Part shown: positions 1 through 64,000 of the stretch, piece after piece | Layout: every line of letters begins with the position of its first letter | Numbering within the stretch: position 1 is the stretch's first letter | Assembly: GCF_016612545.1 (NCBI RefSeq) | Contig: NZ_JAENRY010000002.1 | Span: 1 to 64,000 of the forward strand | Origin: Streptomyces sp. MBT65 | GTDB lineage: Bacteria; Actinomycetota; Actinomycetes; Streptomycetales; Streptomycetaceae | Direction: 5' to 3' | DNA length: 64,000 bases | The notes under the pieces: model-generated | The model's database searches: none | What the model saw: the letters and a program-made list of their open reading frames with translations, nothing else | Told to the model about the DNA's origin: nothing | Position numbers and translations under genes: made by a program

Positions 1-584
1 GTCTGTTTCATCCGCAGGGTGGGGGTCAGCCCGCCGACCGGGGGTGGTTGGGGGATGCCGAGGTCGTGCCGGTCCGGGAGCGGGAGTCGGGGCTGATCGT
101 GGCTACGGCGGCTGCGGGTGGCGATCTCTCGGGGCTCGGCGTGGGGGACTGGGTGCGGGCCCGGATCGATCTGCGGGTGCGGATGCTGCATGCCGCGCTG
201 CACACCGCCGGGCATCTCGTCGAGGCGGTCGGGAGGACGCAGGGGTGGGAGATGGTCGGGAGCATCCACTTTCCCGGTCAGGCCCGGATCGAGTTCCGGG
301 CGCCGGACGCGGACGCGCGGCTGGCCGACCCGGAGGGGCGGGAGGAAGTGACCGCCGTGCTGCGCGCCGCGGTGGCGGACGCTGTAGCCGACGATCTGCC
401 GGTCTCCGCGCGGTACCTCCCCGACGGACGGCGCGTCGTGCACCTCGACACGCTGCACTCCGCGCCCTGCGGAGGCACCCATGTGCGCAGCCTCGGCGAC
501 CTGGCCGACGTGACGCTGCCGACGCTGAAGGTCAAGAAGGGCCGTATCCGCGTGTCCTGCACCGCGACCCACCGGAGCCGTTGA
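1..584 (+). CDS. AlaX-like trans-editing protein, 5' end outside window
   Basis: Homologue of the alanyl-tRNA synthetase editing domain (AlaX family), which hydrolyses mischarged tRNA-Ala in the cytoplasm. The open frame runs back through the window edge. Its first visible codons read LFHPQGGGQPADRGW, the family's N-terminal HPxGGGQPxDxG signature, so the TTG and GTG codons near position 48 are internal and the true start is upstream. The two zinc-binding elements of the editing site are both present: HAALHTAGH in the middle and CGGTH near the C-terminus. The stop shares one base with the ATG of the next gene (TGATG), so the two are almost certainly co-translated. Which mischarged amino acid it removes (Ser, Gly or another) cannot be read from the sequence. 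Confidence 0.88.
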   Translation, partial: LFHPQGGGQPADRGWLGDAEVVPVRERESGLIVATAAAGGDLSGLGVGDWVRARIDLRVRMLHAALHTAGHLVEAVGRTQGWEMVGSIHFPGQARIEFRAPDADARLADPEGREEVTAVLRAAVADAVADDLPVSARYLPDGRRVVHLDTLHSAPCGGTHVRSLGDLADVTLPTLKVKKGRIRVSCTATHRSR

Positions 585-1159
585 TGACACCCCCACCGTC
601 CGGCCGCCGGCCGGTCAGCAGTACCGCCGCCGCGGTCGGCGCGAAGATCCGGCTGCGCCGGCAGCAGCGCGGGATGAGTGCCGCGGAGATGGCCCGGCGC
701 GCCGGCCTGAGCAAGGCCACGCTGTCGCAGTTGGAGGCCGGGAACGGCAATCCCACGATCGACACCCTGGACGCCATCGCCGTCGCCCTGCGCATCCCGA
801 TCGCCGACCTGCTGGCACGAGACGCCGACACCGGACCGGTCTTCCGGCCGGGCACGGACATCGAACCGGGCGAAGTCTCACGGGAGTTGCTACGCCGGAT
901 CAGCAGCGGCAACAGCCTGGAGATCTGGCGGCTGCGCATTCCGCCGGAGACGGAGCTGGCCGGTGTGCCGCACGCCACCGGCACCATCGAGCACCTGCTG
1001 ATCGCCACCGGGCGGGTCACCGCCGGCCCCGTCGACGCCCCGGAGGACCTGGGCCCCGGCGACATGCTCGCCTTCGCCGGAGACGCGCCGCACTTCTACC
1101 GGACCGGCGCCGAGGAGGTCGACATCACCGTCGTCTTCGCCTCGCCGATCAGCACCTGA
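584..1159 (+). CDS. XRE-family HTH regulator with C-terminal cupin
   Basis: A 191-residue cytoplasmic transcription regulator. Residues about 18-75 form an XRE helix-turn-helix (GLSKATLSQLEAGNGNPT recognition region). Residues about 115-190 form a small cupin, as in the SutR/PuuR-like HTH-cupin regulators that sense small metabolites. The ATG overlaps the stop of the AlaX-like gene by one base, and a threonine aldolase gene follows 56 bases downstream. The context suggests control of amino acid degradation or of the operon itself. The ligand is unknown. A longer frame upstream of the ATG is the shadow of the AlaX gene. Confidence 0.9.
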   Translation: MTPPPSGRRPVSSTAAAVGAKIRLRRQQRGMSAAEMARRAGLSKATLSQLEAGNGNPTIDTLDAIAVALRIPIADLLARDADTGPVFRPGTDIEPGEVSRELLRRISSGNSLEIWRLRIPPETELAGVPHATGTIEHLLIATGRVTAGPVDAPEDLGPGDMLAFAGDAPHFYRTGAEEVDITVVFASPIST

Positions 1160-1215
1160 GACACGCCTCGCCGAGCAGTTGCCCGAGGCGTTCCCACGAC
1201 CCAGGAAGACCCCTC

Positions 1216-2277
1216 ATGAGCACCGCCCTCGCCACCACCCCCGCCGGCCGCGCCTTCATCAGCGACAACATGGCGGGAGCCTCCCCGCAGATAGCCCGCG
1301 CCGTCGCCGACGCGGCCACCGGGCAGGTCCTGCCGTACGGCAACGACCCGTTCACCGAGAGGGCCCGCCGCAGGCTCGGTGAGATCTTCGAGCGGGACGT
1401 CGACGTCTTCCCGGTCTCCACCGGGTCCGCGGCCAACGGCCTGAGTCTGGCCGCCCTCACCCCGCCCTGGGGCAGCGTGCTCTCCCACCCCGACAGCCAC
1501 ATCAACACCGACGAATGCGGCGCTCCGGAGTTCTTCACCGACGGGGCCAAGCTCGTCGGTGTCCCGGGCGGCGACAGCAGGATGGACCCCGCCGCGCTGC
1601 GGGCGGCCGTGCGCCGCCGGACCGGTGACGTGCACAGTGTGCAGCCGTCGGTGGTGAGCATCAGCCAGGCCACCGAGAGCGGCAGCGTCTACACCCTGGC
1701 GGAGATCCGAGAGATCTCCGCCATCGCCAAGGACGCCGGGCTGCGCGTCCACATGGACGGGGCGCGTTTCGCCAACGCGCTGGTCCGACTCGGCGCCACC
1801 TCGGCCGAGATGACCTGGAAGGCCGGCGTCGACGTGCTGTCCTTCGGCGCCACCAAGAACGGCGCGATGACCGCCGACGCCATCGTCTCCTTCGACCCCG
1901 CGCTCGCCGGCGAACTCGCCTTCCGCGCCAAGCGCGCCGGGCAGCTCGCCTCCAAGATGCGCTTCAACACGGCCCAGATCGACGCCTATCTCACCGACGA
2001 CCTCTGGCTGCGCAACGCCCGCCAGGCCAACGCGATGGCCACCCGCCTCGGCGACGGCCTCAAGTCCATCGCCGGGGCAGGCCTGTTGGCCACCCCGCAG
2101 GCCAACATCCTCTTCTGCCGCCTGCCCCAGCAGGTCACCGAAGGACTCCTCGCCGAGGGCTACGCCTTCTACCACGACCGGTGGGAGCCCGGCATCGTCC
2201 GCTTCGTCACCGCCTTCTCCCACAGCGCCGACGACGTCGACCAGCTCCTGGACGCGGTCCGCCGCCACACCCACTGA
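1216..2277 (+). CDS. ltaE: Low-specificity L-threonine aldolase (PLP)
   Basis: PLP-dependent fold-type I enzyme of 353 residues, the normal size for threonine aldolases, which cleave L-threonine (or allo-threonine, or related beta-hydroxy amino acids) to glycine and an aldehyde. Visible family features are SDNMAGASP at the N-terminus, the cofactor-binding HMDGARFANA with its conserved Asp, and the Schiff-base lysine in SFGATKNG. The ATG has an AGGAAG ribosome site 7 bases upstream. It is the third gene of a co-directional set with the AlaX-like editor and the HTH-cupin regulator. A relative such as a beta-hydroxyaspartate or phenylserine aldolase is possible; substrate range cannot be read. 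Confidence 0.9.
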   Translation: MSTALATTPAGRAFISDNMAGASPQIARAVADAATGQVLPYGNDPFTERARRRLGEIFERDVDVFPVSTGSAANGLSLAALTPPWGSVLSHPDSHINTDECGAPEFFTDGAKLVGVPGGDSRMDPAALRAAVRRRTGDVHSVQPSVVSISQATESGSVYTLAEIREISAIAKDAGLRVHMDGARFANALVRLGATSAEMTWKAGVDVLSFGATKNGAMTADAIVSFDPALAGELAFRAKRAGQLASKMRFNTAQIDAYLTDDLWLRNARQANAMATRLGDGLKSIAGAGLLATPQANILFCRLPQQVTEGLLAEGYAFYHDRWEPGIVRFVTAFSHSADDVDQLLDAVRRHTH

Positions 2278-2340
2278 ACCGCGGCGGCAGGACCGATGAA
2301 CTCCGCTTCCGTCACGGCGAGTTGATGACGGCTGCCTTTG

Positions 2341-3741
2341 TCAGGCGGTGACGAGTGGCTTGAGCGGTGGTGCGGGTGTCGGCACGGCGGTGTGCAGGTT
2401 CCTGGTGACCTCGGTCAGGTCGGTGATGAACATGCCCGCGAGTTCCGCGGTGAACCCGGTGCGCACCACCAGACGCAGTACGGAGACGTCCTGGCAGGGC
2501 GCGGGAAAACTGTAGGCGGGCAGATGCCAGCCACGGGCGCGCATCGCGTGGGAGACGTCGAACACCGTGAAGCCCTGCGTTCCGGGCGCCAACCGGAAGG
2601 CGAACGCCGGGAGTTCGGAGCCGTCCGTGATCAACTCGTAGGGGGCGACGGCCTGGATGCGCGCGGCGAGGGCGCGGGCGGTGGAGCGGCTCTGGGCCGC
2701 CAGATTGCGCAGCCCTTCGAAGCCGTAGCGGAGGAAGCTGTAGTACTGCGCGACGACATGCGCTCCCGGGCGGGAGAAGTTGAGGGTGAAGCTGGGGGAG
2801 CTGCCGCCGAGGTAGTCGACCTCGAACACCAGGTCGTCGGGGAGGGCTTCGGCGTCGCGCCACAGGGCCCAGCCCAGGCCGGGGAAGACATGGCCGTACT
2901 TGTGCCCCGAGGTGTTGATGGAGGCGACGCGTTCGAGCTGGAAGTCCCACATCAGGCCCGGGTCGAGGAAGGGGGCGACCATCGCGCCGGACGCGCCGTC
3001 GACATGCACGGGGATGTCGGTGCCGGTGGCGGCCTGGTAGCCGTCCAGTGCCATGCAGACGTCCGCGACGGGCTCGTAGGAACCGTCGAACGTGGACCCG
3101 AGGATCGTCACCACGCCGATGGTGTTGTCGTCGCAGTACGCGGTGAGCGTGTCGGCCGTGAGGTGGTAGCGGCCCGGTTCCATCGGGACGTAACGCGGCT
3201 CCACCTCGAAGTAGTTGGCGAACTTCTTCCAGCACACCTGGACGTTCGCGCCCATCACGATGTTCGGGCGCGCGGTGTCCTTGCCCTGGGCGCGTCGGCG
3301 CTCCTGCCAGCGGCGCTTGAGCGCGAGGCCGCCGAGCATCGCGGCCTCGCTCGAACCGGTCGTCGAGCAGCCGCGGACCTGGTCCGGCCGCGGCGCGTGC
3401 CACAGCCGGGCGAGCATCCGTACGCAGCGCTCCTCCATCGCCGTGATCTGCGGGTACTCGGCGCGGTCGGCGAGGTTCTTCTCGGCGGTCTCCGCCATCA
3501 ACTCCCTTGCCTGGGGCTCCATCCAGGTCGTCACGAAGGTCGCGAGGTTCAGCCGGGCGTTGCCGTCGAGCATCAGCTCGTCGCGTACCCGACGGCAGAC
3601 CAGGTCGGGCTCCGACGCGAACTCGGGCAGCTCGTCGAGGGGCTGGAGGAGGTCGGCGGCCGGCGGGAGACCGCCGGCGCGGGAAACGGTCAGGGTGTCG
3701 AACTCGGCTTCGGGCATGACGTCGGTATGCGGGATGGGCAT
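2341..3741 (-). CDS. gadB: Glutamate decarboxylase
   Basis: PLP-dependent group II decarboxylase of 466 residues, matching the length of bacterial GadA/GadB. It converts L-glutamate to GABA with proton consumption. Sequence support: the GCSTTGSSEAAMLGGLALK cofactor-binding stretch, HVDGASGAMVAPF, and the PLP lysine in NTSGHKYGHVFPG. ATG at 3741 is used; a second in-frame ATG lies 8 codons later and neither has a strong ribosome site. No glutamate/GABA antiporter gene is adjacent, so a complete acid-resistance system is not visible here. It lies 185 bases downstream of the cysteine desulfurase on the same strand and could share its transcript. Confidence 0.93.
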   Translation of the reverse strand: MPIPHTDVMPEAEFDTLTVSRAGGLPPAADLLQPLDELPEFASEPDLVCRRVRDELMLDGNARLNLATFVTTWMEPQARELMAETAEKNLADRAEYPQITAMEERCVRMLARLWHAPRPDQVRGCSTTGSSEAAMLGGLALKRRWQERRRAQGKDTARPNIVMGANVQVCWKKFANYFEVEPRYVPMEPGRYHLTADTLTAYCDDNTIGVVTILGSTFDGSYEPVADVCMALDGYQAATGTDIPVHVDGASGAMVAPFLDPGLMWDFQLERVASINTSGHKYGHVFPGLGWALWRDAEALPDDLVFEVDYLGGSSPSFTLNFSRPGAHVVAQYYSFLRYGFEGLRNLAAQSRSTARALAARIQAVAPYELITDGSELPAFAFRLAPGTQGFTVFDVSHAMRARGWHLPAYSFPAPCQDVSVLRLVVRTGFTAELAGMFITDLTEVTRNLHTAVPTPAPPLKPLVTA

Positions 3742-3926
3742 GAGTGTCTGGATGCCTTTCTGGTCCGTGCGGCCCCGTGCACTCCGACGCTAGATCGCTG
3801 AGAGGTGCGGCGTATGTGTCGATTACACCGATCCAGTGATCGATTTGCGGACTGATGAACTGGATTTTCCCTTGTACATACTGGACATTACTTTTTGCAG
3901 AGCAGACGTCGGCCGATACGACGAGG
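3742..3926. other. Intergenic region, relatively AT-rich
   Basis: A 185-base gap between the desulfurase stop and the GAD start. It has a stretch unusually rich in A/T for this genome (roughly 3840-3905), which may hold a GAD promoter on the minus strand. I see no clear hexamer pair and no strong hairpin. Confidence 0.3.
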
Positions 3927-5210
3927 TCAGCGCCGTCGGACCTGGCTCAGCTCCCGCACCAGCTGGTCGATTTCGCCGTGGGTGTTGTAGAAGGCGAAGG
4001 ACGGGCGGACGGCGGTGGTGAGGCCGTAGCGCCGCAGGACCGGCTGGGCGCAGTGGTGGCCGGCCCGGACCGCGATACCGGCGGCGTCCAGCTTCTGGGC
4101 GATGTGGGCGGGGTCGGTGCCGTCGATGGTGAAGGCCGTCACGCCGACTCCGTTCGGGGGGCCGAGCAGGCGCAGGCCGGGCACGTCGTCGGCGAGGCGG
4201 TGTCGGGCGTGGGCGAGGAGTGCCGTCTCGTGGACGTGGGCCGTGTCCAGGCCGATGGATTCCAGGTAGTCGACGGCCGCGCCGAGTCCGATCGCCCCGG
4301 CGATGTGGCCGGTGCCCGCCTCGAACTTCTGTGGGGGCGGGGCGTATTGGGTGTGCTCGAAGCTGACGGACGTGATCATCGAGCCACCGCCCTGCCAGGG
4401 AGGCATGTCCTCAAGGAGTGCCGAACGGCCGTACAGGACACCGATTCCGGTCGGACCGAAGAGCTTGTGGCCGGACAGGACGTAGAAGTCGGCGCCCAAC
4501 TCGCCGACGTCCACGCGGAGATGGGGCACGGCCTGGGCGCCGTCGACGAGCACGACCGCGCCGTGCGCGTGCGCCGCGTCGGCCATCGCGCGGACGGGGA
4601 GGACGGTGCCGAGCACATTGGAGACATGCGCGAGGGCGACGATCCGCGTGCGGGGGCCGAGAAGGGCGTCGTAGGCGGTGAGGTCCACGGTGCCGTCGTC
4701 GTGCAGGGGAACGATCCGCAGCCGGGCGCCCTTCTCGGCGCACAGCGACTGCCAGGGGACGATGTTGGCGTGGTGTTCGAGGGTGGTGAGGACGATCTCG
4801 TCACCGGCGCCCACGCGAGTGCGGCCCCAGGTCTGCGCGACCAGGTTGATGCCTTCGGTGGCGCCCCGTACGAAGACGATCTCCTCGGCCCGCCCGGCTC
4901 CGACGAAACGCGCGATCCGGCTTCGCGCGCTCTCCAGCAGGGTGGTCGCCTCACGGGCGAGGGTGCGCGCGCCCCGGTGCACGTTCGAGTTGTGGCGGGC
5001 GTAGAAGTCGCTTACGGCGTCGATGACTTGGCGCGGTTTGTGGGCGGTGGCGGCGCTGTCGAGCCAGACGAGCGGGCGGCCGTGGACGGTGCGGGAGAGG
5101 GCGGGGAAGTCGGCGCGCACGGCGTGCACGGGGAAGGCCGGCGGATGGGGTGCGGCTGTACCGGCGCGGTCCAGCCAGTACCTGGCGGTGTGCGACGCGG
5201 GGGTGCTCAT
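3927..5210 (-). CDS. SufS-type cysteine desulfurase, probable encapsulin cargo
   Basis: PLP enzyme of 427 residues that takes sulfur from L-cysteine as a persulfide and releases alanine. Class features: LEHHANIVPWQ, DGAQAVPH, the PLP lysine in SGHKLFGPTGIG, and the catalytic cysteine in RAGHHCAQP. The GHHCAQP loop is the SufS (type II) pattern. The ATG overlaps the stop of the encapsulin shell gene by four bases (ATGA). Desulfurases are one of the four cargo types reported for family 2 encapsulins, so it is probably packaged. The N-terminus before the desulfurase fold is short (about 35 residues with PHPPAF), whereas the Synechococcus cargo has a very long disordered extension. No SufBCD, SufU or sulfur-acceptor gene is adjacent. 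Confidence 0.9.
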   Translation of the reverse strand: MSTPASHTARYWLDRAGTAAPHPPAFPVHAVRADFPALSRTVHGRPLVWLDSAATAHKPRQVIDAVSDFYARHNSNVHRGARTLAREATTLLESARSRIARFVGAGRAEEIVFVRGATEGINLVAQTWGRTRVGAGDEIVLTTLEHHANIVPWQSLCAEKGARLRIVPLHDDGTVDLTAYDALLGPRTRIVALAHVSNVLGTVLPVRAMADAAHAHGAVVLVDGAQAVPHLRVDVGELGADFYVLSGHKLFGPTGIGVLYGRSALLEDMPPWQGGGSMITSVSFEHTQYAPPPQKFEAGTGHIAGAIGLGAAVDYLESIGLDTAHVHETALLAHARHRLADDVPGLRLLGPPNGVGVTAFTIDGTDPAHIAQKLDAAGIAVRAGHHCAQPVLRRYGLTTAVRPSFAFYNTHGEIDQLVRELSQVRRR

Positions 5211-6619
5211 GTGTACGGGTGGTAGTGGGCGACCTGGACCTGCTCCAGCATGCCGATCGCGTCGTCCACGAGCACGGCGGCGGAGAAGTACGAGCTGACC
5301 AGGTGCGAGGCGACCGCCCGCCGGTCCAGGCCCATCGGCTCCACCGCGATGCCGGGGGCGTGCTCGTGGGGCAGCCGGTCGGGGCGCAGACCGACGACAC
5401 CCCGGTTCTCCTCACCCACCCGCAGCAGCAGGACGGTCGACGTGGACTCCACCGGGTCGACCGGGATCTTGTCCGTCGGGACCAGGGGCACCCCTCGCCA
5501 ACTGAGAAACGGACTGCCGTACATCTCGAAGATCACCGGGGGCACACCCCGGCGCGTACACTCCCGGCCGAACGCGCCGATCGCGCGCGGGTGGGCGAGG
5601 AAGAACGCGGGCTGCTTCCAGACGACGGTGAGGAGTTCGTCCAGGTCGTCAGGGGTCGGCGGGCCGGTGCGGGAGTGGACGCGGAAGGCGGGGGCGATGT
5701 TGTGCAGCAGCCCGAACTCCGGGTCGTTCAGCAGCTCGCGCTCCTGCTGCTCCAGGATCAGCTCGACGGTCAGACGCAGTTGTTCCTCGTGCTGGTTCAA
5801 CGGCACGTTGTAGAGGTCCGAGACACGGGAGTGCATCCTCAACACGGTCTGCGCCACGGCGAGTTCGTGCTCGCGCGGCTCCGGGTCGTAGTCCACGAAG
5901 GTCTCGGGCAGCTCCGCCTCGCCGTGGTGCCCCGAAGCGACGGCCGGTGTCCCCGCGCTGCCGGGCTGCCCGCCTGCCCTGAACTCCGCGAAGGCGCGGG
6001 CGAGTTCGGGATGCTCGTCCTCCAACCGCCGTAGCCGGTCCGGGTCCAGGACGAGCAGGGTGCTGTTGGTCAGGGCGACCACCGTGTACGGCCAGTCGCC
6101 GCCGCGGAGTGCGGCCTCCTCGTCGAAGAACTCCTCCTCTCCCATGACTCCGAGCACCGTCGGCTCGCCGTAGGCCCCGGTGCCGCGCCGCTCCAGCCGG
6201 CCGTGCGCGACGACGTACAGGCCGTCGGCCGGCCTGCCCGCCTCGGCCAGGGTCGTGCCGGCGATGACGTGCTTCGTACGGAACGCGGCCGCGACCTCCT
6301 CCAGCAGGCGCAGGTCCATCACGTCCCGCAGGGCGAGGAGTTCGCGCATGTCCTCGGCCATGATCCGGCTGCCGTCGGCGCCCGGGAGCAGGGTGATCCG
6401 CCCGTCGCCCACGGCGTAGGCGACACAGCGGTTGACCCGGTACGTGCCGGCCTCCACCTCGACCCAGGGGAGCAGCCTGAGTAACCAGCGCGGGGTGGTC
6501 AGCGAGAGCTGTGCCGGGGTCTTGGTGGTGGTCGCGATGCTCCGGGCGGCGCGCGTCCCGAGGCTGGTGGCGGCCGGGGTGGTGGGCTGGTTCCCGTCGT
6601 CGACGGTCCGTTCGCTCAC
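5207..6619 (-). CDS. Family 2B encapsulin shell protein with cNMP-binding insertion
   Basis: HK97-fold protein of 470 residues that assembles into a protein nanocompartment. The N-terminal arm ends in SLGTRAARSIATTTKT, then TPRWLLRLLPWVEV and TYRVNR, which match EshA/family 2 shells. Residues about 85-200 are a cyclic-nucleotide-binding-like domain (DGLYVVAHGRLE, then GEEEFFDEEA). Such an insertion defines subfamily 2B. The rest is HK97 again, including the late SPFLSWRGVPL and a C-terminal VSSYFSAAVLVDDA. The frame opens earlier at 6643, but GTG at 6619 has a good ribosome site (AAGGGATC) and fits family lengths. It is transcribed first and translationally coupled to the cysteine desulfurase. 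Whether the insertion binds a cyclic nucleotide is not shown by sequence alone. Confidence 0.9.
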   Translation of the reverse strand: MSERTVDDGNQPTTPAATSLGTRAARSIATTTKTPAQLSLTTPRWLLRLLPWVEVEAGTYRVNRCVAYAVGDGRITLLPGADGSRIMAEDMRELLALRDVMDLRLLEEVAAAFRTKHVIAGTTLAEAGRPADGLYVVAHGRLERRGTGAYGEPTVLGVMGEEEFFDEEAALRGGDWPYTVVALTNSTLLVLDPDRLRRLEDEHPELARAFAEFRAGGQPGSAGTPAVASGHHGEAELPETFVDYDPEPREHELAVAQTVLRMHSRVSDLYNVPLNQHEEQLRLTVELILEQQERELLNDPEFGLLHNIAPAFRVHSRTGPPTPDDLDELLTVVWKQPAFFLAHPRAIGAFGRECTRRGVPPVIFEMYGSPFLSWRGVPLVPTDKIPVDPVESTSTVLLLRVGEENRGVVGLRPDRLPHEHAPGIAVEPMGLDRRAVASHLVSSYFSAAVLVDDAIGMLEQVQVAHYHPYT

Positions 6620-6692
6620 GATGATCCCTTCGTGGATTCTCACACCCTGAATTCCCCGGTCAACCGCCTTTTAAATTACCCAATTCGGGGAC

Positions 6693-6721
6693 TTGACCGA
6701 AACGATCGTTATGTTCACGAT
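6693..6721 (+). promoter_or_regulatory. Candidate promoter with palindrome upstream of osmC
   Basis: TTGACC (6693-6698) and CACGAT (6716-6721) are separated by 17 bases and stand in an AT-rich stretch. They are a fair match to a housekeeping promoter reading toward the OsmC gene. The spacer holds the perfect 10-base palindrome AACGATCGTT at 6701-6710, which could be an operator. Inference from sequence only. Confidence 0.4.
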
Positions 6722-6787
6722 GGGCGCGGGGAAGTTCCTCGACCGCTCGCGGGGCTTCAATCATTCGCACGGCACGCAGGAGACTTG

Positions 6788-7210
6788 ATGGAGATCACCG
6801 GAAATACCCGAACCCACTGGGAAGGCCCGCTCAAAGAGGGCGTCGGCCGGATGAGTTTCGGCTCGGGCGCCGCCTCCCCGGATCTGCGCTATCCCCTCAG
6901 TCCGATCCCGCCCCAGCGGCAGACGTCCCCCGAGGAGCTGATCGCCGCTGCTCAGGGAGCCTGCTTCACGATGATGCTGTCCCACGTCCTCACGGAGGCC
7001 GGCACCCCGCCGAGCAGCGTGACCACGGAATGCGACGCGACGATGAGCGTCGGCACCGGATTCACGCTCATCAACATCAGGGTCCAGGCCGCCGTGCCCG
7101 GAATCACCGAGGAGGAATTGCGCCGGGCCGCCGCGACCGCTGAGCAACGCTGTCCCGTCAGCAAGGCGTTGAGCGCTATTCCGTCGAATGTGCAGACGGA
7201 ATTGGTCTGA
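6788..7210 (+). CDS. OsmC family peroxidase-like protein
   Basis: Small thiol peroxidase-like protein of 140 residues, the usual OsmC/Ohr length. These proteins reduce organic hydroperoxides in the cytoplasm using two cysteines. Both are present: AAAQGACFTMML in the long central helix and AEQRCPVSKAL near the end. GNTRTHWEGPLKEGVG at the N-terminus matches the OsmC rather than the Ohr branch. The ATG at 6788 has GGAG six bases upstream. The frame extends further upstream but without a ribosome site. It is divergent from the encapsulin operon, so the 168-base gap carries both promoters. Confidence 0.9.
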   Translation: MEITGNTRTHWEGPLKEGVGRMSFGSGAASPDLRYPLSPIPPQRQTSPEELIAAAQGACFTMMLSHVLTEAGTPPSSVTTECDATMSVGTGFTLINIRVQAAVPGITEEELRRAAATAEQRCPVSKALSAIPSNVQTELV

Positions 7211-7384
7211 CCGCGGGCACGCTCGCGAGGCGCTGGGCGCCTGGCCTGAACCGGGCACCCGGTCGATCTCGTCGCGTATTCGGCGGTGGGATTGTCGCGA
7301 CGATTAGGCGGGGGCAGGGGGGACACTTTGCCGGCCGGGGCGGAATTCTGCGCGGGCACGCCGGACGACCGGGGGCGGAGGAGT

Positions 7385-7984
7385 TTCGACACGGCCGTGT
7401 GCCCGCCGCGTTGCGCGTCGGTGAGGGCGGTGCCTCCCCAACGGTCCGTGGCCGCCGGGTTCGCGCCGTGGCCGATGAGGAACTGGGCGACTTCCACGTG
7501 CCCTTCGGATGCGGCGAGGTGCGGGGGCGTGCGGCCGTCGTAGTCACCCGCGCTGAGATCCGCTCCGGCCGAGGTGAGGCGGCGGACCTCGTCCAGGTCG
7601 CCCTGGCCGGATGCCCAGCACAGGGCGACGACGTTTCTCGGCGGCGCTCTGATTGCGACGCTTGCGAGGGCCTTGCGCTCAGTTCCGCCGCCGAGGGCGA
7701 AGTTCCGGTCGGCGGTCTGTCGTTCGGACAGATGGACGGCGGTGTGCCGCTGGCCGCCGACGGCGAGATCGCGAACTGTTCCGGGTCGATACGGGCCAGT
7801 TGGGGGATGTGGTCGGTCACCGCGCCGCCGCGCACCTGAATTTCGTGACTAGTTCGTCCCTGGAGAGGGTCTGGCGTCCGTCGTCGTCGAAGGCGTCGAA
7901 GAGCGCGCGATGGGCGGCTTCGAAGGGATCCGTCTCTGCCGCTGATTTCGTGGGCTGTTCTTTCCGGCGGGCGGTTGATGTCAT
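7385..7984 (-). pseudogene. Glutaminase remnant (GLS type with EF-hand and ankyrin ends)
   Basis: Broken relic of a long-form glutaminase. Reading the minus strand from ATG 7984 (GAGGTGA ribosome site), one frame gives an EF-hand-like start, FDAFDDDGRQTLSRDEL. Another gives VTDHIPQLARIDPEQF, the entry to the catalytic domain. A third gives VGGQRHTAVH and then jumps to ankyrin repeats with DYDGRTPPHLAASEGHVEV and PAATDRWGG. The order and wording follow animal-type GLS (IPQLA, then DGQRH, then DYDSRTALHVAAAEGHVEV, then DRW). Nearly the whole catalytic domain, including the SxxK active-site region, is missing. There are at least two frame changes, and the ankyrin frame has no stop of its own before running into osmC antisense. 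It makes no functional enzyme. Confidence 0.75.
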
Positions 7985-8233
7985 GGTCGTCACCTCGTGC
8001 GGGAAGTGCCTGACGGATGAAGGGAGTTCGTCAGGAGAGCATGACGACTCTTATGTTTCACTTCATACCCAGGGGTGGGTTGTCCGCTACGGTCCCCTCA
8101 CTCGATCAGGGAGGGCATGCGGGAGCAGAATTCGTCCTGCGAGTGCGCGGGGGCGCCCCCTGGGTGAGGTGTGCTTTTCGCGATGGGCGCCCGCTCTTCG
8201 CGTGAACAGGCGTCCATCGCGGGGGAGTTGACC

Positions 8234-9205
8234 CTACGTCGCGAACGACAGTGTGCCGGAGGCTGTCGTATCGCCGTTCTGGGTGACCTGGAAGGCCCAG
8301 CCGTCCTCGGCCGGTTCGCATTCGACGTGGACGGGGGAGTTCCACTCGGTGAAGCGCAGGGCCTGCATGTGACAGCCGCTCAGTCGGCCGGGGGAGGCGC
8401 CCACCAGGCAGGCCGCTTGGCGGGCCGCCTCCAGCAGGACCATGCCGGGTACGTGGTCGCTGGGGTGGTCGAAGAACCGCGGGTGGCGCAGATCCGCGGG
8501 CGCCACCAGCAGAGCTCCGGCGGGGTCGCGGACCAGCATCACATCCCCGGGGGACGGGACCGACACCTCGGTGGGCGAGGGGCGCCCGTGCACGTCGTCC
8601 GGAACGGGGTCGGCGGCGGCGTTCGGGCCGCGGAACGTCTCGTACTCCTCCTCCGACAGGACCCGGACACGTCCGAAGGCCGAGCCGAACTCGCGCCCGG
8701 CGGCGGAGAGTTGGATCCGTACGCTCAGCGCGACCGGCCACGGCACGTCGTCCACGCGGCGTACGTCGAACACCTCGGCCCGGCACAGCACATCGGTGGC
8801 GCCGTAACCGACCACCGGCTCCGTGTCGTTGTCGAGCAGGAAGCCGACGTTCCTGATGACGGGCCTGCTCGTGCTCGGGGCGCCGAGGAAGCGCTGACAG
8901 ATGTACAGGCCGACCTGGCGGATGGTCTCGGCGGCCAGCATCGGGTCGTGCCGTTCGTCGGAAGCGGAACCCGAACCGCAACCGGCACCGGCACCGGCAC
9001 CGGCACCGGTACGGGACGTGGCGTACGAGCGCGGCCACTGCGCGGCGAGGAGGAAACGGTCGTCGGGCAGCGCCCGGGCGTCGGTGAGCAGGACTTCGGC
9101 GACCGCTCTGCGGTGCACGAGGGTCCGGGACACACAGCTGTCCCAGCTCAGCGTCAGGTGTTCCGGGGTGGTTTCGGGCGGTGCGAGAGAGCGTGATTCA
9201 GTCAT
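8234..9205 (-). CDS. AfsA/ScbA-like gamma-butyrolactone synthase
   Basis: A 323-residue protein with the two hotdog-like repeats of the A-factor biosynthesis family, which condense a beta-ketoacyl chain with dihydroxyacetone phosphate to start gamma-butyrolactone autoregulators. Repeat 1 contains LVHRRAVAEVLLTDARAL and DPMLAAETIRQVGLYI. Repeat 2 contains LRHPRFFDHPSDHVPGMVLLEAARQAA with the expected HVPGM(V/L)xxEAxRQ. A Gly-Ala linker of five repeats (8984-9012 in DNA) sits between the first two elements. ATG 9205 was chosen because it follows the divergent promoter gap; no clear ribosome site precedes it, so a leaderless or weakly initiated start is possible. It is divergent from an ScbR-like receptor gene, the classic scbA/scbR arrangement. 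Confidence 0.88.
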   Translation of the reverse strand: MTESRSLAPPETTPEHLTLSWDSCVSRTLVHRRAVAEVLLTDARALPDDRFLLAAQWPRSYATSRTGAGAGAGAGCGSGSASDERHDPMLAAETIRQVGLYICQRFLGAPSTSRPVIRNVGFLLDNDTEPVVGYGATDVLCRAEVFDVRRVDDVPWPVALSVRIQLSAAGREFGSAFGRVRVLSEEEYETFRGPNAAADPVPDDVHGRPSPTEVSVPSPGDVMLVRDPAGALLVAPADLRHPRFFDHPSDHVPGMVLLEAARQAACLVGASPGRLSGCHMQALRFTEWNSPVHVECEPAEDGWAFQVTQNGDTTASGTLSFAT

Positions 9206-9314
9206 AAAATAATAGAAGCTATGGTTCTCCGGCATACGTGCGGGAAACGTCGGCCTGTCGGCTAGATTCACCGGAAAAGACGATCCGGCACGCAGGACAG
9301 GGGCGACCGAGAAA
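9206..9314. promoter_or_regulatory. Divergent promoter region of the AfsA-like and ScbR-like genes
   Basis: A 109-base gap shared by two divergent genes. The part near the AfsA-like start is A/T-rich (AAAATAATAG). A stretch around 9231-9252 (CATACGTGCGGGAAACGT) loosely resembles the autoregulatory elements bound by ScbR-type receptors. The match is partial and I rate it as a candidate only. Confidence 0.35.
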
Positions 9315-9989
9315 ATGCAGGAACGTGCGGAAGTCACCCGGCGGGCTGTTCTGGCGACGGCCGCGGTGCTGTTCGAACAGCACGGGTACGTCGGTACGAG
9401 CATCAGCGACGTGGCGCGTACGAGCGGGTACACCAGCGGGGCGATCTATTTCCATTTCGGCAGTAAAGAAGGACTGGCCCGGGGCGTTCTGGAAGCCCAT
9501 TTCGCCGAATGGCCGCGCTATGTGGAGCATTGGGAATCCCGGAATGCCCCCGTTCTGGACCGGCTGGTGGGTCTGAGTCTCGCCGTGGCCCGGGAATTCC
9601 GGGACAACGTGATCGTCCGGGCCGGCAACAGACTCTGGAGCGAGCGCAGATCCATCCCCGTGTCCCTGCCCCGGCCGTTCGTCGGGTGGATCGACGCGGC
9701 TGCCCGCATGCTGACCGCCGCCACGGAAGCGGGCGAACTCGATCCCGGCGTCGATGCGGAGCGCGCCGCGCGGGTCCTCGTCTCCAGCTTCTTCGGCACC
9801 CACACCGTCTCCGACGCACTGGACGACCGCCGCAACATCGAGGACGCGGTGACCGACCTGTGGATGATGCTGCTGCCCGGGCTCCAGGCGGCGCCGGTCG
9901 ATCCGGCGAAGTGTCTGGAGGGGGCCCGGAAGCTCTTGGCGGGTACGCGGGGGCAGCCTGCGGCTGCGGTGCTTGCCCACGACGACTGA
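9315..9989 (+). CDS. ScbR/ArpA-like gamma-butyrolactone receptor (TetR family)
   Basis: TetR-family repressor of 224 residues. Residues 1-55 form the DNA-binding domain (TSISDVARTSGYTSGAIYFH). The ligand domain carries FRDNVIVRAGNRLWSE and RPFVGWIDAA. These line up with the NVVARAGVRL and the following Trp of ScbR, where the Trp helps form the butyrolactone pocket. It is divergently transcribed from the AfsA-like gene, so it probably represses that gene and itself and releases on binding the autoregulator. Start ATG 9315 has only a weak GAG upstream. A pseudo-receptor that binds antibiotics rather than butyrolactone cannot be excluded, but the pocket residues favour a true receptor. Confidence 0.87.
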   Translation: MQERAEVTRRAVLATAAVLFEQHGYVGTSISDVARTSGYTSGAIYFHFGSKEGLARGVLEAHFAEWPRYVEHWESRNAPVLDRLVGLSLAVAREFRDNVIVRAGNRLWSERRSIPVSLPRPFVGWIDAAARMLTAATEAGELDPGVDAERAARVLVSSFFGTHTVSDALDDRRNIEDAVTDLWMMLLPGLQAAPVDPAKCLEGARKLLAGTRGQPAAAVLAHDD

Positions 9990-10061
9990 CCGGCAGCCGG
10001 ACTGCCCGTGCCTCCACCACAACGCCGGAACGCCACAACGCCGCAACACCTGATCACCAGA

Positions 10062-10078
10062 TCACCGGAATCCGGTGA
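10062..10078. promoter_or_regulatory. Perfect 17-base palindrome between regulator and SDR
   Basis: TCACCGGA-A-TCCGGTGA: two 8-base arms with a single central base, lying 114 bases before the start of the broken SDR gene. The loop is too small for an RNA hairpin, so it looks like an operator for a dimeric repressor, possibly the ScbR-like protein next door. No binding is demonstrated. Confidence 0.4.
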
Positions 10079-10191
10079 GGACCGCTCACCTGTCCCGCGA
10101 CAAACCTGGACGTGCGACAACGCACAGGAACGGCAAGGGACTTCGGCACCGCCGGGCAACGCTCGGCAACGTCCGGCAAGGAGGCGGTCTC

Positions 10192-10870
10192 ATGAGCGAG
10201 CGCGTAGCAGTGGTGGTCGGTGCGGGCGGTGACGTTCCTGGCCACGGCGCTGCTGCTCGCGGACGCCGGCTTCACCGTGACGGCGGTCGACCGTACGGAG
10301 AAGGCGCTGGACGCGCTGCCCGACGGCATCCGGCGGGAAGTGGGCGACGCGACCGACCCCGCCGTGGCCAGGAACGTCATCGACCGGATCGCCACCGAGT
10401 CCGGACCTCCCGAGGTGCTGGTGAACACCCTCGGAGTGTTCCGGCCGGGAGAGGCGGTCGCCGCGGCCCCCGACGACCTGCGGCTCATGATGGACGTCAA
10501 CCTCGGAGCCGCGCTGTGGCTGAGCCAGGCCGTGGCGCCGTACATGCGCGGGCGCGGCGGAGGCGCCATCGTGCACGTGTCCGCGCGGCCGGCGAGCGAG
10601 CCGACCCTCGGTGTGGCCGCCTACAGCCTCAGCAAGGCGGCGCTCAACCACCTCGTCCGCGTTCTCGACCTGGAGCTGCGCCCGCACGGCATCCGCGTCA
10701 ACGCGGTGGCGCCGCAGCTCCTCGACACGGCCAAGAACCGGGCGATGCTCCCTCCGGAGGTGCTCGCGCACGCCGTACCGCCGGAGACGGTCGCGAACGT
10801 CATCGCCTTTCTCGTCGGCGACCTCGCGACGGACATCAGCGGCGCGATCGTGCCGGCCTACGGCGCGTAG
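10192..10870 (+). pseudogene. Frameshifted SDR oxidoreductase
   Basis: Short-chain dehydrogenase/reductase with its first turn out of frame. ATG 10192 follows a strong AGGAGG and encodes MSERVAVVVGAGGDV, the glycine-rich NAD(P) motif. The frame then drifts. The remaining SDR sequence is in another frame from about 10240: FLATALLLADAGFTVTAVDR, NVNLGAALWLSQ-like helix, catalytic AYSLSKAALNHLVR and GIRVNAVAP. One missing base near 10235-10242 accounts for it. The body has an open frame from 10220 to 10870 but would lack the cofactor motif. Position next to an AfsA/ScbR pair suggests it was the butyrolactone keto-reductase, by analogy with ScbB or BarS1. A sequencing error is the alternative explanation. 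Confidence 0.72.
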
Positions 10871-10891
10871 CCGGACAGCTCCGACGAGCCC

Positions 10892-10941
10892 CGCGCCTCA
10901 CCTCGATGCACGTCACCGTCACCCGCGCCTCACCCCGATGC
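10892..10941. repeat. Pair of 18-base direct repeats
   Basis: CGCGCCTCACCTCGATGC at 10892-10909 recurs with one mismatch at 10924-10941. They sit exactly at the truncated 5' edge of the LuxR fragment, so they may mark the deletion or duplication event that removed its front. Confidence 0.5.
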
Positions 10942-11855
10942 GCGTCCTTCGCCGGGACGCTGATCTGCGCGGGCGAGTTCGACCGGGGGAACAGTGGCTG
11001 GAGCGCGCCCGGCACGCCACCCGGTCCGAGGGCGAGCCGGGGGTTCGGCTGCTGGTGCATCTGATCTCCTCGACGGTTCCGGCGGCACGCGGCCAACACC
11101 GCGACGCGCTGGCCGAGTTGACCGCCGCCGAGCAGACGCAGACACACATGAGGGGCGAGCACGGGCTCCGGTCCCGGGTGATCGCCTGGACGGTGGCCAC
11201 CCAGGCCCGCCTCGGCATGGTCGAGGAGGCGCGGGTCACCCTCGCCGCCCTCGACGAACGGCGGGCCGCCACCGGCGAGATCCGCACCGCCGCCGCGGTG
11301 CTCCGCCTCGCCGAGCAGGACCCCGCGGCCGCCCGCCGCGAACTCGGGCCGGTCCTCGACGGCACCGCCCCCGTCACCTCCCTCCTCACCCCGATCGAGG
11401 CACGCCTCCTGGACGCGCTCGCCTGCCGCGACCTCGGCGACGAGCACGCGACAGCGACCGCCGTGGAACAGGCGCTGCACCTCGCCGAACCGGACCGGAT
11501 GATCCTGCCCTTCGCGATGACCGGCGCCTGGGAACTGCTGGAACCCCTCCAACAGCGCACCTCGCACGCCGCGTTGGTCTCCGACATCCTCGACGTCGTC
11601 CGCGGCGACACCCCGGCCGGACCGGACCGCACGGCCACGGGACCGACCGAACACCTCAGCCCGAGCGAACTGCGCGTCCTGCGCTACCTCCCGACGAACC
11701 TCACCCGCCCCGAGATCGCCACCGAACTGTCCGTGTCGCTCAACACCGTCAACACCCACATCCGGCGGATCTACGCCAAGCTCGGCGCCGGCGACCGCTC
11801 CTCGGCGGTCCAGCGCGGCCGTGAGCTGCGCCTCCTGTCGAACGGCCGGGGCTGA
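10906..11855 (+). pseudogene. C-terminal fragment of a large LuxR/MalT-type regulator
   Basis: The end of this frame is a LuxR-type HTH: LSPSELRVLRYLPTNLT, then RPEIATELSVSLNTVNTH and IRRIYAKLGAGDR. Upstream is TPR-like helical sequence typical of LAL/MalT regulators, which are normally 700-950 residues with an N-terminal ATPase. Here only about 310 residues remain and the ATPase is absent. In addition, CASFAGTLICAGEFDRG is in one frame and EQWLERARHA continues in the next. A G-run of five at 10985-10989 that needs six bases explains the shift. It might still make a short DNA-binding protein from an internal start (ATG 10938), but a degraded gene is more likely. Confidence 0.65.
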
Positions 11856-11918
11856 AAGCCGCACGATCACCGGATCCCGGCGACGCGGCCTCACCTGTCC
11901 GCCCGCGACCATGGGGCC

Positions 11919-12167
11919 ATGGGTGATGACCCCGTCCTGTACCAGATACGGGTCTACGGCCACCTCGGCCCCACCCTGCTGATGGCGTTCCCGGCGTTCG
12001 CGCCCGAGCAGCAGGGCACCGAAACCGTGCTCACGGGGCTGCTGCCGGACGCCTCGGCGCTGTACGGCGTCCTCTCCGAGATGGAGGGGCTCGGCCTGGA
12101 TCTCCTCGAAGTCCGCAGAGTGAGTGCGCGCCCGAACCCGTTCCCACCCAAGGGAGATGCTCCGTGA
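11919..12167 (+). CDS. Small conserved actinobacterial protein
   Basis: An 82-residue protein without a domain name that I can assign. It resembles a recurrent short actinobacterial protein with the wording YQIRVxGHLGPTLLxAFP near the start and ALYGVLSEMEGLGLDLLEVRR near the end, which suggests a compact alpha/beta fold. The last bases overlap the esterase start that follows (ATG region 12164), giving translational coupling. Its function may lie with that esterase. Start ATG 11919 is the only reasonable one. Confidence 0.65.
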   Translation: MGDDPVLYQIRVYGHLGPTLLMAFPAFAPEQQGTETVLTGLLPDASALYGVLSEMEGLGLDLLEVRRVSARPNPFPPKGDAP

Positions 12168-13057
12168 GCACCGAGCAGCAACAGACCCTCGACGCGATCC
12201 TGCGCCAGTCCGCCTTCCCCGTCGGCAGCACCGTCGACGAACAGCGGCTCCAGCTCGGCAAGTTGACGTCGGCGCAGCCGCTGCCCCCCGAAATCACCCT
12301 GACATCACGCACGTTGGGCGGTGTGCCGGTCGCCGAGATCACGGTCGACGGCGTCGAACCCCGGCACGTCGTCCTGTACTTCCACGGCGGCGTCTACGTC
12401 CTGGGCGACGCGGCCGGTGCCGCCGGACTGGCCTCCCAGGTCGGCCGGCGGACCGCCGCCAAGGCCTACTCCGTCGACTACCGGCTCGCGCCCGAACACC
12501 CCTATCCCGCTGCCGTGGACGACGCGTTGGCCGCCTACGAAGCCCTCCTCCAAGAAGGCGTCGCCCCCTCGGACATCGTCCTCGCGGGCGAGTCGGCAGG
12601 CGGCGGCCTCGTCGTCGCCACCCTCGTCAACGCCCGCGACCACGGGCTGCCCCTGCCGGCCGCGGCCTACGTCATGTCGCCGTACTCCGACCTCACCCTC
12701 GCCGGGGCGAGCATCGACACCAAGGGACCCGCCGACCCGCTGCTCTCCCGGGAACTCCTCGAACCCCGGATCACCGACTACACGGCGGGACAAGACCCTT
12801 CGCTCCCGCTGATCAGCCCCGTCTTCGCCGACCTCACGGGCCTGCCGCCCCTCCTCATCCAAGTCGGCAGCCACGAGGTCCTCCTCGACGACGCCGTACG
12901 CCTCGCCCAACAGGCCGCCGCCGCGGACGTGTCGGTCACCCTGGAGGTCACCCCTGGGGTGCCGCACGTCTTCCAGGCCTACGGCTTCCTCCTCGACGAA
13001 GCGACCGACGCGCTCGACAGGGCCGGGGAGTTCTTGAGAGCGCGGCTGCACGCGTGA
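12164..13057 (+). CDS. HSL-family alpha/beta-hydrolase (esterase), copy 1
   Basis: A 297-residue cytoplasmic esterase of the hormone-sensitive-lipase group. Visible elements in order: the oxyanion loop YFHGGVYVLG (HGG), VDYRLAPEHPYPAAVDD, the nucleophile elbow GESAGGGL, an acid residue in HEVLLDDAVRL, and the catalytic His in GVPHVFQAYGF. The native substrate is unknown; this family cleaves short-chain acyl esters. It overlaps the 82-residue gene upstream. A clear paralogue with the same layout lies at 14727-15653, so the pair arose by duplication. Confidence 0.88.
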   Translation: MSTEQQQTLDAILRQSAFPVGSTVDEQRLQLGKLTSAQPLPPEITLTSRTLGGVPVAEITVDGVEPRHVVLYFHGGVYVLGDAAGAAGLASQVGRRTAAKAYSVDYRLAPEHPYPAAVDDALAAYEALLQEGVAPSDIVLAGESAGGGLVVATLVNARDHGLPLPAAAYVMSPYSDLTLAGASIDTKGPADPLLSRELLEPRITDYTAGQDPSLPLISPVFADLTGLPPLLIQVGSHEVLLDDAVRLAQQAAAADVSVTLEVTPGVPHVFQAYGFLLDEATDALDRAGEFLRARLHA

Positions 13058-13113
13058 CCTCAAGTCCCTTGCCCCTGAGGTCTGTTCGCCAACACCGTTC
13101 GCATGAGGAGAAG

Positions 13114-13383
13114 ATGACGCCCGGCGAAGCGGTCACCGACGACGAATCGCTGTCCCGGATCATCGCCGCGAACCCGGCCATCTACGGCCACCCCACCTCC
13201 ACGGCACCGATGGGCGGCCCCGGAGACCCCTCGGCCGTCGTGGATTCCGTCGGTGCTGTCAAGGGAGTGGAGGGTCTGCGGGTGGTCGACGCGTCGATCA
13301 TCCCCGAGGTCCCCTCGTCGACCACGAACGTCACCGTCATCATGGTGGCGGAACACATCTACCGGCGCGTCTACGGCAGTTGA
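13114..13383 (+). pseudogene. GMC oxidoreductase C-terminal stub
   Basis: An 89-residue open frame that encodes only the end of a GMC (glucose-methanol-choline) FAD oxidoreductase. It holds the substrate-domain end HPTSTAPMG with its conserved His, followed by GLRVVDASIIPEVPSST and NVTVIMVAEHIY. Full-length members have over 500 residues, and the FAD-binding half is absent. It has a ribosome site (GAGGAG) before ATG 13114 and could be translated, but the product cannot bind FAD. I read it as a deletion remnant. Confidence 0.75.
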
Positions 13384-13393
13384 CCTCGGAGGC

Positions 13394-14056
13394 TCAGTCC
13401 GCCGGGCCCTGCTGCGCGGAGCGGGTACGCCGCGCGTCGACCACCGTGTCGGCGACCGGCACCACGATCCAGCACACGTACGCCCAGTGCGTGACGAGCG
13501 AGACCGGGATCGAGAGCAGGAAGCCCAGCGCGACCATGCCGATGCGCCGGATGGACCGGGTGAAGACCTCGGGCGGTGCGCCGACACGGTGGAGGTGGTC
13601 GCGGCGGACCTCGCGGACCATCAGGATGAACAGGAGACAGGACGCGAACTGCACGGCGGCGTAGAAGACGAACCGGGCCTGGAACGCTCCCTCGCCGCCG
13701 ATCACGTCCGTCGCGAACGGGGTGATCACCAGCGTGAGCAGCCAGTACATGGTCAGGGACGTCAAGCGGCTGTTGGTCGCCGTGACATAGCGGAACACCC
13801 GGTGGTGCGAGCGCCAGTGCGCGGCGATCACCACGAAACTGATCATGAACGCCAGGTAGCTCTCACAGTGCGACGTGGCCGAGTGCCACAACTCGGAGTT
13901 GGTCGACCCCTCCGGCACCGGCAGTTCCAGAGCCAGCAGCGTGAGCGCGATGGCGACCACCGCGTCCCCGAAGAACGTGAGCCGGTCACCGGAGACCGCC
14001 CGGATCTCCATTTCCTCGTCCTCGGAAGGCAGTTGTCGATCGGTCGAGACATCCAT
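13394..14056 (-). CDS. TMEM175-family membrane protein (putative K+ channel)
   Basis: About 220 residues with several hydrophobic segments and the family signature at residues about 24-47: DRLTFFGDAVVAIALTLL then ELPVP. The usual bacterial TMEM175 motif is RxxxFSDAV; here the Ser is Gly (FFGDAV). Bacterial TMEM175 proteins form tetrameric potassium-permeable channels in the plasma membrane. Further hydrophobic spans follow (YLAFMISFVVIAAHW, LTMYWLLTLVITPFA, FVFYAAVQFASCLLF, GMVALGFLLSIPVSLV). I use ATG 14056; a GTG six codons earlier is possible and neither has a good ribosome site. It is convergent with the GMC stub. Confidence 0.8.
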   Translation of the reverse strand: MDVSTDRQLPSEDEEMEIRAVSGDRLTFFGDAVVAIALTLLALELPVPEGSTNSELWHSATSHCESYLAFMISFVVIAAHWRSHHRVFRYVTATNSRLTSLTMYWLLTLVITPFATDVIGGEGAFQARFVFYAAVQFASCLLFILMVREVRRDHLHRVGAPPEVFTRSIRRIGMVALGFLLSIPVSLVTHWAYVCWIVVPVADTVVDARRTRSAQQGPAD

Positions 14057-14203
14057 GGCAGCAGAGAATGCCACACGCGGTGGGGAGTGGTACTGCTGGT
14101 CCTACCCAGACGGCTGGCGACCGGCGGGTGCGGAAGCGGATCATGGGAAGGGCAGGGCACGGCCCCGACCGGAGACCGCTGATCGCGCAGAACGGACCGC
14201 CAC

Positions 14204-14671
14204 ATGACCATGGCCTATCTCGCACAGCCAGAGCAGCAGCAGAAACTCGAATGGCTCGACGGCGGCGAGTTCGCCGTCCTCCTGGACGCCGCGGCCACGG
14301 GCGGACAGCTGACCGTGGGACGGTTCTCCGTCGCCAAGGGCGAGGCCCCGCCGTACCACAAGCACACCCGTGAGGACGAGGTCTTCATGCTCATCAAGGG
14401 GAGTGCGCTGCTGTGGTGCGACGACGAGGAGATGGAGATGTCGGAGGGCGGCATCGTCTTCCTGCCGCGGAACGTGCCGCACGGCTACCGGATCACCTCC
14501 GACACGGCCGACCTGCTGATGATCTGCACGCCCGGCGGCATCGAGGGCATGTTCCGGCACGCGGGACGTGACCTCACGACCCCGCGTCCCGAGGGCTTCG
14601 AGATCTCGCGGGACATCATGGCCGAGGCCGCCGACCTGTACGGCCAGGTCATCGTCGGCCCGCCCCGCTGA
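14204..14671 (+). CDS. Cupin-domain protein
   Basis: A single beta-barrel cupin of 155 residues. The metal-binding motifs are PYHKHTREDEVFMLIKG (H, H, E) and LPRNVPHGYRI (second-motif His). The closest general type is the quercetinase-like bicupin/monocupin group, but its substrate is not evident and it could be a ligand-binding protein. It lies 55 bases before the second HSL-type esterase on the same strand, so the two may form a small operon. Confidence 0.85.
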   Translation: MTMAYLAQPEQQQKLEWLDGGEFAVLLDAAATGGQLTVGRFSVAKGEAPPYHKHTREDEVFMLIKGSALLWCDDEEMEMSEGGIVFLPRNVPHGYRITSDTADLLMICTPGGIEGMFRHAGRDLTTPRPEGFEISRDIMAEAADLYGQVIVGPPR

Positions 14672-14726
14672 CCGACCGCGGGCCCACCACTCCACCGCAC
14701 CGACCGGAACCACGAAAGGCACCACC

Positions 14727-15653
14727 ATGTCCCGGCAACAGCGCCAGGCCCTCGACGAGATGCTGCGGCACGGCCCGCTCGACCTCGGCGGGGACGTCGC
14801 CGAACAGCGCGCCCTCTTCCACGACATGATGACGTCCATCCCGCTGCCGCCCGACGTCTCGACCACCGAGGGCGAACTGGGCGGCGTACCGGTCGTCACC
14901 GTCGAGACGCCGGCGACCGACCCGGAAGCCGTCCTGCTGTACCTGCACGGTGGCGCGTACGTCATCGGTTCCGCGGCCGACGCGGCGGGTCTTGCCTCCG
15001 AGGTGTCCCGGCGCACCGGTGCGCGCGCCGTCTGCGTCGACTACCGGCTGGCACCCGAGCACCCGTTCCCCGCGGCCGTCGACGACGCCCTCGCCGTGTA
15101 CCGGGCCCTGCTGGACGACGGCGTGCCCAGTTCCGCCATCGCCTTCGTCGGTGAGTCCGCGGGCGGCGGGCTCGTCGCCGCGACGCTGGTCGCCGCCAAG
15201 GACGCGGGGCTGCCCCAGCCCGCCTCGGCCGCGGTCTTCTCCCCGTGGGCCGACCTGAGCGTGTCCGGCGACAGCGCGAAGAGCAAGGCCGACGCCGACG
15301 CCTCCCTCACCCCGGAAGGCCTGCGCACCCGCGCCCGCGACTATCTCGGCGACACGGACCCCACCGACCCGCACGCCAGCCCCGTCTTCGCCGAACTGAC
15401 CGGCCTCGCGCCCCTGTTCATCCAGGTCGGCTCCTACGAGATCCTCCTGGACGACGCCGTACGGCTGGCCGCGCGCGCCGCCGAGCACGACGTCCACGTC
15501 GAACTCCAGGTCTGGCCCCAAGTACCTCACGTCTTCCAGGAGTTCGCCGCGATGCTCGACGAGGGCGCCGCCGCGCTCGACGCCGCCGGCGCGTTCATCC
15601 GGGCCCGGTGGGCCGACGCGGACACATCCGACGGGGACGCGTCCGGCGAGTAA
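14727..15653 (+). CDS. HSL-family alpha/beta-hydrolase (esterase), copy 2
   Basis: A 308-residue paralogue of the esterase at 12164. Elements: LYLHGGAYVIG (oxyanion loop), VDYRLAPEHPFPAAVDD, nucleophile in GESAGGGL, acid residue in YEILLDDAVRLAARA, and catalytic His in QVPHVFQEF. The ATG at 14727 has AAAGG upstream. A short acidic tail (DTSDGDASGE) is unlike copy 1. It probably hydrolyses a short acyl ester. The spacing from the cupin gene suggests co-transcription. Confidence 0.88.
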   Translation: MSRQQRQALDEMLRHGPLDLGGDVAEQRALFHDMMTSIPLPPDVSTTEGELGGVPVVTVETPATDPEAVLLYLHGGAYVIGSAADAAGLASEVSRRTGARAVCVDYRLAPEHPFPAAVDDALAVYRALLDDGVPSSAIAFVGESAGGGLVAATLVAAKDAGLPQPASAAVFSPWADLSVSGDSAKSKADADASLTPEGLRTRARDYLGDTDPTDPHASPVFAELTGLAPLFIQVGSYEILLDDAVRLAARAAEHDVHVELQVWPQVPHVFQEFAAMLDEGAAALDAAGAFIRARWADADTSDGDASGE

Positions 15654-15717
15654 AGACTCCGCCGTCCGGCGGCTGAACGGCCGTGTGCGGCGCGCCAGTT
15701 GAACGACAATGTGCTCC

Positions 15718-16608
15718 ATGGCTACGACGAACCACTTCGGCATCGCGCTGCGGGGGTGGCGCGAGCGGGTGTCGCCGCAGGACAGCGGGCTGGAGGCGGG
15801 CGGGGACCGGCGCATTCCCGGGCTGCGCCGAGAGGAACTGGCCGGGCTGGCCGGCCTGTCGGTCGACTACGTGGTCCGGCTGGAACAGGGCCGCGCCCGC
15901 AACCCCTCGGTCCAGGTCGTCACCGCGCTGGCGAGGGCGCTGCGACTCGAACCGTCCGAGCGTGACCATCTGTTCCGCTGCGCGCACCTCGCACCGCCCT
16001 CGGCCGGGAACGTGTCCCGGCAGGTGCCCGCGAGAGTGCACCGGCTGGTGGGCCAACTCGCGGGCAACCCGACCGCGGTGTTCGCCGCCGACTGGACCCT
16101 CGTCGGCTGGAACGGCATGTGGTCCGAGGCGATCGGTGATCCCCGTACGTACGGCTGGGTCGAGCGCAGTCTCGTGGCCGGCATGTTCCGGCCGAGGAGC
16201 GTACGGGGGCGGGCACCGATCGCGGCCTGGCCGGTCCGGTCCTGGGCGGGCGACGAGGTCGAGGAGGAGGACCTCGTCGCCGACCTGCGGGTGACGGCCG
16301 CCGCCCACCCCCACGACGCACGGCTCGCCGCCTTCGTCGACCGCATGCTGCACGACAGCCCGCGCTTCGCCCATCTGTGGTCCAACGGCACCGCACGCAC
16401 CCATGTCGGCGACCGCAAGACCGTCGAACACCCCCGGGTGGGCGACCTCGACCTCGATCTCGACGTCGTGATGGCCGCCGGCACCGACCTCAGGATCGTC
16501 ACGTACACGGCGGCCACCGGGACGACCGACGCGGAGAAGCTGGACGCCCTGCGGGCCACCTGTCCGCCGCAGACCCGCGCCATGTCGCGTACGAGCGGTC
16601 CGAGTTGA
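15718..16608 (+). CDS. XRE regulator with MmyB-like ligand domain
   Basis: A 296-residue transcription regulator common in actinomycetes. Residues about 5-75 are an XRE helix-turn-helix, including GLRREELAGLAGLSVDYVVR and RLEQGR. Residues about 105-280 are the MmyB-like PAS-type ligand domain, with AADWTLVGWNGMW and a long acidic mid-section. MmyB-type proteins are thought to bind a fatty acid-like ligand. ATG 15718 (MATTNHFG) matches family starts better than the ATG nine bases earlier. It follows the esterase by 64 bases and may control that neighbourhood. Confidence 0.87.
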   Translation: MATTNHFGIALRGWRERVSPQDSGLEAGGDRRIPGLRREELAGLAGLSVDYVVRLEQGRARNPSVQVVTALARALRLEPSERDHLFRCAHLAPPSAGNVSRQVPARVHRLVGQLAGNPTAVFAADWTLVGWNGMWSEAIGDPRTYGWVERSLVAGMFRPRSVRGRAPIAAWPVRSWAGDEVEEEDLVADLRVTAAAHPHDARLAAFVDRMLHDSPRFAHLWSNGTARTHVGDRKTVEHPRVGDLDLDLDVVMAAGTDLRIVTYTAATGTTDAEKLDALRATCPPQTRAMSRTSGPS

Positions 16609-16639
16609 GGGGTGCGGATGAACCGGTTGCTCCGGTTTG

Positions 16640-16760
16640 TTACGCTCCCCAGGCCTCCCGCGGGGGAAGTCCGGTGAGAGTCCGGCGCTGACCCGCAACG
16701 GTGTGCGTGACGACCTCTGGTCGTCGCGCGAGTCCGATCGCCCGTGGGTGGTGCGACCCG
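16640..16760 (+). ncRNA. Cobalamin riboswitch (corrinoid importer 1)
   Basis: The leader of the permease gene contains the B12-box pattern GGGAAGTCCGGTGAGAGTCC followed by CGCTGACCCGCAACGGTG, and later GAGTCCGATCGCCCG closing the aptamer. This is the conserved core of adenosylcobalamin riboswitches. Cobalamin binding would lower expression of the downstream importer. A small hairpin at 16621-16637 (AACCGG/CCGGTT) just upstream may end the preceding MmyB-type gene. Boundaries are approximate. Confidence 0.88.
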
Positions 16761-16870
16761 TTGACTGCTCGCCGTGGACTGCGAGAGGGGACCGAGCGGC
16801 CGGCACGGTCGTCCGGGCTGTCTCCTCGATCGAGGCTCACCAGGCGGCCCCAGGTGAAGGACCGCCGACC

Positions 16871-17908
16871 GTGCGCCGAATACCCTTGCCGCCCTTGCTC
16901 CTTGGGCTGGTCCTCCTGCTCTGCGTGTCGCTGCTGTGCGGGGTCGGACTCGGCGCCGCCGGGATCGGCGTGGCGGACATGTTCGGGTTCCTGTGGGCCG
17001 GTGCCACCGGCGGGACCGTGCACGCGGGCGACGCCGCCGCCTACACCATCGTCTGGGAGATCCGGCTGCCGCGCGTCGTGCTCGCGGCCGTCGTCGGGGC
17101 GGGACTCTCGTCCGTCGGCGTGGCCGTGCAGGCCATGGTGCGCAACGCGCTCGCCGATCCCTTCGTCCTGGGCATCTCCTCGGGCGCGGCGGTGGGCGCC
17201 AACGCCGTGATCCTGCTGGGCGCGTTCGCCGGCCTGGGGGTATGGGCGCTGTCGGTGTCGGCGTTCGCCTCGGCACTCGCGGCCATGGTCCTGGTGTACG
17301 CGGTGGCCCGCTCGCCGCACGGCCTCACCCCGCTGCGGCTGATCCTGACGGGCACCGCGCTGGCGTACGGCTTCGAAGCCGTCACCACCGTGATGGTGTT
17401 CGGCGCGGCCCGGGGCGAGGCGGCCCGCTCGGCGATGATGTGGCTGCTGGGCAGCCTGGGCGGGGCGACCTGGGCGCAGGTGCCGTTGGCCGCCGGCACG
17501 GTGACGGCCGGTTGGGCGTGGCTGCGATGGCGGGCGGAGTCGCTCAACGCCCTCGCCATGGGCGACGAGACCTCCGCCGCGCTCGGCGTCCAACCGGGCC
17601 GACTACGACGGGAGTTGTTCCTCGTCACCGCCGCCGTCACGGGGACCGTGGTCGCGGTCAGCGGGGCCATCGGCTTCGTCGGACTGATGGTGCCGCACCT
17701 CGTGCGCATGCTGGTCGGCGCCGATCACCGCAGGGTCCTCGCGGTCGCACCGCTCGCCGGAGCCGTGCTCCTGGTGTGGGCGGACGTGCTGTCCCGGCTG
17801 CTGCTCGCGCCCGCCGAACTGCCGGTCGGCGTGATCACCGCCGTCGTGGGAGTGCCCGCGTTCCTGCTGCTGATGCGGCGCGGCGGCTATGCGTTCGGGG
17901 GGCGTTGA
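16871..17908 (+). CDS. Corrinoid ABC transporter permease, copy 1 (BtuC/FecCD type)
   Basis: A 345-residue inner-membrane permease of the FecCD family with about ten hydrophobic segments. Typical landmarks are RLPRVVLAAVVGAGLSS, NALADPFVLGISSGAAVGA and GAIGFVGLMVPHLVR. GTG 16871 follows a GAAGGA site. It lies directly behind a cobalamin riboswitch and overlaps the ATPase gene (TGATG), so its cargo is most probably cobalamin or a cobinamide precursor. The ATPase partner encoded next is broken, so this permease would need another ATPase to work. Confidence 0.87.
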   Translation: MRRIPLPPLLLGLVLLLCVSLLCGVGLGAAGIGVADMFGFLWAGATGGTVHAGDAAAYTIVWEIRLPRVVLAAVVGAGLSSVGVAVQAMVRNALADPFVLGISSGAAVGANAVILLGAFAGLGVWALSVSAFASALAAMVLVYAVARSPHGLTPLRLILTGTALAYGFEAVTTVMVFGAARGEAARSAMMWLLGSLGGATWAQVPLAAGTVTAGWAWLRWRAESLNALAMGDETSAALGVQPGRLRRELFLVTAAVTGTVVAVSGAIGFVGLMVPHLVRMLVGADHRRVLAVAPLAGAVLLVWADVLSRLLLAPAELPVGVITAVVGVPAFLLLMRRGGYAFGGR

Positions 17909-18545
17909 TGCGACTCGACATCGAAGGGCTGTCGGTCGACGCGGGCGCGAAGCGGCTGGTGCACGACATCCGGCTCGTCGTGGAGAGCGGAGCCTTCGTC
18001 GGGCTCGTCGGCCCCAACGGCAGCGGGAAATCAACCCTGTTGAGGTGCGTGTACCGGGCGCTGCGACCGGCCGAGGGCGTGATCCGGCTCGACGGCGACG
18101 ACGTGCACACCATGGAACCGCGCGCCGCCGCACGGCAGTTGGCCGCGCTGCCGCAGGAGTCGTCCGCCGAGTTCGACTTCACCGTCGCCGAAGTGGTCGC
18201 CATGGGACGGTTTCCGCACCGGGACCGGACCGCCGCGTCGGACCGGGAGATCTGCGCCGGAGCCATGGCACGCACCGGCGTCACCCACCTCGCCGACCGC
18301 GGATTCCTCGCCCTGTCCGGCGGTGAACGCCAACGCGTCCTGATCGCCCGTGCACTCGCCCAACAGCCGCGTGTCCTGGTCCTCGACGAACCCACCAACC
18401 ACCTCGACATCGCGCACCAGTTGGACGTGCTCTCCCTGGTCCGCGGCACCGGCCCGACCGTGCTGGCGGCCCTGCACGACCTGTACGACACCCCGGGACC
18501 GGCGCGCTCCAGCTTCTGTTCGACCTGCTCCCGCCCACCCCTTAA
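17908..18545 (+). pseudogene. Corrinoid ABC transporter ATPase, copy 1, out-of-frame deletion
   Basis: Nucleotide-binding subunit whose ATP-binding motifs are all intact: Walker A GPNGSGKS (residues 35-42), Q-loop LPQESS, signature LSGGERQ (136-142), Walker B VLVLDEPTNHLD and switch His in ALHDL (190). After this His the sequence departs from the family: DLYDTPGPARSS. The true family C-terminus appears a frame away, reading HPGTGALQLLFDLLPPTP and a stop at 18543-18545. About 50 residues between are gone. In the ATG frame translation runs on over the next gene's start to about 18729, giving a 273-residue chimera. The deletion removes the helical part after the H-loop; activity is doubtful. Confidence 0.8.
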
Positions 18546-18559
18546 GGACAACCACCCCC

Positions 18560-19567
18560 ATGCGCAAGCTGCTTGCCGCCGCCCTCTGCCTCGCCGCGAC
18601 CGCCACCGCCGGCTGTGGCGCCACGGTCGAGTCCACACCGCGGGACGCCAGGTCGTCCACCGTCACCCTCACCAACTGCGGTCAGCGGGTGACGTACAAG
18701 ACGGTCCCGAAGCGGGTCGTCACCAATGACGTCGGCATCACCGAGCTGATGTTCGCCCTCGGCCTGGAGAACCGCATGGCCGGCTTCGCCATGCCCGACG
18801 ACAAGGGCGACCTGACCGACGTGCCCTGGAAGGACGGCTACCGGAAGGTGAAGTGGCTGTCCAAGGACCAACTCACCAAGGAGAACGTCCTCGACGCCCG
18901 CGCCGACCTGGTCTTCGCCGGCTGGAACTACGGCTTCCGCGACGACAGCGGCTTCACCCCCGACGCCCTCAAGAAGCTCGGCATCCCCTCGTACATCCTC
19001 ACCGAGTCCTGCCGCAACGGCCGCACCGACACCTCGCGCGGCATCATGCCGCCCCTGGACGCCCTCTACGCCGACCTCACCAACCTCGGAAAGCTCTTCG
19101 GCGTCGAGAAGCGCGCGGCCACCCTGATCGCCGACTTCAAGAAGCAGACAGCCACCGTCCACAGCGAGGCCCCCGCGAAGAGCCCCAAGGTCTTCCTCTA
19201 CGACAGCGGCCAGGACGCCCCGTTCACCTCCGGCCGCTACGCCGCCCCCGACCAGATCATCAGCGAGGCCGGCGGCGTCAACGTCATGCACGACGTCAAC
19301 GACTCCTGGACAACGGTCGGTTGGGAGACCGTCGTGCAGCGCGACCCCGACGTCATCGTGATCTGTAACTACGGCGACGTCAGCGCCGCACAGAAGAGGA
19401 AGTTCCTCCTCTCCTACGCCCCGCTGCGCAACGTCTCCGCCGTCAAGCACCGCCGGATCTTCGTCCTCGACTACGTCGACCTCGTCGAGAGCCCCCGCAA
19501 CCCGTCGGCCATCGCTCGCCTAGGCGCGTATCTCCGGACGGTGGCTGCGGCGCGCACGGCCAACTAG
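18560..19567 (+). CDS. Corrinoid-binding lipoprotein, copy 1 (BtuF type)
   Basis: A 335-residue periplasmic-type binding protein anchored as a lipoprotein: signal peptide with ALCLAATATAGCGATVES, lipobox TAGC. The two-lobed FecB/BtuF fold is recognised by KRVVTNDVGITELMFALG, ADLVFAGWNYGF and RDPDVIVICNYG. It captures the ligand outside the membrane and hands it to the permease. ATG 18560 has an AAGGAC upstream. It is third in the riboswitch-controlled set. It differs clearly from the copy at 59240, so ligand preference may differ. Confidence 0.87.
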   Translation: MRKLLAAALCLAATATAGCGATVESTPRDARSSTVTLTNCGQRVTYKTVPKRVVTNDVGITELMFALGLENRMAGFAMPDDKGDLTDVPWKDGYRKVKWLSKDQLTKENVLDARADLVFAGWNYGFRDDSGFTPDALKKLGIPSYILTESCRNGRTDTSRGIMPPLDALYADLTNLGKLFGVEKRAATLIADFKKQTATVHSEAPAKSPKVFLYDSGQDAPFTSGRYAAPDQIISEAGGVNVMHDVNDSWTTVGWETVVQRDPDVIVICNYGDVSAAQKRKFLLSYAPLRNVSAVKHRRIFVLDYVDLVESPRNPSAIARLGAYLRTVAAARTAN

Positions 19568-19765
19568 AGCGTGCGTCAAGGGGCTTGGCAGGGTCTGCGT
19601 CAAGGGGCCTGGCGCAGTGCGGCGGCCATCCACTCCCGGACGGCCGCCGCCCGCTCCGGGACCCGGTCCGGGTCGGGACCCGACGTGCCGTTCACCGTCG
19701 CCACCAGGGACTGGTACCTGGCCGGCAGCTTGAGGCCGGGCGCATCGGCTGGACCCGGGGACACC
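19568..19765. other. Convergent gap with short direct repeats and an unrecognised ORF tail
   Basis: Two 18-base direct repeats (TGCGTCAAGGGGCTTGGC type, 19572-19589 and 19596-19613, one mismatch). A 60-codon frame lies on the minus strand at 19600-19782 and ends in REWMAAALRQAP. It reads like a protein C-terminus and could be a gene fragment, but I cannot name it. Confidence 0.35.
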
Positions 19766-21964
19766 CTAGGGCTCCACCGCACGCACCTGGTCGTAGCGGC
19801 CCACGAAACGGAACGCGCCGTCCTTGACCTGGTACAGGAAGCCGGTGTTCTCCGGGTCCAGCTAGTGCGTGGTGCCCTGGACGAAACGGATCGGCTTGGC
19901 CACCCCGTCGTACGCGGTGTGGAAGAGGCGCTCCGCGACCTGCGCGGGCTCGATCGAGGTGGTGGTCCCGAGCGCGTCGATGGCTCGGGCGATCAGGCCG
20001 ACGGCGTCGTACGCCTCGGCGGACCACCGGCCGGGCGGCTCGCCGTAACGCGCCCGGTAGGCCGCGGTGAACGCCTTCGCCGCCGGGGTGCCGGCCGACT
20101 GCGCCTCGGTGTACGGCGCTTCGAATACCCACCCCTCGGCCGCCTGCCCCGCCGCGTCGAGGAAGTCGGCGCGCATGACGGGCTCGAAGGAGGTCACCGG
20201 CCCCGTGAACCGCGCCGTGGTCAGGGCGCGGGCGCAGGCCGCCGCACGGAGCGGTGACGTTCCGCCGTAGACCACCGCCTGCGGATGTGTGGCGAGCGCC
20301 TTGGCCACGGCCGGGCCGAAGTCGTCCTTGTCCGCGGCGACCTGGTGGACGGTGACGGTGCCGTCGCTGGGCGGTGCCTCGACCAGGTTCCGGCTGATGT
20401 CGACGGCCGGCTCGCCCGCCGCGCCGTCCTGGATGACCGCCGTGCGACGACTGGGGCGGGTCCTGGTCAGGTAGTAGAGGATCGGCAGGGTCCGTGAGGT
20501 GTCGGACGCCCTGGTCGTACAGAGGGCGCGCAGGGCCGTGGTGGACAGCCTCGCGGCGTCGTCGGCGACCGACACCAGGACCACCGGCATGGACGCGGCC
20601 GAGTAGAGCGGAGCGGCGGCGCGGGCACCGGCCGTGGTGCTCGGGCCGATGACCGCGCTGACGGCGAGCTGGGCGAGCACCCGGCGGGCCGTCTCCCGCG
20701 CTCGGGTCGCGTCGCCTCCGTCGTCGTAGGAGGAGAGAGCGAGGTGGTAGGCGACGTTCTTGCGGGCGTTGTGGGTGGCGACGGCGAGGAGCGCGCCCTG
20801 CTTCTGCGCCTGGCCCAACGTCTTCTGAGTGCCCGTCAGGTCGGCGTGGAGGGCGAGGGTGTGGGTGGGTACGTCGTGGTGTGAGCCGCTCGTCGCCGTG
20901 TGTCCTCGGGCCAGCAGGACGGCCGCGCCGGTACCGGACGCGGCGAGCACGGCGGCTGCCGAGCCGCCGACGGCCAGGATGCGGCGGCGTGAAATCCCCT
21001 GTGCGGTAGACGGGTTGAGGAGCTCGGGTGCGGACGGTCCTGCCGTGCGGGGCGGTGGGTCGAGGGCGCGGGCCGAGCGCTCGGCGACCAGCCGGAGGAC
21101 GGCGGGCGGCAGCCATTCGGTCGCCGACGGCGGGCCGTCGGCCGGGTGCTGGTCGTCCGTCAGCGCGGAGTGGACGGCCGCTGCCGTCGGCCGTAGCGCG
21201 ACGTCCTTGGCGAGGCAGCCGTCGATCACCGTCCGCAAGGGCGAGGGGAGTTGGGCCAGGCCGGTGGGGTCGGGGGGTTCGTGGACGGTGCGGTACAGGA
21301 CCGCGGGTGCCTCGCCGGTGCCGAACGGCCGTCGGCCGGTGGCCGCGTACGCCAGCACGCAGCCGAGCGAGAACAGGTCGCTGGCCGGCCCCACCTCACC
21401 GCCGCGGGTCAGGGCCTGCTCGGGGGAGAGATAGCCGGGGGTGCCGACGACCGCGTCGGGAGCGGTGAGCGCGGTCGTGCCGACGCCCTTGGCGATGCCG
21501 AAGTCGATGAGCCGGGGGCCCTCCGGGACCAGCAGGATGTTGCCGGGCTTGACGTCCCGGTGCACCAGCTCCACGGCGTGCAACTCGCCCAGCGCCAGGG
21601 CCAGTCGGGCCCCGAGCGCGACCACCGTGTCGGCGGGCAGCGGCCCGAGGCCGTCCACCGCCTCGGCCAGCGAGGGGCCGGGGACGAACGCGGTGGCCAG
21701 CCACGGTTCACGTGCCTCGGTGTCCGCGGCCGTCACCGCGACCACCCAGCGGCCGGTGAGCCCGGTGGCCAGCCGCACCTCGCGCCGGAACCGGGCGCGG
21801 AACGCGGGATCGGCCGCGTACTCGGCGCGGATCACCTTCAGCGCGACCGGCGTCCCGTCGGCGGTCCGGGCCAGATAGACCACGCCCATGCCGCCCACGC
21901 CGAGCCGCGCGAGCACCCGGTGCCCGCCCAGGGTCTCCGGGTCCTCGGCCCGCAATGCCTGCAT
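19766..21964 (-). CDS. Membrane Ser/Thr kinase with solute-binding ectodomain, copy 1; amber stop before the usual end
   Basis: Translation runs from ATG 21964 to a TAG at 19862-19864, giving 700 residues. The same frame then continues for 31 codons of family-like sequence (LDPENTGFLYQVKDGAFRF, GRYDQV) to a second stop at 19766. Copy 2 ends with a matching module, so the TAG is probably a late nonsense mutation or a read-through point. Kinase domain about 12-270: GVGGMGVVYLA, ALKVI (Lys43), HRDVKPGN (135-142), DFGIAKG (154-). A hydrophobic span lies at about 329-351. An ectodomain at about 365-700 resembles branched-chain amino acid-type binding proteins (VSAVIGPSTTAGARAA; SAEAYDAVGLIARAI). 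A likely solute-sensing kinase. Confidence 0.85.
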
Positions 21965-22006
21965 GCTGTGGCTCCTGTTGCCGCTCCGCGAAGTCTCCCC
22001 TGCCGG

Positions 22007-24157
22007 TCAGGAAGCGGACACCGCCACCGGACCGGCGTACACGAAGCGCCCGTCCTCGACCTGGTAGTGCTGCACCTGCCGGGTGACGAGCTGGTGGTCG
22101 GCGTCGAACGCGTACGTGGTGACCAGCCCCTTGAACCTGGCCTTCGCGAGCGCGTCGGCGAGCCGGGTGCGGGTGGGCCGCCGCCTGCCCGTTCCGGCGA
22201 GTGCGGTGAGCCGGTCCGCCAGCAGACGGGTGACGTCGTAGGCCTCGGCCGCCCAGTCGCCCGGCGCGGCGCCGTAGCGTTTGCGGAAGGCGGTGGCGAA
22301 CGGCCGTACGGCCGCGGCGCCCGGGTCGATGTACGGAGCCAGGACCTGCCAGCCCTCGCTCGCCGCGCCCGCCGCCGAGACGAACGCGGGCGTGGCCGAG
22401 GAGACGTCCAGGAAGCGCGGGCCGGTGAAGTCCCGTGCGGCCAGGGCGCGGGCGAGCGGGGCGGCACGTTCGGGGGTGCCGGTGTAGTAGAAGCTGTCGA
22501 CGCCGTGGGCGAGCATGTCGGCGACCACGGTCGACACGTCCGGTGCGAGAGCGGGGACGACCCGGGCGTACAGCGCCATGCCGACCGCGCCCGTCGCGCT
22601 GTGGACGACGTTGACGGACTCCATGCCGGTGATCCCGCCCGCGCGGTCGACCAGCAGCCCCGGTCGACGGGACCCGTGCGTGGCCAGCGCGGTGACGGTG
22701 GCGAACGCGGAGTAGGCGGTCAGCGGGGCGGCCCGGAAGTAGCTGTGCGGCTTGGCGAGGAGGGCCGACTGGACGGCGGAGACCGAGAGTTCGGACACGG
22801 TCACCAGCGGCAGCTTGGCGCTCTCGTAGACCTCCACGGCACTCTGCGCGGAGGCGTAACCGGTGGGGCCGAGCACGGCGAAGACATCGCGGTCGCCGGT
22901 GAGTCGACGGGCCACCGCCTGGGCGCGGGCCGGCTCGCCCCGGTCGTCCAGGATCCGCAGGGTGAGCGAAAACGGCTTGTCCTTGCGGGAGTTGAACTGC
23001 TCGACGGCCAGCCGCGCGGCCCGCGCCTGTGCCGTCCCCGCCGCCTTCAGCGGGCCGCTCAGATCGGCCTGCACGCCGATGGTCCAGGCCCGCCCGGTGG
23101 CCGAACTCGCCGGTGTCTTCGCGTCGTTGTCCCGCAGGGCCGCCCACAGGGCCGCGCCGCCACCGGCCGCGAGCAGTGCCGTACCGCCCGCGGCGAGGGC
23201 CAGCACCCGACGCCGGCCCGGCCCCGCGACCTCCGGTTCGCCGGAGACCTCGGTCGGTTCGATGCCGGGCAGCGCCAGCATCTCCGCCGACCGGTCGGCG
23301 ACCATCCGGACCACCGCGTCCGGCAGCCAGCCGATCGAACCGGCCGGGGCATCCTCCACCAACTCCGCGTCCAGCACTCTGAGTTGGGGTCGATCCTCGG
23401 GTTCCTTGGCGAGGCAGCGCGCCAGCAGGTCCCGCAGTTCGACGTCCTCGACCCCGTCCAGTTCCGGCGCGTCGTGCACGGTCCGGTACAGCAACGCGTC
23501 CGCCGTGCCGCTGCCGAAGGGCAGCCGCCCGGTCGCCGTGTACGCCAGCACGCAGCCCAGCGAGAACACATCGCTCGCCGGACCCACCGGCAACGCCCGT
23601 GCCTGCTCGGGGGAGAGGAACCCGGGCGTACCCACGACCATGCTGTCCGAGGTCAACTCCGTCTCCCCGGCGGCCGTGGGCCGGGCGATACCGAAGTCGA
23701 TCAACCGCGGCCCGTCCAGCGCGAGCAGCACATTGCCCGGCTTCACGTCCCGGTGCACCAACCCCGCCTGATGTACGGCGTCCAGGGCCCGCGCGAGCAC
23801 CTTGCCCAGCACCCGTACCACCCGGGCGGGCAAGGGCCCGCACTCCAGCACCGCCTCGGCCAGCGACGGCCCCGGCACGAAGGCGGTCGCCAGCCAGGGC
23901 GCCGGGCCCTCCGTGTCGGCGCCCAGCACGGGCACCACCCACGGGCTGTCCACCCCGCGCGCGGACTCCGCCTCACGCCGGAACCGGGCCCGGAACTCCG
24001 CCTGTTGGGCGAACTCGGGCTGGATCACCTTCACCGCGGCGAGTTCCCCGGCCGCACCGCGCGCCAGGTAGACCACCCCCATACCGCCCGCGCCCAGCCG
24101 CCCGAGCAGCCGGTAACCGCCCAGCCGCGAAGGATCGTCGGGAAGCAGCCGCTCCAT
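22007..24157 (-). CDS. Membrane Ser/Thr kinase with solute-binding ectodomain, copy 2
   Basis: A 716-residue Hanks-type kinase. Kinase domain about 12-265: GAGGMGVVYLA, AVKVI (Lys43), HRDVKPGN (135-142), DFGIARP (154-), GTPGFLSPEQA. One transmembrane span at about 318-338 (LALAAGGTALLAAGGGAALW). The outer part, about 355-716, is a periplasmic binding protein type I fold, seen from WTIGVQADLSGPL, VFAVLGPTGYASAQSAVEV and AAEAYDVTRLLADRL. The ATG at 24157 shares a base with the stop of the lipoprotein gene, so they are coupled. It probably phosphorylates targets in response to a bound small molecule. Ligand and targets are unknown. Confidence 0.9.
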   Translation of the reverse strand: MERLLPDDPSRLGGYRLLGRLGAGGMGVVYLARGAAGELAAVKVIQPEFAQQAEFRARFRREAESARGVDSPWVVPVLGADTEGPAPWLATAFVPGPSLAEAVLECGPLPARVVRVLGKVLARALDAVHQAGLVHRDVKPGNVLLALDGPRLIDFGIARPTAAGETELTSDSMVVGTPGFLSPEQARALPVGPASDVFSLGCVLAYTATGRLPFGSGTADALLYRTVHDAPELDGVEDVELRDLLARCLAKEPEDRPQLRVLDAELVEDAPAGSIGWLPDAVVRMVADRSAEMLALPGIEPTEVSGEPEVAGPGRRRVLALAAGGTALLAAGGGAALWAALRDNDAKTPASSATGRAWTIGVQADLSGPLKAAGTAQARAARLAVEQFNSRKDKPFSLTLRILDDRGEPARAQAVARRLTGDRDVFAVLGPTGYASAQSAVEVYESAKLPLVTVSELSVSAVQSALLAKPHSYFRAAPLTAYSAFATVTALATHGSRRPGLLVDRAGGITGMESVNVVHSATGAVGMALYARVVPALAPDVSTVVADMLAHGVDSFYYTGTPERAAPLARALAARDFTGPRFLDVSSATPAFVSAAGAASEGWQVLAPYIDPGAAAVRPFATAFRKRYGAAPGDWAAEAYDVTRLLADRLTALAGTGRRRPTRTRLADALAKARFKGLVTTYAFDADHQLVTRQVQHYQVEDGRFVYAGPVAVSAS

Positions 24158-25005
24158 CACGACCCGCCCTTCGTGGCCGACGCGGAAGGGCTCGCCCCAC
24201 CGGCAGTGCTTCCGATCTCCTCCTGCGCCCGCAGCAGCATTCGCGGAAGCACCTCCGCCACAAGGGAGTTGAGCTCCTCCTGGCTGCGACCGCGCCCGCC
24301 GCACACGGACGTACCGGCCACCACCGAGCCCAGCACCGCCTGTTGCCACCAGTACGGGTACGGGCCACCGTGCGTGTCACTGACGCACTGTCCGGTCTCC
24401 AGCAGCAGATCGTCGCCGCTGGTGTTGCCGCCCTCGCCCCGCGCGAACGACAGCGACTGGAGCCCCGTCAGACGCTCACCCGGCCGCTGCGTCTGCTCCG
24501 TGCAGTCGAGGTCCTCCTCCAGCATCCGGGCCTGCTCCCACGAAGCGTCCAACGCGGTGCGGTGCACGGTGACCGTGGCCGACAGCCGCACGGCTCCCTT
24601 CGCGCCGGCGGCGGGCACCTGGAAGTGCCGGGTCAGCGTGGCCAGCGCGTCCCCTGGTAACGGCTCCAGCCGCCACAGACAGTCGTCACCCAGCACCGCC
24701 CACTGTGCGGGGTCGCTCTCGTACGGCGTCGCCCGCGTCACGCCGGTCCCGAACAACTCCGGTCCGGAGATGACCCGTTCGATCAGCGCCCGGGCCTGCG
24801 CGGCGGTCTTCGGCTCCTTGCCCGGATCGGTCTCCGGGGTCGCCGACGCGGCCGACCGGGAGTCTGCGGTCGCGGTGCTGCTCCGGGACGCCCCGGACGT
24901 CGTCGGCGGCGACGCGGAACCACCGCCACCCCCCGTGCACCCCAGGACCAGCGCCCCGCAGGCCGCCGCCACCCCGCCGACACGGACTGCTCTGGCATAC
25001 GCCAC
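24157..25005 (-). CDS. Putative lipoprotein upstream of the kinase pair
   Basis: An unrecognised secreted protein of 282 residues. The frame extends upstream but GTG 25005 has a G-rich ribosome site (GAGGGGGC) and begins a clean lipoprotein signal: VGGVAAACGALVLGCTGG, lipobox VLGC. After a Ser/Thr-rich linker the mature part has four cysteines in two plausible pairs (GDDCLWRLEPL, DLDCTEQTQ, ETGQCVSDT, TSVCGGRGR) and no domain I can name. Its stop overlaps the start of kinase copy 2, so the lipoprotein probably works with that kinase's extracellular domain. Confidence 0.8.
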   Translation of the reverse strand: MAYARAVRVGGVAAACGALVLGCTGGGGGSASPPTTSGASRSSTATADSRSAASATPETDPGKEPKTAAQARALIERVISGPELFGTGVTRATPYESDPAQWAVLGDDCLWRLEPLPGDALATLTRHFQVPAAGAKGAVRLSATVTVHRTALDASWEQARMLEEDLDCTEQTQRPGERLTGLQSLSFARGEGGNTSGDDLLLETGQCVSDTHGGPYPYWWQQAVLGSVVAGTSVCGGRGRSQEELNSLVAEVLPRMLLRAQEEIGSTAGGASPSASATKGGS

Positions 25006-25191
25006 GACGTCGCCCCCTCTACGGCCTGTCGTGCGGCCGAACCCATGCCCGTACCGATGCGCTCGGGCAGGGGACGGTTCCCCGCCCTCCGCTTCTGTTT
25101 CCGGTTTCGCACAGGATTCGTACAGACACGTCGATCGTAGTGCTGGGAACCTCAACTCCCCCTGCGTAAAGCGAAGTTCGAAGCGGCGGTC

Positions 25192-26058
25192 TCACCTGGC
25201 GAGTTCGGTCGACTCGTCCAGTTGCGTCAGCTTCCGCGGATTGCGCACCACGTAGATCGTGGTGATCCGGCCGTCCTCCACCACGAGACTGATCGCGGAG
25301 GGCTCGCCGTCGACCTCCATCAGGCCTGCCGGCTCGCCGTTGAGCCACACGGGCAAGGTGTCGAACGAGGCCACCGACCGGTGCGCACGGGCGAGGATCG
25401 GCGCCACCGACTCGGCCCCGTGGACCGGGGCGAGCGCGGCGGCGACCACCCCGCCGCCGTCGGTCACCAGCACCACGTCCGGCGCCATCACCTCCAGCAG
25501 CTCCTGCAACTGCCCGGTCCGCAGCGCGCGCAGGAACCGCTCCACCACCGCCTGCTGCTCCGCCCGGCTCACCCGCACCCGCGGCCGCCGCGCCGCCACA
25601 TGCTCCCGGGCACGCCGCGCGACCTGCCGTACGGCGGCCGCGGACTTCCCGACGACCTCGGCGATCTCGCCGTACGGCAGCTCGAAGACCTCGCGCAGCA
25701 CGAACACCGCACGCTCGGTGGGCCCGAGCGTCTCCAGTACGGTCAGCATCGCGAGCGAGACGTTCTCCGCGAGTTCGACGTCCTCGGCCATATCGGGACT
25801 GGTCAGCAAGGGTTCCGGCAGCCACTCGCCGACATACTCCTCGCGCCGGCGCGACACCGTGCGCAGCCGGTTGAGCGCCTGCCGGGTGACGAGCCGGACG
25901 AGGTACGAGCGCGGGTCCCGCACCTGCGACCGGTCGACGTCGGCCCACCGCAGCCAGGACTCCTGCAACACGTCCTCCGCGTCGGCCGCCGACCCGAGCA
26001 TCTCGTAGGCGACGGTGAACAGCAGGCTGCGGTGGGCGACGAACGGGTCCTGGCTCAT
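25192..26058 (-). CDS. ECF41/SigJ-type sigma factor with C-terminal SnoaL-like domain
   Basis: An RNA polymerase sigma factor of 288 residues. Region 2 has AYEMLGSAADAEDVLQESWLR and region 4 has FELPYGEIAEVVGKSAAAVR. The C-terminal 110 residues form a SnoaL-like domain (LEVMAPDVVLVTDGGG; VVRNPRKLTQ). In the ECF41 group this tail replaces the anti-sigma factor and controls activity. The ATG overlaps the stop of the AhpD-like gene by four bases. ECF41 genes are known to sit beside carboxymuconolactone decarboxylase-like, oxidoreductase or epimerase genes, which they are thought to control; this pair fits that pattern. Confidence 0.92.
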   Translation of the reverse strand: MSQDPFVAHRSLLFTVAYEMLGSAADAEDVLQESWLRWADVDRSQVRDPRSYLVRLVTRQALNRLRTVSRRREEYVGEWLPEPLLTSPDMAEDVELAENVSLAMLTVLETLGPTERAVFVLREVFELPYGEIAEVVGKSAAAVRQVARRAREHVAARRPRVRVSRAEQQAVVERFLRALRTGQLQELLEVMAPDVVLVTDGGGVVAAALAPVHGAESVAPILARAHRSVASFDTLPVWLNGEPAGLMEVDGEPSAISLVVEDGRITTIYVVRNPRKLTQLDESTELAR

Positions 26059-26639
26059 GCCGTCGACGCCATGTCGGCTCCGGTGCGCCCCGCCTGGAGC
26101 GCCGGTGGAATCCCGCACGCGTCCGCGTAGCCCTGAGAGGTGATGCCGTGCGCGGTGTTGCACCTGGCCGCCATGTTGGCGAAGCCGATGAACACGGTGA
26201 GTTCGACCAGCGCCGCCGGGCCGAGCCGGTCGAGCAGGCTCTTGGACAGGTCGTCGGTGACGGTCGGCGGTGTGTCCGTCATCGCCTCCGCGTACGCGAG
26301 CACGTCCCGCTCCAGCGGCGTGAACACCTCCGACCGCCGCCAGCGCGGCACCTGGCTCGCCTTGGTCAGGTCCAGGTTCTGGTTCAGCGCCTGGAAGTAG
26401 GTGATGTCGAGGCACCAACTGCAGCCGACCTGTGCGGCCACGGCCATGTGTGCGAAGGTCTTGAGGCTCGCGTCGGCCGCGTCCCACGCGGCCACCCTGG
26501 CCGAGAACTCCTGGTTGGCCGCGGCGAGTTCGGGGTTGTTCCACAGCACCTCGACGGGCTCGGGAACGGCTCCGAGCTGCTTGATCATGTTCTCCCGCAG
26601 TTCGGCGGGAAGCTCGGCCTTCGGAACGCGAAGTGTCAC
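26055..26639 (-). CDS. AhpD-like / carboxymuconolactone decarboxylase family protein
   Basis: A 194-residue all-helical protein with the redox motif CSWCLD in AAQVGCSWCLDITYFQAL, the AhpD-type CxxC. These proteins reduce peroxides or act as small oxidoreductases in the cytoplasm. The full AhpD proton relay has a His shortly after CxxC; here the sequence reads CSWCLDIT, so a canonical AhpD relay is not evident. GTG 26639 has a strong GAGGAG site. It is first in an operon with the ECF41-like sigma factor and is its probable target. Confidence 0.88.
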   Translation of the reverse strand: MTLRVPKAELPAELRENMIKQLGAVPEPVEVLWNNPELAAANQEFSARVAAWDAADASLKTFAHMAVAAQVGCSWCLDITYFQALNQNLDLTKASQVPRWRRSEVFTPLERDVLAYAEAMTDTPPTVTDDLSKSLLDRLGPAALVELTVFIGFANMAARCNTAHGITSQGYADACGIPPALQAGRTGADMASTA

Positions 26640-26780
26640 GGTGTTCTCCTCGGTCTGTGCGCCAGGTCGGCGGTTCGGACATGAAGACACCGGCGGGCTC
26701 GCGGATGTGACACCGGGACGAAGATCGGCGAAGGCCCGCCGGGACGACTGACGACCCCGACTCGGGGTACTCACCGCTCC

Positions 26781-27794
26781 ATGCGGATGAGCGTGGTGGA
26801 CGTGGGCTCGAACACGGTTCGGCTGGTGGTGGCGGACCTGGTGGACGGCGTACCGCTGCCCGTGCACACGGCCAAGTGGAAGCTACGGCTCTCCGAGCAC
26901 GTCGGGCAGCCGCACGGGGAGATCCCCGAGGACTCCGTACGGCACCTCGTGAAGGCGGTGTCGGACGCCGCGGAGACCGCCCGGAGCTGGGGCGCCGCAG
27001 GGCCACTCGCCTTTGCCACGGCGGTGGTTCGCGGCGCGCCGAACCGGCTCGACGTGCTGCACGCGGTGCGCGCCGAGACCGGCGTACGGCTGTGCACGCT
27101 GCCCGGAGAGGTGGAGGGCGAGCTGACCTTCCTCGGCGCCCGGCGCTGGATGGGCTGGCGCGCGGGGCCGCTGGCCCTGTTCGACATCGGCGGCGGATCC
27201 TTCGAAGTGGCCTTCGGGCGCGGCCGGTTGCCCGACTTCGTGGCATCGCTGCCGCTCGGCGCGGGCCGGCTGACCCGGGACTTCCTCGACGGCCAGGACC
27301 CGCCGCCCGAGCGCGCGGTCAAGGCGCTGCGTCGCGAGGCACGGCACCAACTCCGGGACGTGGCCGCACGGATCCGCTGGGAAGGACCCCGGACCACGGT
27401 CGTGACCTCCCGCACCTTTCAGCAACTGGCCCGGCTCTGCGGCGCCGCCCCCGGACGCCAAGGTCCCTTCGTGGAAAGGCGGTTGGCGCGGTCGGAACTG
27501 CGCGTGGGCCTCGACCGGCTGGCCGCCCGCACGGCCGCCGAGCGGGCCCTGCTCCCCGGCGTCTCGGCACCACGGGCCGCGCAGAGCCTCGCCGGAGCCG
27601 TGGTCGGGCACACAGTCATGAAGCTCACAGGCATCAGGCACGTCACCGTCTGCCCCTGGGGCATCCGCGAAGGAGTGCTGTTGCGGTACATCGAGGACGG
27701 CGGGTCGTGGTGGACGGAGATGACACGGCACAGCGACGACGCCGATGCCGGGAGAGCGGTCGCCCTGCGTATCGCGCCGGTGCCGGGGAGTTGA
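26781..27794 (+). CDS. Ppx/GppA phosphatase family protein
   Basis: A 337-residue member of the ASKHA-fold exopolyphosphatase/pppGpp phosphatase family, which hydrolyses polyphosphate or (p)ppGpp in the cytoplasm. Motifs: SVVDVGSNTVRLVVAD (phosphate-1 loop), FATAVVRGAPN, and the second phosphate loop LFDIGGGSFEVAFG. CPWGIREGVLL near the end is also typical. It is divergent from the AhpD-like gene. ATG 26781 is used; a second ATG two codons later is equivalent. Without the long C-terminal domain of E. coli Ppx it belongs to the short actinobacterial form, whose substrate preference is unsettled. Confidence 0.88.
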   Translation: MRMSVVDVGSNTVRLVVADLVDGVPLPVHTAKWKLRLSEHVGQPHGEIPEDSVRHLVKAVSDAAETARSWGAAGPLAFATAVVRGAPNRLDVLHAVRAETGVRLCTLPGEVEGELTFLGARRWMGWRAGPLALFDIGGGSFEVAFGRGRLPDFVASLPLGAGRLTRDFLDGQDPPPERAVKALRREARHQLRDVAARIRWEGPRTTVVTSRTFQQLARLCGAAPGRQGPFVERRLARSELRVGLDRLAARTAAERALLPGVSAPRAAQSLAGAVVGHTVMKLTGIRHVTVCPWGIREGVLLRYIEDGGSWWTEMTRHSDDADAGRAVALRIAPVPGS

Positions 27795-28016
27795 TGCGGG
27801 TTTCGCCGGCGTGCCGGACCAGTCCTCCGACGATGGGGTCATCCTCGTCGACGTACCCTCAACGACACTGTATGCAGGGCCTGTTGAGCGATTCCGCTTG
27901 CGGTCGGGGTGAGGGCGTACAGGACGTCCCGGCGTACCGGTATGCTCTCGACTGTTGTCTGACGGCAACTATGTCGCAAGGGTCGCGGGAGACCGTTCGG
28001 TGGGGAGGGCAGGGAC

Positions 28017-29243
28017 ATGGTGGTGCCGCAGCCGCGGGGCGACGACCTGCTGTCGGTGGGTGGCGCAGAGGCCGGCCCGGAAGCCTGGGTGGCCTGGGAA
28101 CCCGCCGTCCTGCTGGTCGAGGACGACGCCGGTGACGCGCTGCTGGTGGAGGAACTGGTCGCCGACAGCGCGCTGAAGATACGGCTGCAATGGGTGCGGT
28201 CGATGGCCGAGGCCGCCGAGGCGCTCGCGGCCGACGTGCCGGACTGTGTCCTGCTCGACCTGCATCTGCCGGACGCGCAAGGGCTCGAGGCGCTGTCCCG
28301 GGTACGCGCGAGCGCCGAGCGCGCGGCTGTCGTGGTCCTCACCGGCCTCGCCGAGGAGGAGACCGGACTGGCCGCCGTCGCCGCCGGAGCGCAGGACTAC
28401 CTGATCAAGGGCCGGGTCGAGCCGGGACTGTTCGGACGGGCGGTGCGCTACGCGATCCAGCGCAAGCAGGCCGAGCGGGCGGCCGTCGCGCTCCAGGCCA
28501 GCCGGATGCAGGCGCAGGAGAACGCCCGCCTGGAGCGGGGCCTGCTGCCCCGACCCCTGCTGCGCGGCGAGGGCGTGGAAACGGTGACCCGCTACCGCCC
28601 CGGGCGCGCGCAGGCGCTGCTGGGCGGCGACTTCTACGACATCGTGCAGAGCGTCGACGGCACCGTCCACGCGGTGGTCGGTGATGTCTCCGGGCACGGT
28701 CCCGACGAGGCCGCCCTCGGTGTGGCCCTGCGGATCGCCTGGCGCACACTGGTGCTCAGCGGCGTCACGGGCGCCGAACAGGTGGCCCGGCTGGAGGAAC
28801 TCCTCGTCGCCGAGCGCGCCCGGAGCGAGGTCTTCGCGACCCTCGTCAGCCTCTCCGCCGCACCAGGAGAACGTACGGCCCGGGTGGTGCGCGCCGGGCA
28901 CCACGGACTGCTGATGCGTGACGGCTGCGGTGTGGAGTGGGTCGAGGTGTCCGGCGGTCCAGCCCTGGGCGTGGTGCCCGGCCTCGCGGACTGGCCGGTC
29001 GAGAACCTGGCCGTACCGGCACACGCCGCCGTCGTGCTGTTCACCGACGGCCTGTTCGAGGGGCATGTCGGGCGGGGCTCGGAGCGGCTCGGGGAGGACG
29101 GGCTGCTACGGCTCGCGCGGGAGCGGGCCGCGCTGGCCCCGGAGCCGTTCGTCGACGAGCTGATCGCCTGCGCCGAGAGCCTGGCCGAGGCACAGGGCGG
29201 CCTGGCCGACGACGTGGCCGTGATGCACCTGCACTGGACATGA
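28017..29243 (+). CDS. Receiver-domain PP2C-type (SpoIIE-like) phosphatase
   Basis: A 408-residue signalling protein. Residues 28-150 are a receiver (VLLVEDDAGD acidic pocket, phospho-Asp 81 in LLDLHLPD, Lys in LIKGR). A short linker with a coiled stretch (ERAAVALQASRMQAQENARLERG) joins it to a PP2C/SpoIIE phosphatase (LLGGDFYDIV, VVGDVSGHGPDEAAL, VLFTDGLFEG, DDVAVMHL), with the metal-binding Asp residues in place. This architecture, like RsbU/RssB-type proteins, dephosphorylates a STAS antagonist. A STAS protein and an RsbW-like kinase lie near 39-40 kb. The histidine kinase next downstream may phosphorylate its receiver. Confidence 0.92.
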   Translation: MVVPQPRGDDLLSVGGAEAGPEAWVAWEPAVLLVEDDAGDALLVEELVADSALKIRLQWVRSMAEAAEALAADVPDCVLLDLHLPDAQGLEALSRVRASAERAAVVVLTGLAEEETGLAAVAAGAQDYLIKGRVEPGLFGRAVRYAIQRKQAERAAVALQASRMQAQENARLERGLLPRPLLRGEGVETVTRYRPGRAQALLGGDFYDIVQSVDGTVHAVVGDVSGHGPDEAALGVALRIAWRTLVLSGVTGAEQVARLEELLVAERARSEVFATLVSLSAAPGERTARVVRAGHHGLLMRDGCGVEWVEVSGGPALGVVPGLADWPVENLAVPAHAAVVLFTDGLFEGHVGRGSERLGEDGLLRLARERAALAPEPFVDELIACAESLAEAQGGLADDVAVMHLHWT

Positions 29244-29349
29244 ACGTGATGCACCTGCGGCACCTGCTCCGGACGTGATTCACCGCGTCGGAAATGAGCA
29301 GATGGGACGAGAGGATGTCGGGACGGGACGAACGGTGACGGGACGAACG

Positions 29350-30999
29350 ATGAGGGACATGGCGGGCGGAACAGGGATCGGACGACGGTTGACGGTGCAG
29401 GGATGGTTCTTCCTGGCGCTGTCGCTCATGGTGCTGCTGGTGGTGATCGGCACCGCGATCGGCGCCAACCTGCTCAGCCGGACGGCCGCCGTCACCGACG
29501 ATCTGCTCCGACGCGTCCAGCCCGCCCAGACCGAGGCGTACCGGTTGCAGGCCGCCCTGGTCAACCAGGAGACCGGCGTCCGCGGCTACGCGATCGCCGC
29601 CGACCGGCAGTTCCTCACCCCGTACACCAGCGGCAAGCAGGACGAGGCCCGCTCGGCGGCACGGCTGCGCGCACAGCTCGGGGACCGGCCCGAACTCCTC
29701 GCCGATCTGCGGGCCGTGGAGCGCGGAGCGGCCGCCTGGCGACAGAACTACGCCGAGCCCCTCGCCGCCGCCGTCACCCCCGGCCGGCCGGGCGCCGTCG
29801 ACCAGACCACCGTGGACAGCGGCAAGCACGAGTTCGACCACCTGCGCGGTCTCTGGGCGAAGCAGAACGTCGACCTCGCGAAGGCCGTGAAGGAGGGCCG
29901 GACCCACCTCGCCCACCAGCGAACGGTACGCAATGTCGTCCTGAGCGCCATGGTCGCCGCCTTCCTGCTCACCGGCGTCGTCCTCGCCGTACTCGTACGA
30001 CGGCTGGTGACGCGTCCGCTGGAGGCGCTGACCAAGGCGTCGGAACAGGTCGCGGCGGGCGACTTCGCGCACCACATCCACGGGGACGGCCCGGCCGACC
30101 TCACCGCGGTGGCCGGAGCCGTCGAGGGCATGCGCAGACGGATCGTGGCCGAACTCGACGCCTCCCGGGAGCAGGGGGAGGTACTGAGCCGGCAGGCCGA
30201 AGAGCTGGACGCCCAGGCCGTCGAACTGCGCCGGTCCAACGCCGAGTTGGAGCAGTTCGCGTACGTCGCCTCGCACGATCTGCAGGAGCCGCTGCGCAAG
30301 GTCGCCTCGTTCTGCCAGCTCCTGGAGAAACGCTACGGCGACAAGCTGGACGACCGCGGCCTCCAGTACATCGACTTCGCCGTGGACGGCGCCAAGCGCA
30401 TGCAGGTCCTCATCAACGACCTGCTGACCTTCTCCCGCGTCGGACGCCTCGACGACACCCGGGAGCGGGTTGGTCTCGGCCCGGCGCTGGACAAGGCGCT
30501 GCGGAACCTCGCGACGGCCGTCGAGGAGTCGGACGCCCGGATCGACCGGCCCGAGACCCTGCCCGAGATCGTCGGCGACCCGACGCTGCTGGCGATGCTC
30601 TGGCAGAACCTGGTGGGCAACGCCCTGAAGTTCCGCCACTCCGACCGCGCCCCGCACGTCTCCGTCACCTGCGACCCCGATCCCGAGAACCCCGGCATGT
30701 GGCGCCTGAGCGTCACCGACAACGGCATCGGCATCCCCGAGGAGTTCACGGACAAGGTCTTCGTCATCTTCCAACGGCTGCACAGCCGCGACGCCTACGG
30801 CGGCACCGGCATCGGACTCGCCCTGTGCAAGAAGATCGTCGAACACCACGGCGGCCGGATCTGGATCGACACCGAGGCTGTCGAGGGCACCCGCTTCTGC
30901 TTCACGCTCCCCTCCGCCGAGGACACCACTGAGACCACCGAAGGGGCGTCGGATTCCGAAGCCCCTGAAGCCACCGACGACGACAAGGCCCTGACATGA
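29350..30999 (+). CDS. Sensor histidine kinase with CHASE3-like input and HAMP
   Basis: A membrane histidine kinase of about 549 residues. A first span lies near residue 20 (FFLALSLMVLLVVIG), then a helical extracytoplasmic CHASE3-like domain (QTEAYRLQAALVNQETGVRG is its signature). A second span (LSAMVAAFLLTGVVLAVLV) leads to HAMP (RLVTRPLEALTKASEQVAAG), then the phospho-accepting His in FAYVASHDLQEPLRKV and the ATPase with NLVGNALKF, DNGIGIP and GGTGIGLALCKKI. The start is uncertain (ATG 29350 chosen; the frame opens at 29275). It overlaps the response regulator by four bases, and the phosphatase gene ends 106 bases upstream. Confidence 0.9.
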   Translation: MRDMAGGTGIGRRLTVQGWFFLALSLMVLLVVIGTAIGANLLSRTAAVTDDLLRRVQPAQTEAYRLQAALVNQETGVRGYAIAADRQFLTPYTSGKQDEARSAARLRAQLGDRPELLADLRAVERGAAAWRQNYAEPLAAAVTPGRPGAVDQTTVDSGKHEFDHLRGLWAKQNVDLAKAVKEGRTHLAHQRTVRNVVLSAMVAAFLLTGVVLAVLVRRLVTRPLEALTKASEQVAAGDFAHHIHGDGPADLTAVAGAVEGMRRRIVAELDASREQGEVLSRQAEELDAQAVELRRSNAELEQFAYVASHDLQEPLRKVASFCQLLEKRYGDKLDDRGLQYIDFAVDGAKRMQVLINDLLTFSRVGRLDDTRERVGLGPALDKALRNLATAVEESDARIDRPETLPEIVGDPTLLAMLWQNLVGNALKFRHSDRAPHVSVTCDPDPENPGMWRLSVTDNGIGIPEEFTDKVFVIFQRLHSRDAYGGTGIGLALCKKIVEHHGGRIWIDTEAVEGTRFCFTLPSAEDTTETTEGASDSEAPEATDDDKALT

Positions 31000-31445
31000 C
31001 CCTCCCTGGCGCGACCCCGATCGACGTCCTCCTCGTCGAGGACGATCCGGGCGACGAACTGATGACCCGGGAAGCCTTCGAGGACAACAAGATCGGCAAC
31101 ACCCTCCACGTCGTCCGGGACGGCGAGGAGGCCCTCGACTTCCTCTACAAGCGCGGCGAGCACACCGAAGCCCCGCAGCCCGACCTCATCCTCCTCGACC
31201 TCAACCTCCCGAAGTACGACGGCCGTCAGGTCCTGGAGAAGATCAAGTCCGACCCCGAACTGGCGCACATCCCCGTGGTCGTCCTGACCACCTCGTCGGC
31301 CGAGGAGGACATTCTGCGCAGCTACAAACTCCACGCCAACGCCTATGTCACCAAGCCGGTCGACCTCGACCAGTTCATCGCCGCGGTCCGGCAGATCGAC
31401 GACTTCTTCGTGCAGGTCGTACGACTGCCCCACCGGTTCGACTGA
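30996..31445 (+). CDS. Single-domain response regulator (Rcp1-like)
   Basis: A 149-residue stand-alone receiver with no output domain: acidic pair in VLLVEDDPGDELMTREAF, phospho-acceptor Asp68 in LILLDLNLPKYDG, Thr/Ser in VVLTTSSAEED, Lys in YVTKPVDLDQF. The GDELMTREAFEDN wording and the extra loop match the Rcp1 type that pairs with CHASE3/phytochrome-like kinases. The ATG overlaps the kinase stop (ATGA), so it is the kinase's partner. As it cannot bind DNA it must act through a protein partner, possibly the receiver-phosphatase upstream. Confidence 0.92.
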   Translation: MTLPGATPIDVLLVEDDPGDELMTREAFEDNKIGNTLHVVRDGEEALDFLYKRGEHTEAPQPDLILLDLNLPKYDGRQVLEKIKSDPELAHIPVVVLTTSSAEEDILRSYKLHANAYVTKPVDLDQFIAAVRQIDDFFVQVVRLPHRFD

Positions 31446-31588
31446 GGCGCCGCGGGGTTTCGTACGAGGTGATGCACCGGGTTGTCCGCTCCAGAGGATC
31501 GCGGCCGCTTGGGTACAGGAATCTCGGGTAGGCCACCCCCATGAGCGGCGAATCACCACACTGCCGACTTCCCTGAGGTGTCGAGGTC

Positions 31589-32077
31589 TTGGCAGCGGAC
31601 GGGGAGGCGGACCGGATACCGGCGCGGGCGGAGGGCACGGACGCCGTCGCGGGCCGGATCGCCGATGCCGTGGACGGGCTGGCCGACCTCTGGACCACGG
31701 CGGCGACCGAGGCGTCTGTACGGCTCTCCCCGCATCAACTGCGCGCCCTGCACGCCCTGGAGAGCACACCGGGCGCGAACCTGACCATGCTGGCGGACCG
31801 ACTGGAGGCCGGACTGCCCACGGTGAGCAGACTGTGCGACCGGCTGGAGGCGGCCGGGCTGCTGCTCCGGGAGGCCGCGGCGCACAACCGCAGGGAGATC
31901 CACCTGCGGCTCACCGCGCACGGCCGGGACGTCCTCGCGGAGGTCGCCGAGCTCAGGTCCCGGGCGCTGACCGAGGTCGTACGAGGTATGGCACCGGACG
32001 ACCGCGCGGCCCTGGAACGCGGTCTGCGGGCGTTCGTCGTGGCGCAACGGCAGCGGCCGTCCGCCGAGGGCGGATGA
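31589..32077 (+). CDS. MarR family regulator, module 1
   Basis: A 162-residue winged-helix regulator: LSPHQLRALHALESTPG, recognition-helix region LEAGLPTVSRLCDRLEAAG and wing HNRREIHLRLT. TTG 31589 is proposed as the start, with GAGG six bases before it; no ATG fits. It is convergent with, and touches, the PP2C-phosphatase gene at 32078. The closely similar MarR gene at 34649 stands in the same relation to a second PP2C gene, which implies a duplicated two-gene module. Confidence 0.85.
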   Translation: MAADGEADRIPARAEGTDAVAGRIADAVDGLADLWTTAATEASVRLSPHQLRALHALESTPGANLTMLADRLEAGLPTVSRLCDRLEAAGLLLREAAAHNRREIHLRLTAHGRDVLAEVAELRSRALTEVVRGMAPDDRAALERGLRAFVVAQRQRPSAEGG

Positions 32078-33271
32078 TCACGCCGTCGCGGGGTCGCGCC
32101 CGTTCCAGTCGAGACAGACCACGGCGGCGTCGGCGCTCAGGTCCGTGCTGCCGAAGTGCTCGGACAGCCGCGCCACCACCGAGCGCGCGACCTCCTGCGG
32201 AGCCTGTGCCGGCCCCGCGTCCAGGGCCCGGCGCAGCGCCTCCTCGCCGAACGGGGCGCCCTCCGGTGAGCGGGCCCCGTGGACGCCGGTGCTCACGGCC
32301 ACGAGCCGGTCGCCGGGTCGTACGCTGAAGACCTGCTCCTCGTAGGCGGTCTCCTCGAACATGCCGAGCGGGAGCTGTGCCTCCAGTTCGATGTGCTTCA
32401 CCGTGTCGCCGCGCCGGCGGTAGAGCCGGGGCGAGCCCGCGTCGACGGCCTGCACGGTGCCCGTCGCGAGGTCGAAGCGGAGCAGCAGGGTCGAGGCGTA
32501 CACCTTGCCGCCGAACTGGGCGTACACGGCCTGGTCGGCCAGCCGGGCCTGGTCCGCGAGGCAGAGGCCGGCCCGGCGGGCGTTGCGCAGGGCACCCACC
32601 GTGACGCTGGTGAGCAGCGCGGCGTCGATGCCCCGGCCCATGCCGTCGGTCACCGTCACGGTCAGCCGGCCGCCGTCGGTGCTCCAGTCGAAGTTGTCGC
32701 CGCCGACGGTGTACGCGGGCTCCAGATGGGCGCCGATCACGAACTCGGGACGGTCGCAGCCGCGCCCCGGCAGGAGCTGCCACTGCATCTCGGCGGCGAG
32801 CGTGAGCCGCCGGGTGCGGCGGGCCAGGAGGTACAGGTCGGTGTCGCGCTCCGCCGTGCCGATCTCGTGGCCCAGCGCGGTGGCGAACTCGGCCAGCCCG
32901 CGCACCCCGTCCGGGTCGGCGCCGGCGGCGGGCAGCCGGGCGGAGAGGACACCGAGCCGGTCGCCGCGCACGGTCACCGGGACGTGCACGGTGACCGTCC
33001 CGTCCGCCGAGGGTTCGACGACGGGCGTCTGCGTGGTGAACGCCCGCCCCGCCGGGCCGTCGTAGGCGGACAGCGGTTCGCCGGTGCCCGGCAGCGGGGC
33101 GACCGGGCGCAGCACACGCAGGCCGTAGTCGGCGAGGAGGAGGGTGACCTCCCGGGCTCCGGCGCGGTCACCGAGCAGGCGGCGGGCCGTCTCCACCAGA
33201 GCGTGGGGCGGGGCCGATCGCAACACGCTCTCCACGGAGGGGAGCGGCTCAGAGGTGCTCACGGCGTTCAC
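32078..33271 (-). CDS. PP2C-type (SpoIIE-like) phosphatase, module 1
   Basis: A 397-residue cytoplasmic phosphatase. The N-terminal half is a small-ligand or GAF-like sensor (VTLLLADYGLRVLRPV, then VHVPVTVRGDRLGVLSA). A junction helix (EMQWQLLPGRG) leads into the phosphatase: DNFDWS, VTDGMGRGIDAALLT, VYASTLLLRF, DRLVAVSTGVHG, ADAAVVCLDW. Several positions that are metal-binding Asp in the receiver-phosphatase at 28017 differ here: GGDNFDW replaces GGDFYD and STGVHG replaces TDG. Activity may therefore be altered. It is probably part of the partner-switching circuit with the paralogue at 33337. Confidence 0.87.
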   Translation of the reverse strand: MNAVSTSEPLPSVESVLRSAPPHALVETARRLLGDRAGAREVTLLLADYGLRVLRPVAPLPGTGEPLSAYDGPAGRAFTTQTPVVEPSADGTVTVHVPVTVRGDRLGVLSARLPAAGADPDGVRGLAEFATALGHEIGTAERDTDLYLLARRTRRLTLAAEMQWQLLPGRGCDRPEFVIGAHLEPAYTVGGDNFDWSTDGGRLTVTVTDGMGRGIDAALLTSVTVGALRNARRAGLCLADQARLADQAVYAQFGGKVYASTLLLRFDLATGTVQAVDAGSPRLYRRRGDTVKHIELEAQLPLGMFEETAYEEQVFSVRPGDRLVAVSTGVHGARSPEGAPFGEEALRRALDAGPAQAPQEVARSVVARLSEHFGSTDLSADAAVVCLDWNGRDPATA

Positions 33272-33336
33272 CCTTCCGGCTCAGTGTCTTCACACTAGCG
33301 TCACGCCGCAGGGTGCGGGGTACGACGGTGCGCACC

Positions 33337-34500
33337 TCACCGCCCCCGCCAGTCCAGACACACCACCAGGGCGTCGTCGTCCGGAGTCGGCGTGCCGCGA
33401 TGGCCGGTCAGCTCGCGCAGCACGGCCCGCGGCACCTCGGCGGCGGGCAGCAGCCGCGTGTGCTGGATCGCCCGCGCCAGCGCCGTGTCCCCGTAGGCCT
33501 CGCCCTTGGGCGAGGCGACGGCGTACACCCCGTCGCTGACGAAGAGCAGCCGGTCCCCGGGCTCGACCAGGAAGTCCTGCTCGACGTAGTCGGTCTCCTC
33601 GAACATGCCCAGCGGCAACTGCGCCTCGAACGCGACCCGTTCCACCACCCCGTCCCGCAACCGCAGCGTTTGCGGCGATCCCGCGTCCACCACCCGAGCC
33701 CGCCCGGTGGTGAGGTCGAAGTCGAACATCAACACGGACATATGGCTACGGCCCCGGTAGTGCGCGTACACGGCCTGGTCCGCGAGGGCCGCCTGGTCGC
33801 CGAGCGGAATGCCCGCCCGGCGTGCGTTGCGCAGGGCGTTGACCACGAGGTTCGTCAGCAGCGATGCCTCTATGCCCTCGCCCATGCCGTTCGAGACGTA
33901 GAGCGTGAGGTGGTCGGCCGTGGCGGACCAGTCGAAGTTGTCGCCGTGGATCGCGTACGCGGGCTCCAACTGCGCGCCCAGGTCGAACTCGGAGCGCGAG
34001 CACGAGCGGCCGGGCAGCAACTGCCACTGCATCTCCGCCGCGAGGGTCAGCCGGTCCTTGCGCCGGGCCCGCAGATACAGGTCGGTGTCGCGCTCGGCGA
34101 CCAGCACCTCGTGCCCCAACACCTCGGCCAGCTCGGTCAGTTCGGTCAGACACTCGCGCACGTGCCCGCCGCCGGGCAGCGTCACCGAGAGCACGCCCAG
34201 ACGGTCCCCGCGCACACTGATCGGCAGATGCACCCGCACGCTGCCGTCGCCGAAGTTCCCTTCCACGAACGGCTCTTGGGCACCGAAGGCGCGGCCCGCC
34301 GGGGTGTTGTGCACGGAGACGGGCGGCAGGGTGTGCGGCAGATCGGTCACCGGCTGCAGCACGGTGAGGCCGTAGTCGGCCACGAGCAGCTCCACGGAGT
34401 CCGCCGCGTACCGCAGGCCCAGCTCCCGGCCGACGACATCGGGCAGTTCGTGGGGAGCCGCCGTGCGCAGCGCCCGCTCGACAGCCATGAATCTGTTCAC
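33337..34500 (-). CDS. PP2C-type (SpoIIE-like) phosphatase, module 2
   Basis: A 387-residue paralogue of the phosphatase at 32078 with the same plan: N-terminal sensor (VELLVADYGLTVLQPV; VHLPISVRGDRLGVLSV), junction EMQWQLLPGRS, then DNFDWS, VSNGMGEGIEASLLT, MSVLMFDFDL, DRLLFVSDGVYA and DDALVVCLDW. The terminal Asp residues are kept, but VSNGMGEGIEA has Asn where a phosphatase usually has Asp (VxDGxGxG), a difference worth testing. ATG 34500 is used; a second ATG four codons in is possible. It is divergent from the MarR gene at 34649. Confidence 0.87.
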   Translation of the reverse strand: MNRFMAVERALRTAAPHELPDVVGRELGLRYAADSVELLVADYGLTVLQPVTDLPHTLPPVSVHNTPAGRAFGAQEPFVEGNFGDGSVRVHLPISVRGDRLGVLSVTLPGGGHVRECLTELTELAEVLGHEVLVAERDTDLYLRARRKDRLTLAAEMQWQLLPGRSCSRSEFDLGAQLEPAYAIHGDNFDWSATADHLTLYVSNGMGEGIEASLLTNLVVNALRNARRAGIPLGDQAALADQAVYAHYRGRSHMSVLMFDFDLTTGRARVVDAGSPQTLRLRDGVVERVAFEAQLPLGMFEETDYVEQDFLVEPGDRLLFVSDGVYAVASPKGEAYGDTALARAIQHTRLLPAAEVPRAVLRELTGHRGTPTPDDDALVVCLDWRGR

Positions 34501-34648
34501 GATCGTAGGTATGCCAATCTCTCGCCCGGGGCACGCGTCGCCCGCCCTGCGGTGGGCCGTACGGCCCCGTCGTCGCGTGTCGTCTCGTCCATCCGTGTTC
34601 GTCGCGCGTGCCTAGTAGGCTGGGGCTCGTCCCTGTGCCTGCGAGAGT

Positions 34649-35134
34649 GTGACCGTGACGTCCTTCCACCCCCGCCCCGAACCCGCCGAGGTCGCGCGTG
34701 TCACCTCAACGGCGGCGGAACTGCTGGAAGTTCTGTGGGGGCGCGCCTCGACGGCGCCCGCGTCCGCCTCGCAGCTGCGGGTCCTGTTCATCCTGGAACA
34801 CCACGAGGGCATCAACCTGCGCACCCTCGCCGACCACCTCGCCTCGACCCCACCGTCGACCAGCCGGCTCTGCGACCGTCTGCAGGCCGCCGGTTTCGTC
34901 GACCGCGAGGTGAGCCCCACGGACCGGCGCGAGGTGCGCCTGTACCTCAGCAGCGTGGGGCGGTCCTTCCTGTCGGACCTGCGGGCCCGCCGCGAGGAGG
35001 CGCTCGGCGCGGTACTGGCGCAGATGCCGGCCGCCGGGCGCAACGCGCTGCTGACCGGTCTCGAGGCGTTCTGCGCGGTGGCGTCGGCGCAGATACACGA
35101 CCACGACGAGTCCTCCGGCAGCCGTACCGCCTGA
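34649..35134 (+). CDS. MarR family regulator, module 2
   Basis: A 161-residue winged-helix regulator with LEHHEGINLRTLADHLAST, the recognition region TPPSTSRLCDRLQAAGFVDR and the wing TDRREVRLYLSS. GTG 34649 is the apparent start. Layout and wording resemble the MarR at 31589. It is divergent from the PP2C gene at 33337, so it probably represses that gene from the shared 148-base gap. Confidence 0.87.
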   Translation: MTVTSFHPRPEPAEVARVTSTAAELLEVLWGRASTAPASASQLRVLFILEHHEGINLRTLADHLASTPPSTSRLCDRLQAAGFVDREVSPTDRREVRLYLSSVGRSFLSDLRARREEALGAVLAQMPAAGRNALLTGLEAFCAVASAQIHDHDESSGSRTA

Positions 35135-35354
35135 CCGGTCAGCCCGACAGCCGACCGCTCGGCGGCTGCCCGTAGTTCGTGGCCGGCGCACGGAGTGGCC
35201 CCCGCCGACCGGGACATCCCAGATCCTTCCCCCTGCTGCGACGACACCCGATACTTTCTTGCCTCACGGCCATAGTTGTCAAACGGCAAGTTTTACGGGT
35301 GCGGGTGCCGACGAGCGGTCGAGCAGGGGGAGTTCGGTACGCGTTGCGGTCCGG

Positions 35355-35927
35355 TCAGCCGAGCTCGGCGCCCCGTGTCGCCGCCTCGGCCTCGGAGTGC
35401 GCGTCGCCGGTGGCGAGCGTGCCGCCCGAGCTCTCCAGGTGCGCCCGCACGAACCACTGGAACTGCTCCAGGTCACGCAGTTGCCCGATCAGCAGGTCCT
35501 CGGTGGCGGGGTCGATCCCGCCCGCCTCCTTGATCCCGATGCGCAGGTCCTCGAGCAACCCCGTGTAGACGTGGTCGAGCGCGCCGAGGTGGGCGATGGC
35601 GTCGGCCCGGCCGATGGAGTAGTCGTTCCAGGTCCGCTCGGCCACCAGCGTGCCCGGTGTGCCCGGCGCGATCCCGCCGAGCGCGGCGATGCGCTCGGCC
35701 ACGTCGTCGGCCATCTCCCGTACCCGGTCGACCTGCGGGTCGATCATCTCGTGCACGGCGATGAAGTGCGGCCCGACGACGTTCCAGTGCACGTGCTTCA
35801 ACGTCAGATGGAGATCGTTCAGCGAGTGGAGCCGCAGCCGCAGCACACCGATCAGCCGGCCCGCGGCCTCGCGCTCGATACCGGGAACGGTGTACTTCGG
35901 GGTCAGGTCCTTGATCTCCTCGGTCAT
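35355..35927 (-). CDS. dps: Dps-family mini-ferritin
   Basis: A 190-residue ferritin-like protein that stores iron, consumes peroxide and may coat DNA as a dodecamer. Ferroxidase-site residues are visible in HLTLKHVHWNVVGPHFIAVH and the following EMIDPQVD (the H, H, D, E set of inter-subunit sites). The rest follows the four-helix plan (ALDHVYTGLLEDLRI; LRDLEQFQWFVRAHLE). The C-terminal tail (about 20 residues after GGTLAT) is of the actinobacterial kind. ATG 35927 has GAGGTGA upstream. In a stress-signalling neighbourhood, general-stress control is plausible. Confidence 0.93.
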   Translation of the reverse strand: MTEEIKDLTPKYTVPGIEREAAGRLIGVLRLRLHSLNDLHLTLKHVHWNVVGPHFIAVHEMIDPQVDRVREMADDVAERIAALGGIAPGTPGTLVAERTWNDYSIGRADAIAHLGALDHVYTGLLEDLRIGIKEAGGIDPATEDLLIGQLRDLEQFQWFVRAHLESSGGTLATGDAHSEAEAATRGAELG

Positions 35928-36061
35928 GGTTCACCTCAGGCAATTCGGTAGGGCGTGCGGTTCCTTACCTGCACTCGGGTGCCCGGGTCCGCCGCGGTCA
36001 GACATGCGGTCACTGCGTGATGGGTCACGTGACGGTCACCACATCCGGCCAGACATGCAAA

Positions 36062-36088
36062 GGGCCGGAAGCCCTCGGCCTCCGGCCC
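36062..36088 (-). terminator. Probable terminator after the chloroperoxidase-like gene
   Basis: An 8-base perfect inverted repeat, GGGCCGGA (36062-36069) and TCCGGCCC (36081-36088), with an 11-base loop, immediately after the stop of the hydrolase at 36113. It lacks a long T tract, which is usual in this GC-rich genome. Confidence 0.6.
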
Positions 36089-36112
36089 GTTGTCCGACCC
36101 TGTTTCCGCGAC

Positions 36113-36940
36113 TCAACTCCGGGCGAATTCCAGCAGATCCGCGTTGAACCGCTCGGCGAACTTCGGCACCATCGCCAGACCGTGCGGAGCGCCCGGATAA
36201 ACCTTGTAGATCGCGTCCTTGACGAGCTTCGACGATTTGTCGCCGGAAGCCACGATGGGAACTATCTGGTCGTCGTCGCCGTGCACGATCAACGTGGGGA
36301 CGTCGATCTTCTTCAGGTCCTCGGTGAGATCGGTCTCGGAGAATGCCTTGACGCAGTCATAAGCGCCCTTGATTCCCACGGTCATGCTCCAGAGCCAGAA
36401 CTCGTCACGGGTTCCCTGGGTGACCGTCGAGTCGTCCCGGTTGGCGCCGTAGAACGAGGCACTGAGATCTTTGTAGAACTGCGAACGGTCCGTCTCCACG
36501 CCTTTGCGGATGCCGTCGAAGACGTCGATCGGCAGACCTTCGGGGTTCGCGTCCGTCTTGAGCATCAGCGGCGGGATCGCGCCGAGCAGGACGGCCTTGG
36601 CGACGCGGCCGGTGCCGTGGCGGCCCATGTAGCGGGTGACCTCACCGCCGCCGGTCGAGTGGCCGACGAGAATCACGTCGTGGAGGTCCAGGGCTTCGAT
36701 GACCGCTGCCAGGTCGTCGGCGTACGTGTCGAGGTTGTTGCCGTCCCAGGGCTGGCCGGAACGGCCGCCCCCGCGCCGGTCGTGGGCCACGGCCCGGAAG
36801 CCGTTGTCGGCCATCACCTTCAGCTGGGGGTCCCACGCGTCGGCGGTCAGCGGCCAGCCGTGGGAGAAGACGACGGGCTGTCCCGCGCCCCAGTCCTTGT
36901 AGAAGATCTGCGTGCCGTCCGTACTGGTGGCGAAGGGCAT
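36113..36940 (-). CDS. Alpha/beta-hydrolase, non-haem chloroperoxidase / perhydrolase type
   Basis: A 275-residue cytoplasmic hydrolase, the usual length of bacterial cofactor-free chloroperoxidases. It opens with [18 protein letters not shown] and [15 protein letters not shown] (oxyanion loop), then [13 protein letters not shown], the nucleophile Ser in [11 protein letters not shown], the acid residue in [11 protein letters not shown] and His in GAPHGLAMV. Members hydrolyse esters or make peracids. The genuine substrate is not known. Ribosome site GGGAGGAAA precedes the ATG. It ends at a terminator hairpin. Confidence 0.9.
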
Positions 36941-37182
36941 GGTGTTTTCCTCCCGAAATGCTCGGACTGCTCGAGTACGTCATACGGGGAATCGACGGAA
37001 GGGGGTCGGCGGCGAGAGCCGGCCGGAATGAACACGTCGACCACAACACTCTAGGGGAGGCGAGGTGCATCCGCGTGTCGAGCGAATGCCTCGGCCGCTT
37101 CCACCGTAACCCGGGGAGCGCGCGAAAAACGTCGGACCGTGGATCGATCTTTCCCGCCCGCGCGATGGCTACGGTTTCGGCC

Positions 37183-38079
37183 ATGCCAGAACTGACAGCG
37201 CGGAACGTCGGCCCGTCCGGAATCGAGATCGCCTACGAACGTCTCGGTGACCCGGAAGCCACTCCGGTCCTGCTGATCATGGGAGCGGGCGCCCAGATGA
37301 TCAATTGGCCCGAGGGATTCTGCCGGGCGCTGGTCGACCGGGGTCTGCACGTGATCCGCTTCGACACCCGAGACGCCGGCCGCTCGACCCACTTCCCCGA
37401 CGCACCCGTGCCGGACTTCGCGGCGGCCCTGGCCGGCGACCTCTCCTCGGCGTCCTACACGCTCTCCGACCTGGCGGCCGACACCGTCGGTCTGCTCGAC
37501 GCGCTCGACCTCACCGACGTCCACCTCGTCGGCTCCTCGATGGGCGGGATGATCGCCCAGATGATCGCGATCGAGCACCCGGAGCGGGCCCGCTCGCTCA
37601 CCTCGATGATGTCCACGACCGGCGAGCCAGGAGTGGGGGAGGCCGACTTCTCCGTGTTCGCCGGACTGGGAGCACCACCGCAGGAGCGGGAGGCCTTCGT
37701 CGCGTGGCAGGTGTGCGCCCTGCGGCTCGCCGCGTCCCCGGGCTTCGCGTTCGACGAGACCGCGGCGGCCGAGCGGGCCGGACGCGTCTTCGACCGCGGA
37801 TACGACCCCCTCGGCATCCAGCGCCAGGGCCTCGCCGTCGTGGCCACCGGCGACCGGACCGAACGGCTGCGGTCACTGCGGGTGCCGACGCTGGTGGTGC
37901 ACGGCGCCGACGACCTCGTGTGCGACGTCAGCGGGGGTCGTGCCACGGCCGCGGCGATTCCCGGTGCCGAACTGCTGATCCTGGGCGGAATGGGCCACGG
38001 CCTTCCGCAGGAACTGTGGCCCGAACTCGCCAACCACATCAGCGAGTTCATCCACCACGTCGAGACGGTGACCGCCTGA
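37183..38079 (+). CDS. Alpha/beta-hydrolase family protein
   Basis: A 298-residue hydrolase: PVLLIMGAGAQMINWPEGF near the oxyanion site, IRFDTRDAGRSTHF, nucleophile in LVGSSMGGMIAQMIA, acid residue in VVHGADDLVCDV and His in GGMGHGLPQELW. All three triad positions are in place. It resembles the aclacinomycin methylesterase-like and epoxide-hydrolase-like group common in streptomycetes; the exact reaction is not determined. ATG 37183 is chosen; an ATG six codons earlier (37165) is possible. It is divergent from the chloroperoxidase-like gene. Confidence 0.85.
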   Translation: MPELTARNVGPSGIEIAYERLGDPEATPVLLIMGAGAQMINWPEGFCRALVDRGLHVIRFDTRDAGRSTHFPDAPVPDFAAALAGDLSSASYTLSDLAADTVGLLDALDLTDVHLVGSSMGGMIAQMIAIEHPERARSLTSMMSTTGEPGVGEADFSVFAGLGAPPQEREAFVAWQVCALRLAASPGFAFDETAAAERAGRVFDRGYDPLGIQRQGLAVVATGDRTERLRSLRVPTLVVHGADDLVCDVSGGRATAAAIPGAELLILGGMGHGLPQELWPELANHISEFIHHVETVTA

Positions 38080-38082
38080 TCG

Positions 38083-39150
38083 CTACCCCTGCCCCGAGCC
38101 GCCGCGCGCCCACCGCGCGGCGCGGACCTTGCCGTCCCTGATGTCCTGCCGGGGGAGTTGGAGACCGAGCGAGACCTCCAGAGCGTGGAAGTACAGCTCG
38201 AAGTCGTCGACCAGATAAGGGTGGTCCAGTTCGGCGCGGCGCAACGCTCGGTTGAGGAAGTCGAGTTGGCCGCCCCGGTAGTAGGGGGCCCTTCCCCGTT
38301 CGTACCCGAGCAACTCCGGTGTGCCCCGGCCCTCGTCGATGCGACCGCCCTCGCGCGTGTAGGTGAAGGTGTAGAGGCCCTTCGCGGACGTGGCGGTCAG
38401 CCGCACGGTCTCCGTGACTCCGAGCCGGGCGAGAGCCGCGCTGTCGGGCCGGGAGCCAGGTGGGATCTCGTGGTACATCAGGAACGCCCAACCGCCCGAC
38501 TCCCCGAAGCAGAAGGTCTGCCAGACCTGGTCCCCGTACTCGCGGCCCGGCTCGTCCATGTCATGCAGGTCCGACAGGCGTGTCCCGGCGGCGACTTGGG
38601 CCGGGTCGGCTCCGTGGAGCAGGGCGACCTGTTCGGCGCCGACGTCCGCGCCGCGGAAGAAGGCCAGGGTGGTGTAGGGATTCTGGTCGCGCCATTCGCC
38701 GACGATCCAGGCGAAGCGCTCCAGCGGATCGCGTCCGCAGGGCCGCGCCGGGTCCGTACCGTCCATGCCGCCGTCGCGGAATCTGCTGCCCCACGCGGGG
38801 TTGATCCGGTCCAGCAACTCGGCCTGCCCGGTGACGAGATTGACGGCGGGCCCGCGGCCGGGGGAGTGGGCCACGATGTGTTCGGCGAGATCGCGGACCG
38901 CTTGCTCCGCGACGAAGTACAGCACCTGGTCGTGGTCCCGGGTGGCGAAGAACTCCCAGTGCGGACCGCGAAGTCCGCGCACGGTGCCGTCCTCGTCCAG
39001 AACGAGGAAGAGGCCACCGGAGTCGCCCCTGCTCCGCGTGTACTGGTCCGCCGATGTGCCGACGGGCGGGAACATGATGTCGTCGAGCAGGTCGGAGCCC
39101 GCCGTCATGGTGTGCCACGCGCGTCTGAGTGCGCGCTCCGTTGTCCGCAT
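38083..39150 (-). CDS. Conserved protein of unknown function
   Basis: A 355-residue protein I cannot assign. It starts MRTTERALRRAWH at the second in-frame Met, following the longer frame from 39171. It is soluble with no signal peptide and mostly mixed alpha/beta with many aromatic residues: GPHWEFFATRDHDQVLYFV, WGSRFRDGGMDGTD, WIVGEWRDQNPYTTLAFF, YRGGQLDFLNRALRR. No known catalytic motif is evident. The C-terminal end lies four bases from the convergent alpha/beta-hydrolase. Codon use matches the neighbours. Confidence 0.7.
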   Translation of the reverse strand: MRTTERALRRAWHTMTAGSDLLDDIMFPPVGTSADQYTRSRGDSGGLFLVLDEDGTVRGLRGPHWEFFATRDHDQVLYFVAEQAVRDLAEHIVAHSPGRGPAVNLVTGQAELLDRINPAWGSRFRDGGMDGTDPARPCGRDPLERFAWIVGEWRDQNPYTTLAFFRGADVGAEQVALLHGADPAQVAAGTRLSDLHDMDEPGREYGDQVWQTFCFGESGGWAFLMYHEIPPGSRPDSAALARLGVTETVRLTATSAKGLYTFTYTREGGRIDEGRGTPELLGYERGRAPYYRGGQLDFLNRALRRAELDHPYLVDDFELYFHALEVSLGLQLPRQDIRDGKVRAARWARGGSGQG

Positions 39151-39298
39151 GGGCGTCAGTATGCAATGCACCGCTGGTCCGTCCGCCGACCGGCCCGCAC
39201 CTCAAGTCGCGGGACAGGCAACGTAGTTACGGAGGTGTGCGAGGGCGTGCCCGCCAAGCGCGGCAGGGAGACAACACGATCTCGAACCCGTAACCGCC

Positions 39299-39847
39299 TC
39301 AACCCGGCGGCATGAGCGGGGATGTGGCGCCATCCGGGGCGTCCGTCAACGGGATGCGGGCGGTGATGCGTTTGCCGACGGGTTCGCGCCGGGCCTCGAA
39401 ACCTCGTGCCACCGCCCGTACGATCTCCAGGCCGTGCTGCCCCACCCGTTGGGCGTCCGCGGCACGGGCGGCCGGCAGCACCGGGTCGGAGTCCCACACC
39501 GCCACCTCGACCAGGGCATCGACGATCCGTAGCTCCATCAGCACCGGACCGGGCGCGTACTTACGGGCGTTGGTGACCAACTCGCTCACCACCAACTGCG
39601 TGAGATCCATGGCACGGGCCGACACCGGCAGCCCGTACTCGGTCCGCGCCCGGGCGAGGAACAGCGCGGCCAGTCGACGGGCCTCGGCGATGCACGAGCC
39701 GTCCCCGTCCAACGCCACGGTGGACCGCAGGGCCCGGGCCTGCGGCGCTGTGTCGTCGTCCGCCGACGAATCTGGTTCCATCCGGATCGTTTCACCGCCT
39801 TCCGCGTGCCCGGCGCATACCCCGTGAAGCAAAGGGCACTCCGTCAT
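39299..39847 (-). CDS. RsbW-like ATP-binding anti-sigma kinase
   Basis: A GHKL-type ATPase of up to 182 residues. The histidine kinase-like ATPase motifs are LVVSELVTNARKYAPG (N-box), VAVWDSDP (G1) and GQHGLEIVRAVAR (G2). Such stand-alone ATPases in actinomycetes bind sigma factors or phosphorylate STAS antagonists. Divergent from it, at 39970, is a STAS protein, the expected antagonist, so the two probably form a switch. Start is uncertain: ATG 39847 has GGAG nine bases upstream, and a second in-frame ATG at 39781 begins the conserved part. Confidence 0.88.
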   Translation of the reverse strand: MTECPLLHGVCAGHAEGGETIRMEPDSSADDDTAPQARALRSTVALDGDGSCIAEARRLAALFLARARTEYGLPVSARAMDLTQLVVSELVTNARKYAPGPVLMELRIVDALVEVAVWDSDPVLPAARAADAQRVGQHGLEIVRAVARGFEARREPVGKRITARIPLTDAPDGATSPLMPPG

Positions 39848-39969
39848 TTTCTGTCGGCTCCACCGGACACAAGCATCAACCGTACGATGCGGGGCAGCAC
39901 TTCGGATGAAAATCCTGATCCGTCGAAAATCCTGATCCGTATCGCTCAGCGACTTGTGTATGAGGACAG

Positions 39970-40332
39970 ATGGTGAACACCGAACAAGCGGGGCAGCCGC
40001 GGCGGTTGTCGGTCAGGACCGACATCGTCGGCGGCACCCTGGTCGTGGCCGCGGCCGGAGAGATCGACCATCAGTCAGGCGGTGCGCTGAGGGAGGCGCT
40101 GGACCCGCCGGAGGGCGCCGCGCCGCGCGTCGTCGTCGACCTGAGCGATGTCACCTTCATGGACTCCAGCGGCATCAACATCCTCATCGCCGTGCACAGC
40201 GCGCTCGCCGAATCGGGCGGTTGGCTACGACTGGCCGGAGCCGCCCCGGCCGTGCTGCGCATCATCCAACTCGTCGGGATCGACGGATTCATCGACTGCC
40301 ACCCGACCGTCCAACAGGCCCTCGAGAACTGA
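39970..40332 (+). CDS. STAS-domain anti-sigma factor antagonist
   Basis: A 120-residue SpoIIAA/RsbV-type protein. The phosphorylation site region is VTFMDSSGINILIAVHSAL with Ser66/Ser67, the first of which is the expected switch residue. It is flanked by AAAGEIDHQSGGALREAL and LRLAGAAPAVLRIIQLVG. When unphosphorylated it would trap the RsbW-like kinase encoded divergently at 39847 and free a sigma factor. The PP2C phosphatases at 28-34 kb are candidates for removing the phosphate. No sigma-B-like gene is adjacent. ATG 39970 has AGGAC upstream. Confidence 0.9.
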   Translation: MVNTEQAGQPRRLSVRTDIVGGTLVVAAAGEIDHQSGGALREALDPPEGAAPRVVVDLSDVTFMDSSGINILIAVHSALAESGGWLRLAGAAPAVLRIIQLVGIDGFIDCHPTVQQALEN

Positions 40333-40401
40333 CCGTTGCCACCAGCTGCGCGGGGCCCGTCCACCGGTCGTACGAGATCGGCGGACAGGCCCCATGCCGT
40401 A

Positions 40402-42588
40402 CTACCCGCGACGGCCCGTCGGACCCTGGGTGACCGAGTCCTGCTCCCCGGTGCCGGCGGAGGTGTCGGAAACGGTGTCCGGGTCGGCCGGGGTCTCTTG
40501 GGAGCGGTCGGCGTTGCCGGGCCACCACGCGGCGTGGCCGATCAGGGCGGTGAGGCTGGGCGTGAAGAACATCGCCATCACGAACGCGGCGACGGCGATG
40601 CCGAAGGAGACGGCGAAACCCATCTCGGTGAGCAGCGCGTTGCCCGCCAGCATCATCGTCGCGAAGGTCGCCGCGAGGATGAAACCGGCCGCGGCCACGG
40701 TGGGCCCCGCGTGCCGTAGCGCCATGCTCGCCGCCTCCCGCGGGTCGCGGCCCTCGCGGGCCTCCTCGCGGAGCCGGGCGATCATCAGGATGTTGTAGTC
40801 CGTGCCGATGGCGACCACGAACAGATACATGATCACCGGGAGCATGAACATCAGCCCCGGATGTCCCTGCGCGTCCTGGAAGATCCAGACGGTCGCGCCG
40901 AGGGTGGCACCGAAGCCGAGACCCACCGAGGCGATGAGGTACCAGGGCGCGACCACACTGCGCAGCAGCAGTCCCAGGATCAGCATGATCAGCAGGGCGG
41001 CGACCGGGAAGACGGTCCGGTAGTCGTGGTTGACCGCGGAGTTGATGTCCTTGTAGATCGAGGACATACCGCCGACCACGGCCTCGGTGCCGTCGGGCGC
41101 GGCGGAGTGCGCGACCTCGCGCACCCGGCCCACGGCGTCGATCGCCTTCTCCGTGGACGCCTCGTACTTCAGCGTGACGGTGAAGTCGGCCGTGGTGCCG
41201 CCCTGGTTGACCTGGCTCATCCGGGCGCTCGCCACACCGTCGACGGCCCCGAGCTTCTCCGCGTAGGAGGTGAAGGCGCCCTTGTCGAGCGGCCCGCCGT
41301 CGGTGCTGGAGAGATAGACGTCGGTGGGGGCGGCGGCGCCCGCCGAGTACGCCTTCTGCATCTCGTCCTGGACGACCATCGACTCCTTGGTCTTGGGCAT
41401 GGAACCCGAGGCCAGGTCGAAGGTGGCCTTGTAGCCGAGGGTGCCCAGCGACAGCGCCACGAGGACCAGCCCGGAGAGCGCGGCCGTCAGCGCGGGCCGG
41501 CGCTGCACACCGCGGCCGAGGGCAGCGAACCGGGCGTTCTCCGGCTCCCGTTGCCACGACTTGGAGGGCCAGAAGACCTTCGGCCCGATCAGCGACACCA
41601 CGGCCGGGATCAGGGTCAGGCCCGCGATCAGCGTGACGGTGACCGAGATGGCCAGCGCCGGACCCATCTGCTTGAGGAAGCCCAGCGTGGACAGCACCAG
41701 CGCGAGGAACGCGATGATCACCGCGCCGGCGGCCGACGCGATGGCCTCGCCGACCCGGGCGACCGCGTTGACCATGGCCTGCTTCGGTTCGTCACCGGAT
41801 CGCAGGCGTTCCCGGTAGCGGAACATCAGGAACAGGAAGTAGTCCGTGCCCACGCCGAACAGCACGACGATCAGGATCGACGAGACGGAACTGTTGGCCT
41901 GGAGGCCGAACAGCTTGGTGGCGTACGCGATCAGCCCGTTGGCGATGGACGCCACCACGCCGATCAGGACCAGCGGCAGGAACGCGAGGATCGGCGCGCG
42001 GAAGATGATCAGCAGGGTCACCAGGATGATGAGGAAGGTGCCGATACCGATCAGCGCCTCGCCGCGTTTGGAGGAGTCCTGCTGGTCGAGCGCCTGCGCG
42101 GCGGAACCGCCCAGCTTCACGTCGAGGTCCGTGCCCTTGGCCAGTTGCTTGACGTCGTCGCGCAACACCTTCGCGGCATCGGCCTGTACGGGCTGACCGG
42201 CGTTCTTGCTGTCCATCTGGACCAGGGTCATGGTGTACCTGCCGTCCTTCGACGGCTGGCCGGGGACCACCTTCTGCACCTGGTCGATGTGCTTCTTGCC
42301 CAGTTCGGTCGTGATCCGGGCGACGTCCTTCTTGTCGGCGGCGGTGAGCCTGCCGCCGTCGGTGCGCTGGTACAGCGCGATCGCGGACGGGGTGAAGGCG
42401 CTGGGGAACGCCTTCGCCTGGAGATCCGCCGCTTTGATGGACTCGTAGCTCTTGGGCAGGAAACTGCTCTCGTCGCTGTTGGACGGCAGACCGGGGGCGG
42501 TGGCGACAATCGCCACCGCCGCGATCAGCCATGCCACGATCGTCCAGACGGGGTGTCTGACGACGCCACTGCCAATACGTCGAAACAT
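40402..42588 (-). CDS. MMPL-family transporter
   Basis: An RND-superfamily membrane transporter of about 728 residues with about twelve hydrophobic segments and two large periplasmic loops, as in MmpL/ActII-3. Landmarks are SGVVRHPVWTIVAWLIAAV (first span), FGVGTDYFLFLMFRYRE and AIGTDYNILMIARLREE (GxxxDY proton-relay motifs, one in each half), and DSVTQGPTGRRG at the end. ATG 42588 has AGGAGG 11 bases upstream; the frame opens further up. MmpL-type proteins export lipids, siderophores or metabolites; the cargo here is unknown. No TetR gene is adjacent. Confidence 0.92.
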   Translation of the reverse strand: MFRRIGSGVVRHPVWTIVAWLIAAVAIVATAPGLPSNSDESSFLPKSYESIKAADLQAKAFPSAFTPSAIALYQRTDGGRLTAADKKDVARITTELGKKHIDQVQKVVPGQPSKDGRYTMTLVQMDSKNAGQPVQADAAKVLRDDVKQLAKGTDLDVKLGGSAAQALDQQDSSKRGEALIGIGTFLIILVTLLIIFRAPILAFLPLVLIGVVASIANGLIAYATKLFGLQANSSVSSILIVVLFGVGTDYFLFLMFRYRERLRSGDEPKQAMVNAVARVGEAIASAAGAVIIAFLALVLSTLGFLKQMGPALAISVTVTLIAGLTLIPAVVSLIGPKVFWPSKSWQREPENARFAALGRGVQRRPALTAALSGLVLVALSLGTLGYKATFDLASGSMPKTKESMVVQDEMQKAYSAGAAAPTDVYLSSTDGGPLDKGAFTSYAEKLGAVDGVASARMSQVNQGGTTADFTVTLKYEASTEKAIDAVGRVREVAHSAAPDGTEAVVGGMSSIYKDINSAVNHDYRTVFPVAALLIMLILGLLLRSVVAPWYLIASVGLGFGATLGATVWIFQDAQGHPGLMFMLPVIMYLFVVAIGTDYNILMIARLREEAREGRDPREAASMALRHAGPTVAAAGFILAATFATMMLAGNALLTEMGFAVSFGIAVAAFVMAMFFTPSLTALIGHAAWWPGNADRSQETPADPDTVSDTSAGTGEQDSVTQGPTGRRG

Positions 42589-42856
42589 GCGGGAGGTCCT
42601 CCTGGGAAGGAAGATCACCGCAGCCCGGGGAGCGGACCCCGGCATCGGCGACCCCGACCGGTCCTCACCCGTGGGGCCGGTCGAACGGTTGTCTGTCTTC
42701 TTGTCCTATCGGTCACGCGTGCCGATTCATAACACGCGCACTGCTGCGGCACAGGGTCCGCACGAACGGGTGGTTGTCGGTGACCCGTCCTCCTCCGCCC
42801 CGTTGAGCCGCTGGGCGGCACGACCGCCGGCCCGGCGGGTGCGAGGAGAGGGAATC

Positions 42857-43279
42857 ATGGGAACAGCGAAGTGGTCCACGGCTTTTGGAGCCGCGGGGTT
42901 GGTCCTCGTGGCCGTCACGACCTCCGCCGCCGCTCAGGGGCAGCCGCCGCACGCACGCCAGGCCGGACGCGCCGTGCTCACGAACGCGGACAACGGCCGG
43001 ACGGTGCCCGCGAGCTCCGGTGGCGATGTCGAGATCCGGCTCACCCACTCCCGCGAGCGCGGATTCACCTACACCTGGACCGCTCCGGAATCCGGCAACT
43101 CCGCGGTGCTCGCCCATGCCGCCGACGCCACGTACCCGTCCGGAGACGCCACGGCCGTTTTCCACGCGGCATCCGCCGGTGTCGCCACCGTCAGCGCACA
43201 ACGCCGCTGCGTCCCTGACCCCGGCAGCCTCTGCCCCCTGATCGTCGAGACCTGGAAGGTGACGATCGAAGTGAAGTGA
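42857..43279 (+). CDS. Secreted beta-fold protein, chagasin-like appearance
   Basis: A 140-residue protein with an N-terminal signal peptide (AFGAAGLVLVAVTTSAAAQG) and a short beta-rich domain: VEIRLTHSRERGFTYTWTAP, then RRCVPDPGSLCPLIVETWKV, with two cysteines that could form one disulfide. The beginning VPASSGGDVEIRL and the ending Trp-Lys-Val-Thr-Ile resemble the chagasin/I42 inhibitor fold, but the family's NPTTGY-type loop is not evident. Strong ribosome site GAGGAGAGGGA. It is divergent from the MMPL gene and precedes the PobA-like gene by 57 bases. Confidence 0.72.
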   Translation: MGTAKWSTAFGAAGLVLVAVTTSAAAQGQPPHARQAGRAVLTNADNGRTVPASSGGDVEIRLTHSRERGFTYTWTAPESGNSAVLAHAADATYPSGDATAVFHAASAGVATVSAQRRCVPDPGSLCPLIVETWKVTIEVK

Positions 43280-43336
43280 CCGACTGTCGGTCGGCCGAGC
43301 CCCCGGCATCGATAGGGTGCATCCGGAGGTGGTCAA

Positions 43337-44572
43337 GTGGCCGACAGTGTGCGGGAGTTGAGCGGGTCGCCGGAATCCACGACGGTGGTGGTCATCGGCG
43401 CGGGCCCGGCCGGACTGACCGTCGCGAACCTGCTGCGGCGCAGCGGGATCGACTGCGTCGTCCTGGAACGGCAGACCCGTGAGTACGTGGCACAGCGCCA
43501 GCGCGCCGGCATCGTCGAGACCCGCGCCGTCCGCATGTTCGACTCGTGGGGGCTCGCCGACCGCGTCCTGGGCGGTGTCCCGCACGACGGCATCCTGGAA
43601 CTCCGCGTCGACGGCGAGACCCACCTGGTCTCCGACTACGACGGCTCCGAGGGCCCCACCGCCCGCCTCTGCCCCCAGCAGATGCTGGTCCAGAAGCTCA
43701 CCGCCGCCTTCCTGGAGGACGGCGGCGACCTGCGCTTCGAGGCCGCGGACGTCTCCCTGCACGACCTGACCGGCGACCGCCCCACCGTCCGCTACCGCAC
43801 CGCGGACGGCGAACTCCGCACCATCGCCTGCTCCTTCGTCGCGGGCTGCGACGGCGACCACGGCATCAGCCGTACGTCCGTCCCCGACGGGGTCCTCACG
43901 CCGTACGCCTTCGATCACGGGATCGGCTGGCTGACGGTCATGGCCGACGCCCCGCCGCCTGCCCATCCGCTGCTGGCCGTCAGCGCGCAGGGCTTCGCCG
44001 CGCACTTCCCGCGCGGCCCGTACGCCAGCCGCTACTACCTCCAGTGCCCGCCCGACGACCACCCCGACGCCTGGACCGACACCCGCGTCTGGGACGCGCT
44101 GCGCACCCGGCTCGGCGACCCGGCCCTCGTCTCCGGCCCGATCACCGACCGCGAGATCTTCCGCCTCCGCAGCCTGGTCCACGACCCGATGCACTACGGC
44201 CGTCTCTTCCTCGTCGGCGACGCGGCGCACATCGTCTCGCCGATGGGCGGCAAGGGCATGAACCTCGCTCTCTACGACGCCGATCTCTTCGCCCGGGCCG
44301 TACGGGACTCCGTGCACGACCACGACGACACGGCCCTGCGTACCTACTCGCAGCGGTGCCTGCGCCGGGTCTGGAACGACCAGGAGTTCTCGCACTGGAT
44401 GACCCGCATGCTTCACGACGCCGGTGATGCCACCGACTCGGGTCCTTTTCACCGGAGTTTGGCGCGCGCCCGGCTCGACCGGCTCTTCACGTCGCCGGGT
44501 GCGGCCGGCGCCTTCTCCGAACTCATGACGGGGATGGACTTCGGAGAGGACGCCGGGCCGCAACCGCGGTGA
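43337..44572 (+). CDS. pobA: PobA-like 4-hydroxybenzoate 3-monooxygenase
   Basis: An FAD-dependent hydroxylase of 411 residues. FAD motifs: VVVIGAGPAGLTVANLL (GxGxxG), GCDGDHG (DG motif) and LFLVGDAAHIVSP (GD motif). The substrate-site wording QRQRAGIVETRAVRM and MGGKGMNLALYDADLF is close to 4-hydroxybenzoate 3-hydroxylases, which make protocatechuate with NADPH and oxygen. GTG 43337 has GGAGG upstream. No pca ring-cleavage genes are adjacent, so the pathway would continue elsewhere. A related aromatic hydroxylase is the alternative. Confidence 0.85.
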   Translation: MADSVRELSGSPESTTVVVIGAGPAGLTVANLLRRSGIDCVVLERQTREYVAQRQRAGIVETRAVRMFDSWGLADRVLGGVPHDGILELRVDGETHLVSDYDGSEGPTARLCPQQMLVQKLTAAFLEDGGDLRFEAADVSLHDLTGDRPTVRYRTADGELRTIACSFVAGCDGDHGISRTSVPDGVLTPYAFDHGIGWLTVMADAPPPAHPLLAVSAQGFAAHFPRGPYASRYYLQCPPDDHPDAWTDTRVWDALRTRLGDPALVSGPITDREIFRLRSLVHDPMHYGRLFLVGDAAHIVSPMGGKGMNLALYDADLFARAVRDSVHDHDDTALRTYSQRCLRRVWNDQEFSHWMTRMLHDAGDATDSGPFHRSLARARLDRLFTSPGAAGAFSELMTGMDFGEDAGPQPR

Positions 44573-44576
44573 CCCG

Positions 44577-45347
44577 TCAGGCCGTTGAGCCGCCGGCGGT
44601 CAGGTGCCGGGCGAAGAACCGGACCGCGCTGTCCGCCTCGAACCGGGGCAGTTCCTTGTGCGCGCCCGAGTTGATGTGCAGCGACTTCTCCTTCGAGGCG
44701 AAGGCGTCGAACAACGCGAGACCGGACGGGCGCGGGATGTGTTCGTCGTCCCACTGGAGCGCGAACTCGATCGGAACGGTGATCCGTCGCGCCGACTCGG
44801 CGAGGGACTCGTCGTACCAGAAGAGCCCGAACACCGCGGCGGTGATGCGGGGTTCGGCCGCCGTCAACGGCACTCCGATCGCGGTGCCCATGTTCAGGCC
44901 GTAGTAGCCGACCGGACCGTCGGCACCGATCTCCGGCAGTTCCTGGAGGGCGTCGAGAGTGGCCAGCCACTCCGGTACGGCGCGCTCCGCGAGGTGGGCG
45001 TTGTAGCGGACGACGATCTCGCCGACCGGTTCGCCCGCCGCCATCGCCCGCTGCATCATGGCGATCTCCCGCTCGTCGTGCGCCGTGCGGGGGCGGCCGC
45101 CGTGGCCGGGTGCGTCGATGACGGCGACGTGGAAACCGCCCTGCGCCACGAGGAGTTGGGCGCGGCCCGTCATGGCGGGGGACTTCCTGTGGTTGCCGCC
45201 GCCGTGCCCCATCAGGACCAGGGGTGCGCGGTCGGCACCGGATTCGGGCGACCAGAGGGCGCCGGTGACCTCGCCCATGGTGAAGTCGTGCTGGATGACA
45301 CCGTCGGACGTCGTCTCGGCGGTGAAGTGGAAGTGCGGTGAGTTCAT
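44577..45347 (-). CDS. Alpha/beta-hydrolase with Asn at the nucleophile position
   Basis: A 256-residue dienelactone-hydrolase-like protein: VLMGHGGGNHRKSP (oxyanion loop), APGHGGRP, then the elbow VGYYGLNMGTAIGV, a probable acid residue in LQWDDEHIPRP and His in INSGAHKELPRF. The elbow should read GxSxG, but here it is GLNMG, with AAC (Asn) at the nucleophile codon. Triad Asp and His are kept. The protein would not act as a normal serine hydrolase. It may bind a ligand, use another residue, or be in decay. ATG 45347 follows AAAGGC; the frame opens at 45440. Convergent with the PobA-like gene. Confidence 0.85.
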   Translation of the reverse strand: MNSPHFHFTAETTSDGVIQHDFTMGEVTGALWSPESGADRAPLVLMGHGGGNHRKSPAMTGRAQLLVAQGGFHVAVIDAPGHGGRPRTAHDEREIAMMQRAMAAGEPVGEIVVRYNAHLAERAVPEWLATLDALQELPEIGADGPVGYYGLNMGTAIGVPLTAAEPRITAAVFGLFWYDESLAESARRITVPIEFALQWDDEHIPRPSGLALFDAFASKEKSLHINSGAHKELPRFEADSAVRFFARHLTAGGSTA

Positions 45348-45397
45348 GGGGTGCTGCCTTTCGGGATCGCCTTGTCGTGCGGCGCTCCCGGCGACCT

Positions 45398-45457
45398 CTA
45401 GGTCGCTGGCCCAACCGTGGAGAAGAGGGGGAGCACCCACCTGGATACTGCGTTCAT
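45398..45457 (-). CDS. Possible 19-residue leader peptide upstream of the Asn-hydrolase
   Basis: An ATG at 45457 preceded by the very strong site GAGGAGGTGA opens a 19-codon frame with WVLPLFSTVGP in the middle, ending 50 bases before the hydrolase start. The ribosome site is far stronger than chance in this region, so the frame is likely translated. Function is not known. Confidence 0.45.
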   Translation of the reverse strand: MNAVSRWVLPLFSTVGPAT

Positions 45458-45644
45458 GAGTCTCACCTCCTCGCGTGCTGTCACGGCCTACGGCAAGTTA
45501 GCAGCACGCTCGTGAGCGCGGCCAACGCTTTATCGCCCGCGGGCCGCCGCCGCACTATCGCATGCGCGTGCATCTAATGTCTTGACATCTTCCGGGGTCG
45601 ACGACGAAGGTTGAGGAGATCGCTCCCGGACGGGTGGAGGCCCC

Positions 45645-45761
45645 ATGCGCGCACGTGACGCCGCACCTCACGGTGTCGTCCCGGGCGCGCGGCTGATCAT
45701 CCGGCGGCATGTCGACTACTGCCGTACCGCCTCCGCGGTCTGTCCTTCCGTACATCCCTGA
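45645..45761 (+). CDS. 38-codon leader peptide (RRHVDYCRTASAVCP type) before the LLM operon
   Basis: A short open frame with ribosome site GGTGGAGG and start ATG 45645. The middle of the peptide reads LIIRRHVDYCRTASAVCP, with two cysteines in the RRHVDxCRxAxAxC arrangement. This matches a family of short streptomycete leader peptides annotated upstream of sulfur-related genes. It ends 54 bases before the first LLM gene. Cysteine codons in such leaders can couple sulfur supply to expression by ribosome stalling. That role is inferred here. Confidence 0.65.
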   Translation: MRARDAAPHGVVPGARLIIRRHVDYCRTASAVCPSVHP

Positions 45762-45815
45762 CCCGTGCCGGTCCATCGGGCCGGCCGTCTCCGCGCGTTC
45801 TCGGAAGGAACCACC

Positions 45816-46916
45816 ATGTCCGGCCCCGCCCTGCGGCTCGCCCTCGAAATCGACGGTGACGGCGCCCATCCCGCGGCCTGGCGCCGCGCCGCCCACTCGC
45901 CCGACCATCTGCTCAGCCCGCGCCGGGTGGCCCGGGTCGCCGCCGACGCGGAGAACGCCGGGTTCACCCTGCTCACCCTGGACGACGGGGCACTCCCGCC
46001 CGGCGCCGGACCCGACACGGTCGGCCGGATCGGCGCGGTGGAACGGGCCGCGTTCATCGCCGCGTCGACGAGTGTCGTCGGCATCGCGCCGGTCGTACCG
46101 CTCACGTATGCCGAACCCTTCCATGTCTCAAGCCAGTTGGCGTCCCTGGACCACATCTCGGTCGGACGCGCCGGGTGGGTGGTGAGCGAGGAGTCACGGC
46201 CCGAGGCGGCCTCCGTCTGGGGACGCCCGCTCGTCGACGGAGCGGCGGCCCGCGCTCGCGAGTCCCGTGACGGCGTCGAGGTCGTCCGGGAGCTGTGGGA
46301 CTCCTGGGAGGACGACGCGGTCATCCGCTCCGTCGCCACCAGCCGCTATCTCGACCGCGACCGGCTGCACTACGTCGACTTCACCGGCGACACCTACACG
46401 GTGAAGGGCCCGGCGATCGTGCCGCGTCCGCCGCAGGGCCAACTCGTCGTGCTCGGCCGCCCCGACCGCGTGCCCGGCCACCTTCTCGACATCGCCCTCG
46501 TCGACGGCCGTGACCTCGCGGCCGTCACCGCGAGCGCGTCCGCCGCCGGAACACCCCGTACATTCGCCGAGATCGAGATCGCCCTCGACACCGCGCACGC
46601 CACCGCCGAGGAACGCGTCGCCGACCTCGAACAACACACGCCCTGGACCGACCGCGGACGGCTGCGCCACATCGGCTCCGCCGCCGGACTCGCCGCGCTC
46701 CTGGGGGAGTTGAGGGACGTGGTGGACGGAGTGCGCCTGCACCCGCTGGTCCTGGACGAGGACCTGCCGGAACTGTCCCGGCTGGTCCTGCCCCACCTCT
46801 TCGAACGACGGCACGCGCTACGGCCCCTGCCCGCCGCGACCTTGCGCACACACCTGGGCCTCGACCGGCCCGCGAACCGGTACGCCGCCGCGGCCGCCCA
46901 GGAGGAAGCCCGATGA
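45816..46916 (+). CDS. LLM-class flavin-dependent oxidoreductase 1
   Basis: A 366-residue bacterial luciferase-like monooxygenase. It has the TIM-barrel wording RVARVAADAENAGFTLLTLDD and HVSSQLASLDHISVGRAGWVV, and the late GELRDVVDGVRLHPLVLDED. These enzymes use reduced FMN, often from a separate reductase, to oxidise sulfonates, sulfones or other small molecules. ATG 45816 follows AAGGAA. It overlaps the next LLM gene (ATGA) and sits behind a probable sulfur-type leader peptide, so desulfurisation of an organosulfur compound is plausible. Confidence 0.87.
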   Translation: MSGPALRLALEIDGDGAHPAAWRRAAHSPDHLLSPRRVARVAADAENAGFTLLTLDDGALPPGAGPDTVGRIGAVERAAFIAASTSVVGIAPVVPLTYAEPFHVSSQLASLDHISVGRAGWVVSEESRPEAASVWGRPLVDGAAARARESRDGVEVVRELWDSWEDDAVIRSVATSRYLDRDRLHYVDFTGDTYTVKGPAIVPRPPQGQLVVLGRPDRVPGHLLDIALVDGRDLAAVTASASAAGTPRTFAEIEIALDTAHATAEERVADLEQHTPWTDRGRLRHIGSAAGLAALLGELRDVVDGVRLHPLVLDEDLPELSRLVLPHLFERRHALRPLPAATLRTHLGLDRPANRYAAAAAQEEAR

Positions 46917-48292
46917 CCCGCACCGACCCTCTCGACGTCCCCCGCCCCGATGCCCGACTCCACTTCGGGGTCTTCTTCCAGGGCGTCAACCACTGGACGG
47001 TCTGGTCCGACCCGGCCAGCGGCTCCCAGATCGACCCCGCCAACTTCCGGCGCGTCGCCCAGACCGCCGAACGCGGCCTGTTCGACGCGTTCTTCCTCGG
47101 GGAGGGGCTGCGGCTGCGCGAGGTCGACGGACAGATCCACGACCTCGACGTCGCCGGACGGCCCGACGCCATCACCCAACTCGCCGCGCTGGCCGCCGTG
47201 ACCGACCGCATCGGCCTGGTCAGCACCTCCAACACCACCTTCAACGAACCCACCGACCTCGCCCGCCGCCTGTCAGGCCTCGACCTGCTCTCCGAGGGCC
47301 GCGCCGGCTGGAACGTGGTGACCACCGACAACGCCTGGACCGGCGCCAACTTCCGCCGCGGCGGCTACCTCGACCACGCCGACCGCTACCGGCGCGCCGA
47401 GGAGTCCCTCACCGTCGCCCGCGCCCTCTGGGACGGCTGGACGGACGGCACCGTGTCCGGCTCGGCCGCCGCTCCGGCCTGGGCGGCACCTGGCGCCGTA
47501 CGCCAAGTCCGCCACCAGGGACCGCAGTTCGACGTCGACCTCGCCCCCACGCTGCCGCGCAGCGCCCAGGGACACCCGGTGATCTTCCAGGCCGGGGACT
47601 CCGCGGAGGGCCGGGACTTCGCCGCCCGCAACGCCGACGTCATCTTCTCCGCGCACGGCAACGACTTCGACGACGCGCTCGCCTTCGCCGACGACCTACG
47701 GGCCCGACTGCGGGCCGCCGGCCGTCCCGAGGACGACCTGCGCATCCTTCCGGGCACCGAGATCATCATCGGCGCCACGGAGGAGGAGGCCCTGGAGAAG
47801 AAGCGCTGGATCCGCCTCCAACAGGTCACCCCCGCAACGGCGTTGGGCATCGCCGGCCTGCTGTGGGGCATCGACCTCTCCGGCCGCGACGCCGACGGAC
47901 CGCTGCCCAAGGAGGACCCGGTCGTCGCCGAGAACGACGGTTCCTTCGGCGCACGGCGCATCGCCGATCCGCGCCAAGTCGTCGCCGAATGGCGGGAGAA
48001 GGCCGACGCCAACCGCTGGTCGCTGCGCGAGACCGTCATCGCGCTCGGCCCCCAGCGCGGCCATGTCGGCACCCCGGAAGGCCTCGCGGACAAGTTCGCC
48101 CACTACGTCCGGCACGGCGCGGTCGACGGCTTCAACGTCACGCCGTACCTGATCCCCGACGGCCTGGACGACATCGTCGACCTGCTCGTGCCCGCACTCC
48201 AGGAACGCGGCGTCTACCGCACCGACTACACCGGTACGACGCTCCGCGAACACCTGGGCCTGCGCGAACCCCTCACCTGCCGCGCTCGGTAG
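46913..48292 (+). CDS. LLM-class monooxygenase 2 (NtaA/SnaA/DszA type)
   Basis: A 459-residue enzyme of the NtaA/SnaA/DszA/MoxC group. Typical elements: LHFGVFFQGVNHWTVWSD, ERGLFDAFFLGEG, GLVSTSNTTFNEPTDLARR, RAGWNVVTTDNAWTGANF and HPVIFQAGDSAEGRDFAAR. The group oxidises chelators, sulfones or related compounds with FMNH2 supplied by a reductase; none is adjacent. It is co-translated with LLM 1. SnaA-type chemistry on a natural product cannot be excluded, but a scavenging role in sulfur nutrition fits the leader peptide. Confidence 0.88.
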   Translation: MTRTDPLDVPRPDARLHFGVFFQGVNHWTVWSDPASGSQIDPANFRRVAQTAERGLFDAFFLGEGLRLREVDGQIHDLDVAGRPDAITQLAALAAVTDRIGLVSTSNTTFNEPTDLARRLSGLDLLSEGRAGWNVVTTDNAWTGANFRRGGYLDHADRYRRAEESLTVARALWDGWTDGTVSGSAAAPAWAAPGAVRQVRHQGPQFDVDLAPTLPRSAQGHPVIFQAGDSAEGRDFAARNADVIFSAHGNDFDDALAFADDLRARLRAAGRPEDDLRILPGTEIIIGATEEEALEKKRWIRLQQVTPATALGIAGLLWGIDLSGRDADGPLPKEDPVVAENDGSFGARRIADPRQVVAEWREKADANRWSLRETVIALGPQRGHVGTPEGLADKFAHYVRHGAVDGFNVTPYLIPDGLDDIVDLLVPALQERGVYRTDYTGTTLREHLGLREPLTCRAR

Positions 48293-48319
48293 ACCAACTC
48301 GGCGCACCCGTCGGCGCGT

Positions 48320-49300
48320 TCACCGCTCGTCAAGGAGGCGCAGACCCAGGGGAGTCGCCGAGTGCCGTACGAACTGGCCCTCCCGGCGGCTGGCGATCAG
48401 CCCTCCCTCGCGCAGGATGCCGAGCTGGTAACTGGCGCCGGGCAGCGAGATGTCGGCCGCCGCGGCCACCTCGGACGTCGTCCGCGCGCCATGGTCGGCG
48501 AGATGCGCCAGGACGACCGTCCGGGTACGGCCCAGGAGCCGCTCCAGCCCGTCCTGGTTCGCGCGGACGATCTCCAGGGGATGTTTGGCGACCGGGTAGA
48601 CCAGCACCGGCCCGAGCGTGGGGTCGGCGAGCGCGGTGGGCCTGCGCCAGCAGAAGTACGACGGGACGAGCAGCAGGCCGCGCCCCTCGAGGTGGAGGTC
48701 CCGGTCGACGGGATAGTCCACCTCGAGGACGGGGTCGTGCCAACGGGCGTGCGGGCGCAGCGTGTTGAGCAGCGCGGAGGTGCCACCGTCCAGGAGCGCG
48801 CGGGACCGCAGCTCGACGTCGTCGCCGACGGCTGTCCGGACGCGCGGCCAGTACGGTTCGAGCAGCGTCTTGGCGGACAGCTCCACGGCTCGCGTGAACG
48901 TCACCAGGCCTTTGGAGCCGGGCCTGTCGAGGGTGGACACCCAGGGCGGCAGCGGCTGCGACTCGGCGAGCCGGGACAGCTCACGGGTCAGCCGGGTGCG
49001 GGAGGTGGCCCGCACCTCGTCGAGACCGGCGGCCAGACCGCCGTCGGGGACCGATGGCGTGAGGAAGTCGGGGATGTAGCCCACGGAGGGAATCAGCGTC
49101 TGCAACGGCGACAGGGCGCGCCGGGCCCGCGGATCCGCCGCCAGCCCCGCACGCACCGACCGGCGCCAGTGCCCGAACTCGAGCGCCCCCTGCCGCGTGT
49201 CCAACCGGCAGACACCGCACACGAGTTCCCACAGAACATGCGGCCGGCGGGCGACCCGGATGTGCTGCAGGTCCCGCGAGGTGAAGTGGATACGGAGCAT
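48320..49300 (-). CDS. Winged-helix (ArsR-like) regulator with long N-terminal domain
   Basis: A 326-residue regulator whose C-terminal 75 residues are an ArsR-like winged helix (TVVLAHLADHGARTTSEVAAA; ISLPGASYQLGILREGGLI; SRREGQFVRHSATPLG). The first 240 residues (LRIHFTSRDLQHIRVARRPH) form a family domain found on such regulators in streptomycetes. It may sense a ligand, but none is known. It is convergent with the LLM operon, whose stop lies 28 bases away. ATG 49300 is the natural start. Confidence 0.85.
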   Translation of the reverse strand: MLRIHFTSRDLQHIRVARRPHVLWELVCGVCRLDTRQGALEFGHWRRSVRAGLAADPRARRALSPLQTLIPSVGYIPDFLTPSVPDGGLAAGLDEVRATSRTRLTRELSRLAESQPLPPWVSTLDRPGSKGLVTFTRAVELSAKTLLEPYWPRVRTAVGDDVELRSRALLDGGTSALLNTLRPHARWHDPVLEVDYPVDRDLHLEGRGLLLVPSYFCWRRPTALADPTLGPVLVYPVAKHPLEIVRANQDGLERLLGRTRTVVLAHLADHGARTTSEVAAAADISLPGASYQLGILREGGLIASRREGQFVRHSATPLGLRLLDER

Positions 49301-49431
49301 GCGGCCTCTTTCCTGCTCGACATCGGTACGCAGTGTCGGTGAGGGACAGGGCCGCGCGAGAACCGGCGCGCCCCTATGAGGGGGACGACTGAGGGGCGCG
49401 CATGGTTGTCGACGGGGGACGGAGGGCCGTG

Positions 49432-50259
49432 TCAGGCGGTGCCTCCCCGCTCACGGGGCGTCTTCTGGCCGGCCTCGACGGCCACCGGCAGCCGGTTCTC
49501 CGCCGGCGGCAGCGGGCAGGTGGCCAGGTCGGTGTAGGCGCACGGCAGGTTCGTCGCGCGGTTGAAGTCCAGGACGACCGTGCCGTCGGCGGCCGGCGGG
49601 GTGAGGGCGAGGGCCCGGTTTGCGGCGTAGGTGGTCACCCCGGAGGTGGCGTCGGTGAAGAGCAGCAGCAGGCTGCCCGGCACCCGTCCGGGGAACGCGG
49701 TCAGGGCCAGCGGACGCCCGTCGAGTTCGAACTCGACCCGGCCCGGCGCGTCGTACACGTGCTCAAGGCCCTCGACCGCCGCGCCCACCGTCGTCGGACG
49801 CGGTGTGTCGAAGGCCGTGTAGCGGCCCTGGACCACCCAGCGGGGATCCGGCGCGTAGGCGGGCGTACCGGCGAAGTCGGTGCGCAGCGGCGCGTCCGGA
49901 TGGCGGGGCCGCACGATGTCGTTCCCGCCGCGCTTGGCGACCTCGATCACGGCATCGCCCCAGACCGCGTCGACCCCGCCCCGCTCGGGCAGCACACCGA
50001 AGCGGTGCTCACCCCGCACCGGCGTTCCGTCCACGACGAGTTCCTCACCGTCGTCCAGGGCCACGGCGACCCCGGCCGCGTCGGTCCACCAGGTGCCCGG
50101 CGCGTCCGGGAAGCGCTGCGGCCGGTCGTCGAGCCAGTGCAGCCCGGTGATCGCCAGGAACCCGTGCGGAGTGGCGAGCCGTTCCTCCTGCCCGCGATAC
50201 CACTCCAGCCAGTCCTGGGTGAAAGCCTGGAGATCCGTCGTCGTCAGGTCAACGGTCAT
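49432..50259 (-). CDS. DUF1684 family protein
   Basis: A 275-residue cytoplasmic protein of a widespread but uncharacterised family. Signature segments are WLEWYRGQEERLATPHGFLA near the start, YTAFDTPRPTTVGAAVEG in the middle and the terminal VLDFNRATNLPCAYTDL followed by ATCPLPP with two conserved cysteines. No enzymatic role is established for DUF1684. ATG 50259 has AAGGAG upstream. Confidence 0.85.
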   Translation of the reverse strand: MTVDLTTTDLQAFTQDWLEWYRGQEERLATPHGFLAITGLHWLDDRPQRFPDAPGTWWTDAAGVAVALDDGEELVVDGTPVRGEHRFGVLPERGGVDAVWGDAVIEVAKRGGNDIVRPRHPDAPLRTDFAGTPAYAPDPRWVVQGRYTAFDTPRPTTVGAAVEGLEHVYDAPGRVEFELDGRPLALTAFPGRVPGSLLLLFTDATSGVTTYAANRALALTPPAADGTVVLDFNRATNLPCAYTDLATCPLPPAENRLPVAVEAGQKTPRERGGTA

Positions 50260-50547
50260 GGTCGTCGCTCCTTCGTCGTGCGGGCCCCGGTCTCGAAGCG
50301 GGGTCGTACCAGTGCCAACCCCGGCCGCCCGGCGGGGGATTCCGGTGCGCGTGTGACAGCTTTGTGTCAGCGGGGGCACCTTCCACCCGTACGTGGGACG
50401 GCATTGTTCGAATTCCGGCCGCTAGCATTTCTTCACGTCGCGCCATGAAATTGCATGACGGGATTTCATGGGGCTGTCGTGTGCGCCAGCCCAAAATCGT
50501 GTGCCGGCCGAAAAGCGGTCTTGTCGAACGGAGAGGGTTCGCCCCTG

Positions 50548-50787
50548 ATGCAGAACTTCACGAACGGAATGGCCTCCGACCTCATCCCGGGAACATGGGT
50601 GAAGAGCCGTATGTCCGAAGCGAACGGCATGTGCGTCGAACTGGCCGCGCTGCCCCGGGGCGGCGTGGCCGTACGAAACTCGACCGATCCCGCCGGACCC
50701 GCGCTGATCTTTACAGCCGAGGAGATGAGCGCTTTCCTCGACGGTGCGAAGAAGGGCGAGTTCGACACCCTTGGTAGTCCCAACTAG
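50548..50787 (+). CDS. DUF397 small protein
   Basis: A 79-residue protein typical of streptomycetes, with SRMSEANGMCVELAALPRGG, VAVRNSTDPAGPALIFTAEE and MSAFLDGAKKGEFD. DUF397 genes are usually paired with an XRE/DUF5753 regulator, as here with the gene 83 bases downstream on the same strand. The regulator and its small partner are thought to control secondary metabolism or development, as in the BldB/WhiJ-like systems. ATG 50548 is the second in-frame candidate and matches family starts. Confidence 0.85.
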   Translation: MQNFTNGMASDLIPGTWVKSRMSEANGMCVELAALPRGGVAVRNSTDPAGPALIFTAEEMSAFLDGAKKGEFDTLGSPN

Positions 50788-50870
50788 GCGGCGGAGTACA
50801 CAAGTTAGGGCAACTCCTCCGACCTGGGCGTGTCATCATGTGAAGCTGACTGCCCGTCGAAGGAGAAGGC

Positions 50871-51842
50871 GTGTCCCGGGATCCGATTCCGATCAATCGT
50901 CTGGCCCGGCATACGGCCGGGCCGGACACGACAAAGACGGCGGCCGTCATCATGCTTGGTCTTGCCGTCAAGGAATTGCGCGACGCTGCCGGTCTCACGC
51001 AGAAAGAGCTGGCGAAGGCCACCCTCGTTTCGAATTCGACAATCAGCCGGCTGGAAAACGCCGACTCCATGCCGGAAAGGCGCACGGTCGAAGCGGTGAT
51101 GACACATCTGAAACTCGACGGACCGGCCCGGGACGAGTTGACGATGTTGTTCTCCCGCGCGCAGGAACCGGAATGGTTCCAGAACAGATTCGACGACTGC
51201 ACCCCCGACTATCTGCGGCGGCTCCTCGGCCTCGAGTGCGTCGCCATCGGGCTCACCACGTACGACGTACGTCTGGTGTCGGGCCTGTTGCAGACTCCCG
51301 AGTACGCGAGCTGCATCCTCCGCACGGGTCTGCACCTCACGGAGTGGGGCGGCCCCGAGATGGCGCTCCGAGTCGCCATGCGCCGGGAGCGCCAGGAGCG
51401 GGTGTTCGGCCAGGCCGAACCGCCGCGCTGTGTGTTCCTCATGGACGAGTCCGTCCTCTTGCGGCGGGCCGGCTCGGACCAGGTGATGCGCGACCAGATG
51501 CGCCATCTGGCGGCGATGGCCCAACTCCCGCACATCACCATCAGGTTCGTGCTCCTCGACCGGATGATCGCCGGCAACGAGGCCTCGATGGCGGGCGGCA
51601 TGGCCCACCTCCAGTTCGGCCGCGGCGGCCTTCCCGACCTCGTCTACGTCGAGGGCTACCGCAAGGCCGACTACTACAACAAGCCCGCGCTGAGCGCAGA
51701 GGAGCGGGCCAAGCCCTGGCCGACGAAGGAGAACGACTTCGAGCGGCACCTCCAACTCCTGCTGCGCATCCAGGGCGAGGCATGTGCCTCACCCATGGAG
51801 AGCCGACGCATGCTGGACGAGGCCGTCGAGCGGTACTCCTAG
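50871..51842 (+). CDS. XRE regulator with DUF5753 (WhiJ-like)
   Basis: A 323-residue DNA-binding protein. The HTH is at about residues 28-85 (LGLAVKELRDAAGLTQKELA; VSNSTISRLENADSMPERRT). The C-terminal DUF5753 follows (VRLVSGLLQTPEYASCILRT; ITIRFVLLDRMIAGNEA). GTG 50871 has AAGGAGA upstream. It belongs to the large family of WhiJ-like regulators and probably works with the DUF397 protein just upstream and the methyltransferase that converges on it. Confidence 0.9.
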   Translation: MSRDPIPINRLARHTAGPDTTKTAAVIMLGLAVKELRDAAGLTQKELAKATLVSNSTISRLENADSMPERRTVEAVMTHLKLDGPARDELTMLFSRAQEPEWFQNRFDDCTPDYLRRLLGLECVAIGLTTYDVRLVSGLLQTPEYASCILRTGLHLTEWGGPEMALRVAMRRERQERVFGQAEPPRCVFLMDESVLLRRAGSDQVMRDQMRHLAAMAQLPHITIRFVLLDRMIAGNEASMAGGMAHLQFGRGGLPDLVYVEGYRKADYYNKPALSAEERAKPWPTKENDFERHLQLLLRIQGEACASPMESRRMLDEAVERYS

Positions 51843-51859
51843 TCGCCGAACAGGACCTG

Positions 51860-52663
51860 CTACCGGGGCGGTACTCTCCCCAGCCCGCCGAACTCGGTCC
51901 ACTCGATGCTGCGTTGACGCTGCTGGAGCTCGGAGTCGGGGCGCCAGTCGGTCACATCGACGAGTCCCGGATCCTCCACGACGAGCCCCTCGAAGATCTC
52001 CGCCACATCGGCCTCCTCCCGGACCCGGCCCCAATGGCCCCCGGTCTGGACCCGCATGAGCTCGGTGACGTCGTCGCGGACCTTGGGATCGTCGCTCACG
52101 AGCTGGCACACGACGACGAAGCTGCCCGGGACGAGCCGGTCAACGACCCGCTCCACCAGGGCCTTTGGGCCGGCGCTGTCCGGCAGGCAGTGCAGCACGG
52201 AGACGAACAGGGCGGCCGCCGGCTTGGTGAAGTCGATGAGCCGGGTGAAGTCCGGGTGCCCGAAGACCGTGTCGGTGTCCGTCATGTCGACCGACAGGAT
52301 CGCGGTGTTGTCGTTCTCGTCGAGCAGGGACTGACCCAGCGAGAGGACCACGGGATCGTTGTCGATATAGACGACATGGGAATCGGGGTCGACCTCCTGC
52401 GCGATCTGGTGCACATTGCGCTGCGTCGGAAGACCCGAGCCGAAATCGATGAACTGCCTTGTCCCGTGCTCCTCCGCCAGCACCCGGACCACGCGCTGGA
52501 GGAACCACCGGTTGTTCAGCGCGATCTCACGCGAGGTGGGTGCCACTTCGAGCAATAACTCGCAGGCATTCCGGTCCGCTTCGAAGTTGTTGCTGCCGCC
52601 CAGCAGCCAGTCGTACATCCGTGCCGCGCTGGGCAACGACAGATCGACATGATGGTGCTCCAC
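51860..52663 (-). CDS. SAM-dependent methyltransferase-like protein (DUF574)
   Basis: A 267-residue protein with SAM-binding wording FIDFGSGLPTQRNVHQIAQ, VVYIDNDPVVLSLGQSLLD and ALFVSVLHCLPD, typical of the DUF574 family found in great numbers in streptomycetes. The N-terminus ends in PSAARMYDWLLGGSNNFEAD, a family hallmark. GTG 52663 is chosen as the first codon of the conserved start. The substrate is unknown. It converges on the XRE gene. Confidence 0.88.
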   Translation of the reverse strand: MEHHHVDLSLPSAARMYDWLLGGSNNFEADRNACELLLEVAPTSREIALNNRWFLQRVVRVLAEEHGTRQFIDFGSGLPTQRNVHQIAQEVDPDSHVVYIDNDPVVLSLGQSLLDENDNTAILSVDMTDTDTVFGHPDFTRLIDFTKPAAALFVSVLHCLPDSAGPKALVERVVDRLVPGSFVVVCQLVSDDPKVRDDVTELMRVQTGGHWGRVREEADVAEIFEGLVVEDPGLVDVTDWRPDSELQQRQRSIEWTEFGGLGRVPPR

Positions 52664-52827
52664 CAACGGCCCGTCCCCTCGCCGATTCCGCCCCGTCCGC
52701 AGGGGAGTTGCCCATCCTAGGAGGGCGGCGCTCAGCCGCACCAGCGCTGATTCGGGTGAAGCGCGGCGTGGGATGGCGCGAACGTGGCGGATCGGAGTGA
52801 CCGCGAGGAGACAGCGCACGCCGGGGG

Positions 52828-53265
52828 TCACAGGTGCCTCAAGGGCGCCTCCGTGTCGCTGAGTTGAGGGAGGGCCCGGCGCGCGGCGGTGAGCGCCGCC
52901 TCGACCGCGGACGGTTCGACGCCCATCAACTCGGCCGCCTCCGCGACGGGGAGTGCCAGCAGGCGGCACAACACCACGCTGTCCGCGGACACGTGGGGGA
53001 GCCGCCGGTACAGCTCGGCCAGAACCGGGTTCAGCGCGGCGACACGTTCGCCCTGTCGCTCCACCTGAAGCCGGAGTTGTTCCCAGACCTCGGCCGCCGG
53101 GCAGGGCCCGCTCATCAGCCACTGCCAGTCTTCGCGGGCGGAGGCGAGCGTGTTCTCCACCGCGGCCGAGGAATGCTCCTCCGCGGAGAGGCGGGCCTGG
53201 GCATAGAGCGTGTAGCGGGGGCGGTTGCGTTCGGCGAAAGCCGCGAACCCGAGGTCCGCGATCAC
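52828..53265 (-). CDS. Sigma-70 region 4-like HTH protein
   Basis: A 145-residue protein with no recognised region 2. It contains LAELYRRLPHVSADSVVLCRL and LALPVAEAAELMGVEPSAVEAAL, which fit the helix-turn-helix of sigma factor region 4. The N-terminal half (AFAERNRPRYTLYAQARLSA) is helical. Start is uncertain: GTG 53265 begins the conserved part. Such short sigma-like proteins may be partial sigma factors or regulators. Confidence 0.7.
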   Translation of the reverse strand: MIADLGFAAFAERNRPRYTLYAQARLSAEEHSSAAVENTLASAREDWQWLMSGPCPAAEVWEQLRLQVERQGERVAALNPVLAELYRRLPHVSADSVVLCRLLALPVAEAAELMGVEPSAVEAALTAARRALPQLSDTEAPLRHL

Positions 53266-53601
53266 CGGATCAACCGCCGATGACGTAAGGCGGCCGGTGT
53301 GGATTCGGTGCGGTGACACGGTCGGTCGCACGTTCGGTGGCACGGAGGAATGAGAGGCTCCTCGAAGGCGAGCTGTTTCGTCCCCGGGGATTTCCGTCGA
53401 GCGTTTTCCCGGGTGGGCCCTCAATCGTGCCCGAAAGGAAACTACCGCGTGGAACAGAGCGACCGAACGGCTCCGGCTCTCCATGCAAAGTCATTTTTAC
53501 GCACTGAACGTGGCGATCGGTCGACGTCTCATTCCATTACGGTTCGATCATTTCCGATCAACCGCACCGCTGATTGCGCACCCGGTCGTATTGGGTCGCA
53601 T
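53266..53601. other. Intergenic region with no gene seen
   Basis: 336 bases between the sigma-like gene and carbonic anhydrase. Frames crossing it are short and lack ribosome sites. A stretch near 53485-53590 is less GC-rich than its surroundings and may hold promoters. I see no clear hairpin or repeat. Confidence 0.4.
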
Positions 53602-54090
53602 TCACTCGACCTCGTTGAGCTTCCCGGTGGCCACGTCGAAGACGAAGCCCCTGATGCCGTCCTTGTGCACGATGAAGGGGTCGGCCTTGATACGGGCGAT
53701 CGACTGCCGTACGTCGGTGTCCAGATCGCCGAAGGCCTCCGCCGCCCACGACGGGCGGATACCGGTGTCCTCCTCGATCGCGGCCTTGAAGCCGTCGTCC
53801 GTGAAGGTCAGCATGCCGCAGTCCGTGTGGTGGACGAGGATGATCTCCTCGGTGCCCAGGAGCCGTTGGCTGATCGCGAGCGAGCGGATCTCGTCCTGGG
53901 TGACGACACCGCCCGCGTTGCGGATGACATGGGCCTCGCCCTCGTTCAGACCGAGGATCGCGTACACGTCGAGCCGCGCGTCCATGCAGGCCACCACGGC
54001 GAGGTGCTTGGCGGGCGGAAGGGGGAGCGGGCCTTGGAAGGTCTCGGCGTAACGGGCGTTGTTGGCCAGCAGTTCATCGGTCACGGACAT
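53602..54090 (-). CDS. Beta-class carbonic anhydrase
   Basis: A 162-residue zinc enzyme that interconverts CO2 and bicarbonate. Zinc-binding residues are in VVACMDARLD (Cys and the Asp-Arg pair) and LVHHTDCGM (His, Cys). HVIRNAGG and LGTEEIILVHH also fit. It matches the short actinobacterial Rv1284-like type. ATG 54090 is the family start; the frame opens further up. It is divergent from the DUF427 gene. Confidence 0.92.
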   Translation of the reverse strand: MSVTDELLANNARYAETFQGPLPLPPAKHLAVVACMDARLDVYAILGLNEGEAHVIRNAGGVVTQDEIRSLAISQRLLGTEEIILVHHTDCGMLTFTDDGFKAAIEEDTGIRPSWAAEAFGDLDTDVRQSIARIKADPFIVHKDGIRGFVFDVATGKLNEVE

Positions 54091-54323
54091 GGTGGACCTC
54101 GGTTCTCGTGTGCTCTTACGGGTGCCGTGCGGGAGTCGGGGACGCGGCACGGCAACAGAACACGTCGAACACGTGGACACGACGCGAGGGCCAGAAGCCC
54201 GTCAGCGTGGTGGTGAAGCTCGGCACCCGACCAGTGAACCCTCCCCTACCGGAAACTGGCAAGGAGCGGTCCGCCGCATCAGCCCCCGGGCCGCCTCACC
54301 CCCTACGGATCACGGAGCAAGGG

Positions 54324-55175
54324 ATGAGCACCTTCCCCACCGCACGAGACGTCAGGACCACCCCCGAAGGACTCCTGTGGGAGCCGAGCAACCGCTGGGT
54401 ACGCGGCCGCAAGGGCGACACCACCGTCGTGGACAGCAGGCACCCCGTCCTCGTCTGGGAACCGGACGTCCCCGTACCGACCTACGCCTTCCCGCACGAC
54501 GAGATCCGCGAGGACCTCCTCCACCCCGCGAAGAATCCCCCGACCGGCACACACACCGGATCACGCATCTTCTACGACCTCGAACTCGCCGGTGAGTCGA
54601 CGGAGAACGCGGCCTGGACCTACCCGGCCGACGACCTGGCCGGACACATCGCCTTCGAGTGGTTCCGGCGGGTCGGCCGGGGCCTGGACCACTGGTACGA
54701 GGAGGAGGAAGAGATCTTCATCCACCCCCGGGACCCGCACAAACGCGTCGACGCCATCCCCAGCAGCCGGCACGTCCGGGTCGCGATCGACGGCGCGGTC
54801 GTCGCCGACACCCACCGCCCGGTCCTGCTCTTCGAGACCGGCCTGCCGACCCGGTACTACATCCCGCGCGAAGACGTCCGCCTGGACCTGTTCGAACCGA
54901 CCGACCACAGCACCGGGTGCCCCTACAAGGGCACCGCCACGTACTGGTCGTGGCAGGGGGAGGCCGGAGTTCCCAGTGCGCCCAGTGCTCCCAGTGTTCC
55001 TGGTGTTCCGCCGAACATCGTCTGGAGCTATCCGGAGCCGCTGCCCGCGGTCGGCGCCGTGAAGGATCTGCTCGCCTTCTACAACGAGGCGGTCGACATC
55101 GTCGTGGACGGCGAGACCCTGGAGCGCCCGGTCACGCCGTTCACCGAGACGCTCGCGGAGCGGTCGCCGAGGTGA
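54324..55175 (+). CDS. DUF427 protein with two domains
   Basis: A 283-residue cytoplasmic protein in which the DUF427 unit occurs twice. Copy 1: VVDSRHPVLVWEPDVPVPTY, then SRIFYDLE. Copy 2: VVADTHRPVLLFETGLPTRY, then TGCPYKGTATYWSW with the family CPYKG motif. The first copy lacks the CPYKG wording. DUF427 has no established reaction. A Ser/Pro-rich linker (SAPSAPSVPGVPP) near residue 220 is unusual. The ATG is at 54324. Confidence 0.88.
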   Translation: MSTFPTARDVRTTPEGLLWEPSNRWVRGRKGDTTVVDSRHPVLVWEPDVPVPTYAFPHDEIREDLLHPAKNPPTGTHTGSRIFYDLELAGESTENAAWTYPADDLAGHIAFEWFRRVGRGLDHWYEEEEEIFIHPRDPHKRVDAIPSSRHVRVAIDGAVVADTHRPVLLFETGLPTRYYIPREDVRLDLFEPTDHSTGCPYKGTATYWSWQGEAGVPSAPSAPSVPGVPPNIVWSYPEPLPAVGAVKDLLAFYNEAVDIVVDGETLERPVTPFTETLAERSPR

Positions 55176-55245
55176 CGTACTGATGAAGTCCGGCCCTGTT
55201 GGTGCGCGTTGAGGTTAAACAGCGCCAACAGGGCAGTCGACATTG

Positions 55246-56043
55246 ATGGAGAGTCACACCAAGGACGAGAAGAAGAAGCAGGAGCCGAAGCGCAAGGTGC
55301 TCGATCTGACCGCTGTACAGGTGGTGGCGAGTGCGCTCGCGACCGTGGTGGGCGCCGTGTTGGCGTCCCTGCTGGGGGTGACCGGGACGATCATCGGCGC
55401 CGCCGTGGTCAGCACCAGCGCCACCACCGGCGCGGCGGTCTTCCAGCACGCGTTCCGGCGAACGGGCGAGGGGATTCGCAGAAGAGTGCCCTCGGTGGCG
55501 CTCGCGCTGACGCCGAGTGAGGAGCGGGCGTTGCAACGCGCGGACGCCCGGGCGGCGTTCGCCTTACCGGACCGTCCCTCGGCGGGTGCCGCGCCACCGT
55601 CCGACGACGAGTCGGTCACCATCTATGGGACCCGTCGTAGCGGCTCCTTCTGGAAGTCCATCGGCTGGAAGAAGTTCGCCCTGGCGACAGGCCTGGTGTT
55701 CGCCCTGGCGATGGTCACGGTGACCGTGGGGGAACTGATCATGGGCAAGCCGATCGCTGCGGCGGTCAGAAACGAATCCGGTACGGGAACCTCGTTGGGC
55801 GGCGGCTCGGCGGGAACGCACGCTCCCGCGAACAGCCCGACACCCACGCCGCTCACGTCCAGCAGTACGGGGTCGTACTCGGGCGGCACCGCCTCACCGT
55901 CCGCGAGCGCGGAGCCCGGGACCGGTTCAAGCTCCGGTGCCCGCCCGAGCCACAGTGCCGCCTCCAGCCCCGCGGCCTCGGCGTCGACGGTGCCGTCGGC
56001 GAGCGGCGACGTCGTGAACAGCCCCGACGCCACCGCCCGTTGA
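55246..56043 (+). CDS. Membrane protein of unknown function with Ser/Thr/Pro-rich tail
   Basis: A 265-residue protein: a basic start (KDEKKKQEPKRKV), a Gly/Ala-rich hydrophobic stretch (VVASALATVVGAVLASLLGV; IIGAAVVSTSATTGAAV), a second hydrophobic span (FALATGLVFALAMVTVTVG) and an extended Ser/Thr/Pro/Gly-rich tail of about 90 residues, probably outside the membrane. No known domain. ATG 55246 is preferred over the TTG one codon earlier. Convergent with the repeat-containing membrane protein. Confidence 0.7.
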   Translation: MESHTKDEKKKQEPKRKVLDLTAVQVVASALATVVGAVLASLLGVTGTIIGAAVVSTSATTGAAVFQHAFRRTGEGIRRRVPSVALALTPSEERALQRADARAAFALPDRPSAGAAPPSDDESVTIYGTRRSGSFWKSIGWKKFALATGLVFALAMVTVTVGELIMGKPIAAAVRNESGTGTSLGGGSAGTHAPANSPTPTPLTSSSTGSYSGGTASPSASAEPGTGSSSGARPSHSAASSPAASASTVPSASGDVVNSPDATAR

Positions 56044-56055
56044 GCGGGCCCGACC

Positions 56056-57216
56056 CTACTGGGGCGTCCGGTTCGCGTCCGCCAACGCCGGCTGATCGGG
56101 ATGGCCGGGAAGGTCCAACTGCCTCCCGAACCGCCGCGAGGCCAGCAGCGCGAGCAACGCCGTGAGCGCCGCCAGCGCGGCGAGTACGGCCATCAGCCCC
56201 GCGAACCACGACGGTGCCGCAGTGATCCGCAGCGCATCGGAGAGGCGTGTGGAGTGGAACCGCCCGTCGAACAACTGGAGGGCGGCCAGCGCGGCCGGCA
56301 CCACCATGGACACGGCGAGCACGGACAGGCCGCCGTGCAGGATCACCGCAGGCGCCAGCAGGACGCACAGGATCGAGACACCCAGCACGCATCCGAAGGC
56401 GGTGCCTGAGGCTCCCGCACGGTGCAGCGGGAAGTACAACAGCCCGCACAGCACGAGCGCCGCCGCCGCGATCAGCCTCGGCCAGAGCGGGGGAGCGGCC
56501 CGCCGGGTCGCCGTACGCACACGTCGTGGCCGGTGTTGACGAACAGCCGGACGGTGGCCGTCCGTACTTTCCGGATCGGGCGCGTCGTGCGCGTCCTGTC
56601 CCGGAGCGGTGGACCTCGGGGTGTTCTGGTCCGCCGCACGTTCCGAGCCACGAGCGGATACGTCCTGCTCCTCGGCCAACCGGCCGATCAACTGGACGAG
56701 TTCCTCGACGGGCCTGCCCGCCGCGGCCCGTACCGCCTCCTCACCGCAGTGCGGTTCCAGCGGCGCCTGCTGCAGCAGGGCCATCAGCCGCGTGACGTCC
56801 TCCACAGGCCGGCTCTCGGCGGCGGCGCGGATCGCCTCGTCGGCGCAGTCGGGATGGCGCGGCGGCCGGGTCAGCAGGGTCACCAGGCGCGTCACGTCCT
56901 CCACGGACCGGTCGACACCGACCGCCCGCAGGGCGTCGACGGTGGCCTGGGCGTACTTCGGCGACTGCTCCAGCAACGTGATGAGCTGGAGGACCTCGTC
57001 GAGCGGCCGGTCGGCGACGGCGGCCTGCACCAGGCGGTGCATCGGATCGGAGTTCTCGCCCTCGTGGCCGGTGCGGGCGGGACCCTCTTGCGACGGACGT
57101 GACGTCGGCGGCGATCCGTCGGCCGGCCCTCCGTCGGAGGGCGCGAGCGGGTCGACGGCGGTGCCGTGAGGTATATCGGGTCGGTCCGGGCTGGGCGAGA
57201 AAGAGCGGGTGGTCAT
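56056..57216 (-). CDS. Membrane protein with four ~32-residue helical repeats
   Basis: A 386-residue protein with no named domain. The N-terminal half has a Pro/Ser-rich head, then four tandem repeats of about 32 residues beginning at residues about 76, 108, 140 and 171: PLDEVLQLITLLEQSP, SVEDVTRLVTLLTRPP, PVEDVTRLMALLQQAP and PVEELVQLIGRLAEEQ. Each reads as a helix followed by an ATVDALRA- or DEAIRAAA-like second helix. The C-terminal half has about five hydrophobic spans (LIAAAALVLCGLLYFPL; CVLGVSILCVLLAPAV). The repeats look like a protein-binding array in front of a membrane anchor. Confidence 0.78.
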   Translation of the reverse strand: MTTRSFSPSPDRPDIPHGTAVDPLAPSDGGPADGSPPTSRPSQEGPARTGHEGENSDPMHRLVQAAVADRPLDEVLQLITLLEQSPKYAQATVDALRAVGVDRSVEDVTRLVTLLTRPPRHPDCADEAIRAAAESRPVEDVTRLMALLQQAPLEPHCGEEAVRAAAGRPVEELVQLIGRLAEEQDVSARGSERAADQNTPRSTAPGQDAHDAPDPESTDGHRPAVRQHRPRRVRTATRRAAPPLWPRLIAAAALVLCGLLYFPLHRAGASGTAFGCVLGVSILCVLLAPAVILHGGLSVLAVSMVVPAALAALQLFDGRFHSTRLSDALRITAAPSWFAGLMAVLAALAALTALLALLASRRFGRQLDLPGHPDQPALADANRTPQ

Positions 57217-57464
57217 GCTCGGCTCTCCATGAAGAGGGTGATGCTGCTATCGCCCCCCGAAGCGCGATGAACAAGCTGATCCCGTCCATTACTAGGTCCC
57301 CGCCCGCCACCACGCCACGCGAATACGCCACCCGTGTGACCCCGGCCCACCTGCCGGACGCCTCCGCGAGACCCGCCCGCTCATCCGTTCGGTCGCTCTG
57401 TCAGGAGCTGTACGGCGAACGGGCCTGATTGACGGCCCGGAGAGACGCGCCGTACTCTCCCCCT

Positions 57465-57565
57465 GTAGTGATGGCATAAGGAAGCTGGTGGAATTCCAGC
57501 ACGGTCGCGCCACTGTGAGCCCGCCGCCGGAAGGTGGAGGGCGAGTCAGACACTGAACCTTCACT
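57465..57565 (+). ncRNA. Cobalamin riboswitch upstream of cbtBA
   Basis: The leader contains GGAATTCCAGCACGGTCGCG, the short B12-box variant seen before CbtAB genes, and GAGTCAGACACTGAACC that closes the aptamer 60 bases later. The whole ends about 45 bases before the CbtB start. It is of the short-box type. Boundaries are approximate. Confidence 0.85.
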
Positions 57566-57610
57566 CGCCCGTACACGCAAGGGACGCACGATCCCGAAGG
57601 AGGGCTCACC

Positions 57611-57826
57611 TTGAGCAGCGTTTCCACATCCCGTCCGGTGTCCACGCCGGTTGTCCTGCCCGTCTCGAAGTCGATCGTCTGGCTGGTCGGCACCGCGCTG
57701 ATCGCGCTGGCGGTCTACTACTTCATCGGTGTCGACCAGGGCGCCGTGTCGGTGTTCGGCAACGACATGCACGTCCACGAGTTCGTCCACGACGCCCGCC
57801 ACTTCCTCGGCTTCCCCTGCCACTGA
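57611..57826 (+). CDS. cbtB: Cobalt transporter subunit CbtB
   Basis: A 71-residue membrane protein with one span (IVWLVGTALIALAVYYFIG) and a metal-binding C-terminus NDMHVHEFVHDARHFLGFPC with five His and one Cys after it. This is the CbtB family, which teams with CbtA in cobalt uptake. TTG 57611 has the strong AGGAGG seven bases upstream and is the right family start. It lies behind a cobalamin riboswitch. Confidence 0.93.
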   Translation: MSSVSTSRPVSTPVVLPVSKSIVWLVGTALIALAVYYFIGVDQGAVSVFGNDMHVHEFVHDARHFLGFPCH

Positions 57827-57862
57827 CCCTCCGCCGGCACCTGGACGTACGGACAACTCGAC

Positions 57863-58729
57863 ATGGAAAAGAAGCTCATACTGCGCGGCGTACTCGCCGG
57901 CGCAGTCGCGGGCCTGCTCGCCTTCGTGTTCGCGCGCATCTTCGCCGAGCCACAGATCGCCAAGGCCATCGACTACGAGAGCGGCCGTGACGCCGCCCAG
58001 AACGCCCTGGACAAGGCGGCCGGCCTGCCCGTCGAGGGCCACGAACACGAACTCTTCAGCCGCACCATCCAGGCCAACGTGGGCATCGGCGCCGGCATGA
58101 TCCTCTTCGGCATGGCGATGGGCGCCCTGTTCGCCGTCGCCTACGCCGTCTGCCTGGGCCGCACCGGCGGGCTGCGGCCGCGCAACCTGGCGCTTCTCGT
58201 CGCCGGCGGCGGATTCCTCGGCATGTACCTGGTGCCGTTCCTGAAGTACCCGGCCAACCCGCCCGCGATCGGTCACGAAGAGACGATCCAGCAGCGCAGC
58301 GCCCTGTACCTGATCATGATCGTGTGCTCCGTCGCCTTCCTCGCCGGAGCGGTCTATCTCGGAAAGCACCTCCAGGCACGCTTCGGCAACTGGAACGCCA
58401 CCCTCCTCGCCGGCGCCGCGTTCGTCGTGGCGATCGGGATCGTCATGCTGCTTCTGCCGCAGCTCGGCCATCTCTCGTACAACAAGGCCAACTTCGGCAA
58501 CCAGGCCACCGAGACACCGCTGCCGCTGAAGGACACCAAGGGCAATATCGTCTACCCGGGCTTCCCCGCCGACGTGCTCTTCACCTTCCGCTTCTACTCC
58601 GTCGCCGCGCAGCTCATCCTCTGGACGGCCCTCGGCCTGATCTTCGCCCCCCTCGCCGAACGCCTCCTCAACCCCACGCGCCCGGACGCCCCCGCACCCT
58701 CCCAGGAACCGGACCCCGTCCCGGCCTGA
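57863..58729 (+). CDS. cbtA: Cobalt transporter CbtA
   Basis: A 288-residue inner-membrane protein with about six hydrophobic segments (LILRGVLAGAVAGLLAFVFA; IGAGMILFGMAMGALFAVAYA; ALYLIMIVCSVAFLAGAV; LAGAAFVVAIGIVMLLLP). It matches CbtA, the channel component predicted to take up cobalt for corrin synthesis. It follows cbtB by 36 bases. Cobalamin repression through the riboswitch would lower both. Confidence 0.92.
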   Translation: MEKKLILRGVLAGAVAGLLAFVFARIFAEPQIAKAIDYESGRDAAQNALDKAAGLPVEGHEHELFSRTIQANVGIGAGMILFGMAMGALFAVAYAVCLGRTGGLRPRNLALLVAGGGFLGMYLVPFLKYPANPPAIGHEETIQQRSALYLIMIVCSVAFLAGAVYLGKHLQARFGNWNATLLAGAAFVVAIGIVMLLLPQLGHLSYNKANFGNQATETPLPLKDTKGNIVYPGFPADVLFTFRFYSVAAQLILWTALGLIFAPLAERLLNPTRPDAPAPSQEPDPVPA

Positions 58730-58746
58730 CGGGCCTTTTCTACGAC

Positions 58747-58786
58747 GAGCGCGGTGACCGATGCGATCACCGCGCTCGGTGCTTTT
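58747..58786 (+). terminator. Intrinsic terminator after cbtA
   Basis: A perfect 11-base inverted repeat, GAGCGCGGTGA (58747-58757) and TCACCGCGCTC (58767-58777), with a 9-base loop, followed after five bases by TTTT. Strong for a GC-rich genome. It separates cbtBA from the next riboswitch operon. Confidence 0.85.
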
Positions 58787-58989
58787 CCGCCCGCCTCACG
58801 GTCTGCGTGCGACTCCGACGTACAACGGGATCCGGCCGGTGTCGCCTTGTTCTGCGCCCGGGGCGCCCAACGGCCTGTGTCGCGAGGTGAGTTCAAGCCC
58901 GCGAGTGTCGCGGTCACGGCTGTGCCGGTGCCTCCGTGCCGCTCCCCCCGTGCCAGGAGCCGTTCGTCGATCTTGATACGTTGTGCGGG

Positions 58990-59180
58990 CCAGTCGTGCC
59001 ACAACCGAGGCCAGGGAATCCGGTGGAAATCCGGAACTGACGCGCAGCGGTGAGGGGGACGGGCGGGGCACTGATGCCACTGGGGCGACACGGGCCGGCC
59101 GAAGGAGCCGGTGTGCGATGTGCCGGGAAGGCGCTCCGTCCGGACGAACCCGAGTCCGAAGACCTGCTGGCGCCTTCTCG
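58990..59180 (+). ncRNA. Cobalamin riboswitch (corrinoid importer 2)
   Basis: The leader has GGAATCCGGTGGAAATCCGG, GAACTGACGCGCAGCGGTGA and, about 100 bases later, GAGTCCGAAGACCTGCTGGC, the full B12-box layout. It ends about 60 bases before the SBP start. With importer 1 and cbtBA this is the third such element in the window. Confidence 0.88.
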
Positions 59181-59239
59181 CCCTCGGCGAGGGGGAGTTC
59201 ACAGGCCAGGCTCCGCGTTCGAGCCCCGACAGGCAAGGC

Positions 59240-60301
59240 ATGCCCGTGATCCGTACCGCCCCCGTCCCGCTGCGCCGCCGTACCGCGGCCCTCCTCATCG
59301 CGCCCGCCCTGCTGCTCACCGCGTGCGGCGGATCCGACGGCGACAGTGCCGACGGCGAGACGGAGAAGTCCGCCGCCGGCTTCCCGCTCACCCTCACCGA
59401 CTGCGGGAACAAGGTCACCTTGAAGTCCGCGCCCGAGCGGGTCGTCTCCCTCAACCAGGGCACCACCGAGATCCTGCTCTCCCTCGGCCTCGCCGACCGC
59501 CTGGCCGGCACCGCCACCTGGACCGACCCGGTGCTCAAGGGCCTGGAGAAGGCGAACGCGACCGTGCCGCGCCTCGCCGACAACGCCCCCTCCTTCGAGA
59601 GGGTCCTCGACGCCGAACCCGACTTCGTCACCGCCTCGTTCGTCTCGACGCTCGGCAAAGGCGGCGTCGCCACCCGCGAACAGTTCGAGAAGCTGGGCGT
59701 GCCGACATACGTCTCGCCGGCCGACTGCGCGGGCAAGGACAACGACAGCGGCGGCGACGGTTCGCGCAGCACACCGCTCACGCTCGACACCGTCTACGGC
59801 GAGATACGGGACCTGTCGCGTGTGATGGGCGTCGAGGCGCGCGGCGACAAGCTCGTGGCGCAACTCAAGGAGCGAGTGCGCAAAGCGACGGCCGGGCTCG
59901 ACGCCTCCGGCACCTCCCTCATGTACTGGTTCGCCAACTCCCAGTCGCCCTACCTGGCCGGCTGCTGCGGCGCCCCCGGCGCCATCACCCGTACCGTCGG
60001 CGCCGAGAACGCCTTCTCCGACACCCATGACGAGTGGCCCCAGATCAACTGGGAGACCGTCGCCGACCGCGATCCCGACGTCATCGTCCTCGGCGATCTG
60101 ACCCGTAAGTCACAGACCGCCGAGACCGCCGAGGCGAAGATCCACTTCCTGGAGACCAACGCGGCCACCCGCAACCTCACCGCCGTCAAGAAGAAGCGGT
60201 ACATCCTGCTCAGCGGTCAGGCGATGAACCCGTCCATCCGTACCGTCGAAGGGATCGAGCAGGTCGCCGCCGGCCTGCGCGACTTCGGACTCGCCAAGTG
60301 A
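59240..60301 (+). CDS. Corrinoid-binding lipoprotein, copy 2 (BtuF type)
   Basis: A 353-residue lipoprotein: signal with TAALLIAPALLLTACGGSDG (lipobox LTAC), then the BtuF/FecB lobes with ERVVSLNQGTTEILLSLGL, FVTASFVSTLG and RDPDVIVLGDL. It captures cobalamin or a precursor outside the membrane. It is intact and followed by an intact permease and ATPase, unlike copy 1. ATG 59240 follows AGGCAAGGC. The stop overlaps the permease start by four bases. Confidence 0.9.
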   Translation: MPVIRTAPVPLRRRTAALLIAPALLLTACGGSDGDSADGETEKSAAGFPLTLTDCGNKVTLKSAPERVVSLNQGTTEILLSLGLADRLAGTATWTDPVLKGLEKANATVPRLADNAPSFERVLDAEPDFVTASFVSTLGKGGVATREQFEKLGVPTYVSPADCAGKDNDSGGDGSRSTPLTLDTVYGEIRDLSRVMGVEARGDKLVAQLKERVRKATAGLDASGTSLMYWFANSQSPYLAGCCGAPGAITRTVGAENAFSDTHDEWPQINWETVADRDPDVIVLGDLTRKSQTAETAEAKIHFLETNAATRNLTAVKKKRYILLSGQAMNPSIRTVEGIEQVAAGLRDFGLAK

Positions 60302-61299
60302 CCGTCCGCACCCTGCTGTTGACGGGTGGCGGGCTTATCGCGCTGCTGGTTTCCGTGGCCTTCGCGGTGACCGTCGGACCCGCCGACATCTCCACGGCCG
60401 ACGTGTGGGCGTCCGTCGCGTCCCACCTCGGCGGCGGCCGGAGCACGCTCGCTCCGCTGCGGGACGGCATCGTCTGGGACCTGCGTATGCCCCGTACGCT
60501 GCTCGCCGCCGTGTGCGGGGCCGGGCTCGGGCTGTGCGGCGCGGTCATGCAGTCGCTGTTGCGCAATCCGCTGGCGGATCCGTTCGTGCTCGGTGTCTCC
60601 ACCGGGGCGGTGGCGGTCGTGGTGCTCGGCGTGGGCGGCGGAGCCGTGTCGCTGTCGGCGGGCGCCTTCGTCGGGGCCCTGCTCTCCTTCGGGCTGGTGA
60701 TGCTGCTCAGCCACAGCCTCGGCGCGAGCATGGACCGGGTGGTGCTGTCCGGCGTGGCCGCCATGCAACTCTTCTCCGCGCTGACCTCGTTCACGGTGCT
60801 GACCTCGGCGGACGCCGAGACCACCAAGGGCGTGCTGTTCTGGCTGCTCGGCTCGCTCTCCGGTGCGGACTGGGGGCAAGTGCTGCTGTGCGCGGGCGCG
60901 TTGGCCGTCGTCCTGGTCGTGTGCCTCGGCCATGCCACCACCCTGGACGCGTTCGCCTTCGGCGAGGAGGCGGCGGCCGGCCTCGGCGTGAACCTGGCCC
61001 GCGCCCGTCTGATCCTGCTGTGCGCGACGGCGCTGCTCACGGCGGTCCTGGTCAGTTGCGCCGGCGCGATCGGCTTCGTGGGGCTGGTCCTGCCGCATGT
61101 CACGCGGGCACTCACAGGTTCCGGGCATGTACGCCTGCTGCCGGTCACCGCGCTGACCGGAGCCGTCTTCCTGGTGTGGGTGGACACCCTCGCCCGTACC
61201 GTCGTCGATCCCCAGGAGGTACCGGTGGGGGTGGTGACGTCGCTGATCGGCGTGCCCGCGTTCGTGGTCGTGCTGCACCGGGGCCGGAGGAAGGCATGA
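60298..61299 (+). CDS. Corrinoid ABC transporter permease, copy 2 (BtuC/FecCD type)
   Basis: A 333-residue inner-membrane permease with LRMPRTLLAAVCGAGLGLCG, NPLADPFVLGVSTGAVAVV and GAIGFVGLVLPHVTR, the FecCD hallmarks. GTG 60298 overlaps the binding-protein stop (GTGA), and the stop overlaps the ATPase start. The three genes form a complete importer. Confidence 0.92.
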   Translation: MTVRTLLLTGGGLIALLVSVAFAVTVGPADISTADVWASVASHLGGGRSTLAPLRDGIVWDLRMPRTLLAAVCGAGLGLCGAVMQSLLRNPLADPFVLGVSTGAVAVVVLGVGGGAVSLSAGAFVGALLSFGLVMLLSHSLGASMDRVVLSGVAAMQLFSALTSFTVLTSADAETTKGVLFWLLGSLSGADWGQVLLCAGALAVVLVVCLGHATTLDAFAFGEEAAAGLGVNLARARLILLCATALLTAVLVSCAGAIGFVGLVLPHVTRALTGSGHVRLLPVTALTGAVFLVWVDTLARTVVDPQEVPVGVVTSLIGVPAFVVVLHRGRRKA

Positions 61300-62114
61300 A
61301 CACACCCGCAGACGGCGACATGAGCACCCCCGCACCGGACACCGGCCTCCACGCCGACCGTGTCTCCCGCCGCACCGACGGCCGCCTCATCGTCGACGGC
61401 GTCACCCTCACTCTGCGCCCCGGCGAGACCGTCGGCCTCCTCGGCCCCAACGGCTCAGGAAAGTCAACGCTGTTGCGCCTGCTCGCCGGAGTACTCCCCG
61501 CCTCCACCGGCGTAGTGACGCTCGACGGACGGCCGTTGCCCGAACTCGGACGCCGCACCACCGCCCGCCGTATCGCCGGCGTCGAGCAACACACCCACAC
61601 CCAGACCGAGTTGACCGTCCGCGAGGTCGTCGCCCTCGGCCGCATCCCGCACCGGCGCGCCTGGTCACCGGCGACGGCCGCCGACTCCCGTGCCGTCGAC
61701 GAGGCGTTGGAACGCACCGGGCTGACCGACCGCGCCGCCCAGTCCTGGCACACCCTCTCCGGCGGCGAACGCCAACGCGCCCAGATCGCCCGGGCGTTGG
61801 CCCAGGAACCCCGCGAACTCCTCCTCGACGAGCCGACCAACCACCTCGACATCCAGCACCAGTTGGACCTGCTCGACCTGATCGCCGACCTCCCGGTCAC
61901 CACCGTGATCGCCCTGCACGACCTCAACCTCGCCGCGATGTACTGCGACCGCCTGCTCGTCCTGAACATCGGCCGCACGGTGTCCGAGGGCACCCCGACC
62001 GACGTCCTCACCCCCGCCCTCATCAAGGACGTCTACGGCGTCCACGCGGAGGTCGGCCATGAGCCCGGACATCCGGTGATCCGGTTTCTGCGGCGGGGGA
62101 GGGGGACGTCGTAG
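61296..62114 (+). CDS. Corrinoid ABC transporter ATPase, copy 2
   Basis: A 272-residue ATP-binding subunit with the full set of motifs: Walker A GPNGSGKST, Q-loop VEQHTHTQTELTV, signature LSGGERQ, Walker B ELLLDEPTNHLD and ALHDLNLAAMYCDRLLVLN. It keeps the helical and C-terminal sections (EGTPTDVLTPALIKDVYGV) that copy 1 has lost. Compared with copy 1, the part after the switch His shows what the deletion removed. Confidence 0.93.
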   Translation: MNTPADGDMSTPAPDTGLHADRVSRRTDGRLIVDGVTLTLRPGETVGLLGPNGSGKSTLLRLLAGVLPASTGVVTLDGRPLPELGRRTTARRIAGVEQHTHTQTELTVREVVALGRIPHRRAWSPATAADSRAVDEALERTGLTDRAAQSWHTLSGGERQRAQIARALAQEPRELLLDEPTNHLDIQHQLDLLDLIADLPVTTVIALHDLNLAAMYCDRLLVLNIGRTVSEGTPTDVLTPALIKDVYGVHAEVGHEPGHPVIRFLRRGRGTS

Positions 62115-62163
62115 CCGCGGGTGACTCGTGTCTGCAACTGGCCCAGGCGCAGCCGGTGTTGGG

Positions 62164-62943
62164 CTAGTGCACGGAGAACCCACCGTCCACGAACACCGAC
62201 TGCCCGGTGACATAGGCGGAGGCGCCGCTCGCCAGGAACACCGCCGCGCCCGCGAAGTCCTCGGCGAGGCCGTTGCGGCCGACCATGGTGCGTGCGGCCA
62301 GTGCCGCCACCTTTTCCGGGTCCGATGACAGGCGTTCGTTGAGCGGTGTCATGACGAAGCCCGGGACCAGGGTGTTGCAGGTGACACCGTGCGGCGACCA
62401 GGCCTCTGCCTGGGAGCGGGCCAGGGACTCCAGTGCGCCCTTGGAGACGCCGTAGGCGCCGCTCTGCACGAACGCTCGGTGTGCCTGTTGGGAGGTGATG
62501 TGGATGATGCGGCCGAAGCCCCGTTCGGCCATGCCGGGGCCGAAGCGGCGGCCCAGGAGGTAGGGCGCCTCCAGGTTCAGCGCCATCGTGGTGTCCCACA
62601 CCTCCTCGCTCAACTCGCCCATCGGCGGCCGCAGGTTGATGCCGGCGCTGTTCACGAGAATGTCCGGCTCCCCGAACACCTCGGCCGCGGCCTCCGCCGC
62701 CGTCCGCACCCCGTCCCGGGTCCCCAGATCGCCGCGCACCCAGGCCGCCCGGCAGCCCGCCGCCGTCAACTCGTCGACCGTGGCGGCCAGTTCCCGCTCC
62801 TTGCGGGCCACTACGACCACCGCGGCCCCCGCCCGTGCGAGGGCTCCGGCGACGGCCCGGCCGATGCCGGAGCTGCCGCCCGTCACGACGGCGACCCGGC
62901 CGTCCAGAGAGAACAGTTCGGAGAGATAGTCGCGAGAGATCAT
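62164..62943 (-). CDS. SDR family oxidoreductase
   Basis: A 259-residue classic short-chain dehydrogenase. Cofactor motif VAVVTGGSSGIGRAVAGAL, NSAGIN, active site QSGAYGVSKGALESLARS (YxxxK) and GFVMTPLNERL. It probably oxidises or reduces a sugar acid or alcohol, near gluconate 5-dehydrogenase-type SDRs. ATG 62943 is the start. It is divergent from the toxin-antitoxin pair. Confidence 0.88.
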   Translation of the reverse strand: MISRDYLSELFSLDGRVAVVTGGSSGIGRAVAGALARAGAAVVVVARKERELAATVDELTAAGCRAAWVRGDLGTRDGVRTAAEAAAEVFGEPDILVNSAGINLRPPMGELSEEVWDTTMALNLEAPYLLGRRFGPGMAERGFGRIIHITSQQAHRAFVQSGAYGVSKGALESLARSQAEAWSPHGVTCNTLVPGFVMTPLNERLSSDPEKVAALAARTMVGRNGLAEDFAGAAVFLASGASAYVTGQSVFVDGGFSVH

Positions 62944-63025
62944 TCCCGCACCCTAGGGGCTACCCGGATCCGGTTCCGAGGACGGGCCCCTCGCACCGGC
63001 GGCACCAAGTAGGTACCATCGCTGT

Positions 63026-63262
63026 ATGCCATCGCTGAATGTGTCCTTCACCGAAGAGGAACTAGAGGGAGTCCGGGCCGCCGCCGCGGCCGAGGGGAAG
63101 AGCCTCAAGCAGTACCTGCACGACCTCGGCGTCCGCGAGATGCAGCGCGGACTGTTCGTCGCCGGCGCGTCCGCGTGGGCCGAGCGGTTGCGCGGCGAGT
63201 TCGACGACGCCTTCCCCGACGAGGTGCCGCCCGCCGAGCGTGACGGGGTCGCGGCCGCCTGA
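63026..63262 (+). CDS. Antitoxin-like small protein
   Basis: A 78-residue acidic protein, SLNVSFTEEELEGVRAAAAA then KSLKQYLHDLGVREMQ, which fits a ribbon-helix-helix-like start and a helical tail. It overlaps the toxin start by one base (TGATG), typical of toxin-antitoxin pairs. The 9-base repeat CCATCGCTG flanks the start codon (63016-63024 and 63029-63037), a possible site for self-repression. Confidence 0.72.
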   Translation: MPSLNVSFTEEELEGVRAAAAAEGKSLKQYLHDLGVREMQRGLFVAGASAWAERLRGEFDDAFPDEVPPAERDGVAAA

Positions 63263-63639
63263 TGCACCTGTACATCGACGTCTCCTGGCTGCTCGACGTC
63301 CAGGAGGCCGCCCTCGGCCACGAGGACATGTCGATCTCCGACTACTCCGCGCTCGTGGCCGCCGTGTCCCGGCACAAGACCAAGCTGCCGACGCTCGCCG
63401 TTGCCGACCCGGACGCCGCCTGGCGGGCCGCCGCGCTCATGCACACGATCGTGCGCCTGGAGCCGCTGCCGCACCGCAACAGCCTCTACGCCGCGTTCGT
63501 CGCCGCCCAGTACATGGGCCAGTCCGGCGAAGGCATCGACCCGCCCTACGGCGCCCTCTCCGACCTCGTCCGCAAGATCCGCGACACACGTGTCGGTGTC
63601 CTCGCCGTCGCCGACCAGCTGCGGTCCTGGAAGGTCTGA
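63262..63639 (+). CDS. Doc/Fic-like toxin
   Basis: A 125-residue protein resembling the Doc/Fic toxin family. The family motif HxFxDGN(K/R) is not complete: the sequence has LEPLPHRNSLYAAFVAAQYM, which keeps His and Arg-Asn but not the D-G pair. Other helices (DYSALVAAVSRHKTKLP; PDAAWRAAALMHTIVRL) fit Doc. In this family the toxin phosphorylates or AMPylates host proteins; the changed motif may mean altered or lost activity. It starts on the antitoxin stop. Confidence 0.68.
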   Translation: MHLYIDVSWLLDVQEAALGHEDMSISDYSALVAAVSRHKTKLPTLAVADPDAAWRAAALMHTIVRLEPLPHRNSLYAAFVAAQYMGQSGEGIDPPYGALSDLVRKIRDTRVGVLAVADQLRSWKV

Positions 63640-63700
63640 CCTGCGCGGGACCGTACGGCGCCGGTGACCGCGCGGCCGTGGCCCTGCGTAGGCTGTCCCC

Positions 63701-64000
63701 GTGTCCACCGCCCGTCTGCGTCGCGTCGCCGTCCTCGTGCTCGAAGGCGCCAAGCCGCTCGATGTCGGAATCCCCGCGCAGGTGTTCACGACCCGGGCGA
63801 GCATGCCGTACGAGGTGCGGCTGTGCGGTGCGGCGCCCGGGCTGGTGACCGGCGGCGACGGGCTGTCGTACCACGTCGCCGACGGTCTCGACGCGATGAA
63901 CTGGGCCGACATCGTGTTTCTGCCCGGCTATCGGTTCCCGGACCGGGAGGACCCGCCGCAGGCGGTCCTCGACGCGCTGATCGCCGCGCACGAGCGGGGC
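63701..64000 (+). CDS. GlxA-type regulator, 3' end outside window
   Basis: A partial frame of 100 codons cut by the window edge. It begins VSTARLRRVAVLVLEGAKPL with GTG 63701, then FTTRASMPYEVRLCGAAPG and WADIVFLPGYRFP. This is the DJ-1/PfpI-like N-terminal domain of GlxA-family regulators, which have an AraC-type HTH at the missing C-terminus. Confidence 0.8.
   Translation, partial: MSTARLRRVAVLVLEGAKPLDVGIPAQVFTTRASMPYEVRLCGAAPGLVTGGDGLSYHVADGLDAMNWADIVFLPGYRFPDREDPPQAVLDALIAAHERG

Follow-up and report, generated by a model that had tools for sequence, protein, structure and literature searches.

A putative single-motif cargo tag and an altered shell site in a family 2B encapsulin-desulfurase operon of Streptomyces sp. 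MBT65

The 64,000-nucleotide stretch of Streptomyces sp. MBT65 DNA analysed here (the window) carries a family 2B encapsulin shell gene and a cysteine desulfurase (CD) gene, an operon of an ordinary, known kind by gene content and new at its putative cargo tag and docking site. Comparison of related loci gives an even chance to the reading that the desulfurase is loaded by a single short aromatic motif, ARYWLD, matched to an altered luminal site of the shell. It has been reported that 2B operons with a CD number 199 across 9 phyla (PMC8346489), and therefore the pairing itself is not new. An earlier note on this DNA had described desulfurase cargo as clearest for 2A shells, a view that the published 2B pairings qualify. 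The features discussed are the following.

3927..5210, minus strand: SufS-type cysteine desulfurase, 427 aa, ATGA overlap with the shell gene (profiles, alignments)
5169..5186, minus strand: putative cargo tag A9-R-Y-W-L-D14 (N-terminal motif comparison)
5207..6619, minus strand: family 2B encapsulin shell, 470 aa from GTG 6619 (profile matches, overlap sequence, alignments)
5303..5305, minus strand: shell H439, equivalent of SrpI Y273 (alignment)
5336..5338, minus strand: shell P428, equivalent of SrpI F262 (alignment, column table)
5972..6385, minus strand: CBD (cNMP-type) in the E-loop, about residues 79-216 (PF00027, SrpI flanking blocks, model, fold matches)
6701..6710, no strand assigned: palindrome AACGATCGTT in the OsmC/shell intergenic region, candidate operator (intergenic comparison)
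6788..7210, plus strand: divergent OsmC-family peroxiredoxin, ATG 6788 (profiles; adjacent in 6/6 window-type loci)
Contig C122, locus L009, 7674-10705: second desulfurase encapsulin, 2A-type, with two aromatic motifs in its CD

The shell and its desulfurase partner

The shell belongs to family 2B by a curated profile (NCBIfam encap_f2b, NF041163: 602.6 bits against a cut-off of 400, profile positions 1-449 of 450 covered) and by its E-loop CBD, and the earlier note's description of a 2B form with an insert is borne out by this match together with those to PF19307 (356 bits, cut-off 22.8) and PF00027 (59.6 bits). The 2A shell model NF041162 is exceeded as well (394 against 380). GTG 6619, with GAAGGG just 5' of it, is the best start and agrees with the end coordinate in the earlier note, an alternative GTG at 6643 giving 478 aa. 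Among solved shells the nearest are 9bje, 9bhu and 9bix (426-452 bits over nearly the full length), from which the window shell differs in having P428 and H439, in passing NF041162 and in grouping with CD-linked shells, whereas the full-length match, the E-loop CBD and NF041163 are common to all. Icosahedral assembly would be expected from solved relatives such as 9bhu. The HK97 domain of the 2A shell SrpI (6x8m) is matched at 306 bits, in two blocks that lie on either side of the CBD, window-shell residues 20-65 pairing with chain residues 10-55 and residues 225-469 with 61-303. Two-component 2B operons, which include a CD type (PMC12407261), have the same shell family, whereas the window operon has one shell gene.

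A structure model built from 14 sequences (mean pLDDT 51) is poor in the HK97 part and usable for the CBD alone, where ten-residue blocks across 71-210 have pLDDT 75-94. By fold comparison the CBD matches CNBDs, the matches spanning mostly residues 79-220, and 9bhu, titled as a Streptomyces griseus family 2B shell, appears only at rank 15 with an rmsd of 13.5. Cyclic nucleotide binding by CNBDs is defined by the GE and R-S/T-A residues of the phosphate-binding cassette. The window CBD departs from this cassette (FFDEEAALRGGDWPYTVVAL), with DE in place of GE and, in the alignment, a Trp facing the Arg of PRTA in 2pqq. It has been stated, citing earlier work, that 2B CBDs do not bind cyclic nucleotides, and also that they sit above the two-fold pores (PMC12407261). 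Because of the Arg to Trp replacement and this statement the cNMP label is doubtful: the insert that the earlier note called cNMP-binding stands as a CBD fold in sequence and model, and regulation by cyclic nucleotides is to be doubted.

The CD scores 540 bits against the SufS model TIGR01979 (cut-off 475), in agreement with the SufS-like partner claimed before, and the four-base overlap of the two genes, likewise noted, lies at 5207-5210 (ATGA). Its motifs GHHC and SGHK align with those of 1jf9 and are taken by us to supply the catalytic Cys and the PLP Lys; at the level of sequence it is an intact SufS-type desulfurase. The 2A cargo model NF041166 gives 660 bits, under its cut-off of 800, and is matched over positions 219-622 of 623 only; with positions 1-218 unmatched, the CD lacks the 2A cargo domain of roughly 200 residues. 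Ahead of the homology with other CDs stand 25 residues (29 ahead of the TIGR01979 match), the alignment with the closest solved desulfurases begins at about residue 25, and the ATG is the first start codon of the open frame, so that a mis-called start does not account for the short N-terminus. The earlier estimate of about 35 residues was thus right about shortness and too high in number, and its remark that the short N-terminus leaves the loading route in question holds.

For the 2A system it has been demonstrated that SrpI is loaded through the full disordered cargo domain, that CyD without its N-terminal domain is not loaded, that a construct with AASPYYFLDG only (CyD 155-183) is insufficient, and that encapsulation raises CyD activity sevenfold (PMC8049743). 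The same work gives LARLANEFFS and PYYFLDG as the 2A cargo motifs; in the window CD the former is absent and the latter occurs only as the variant ARYWLD. The window pair therefore resembles SrpI-CyD in its SufS-type partner beside the shell, its HK97 match and its PYYFLDG variant, and differs from it in the CBD of the shell and in a CD without the 200-residue domain and without a LARLANEFFS-like motif. Among the 60 best of 131 PDB matches, no chain spans the cargo N-terminal domain, none starting before residue 266 of the 2A CD. According to the 2021 survey, no targeting peptide had been identified in its account of CD systems, whose termini are large, unannotated and mostly disordered (PMC8346489); the published 2B-CD operons have the same gene pair, whereas window-type CDs carry 21-39 residues with one tag.

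The aromatic tag and the shell docking site

Six window-type loci were compared: the window, L088/L135 (genome G068), L010 (NRRL F-525), L011 (S. xylophagus), L012 (S. acidiscabies) and L013 (Catenulispora rubra); L120 (G931), with the same CD N-terminus as L010, was not counted apart. The motif is kept in all six, as ARYWLD except for ARYWLE in L012 and RRYWLD in L013, between flanks that vary in length and letters. An ARYWL[DE] coding pattern matches the genome once, in the window CD, and a reversed control pattern twice, so the single match proves little. No published account of the RYWL variant was found in the full-text literature, subscription papers and preprints being outside its scope. 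An earlier description may exist, for example in the sulfur-storage paper on Acinetobacter baumannii. Within the full-text literature, YYFL together with encapsulin leads to PMC8049743 only.

Desulfurases adjoining a shell numbered 105, of which 96 were counted after removal of one out-of-frame L131 row (the in-frame one was kept) and of 8 with identical first 200 residues, copies of own-genome loci (L001-L005, L080, L081) and CD matches below 45% identity having been left out beforehand; shell residue 428 was readable in 91. Where this residue is A (8), P (12) or H (1), Y-W-L is present in 21/21 CDs, as Y-W-M in L124. Beside F or L a Y-F-L/V/M/I motif is found in 42 of 47 (37 with F, 5 with L), the five CDs without it facing F in L029, L036 and L041 and L in L027 and L030. 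Where it is N, the motif is absent in 23/23. Five CDs without a full shell comprise four of Y-F-L type and one with no motif. In shuffled extensions Y[FW][LVIM] occurs on average 0.07 times in 21 (A/P/H), 0.94 in 47 (F/L) and 0.01 in 23 (N). Extension length, measured by a first-ATG rule, is 21-39 residues in window-type CDs, 21-169 (median 75) in all RYWL CDs, 120-534 (median 219) in Y-F-L CDs and 15-194 (median 55) in N-type CDs. Sequence resembling motif 1 was detected in 29/33 2A CDs with F428, 1/5 2A with L428 and 2/4 2B with F428, and in none of the 21 RYWL and 23 N-type CDs.

The N-type loci (L025, L090-L094, L096, L097, L099-L107, L109-L112, L115, L116) are Streptomyces 2B-CD operons with Asn at shell 428, no such aromatic motif and extensions down to 15 residues; as they keep the operon without the motif, the motif is dispensable for shell/CD pairing. 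In 13 2B shells without a CD, residue 428 is F in 12 and Y in one, 'without CD' being judged on the available flanks (1.5 kb either side for L095, L098, L108, L113, L114 and L117-L119). Set aside from these were L121, whose contig ends in the CD start, and L014, L021 and L033, whose contigs end just past the shell (residues P, A and N).

In SrpI, F262 and Y273 have been reported to lie, at the three-fold axis, near density assigned to the cargo (PMC8049743). Where the window shell has P428 and H439 in the alignment, 9bhu, 9bje and 9bix have F and Y; His at 439 is confined to Streptomyces window-type shells (6 rows), with Y elsewhere where the column is filled. RYWL and Y-F-L shells are fully separated by 12 of 262 columns, residue 428 among them. 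Another of the 12, column 363, is T in 42/42 Y-F-L shells and I or V in RYWL shells, and aligns with the first residue of the luminal loop A368-P377 of Sl-Enc1 (equated with 9bje from the loop motif), a candidate for cargo loading (PMC12407261). Columns 412 and 413 (R, P) are common to RYWL and N-type shells, and 428 differs among all three classes; one idea is that columns 412-413 could relate to the disappearance of motif 1, and 428 to which version of motif 2 is present.

Trees were inferred for the HK97 domain of 108 shells, leaving out residue 428 and three rows with too few columns, and for 94 desulfurase catalytic domains, the outgroup being two housekeeping-type SufS; both were quick searches without bootstrap, to which the branch supports given here refer. 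The 13 2B shells without a CD stand opposite 95 others, 2A and 2B (support 100), namely 89 beside a scored CD, four that are duplicates or additional shells of these loci, and two at contig ends. The window shell thus falls among CD-linked shells, apart from the non-CD 2B shells, which answers the phylogenetic check proposed in the earlier note. Presence of the CBD does not track this deepest split, in a sample whose members were chosen for their similarity to the window shell. Window-type and Catenulispora shells group together (100) and join Kitasatospora-like and N-type Streptomyces 2B-CD shells (87), and the CD tree, in agreement, places RYWL and N-type CDs together (90), opposite the Y-F-L group (94).

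Coupling of the tag motif and shell residue 428 between lineages is suggested by these comparisons and not proven, because independent changes are few. A coevolution test offered two independent pairs, both in the expected direction, with which a sign test cannot reach 0.05, and when Y-F-L was set against F/L as a second contrast, most outcomes were ties. The tree requires at least 10 changes of residue 428 and 6 of the motif state, which leaves some changes unmatched.

Neighbouring genes and distribution

A divergent OsmC gene, the shell and the CD are common to all six window-type loci; in the full-text literature OsmC is mentioned with sulfane sulfur in two papers, once in each. In the intergenic region AACGATCGTT is identical in four loci (window, L010, L011, L088) and absent from L012 and L013, and a promoter-like site on the minus strand (6663-6636) shows 9/12 matches, with 0.2 expected. 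Past the OsmC gene (window 8234-9989) lie a ScbA/BarX-type gamma-butyrolactone synthesis gene and an ScbR-type regulator, on opposite strands and overlapping as called.

The glutamate decarboxylase (GAD) gene (2341-3741), which begins 185 bp past the CD stop codon, had been put forward as a downstream partner on the transcript. It is not conserved: GAD and an aldolase-like gene are found in the window, G068 and L011 only, GAD adjoining the operon in two of the six loci (window and L135 of G068) and lying 1.9 kb off in L011, with none in L010, L012 (about 6.7 kb downstream of the CD scanned) or L013 (2.2 kb only), and it was rejected as an operon member. A terminator scan found none between CD and GAD, and none in the whole 64,000-nt stretch. 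In another Streptomyces a GAD homologue (68%; L033 5373-6566) is found 1.4 kb ahead of an N-type 2B shell, perhaps by chance.

The source genome (11.25 Mb in 833 contigs) encodes five family 2 shells, and the four besides the window shell all have F at residue 428. One of these is the 2A shell on contig C122, next to a 678-aa desulfurase with AYYFL and PYYFV; this second CD system, the aromatic tag and the divergent OsmC gene go beyond the earlier note. Another, a 2B shell (L008 7785-11254), is followed by terpene synthase and methyltransferase genes, a set resembling 2-methylisoborneol operons. For the 2B shells L006 and L007 no usual cargo was found among the 7 neighbours scanned, which are an FAD oxidase, an ADP-ribosylglycohydrolase, an acyl-CoA dehydrogenase and a purine permease, and an amidase, a PALP enzyme and a Na/H exchanger. 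A housekeeping-type SufS sits elsewhere in the genome (L079), with no shell upstream of it.

The window shell is rare: 375 of 392 same-genus genomes have a match at 1e-120, and among the matches listed identity rises above 54% only in G068 and the own genome. G931 is a further same-genus genome with a window-type shell (95%; 200 genomes of the family examined), and in a phylum sample of 396 genomes the type occurs in the own genome only. The 2A shell is present at 90% identity or more in 7/392 genus genomes, both window-type ones included. Within a set of 42 2B-CD genomes (6 window-type, 22 N-type Streptomyces, 14 Kitasatospora-like) it is found at 95-100% in four window-type genomes, and for the other 38, S. 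acidiscabies (G951) and Catenulispora (G952) included, no 2A shell above 59% is among the matches listed. A Leptospiraceae bin (L027 8001-12634) has a tandem pair of 2B shells and, after them, a CD in which no Y-F-L motif can be recognised.

How the desulfurase may be held, and what it would mean

In the proposed mechanism some 60 shell subunits would form one particle, as in solved relatives, and a single short aromatic tag, ARYWLD, within the 25-residue N-terminus of the desulfurase would retain the enzyme in it. This tag may be a reduced version of PYYFLDG, the second 2A motif, left after loss of motif 1 and of the long disordered domain, and would dock on the luminal side near the three-fold axis, at Pro428 (SrpI F262) and His439 (SrpI Tyr273), where the change of the tag Phe to Trp may offset the loss of the shell Phe. 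Inside the particle cysteine would be converted to alanine and the sulfane sulfur held or handed on; passage through the two-fold pore may be controlled by the overlying CBD, in response to a ligand other than a cyclic nucleotide, and OsmC may clear peroxides or polysulfides. The operon product would be a two-protein sulfur compartment.

Persistence of the tag in 6/6 window-type loci amid varying residues, a 428/motif match far above shuffles and the agreement of shell and CD trees argue for this single-motif reading. Against it stand the insufficiency of the PYYFLDG-only construct in SrpI (PMC8049743), the 11 other shell columns that also separate the motif classes, the absence of motif 1 also in 4/5 2A CDs with L428 and 2/4 2B CDs with F428, the 5/47 F/L systems without a motif, and the small number of independent changes. 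The SrpI construct, together with the missing 2A cargo domain and with motif-less N-type relatives that have as few as 15 extra residues, also speaks for a desulfurase that stays free in the cytosol or on the shell exterior, the operon being kept for co-regulation or another cargo; this appears unlikely, since RYWL is kept in all six loci amid variable linkers and the two trees agree. Loading through catalytic-domain surfaces, as might occur in the motif-less N-type, whose operons persist without any motif, would leave RYWL for dimer contacts or sulfur hand-over, for example; the resemblance of RYWL to the known 2A motif and the failure of CyD without its N-terminal domain to load (PMC8049743) make this quite improbable. 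A separate question is whether the 428/motif match reflects shared ancestry only, in clades that differ at many sites, with no physical contact. This is compatible with every loading reading, so its likelihood does not compete with theirs, and it is plausible at somewhat less than an even chance: only two independent pairs are available and 11 further columns behave alike, whereas F262 had been named beforehand by others as a likely cargo contact (PMC8049743) and motif and residue both differ again on the N-type branch.

Returning to the single-motif reading, the altered tag/site pair could keep cargoes apart, because the genome also has a 2A shell with a YYFL-tagged desulfurase. Insulation from that system is not supported as the driver of the change, since the altered site also occurs in Catenulispora and S. 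acidiscabies, for which no 2A shell is listed. The fuller proposal, in which a 25-residue N-terminus with one RYWL loads the CD and the compensated change (tag Y-F-L to Y-W-L, shell F to A/P/H) makes the pair orthogonal to the genome's own 2A shell, is tentative and on balance rather unlikely.

The entry of family 2 desulfurases into their shells is only partly known so far, and this lineage resembles a natural deletion experiment in which a variant of motif 2 alone was kept and the suspected docking residue was changed. The altered site may bear on the insufficiency of motif 2 alone in SrpI (PMC8049743). Tag and site are open to testing by point mutants and could yield a very short loading tag for 2B shells. 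If the orthogonal pairing is true, a natural lock-and-key pair would sort cargo among five co-resident family 2 shells.
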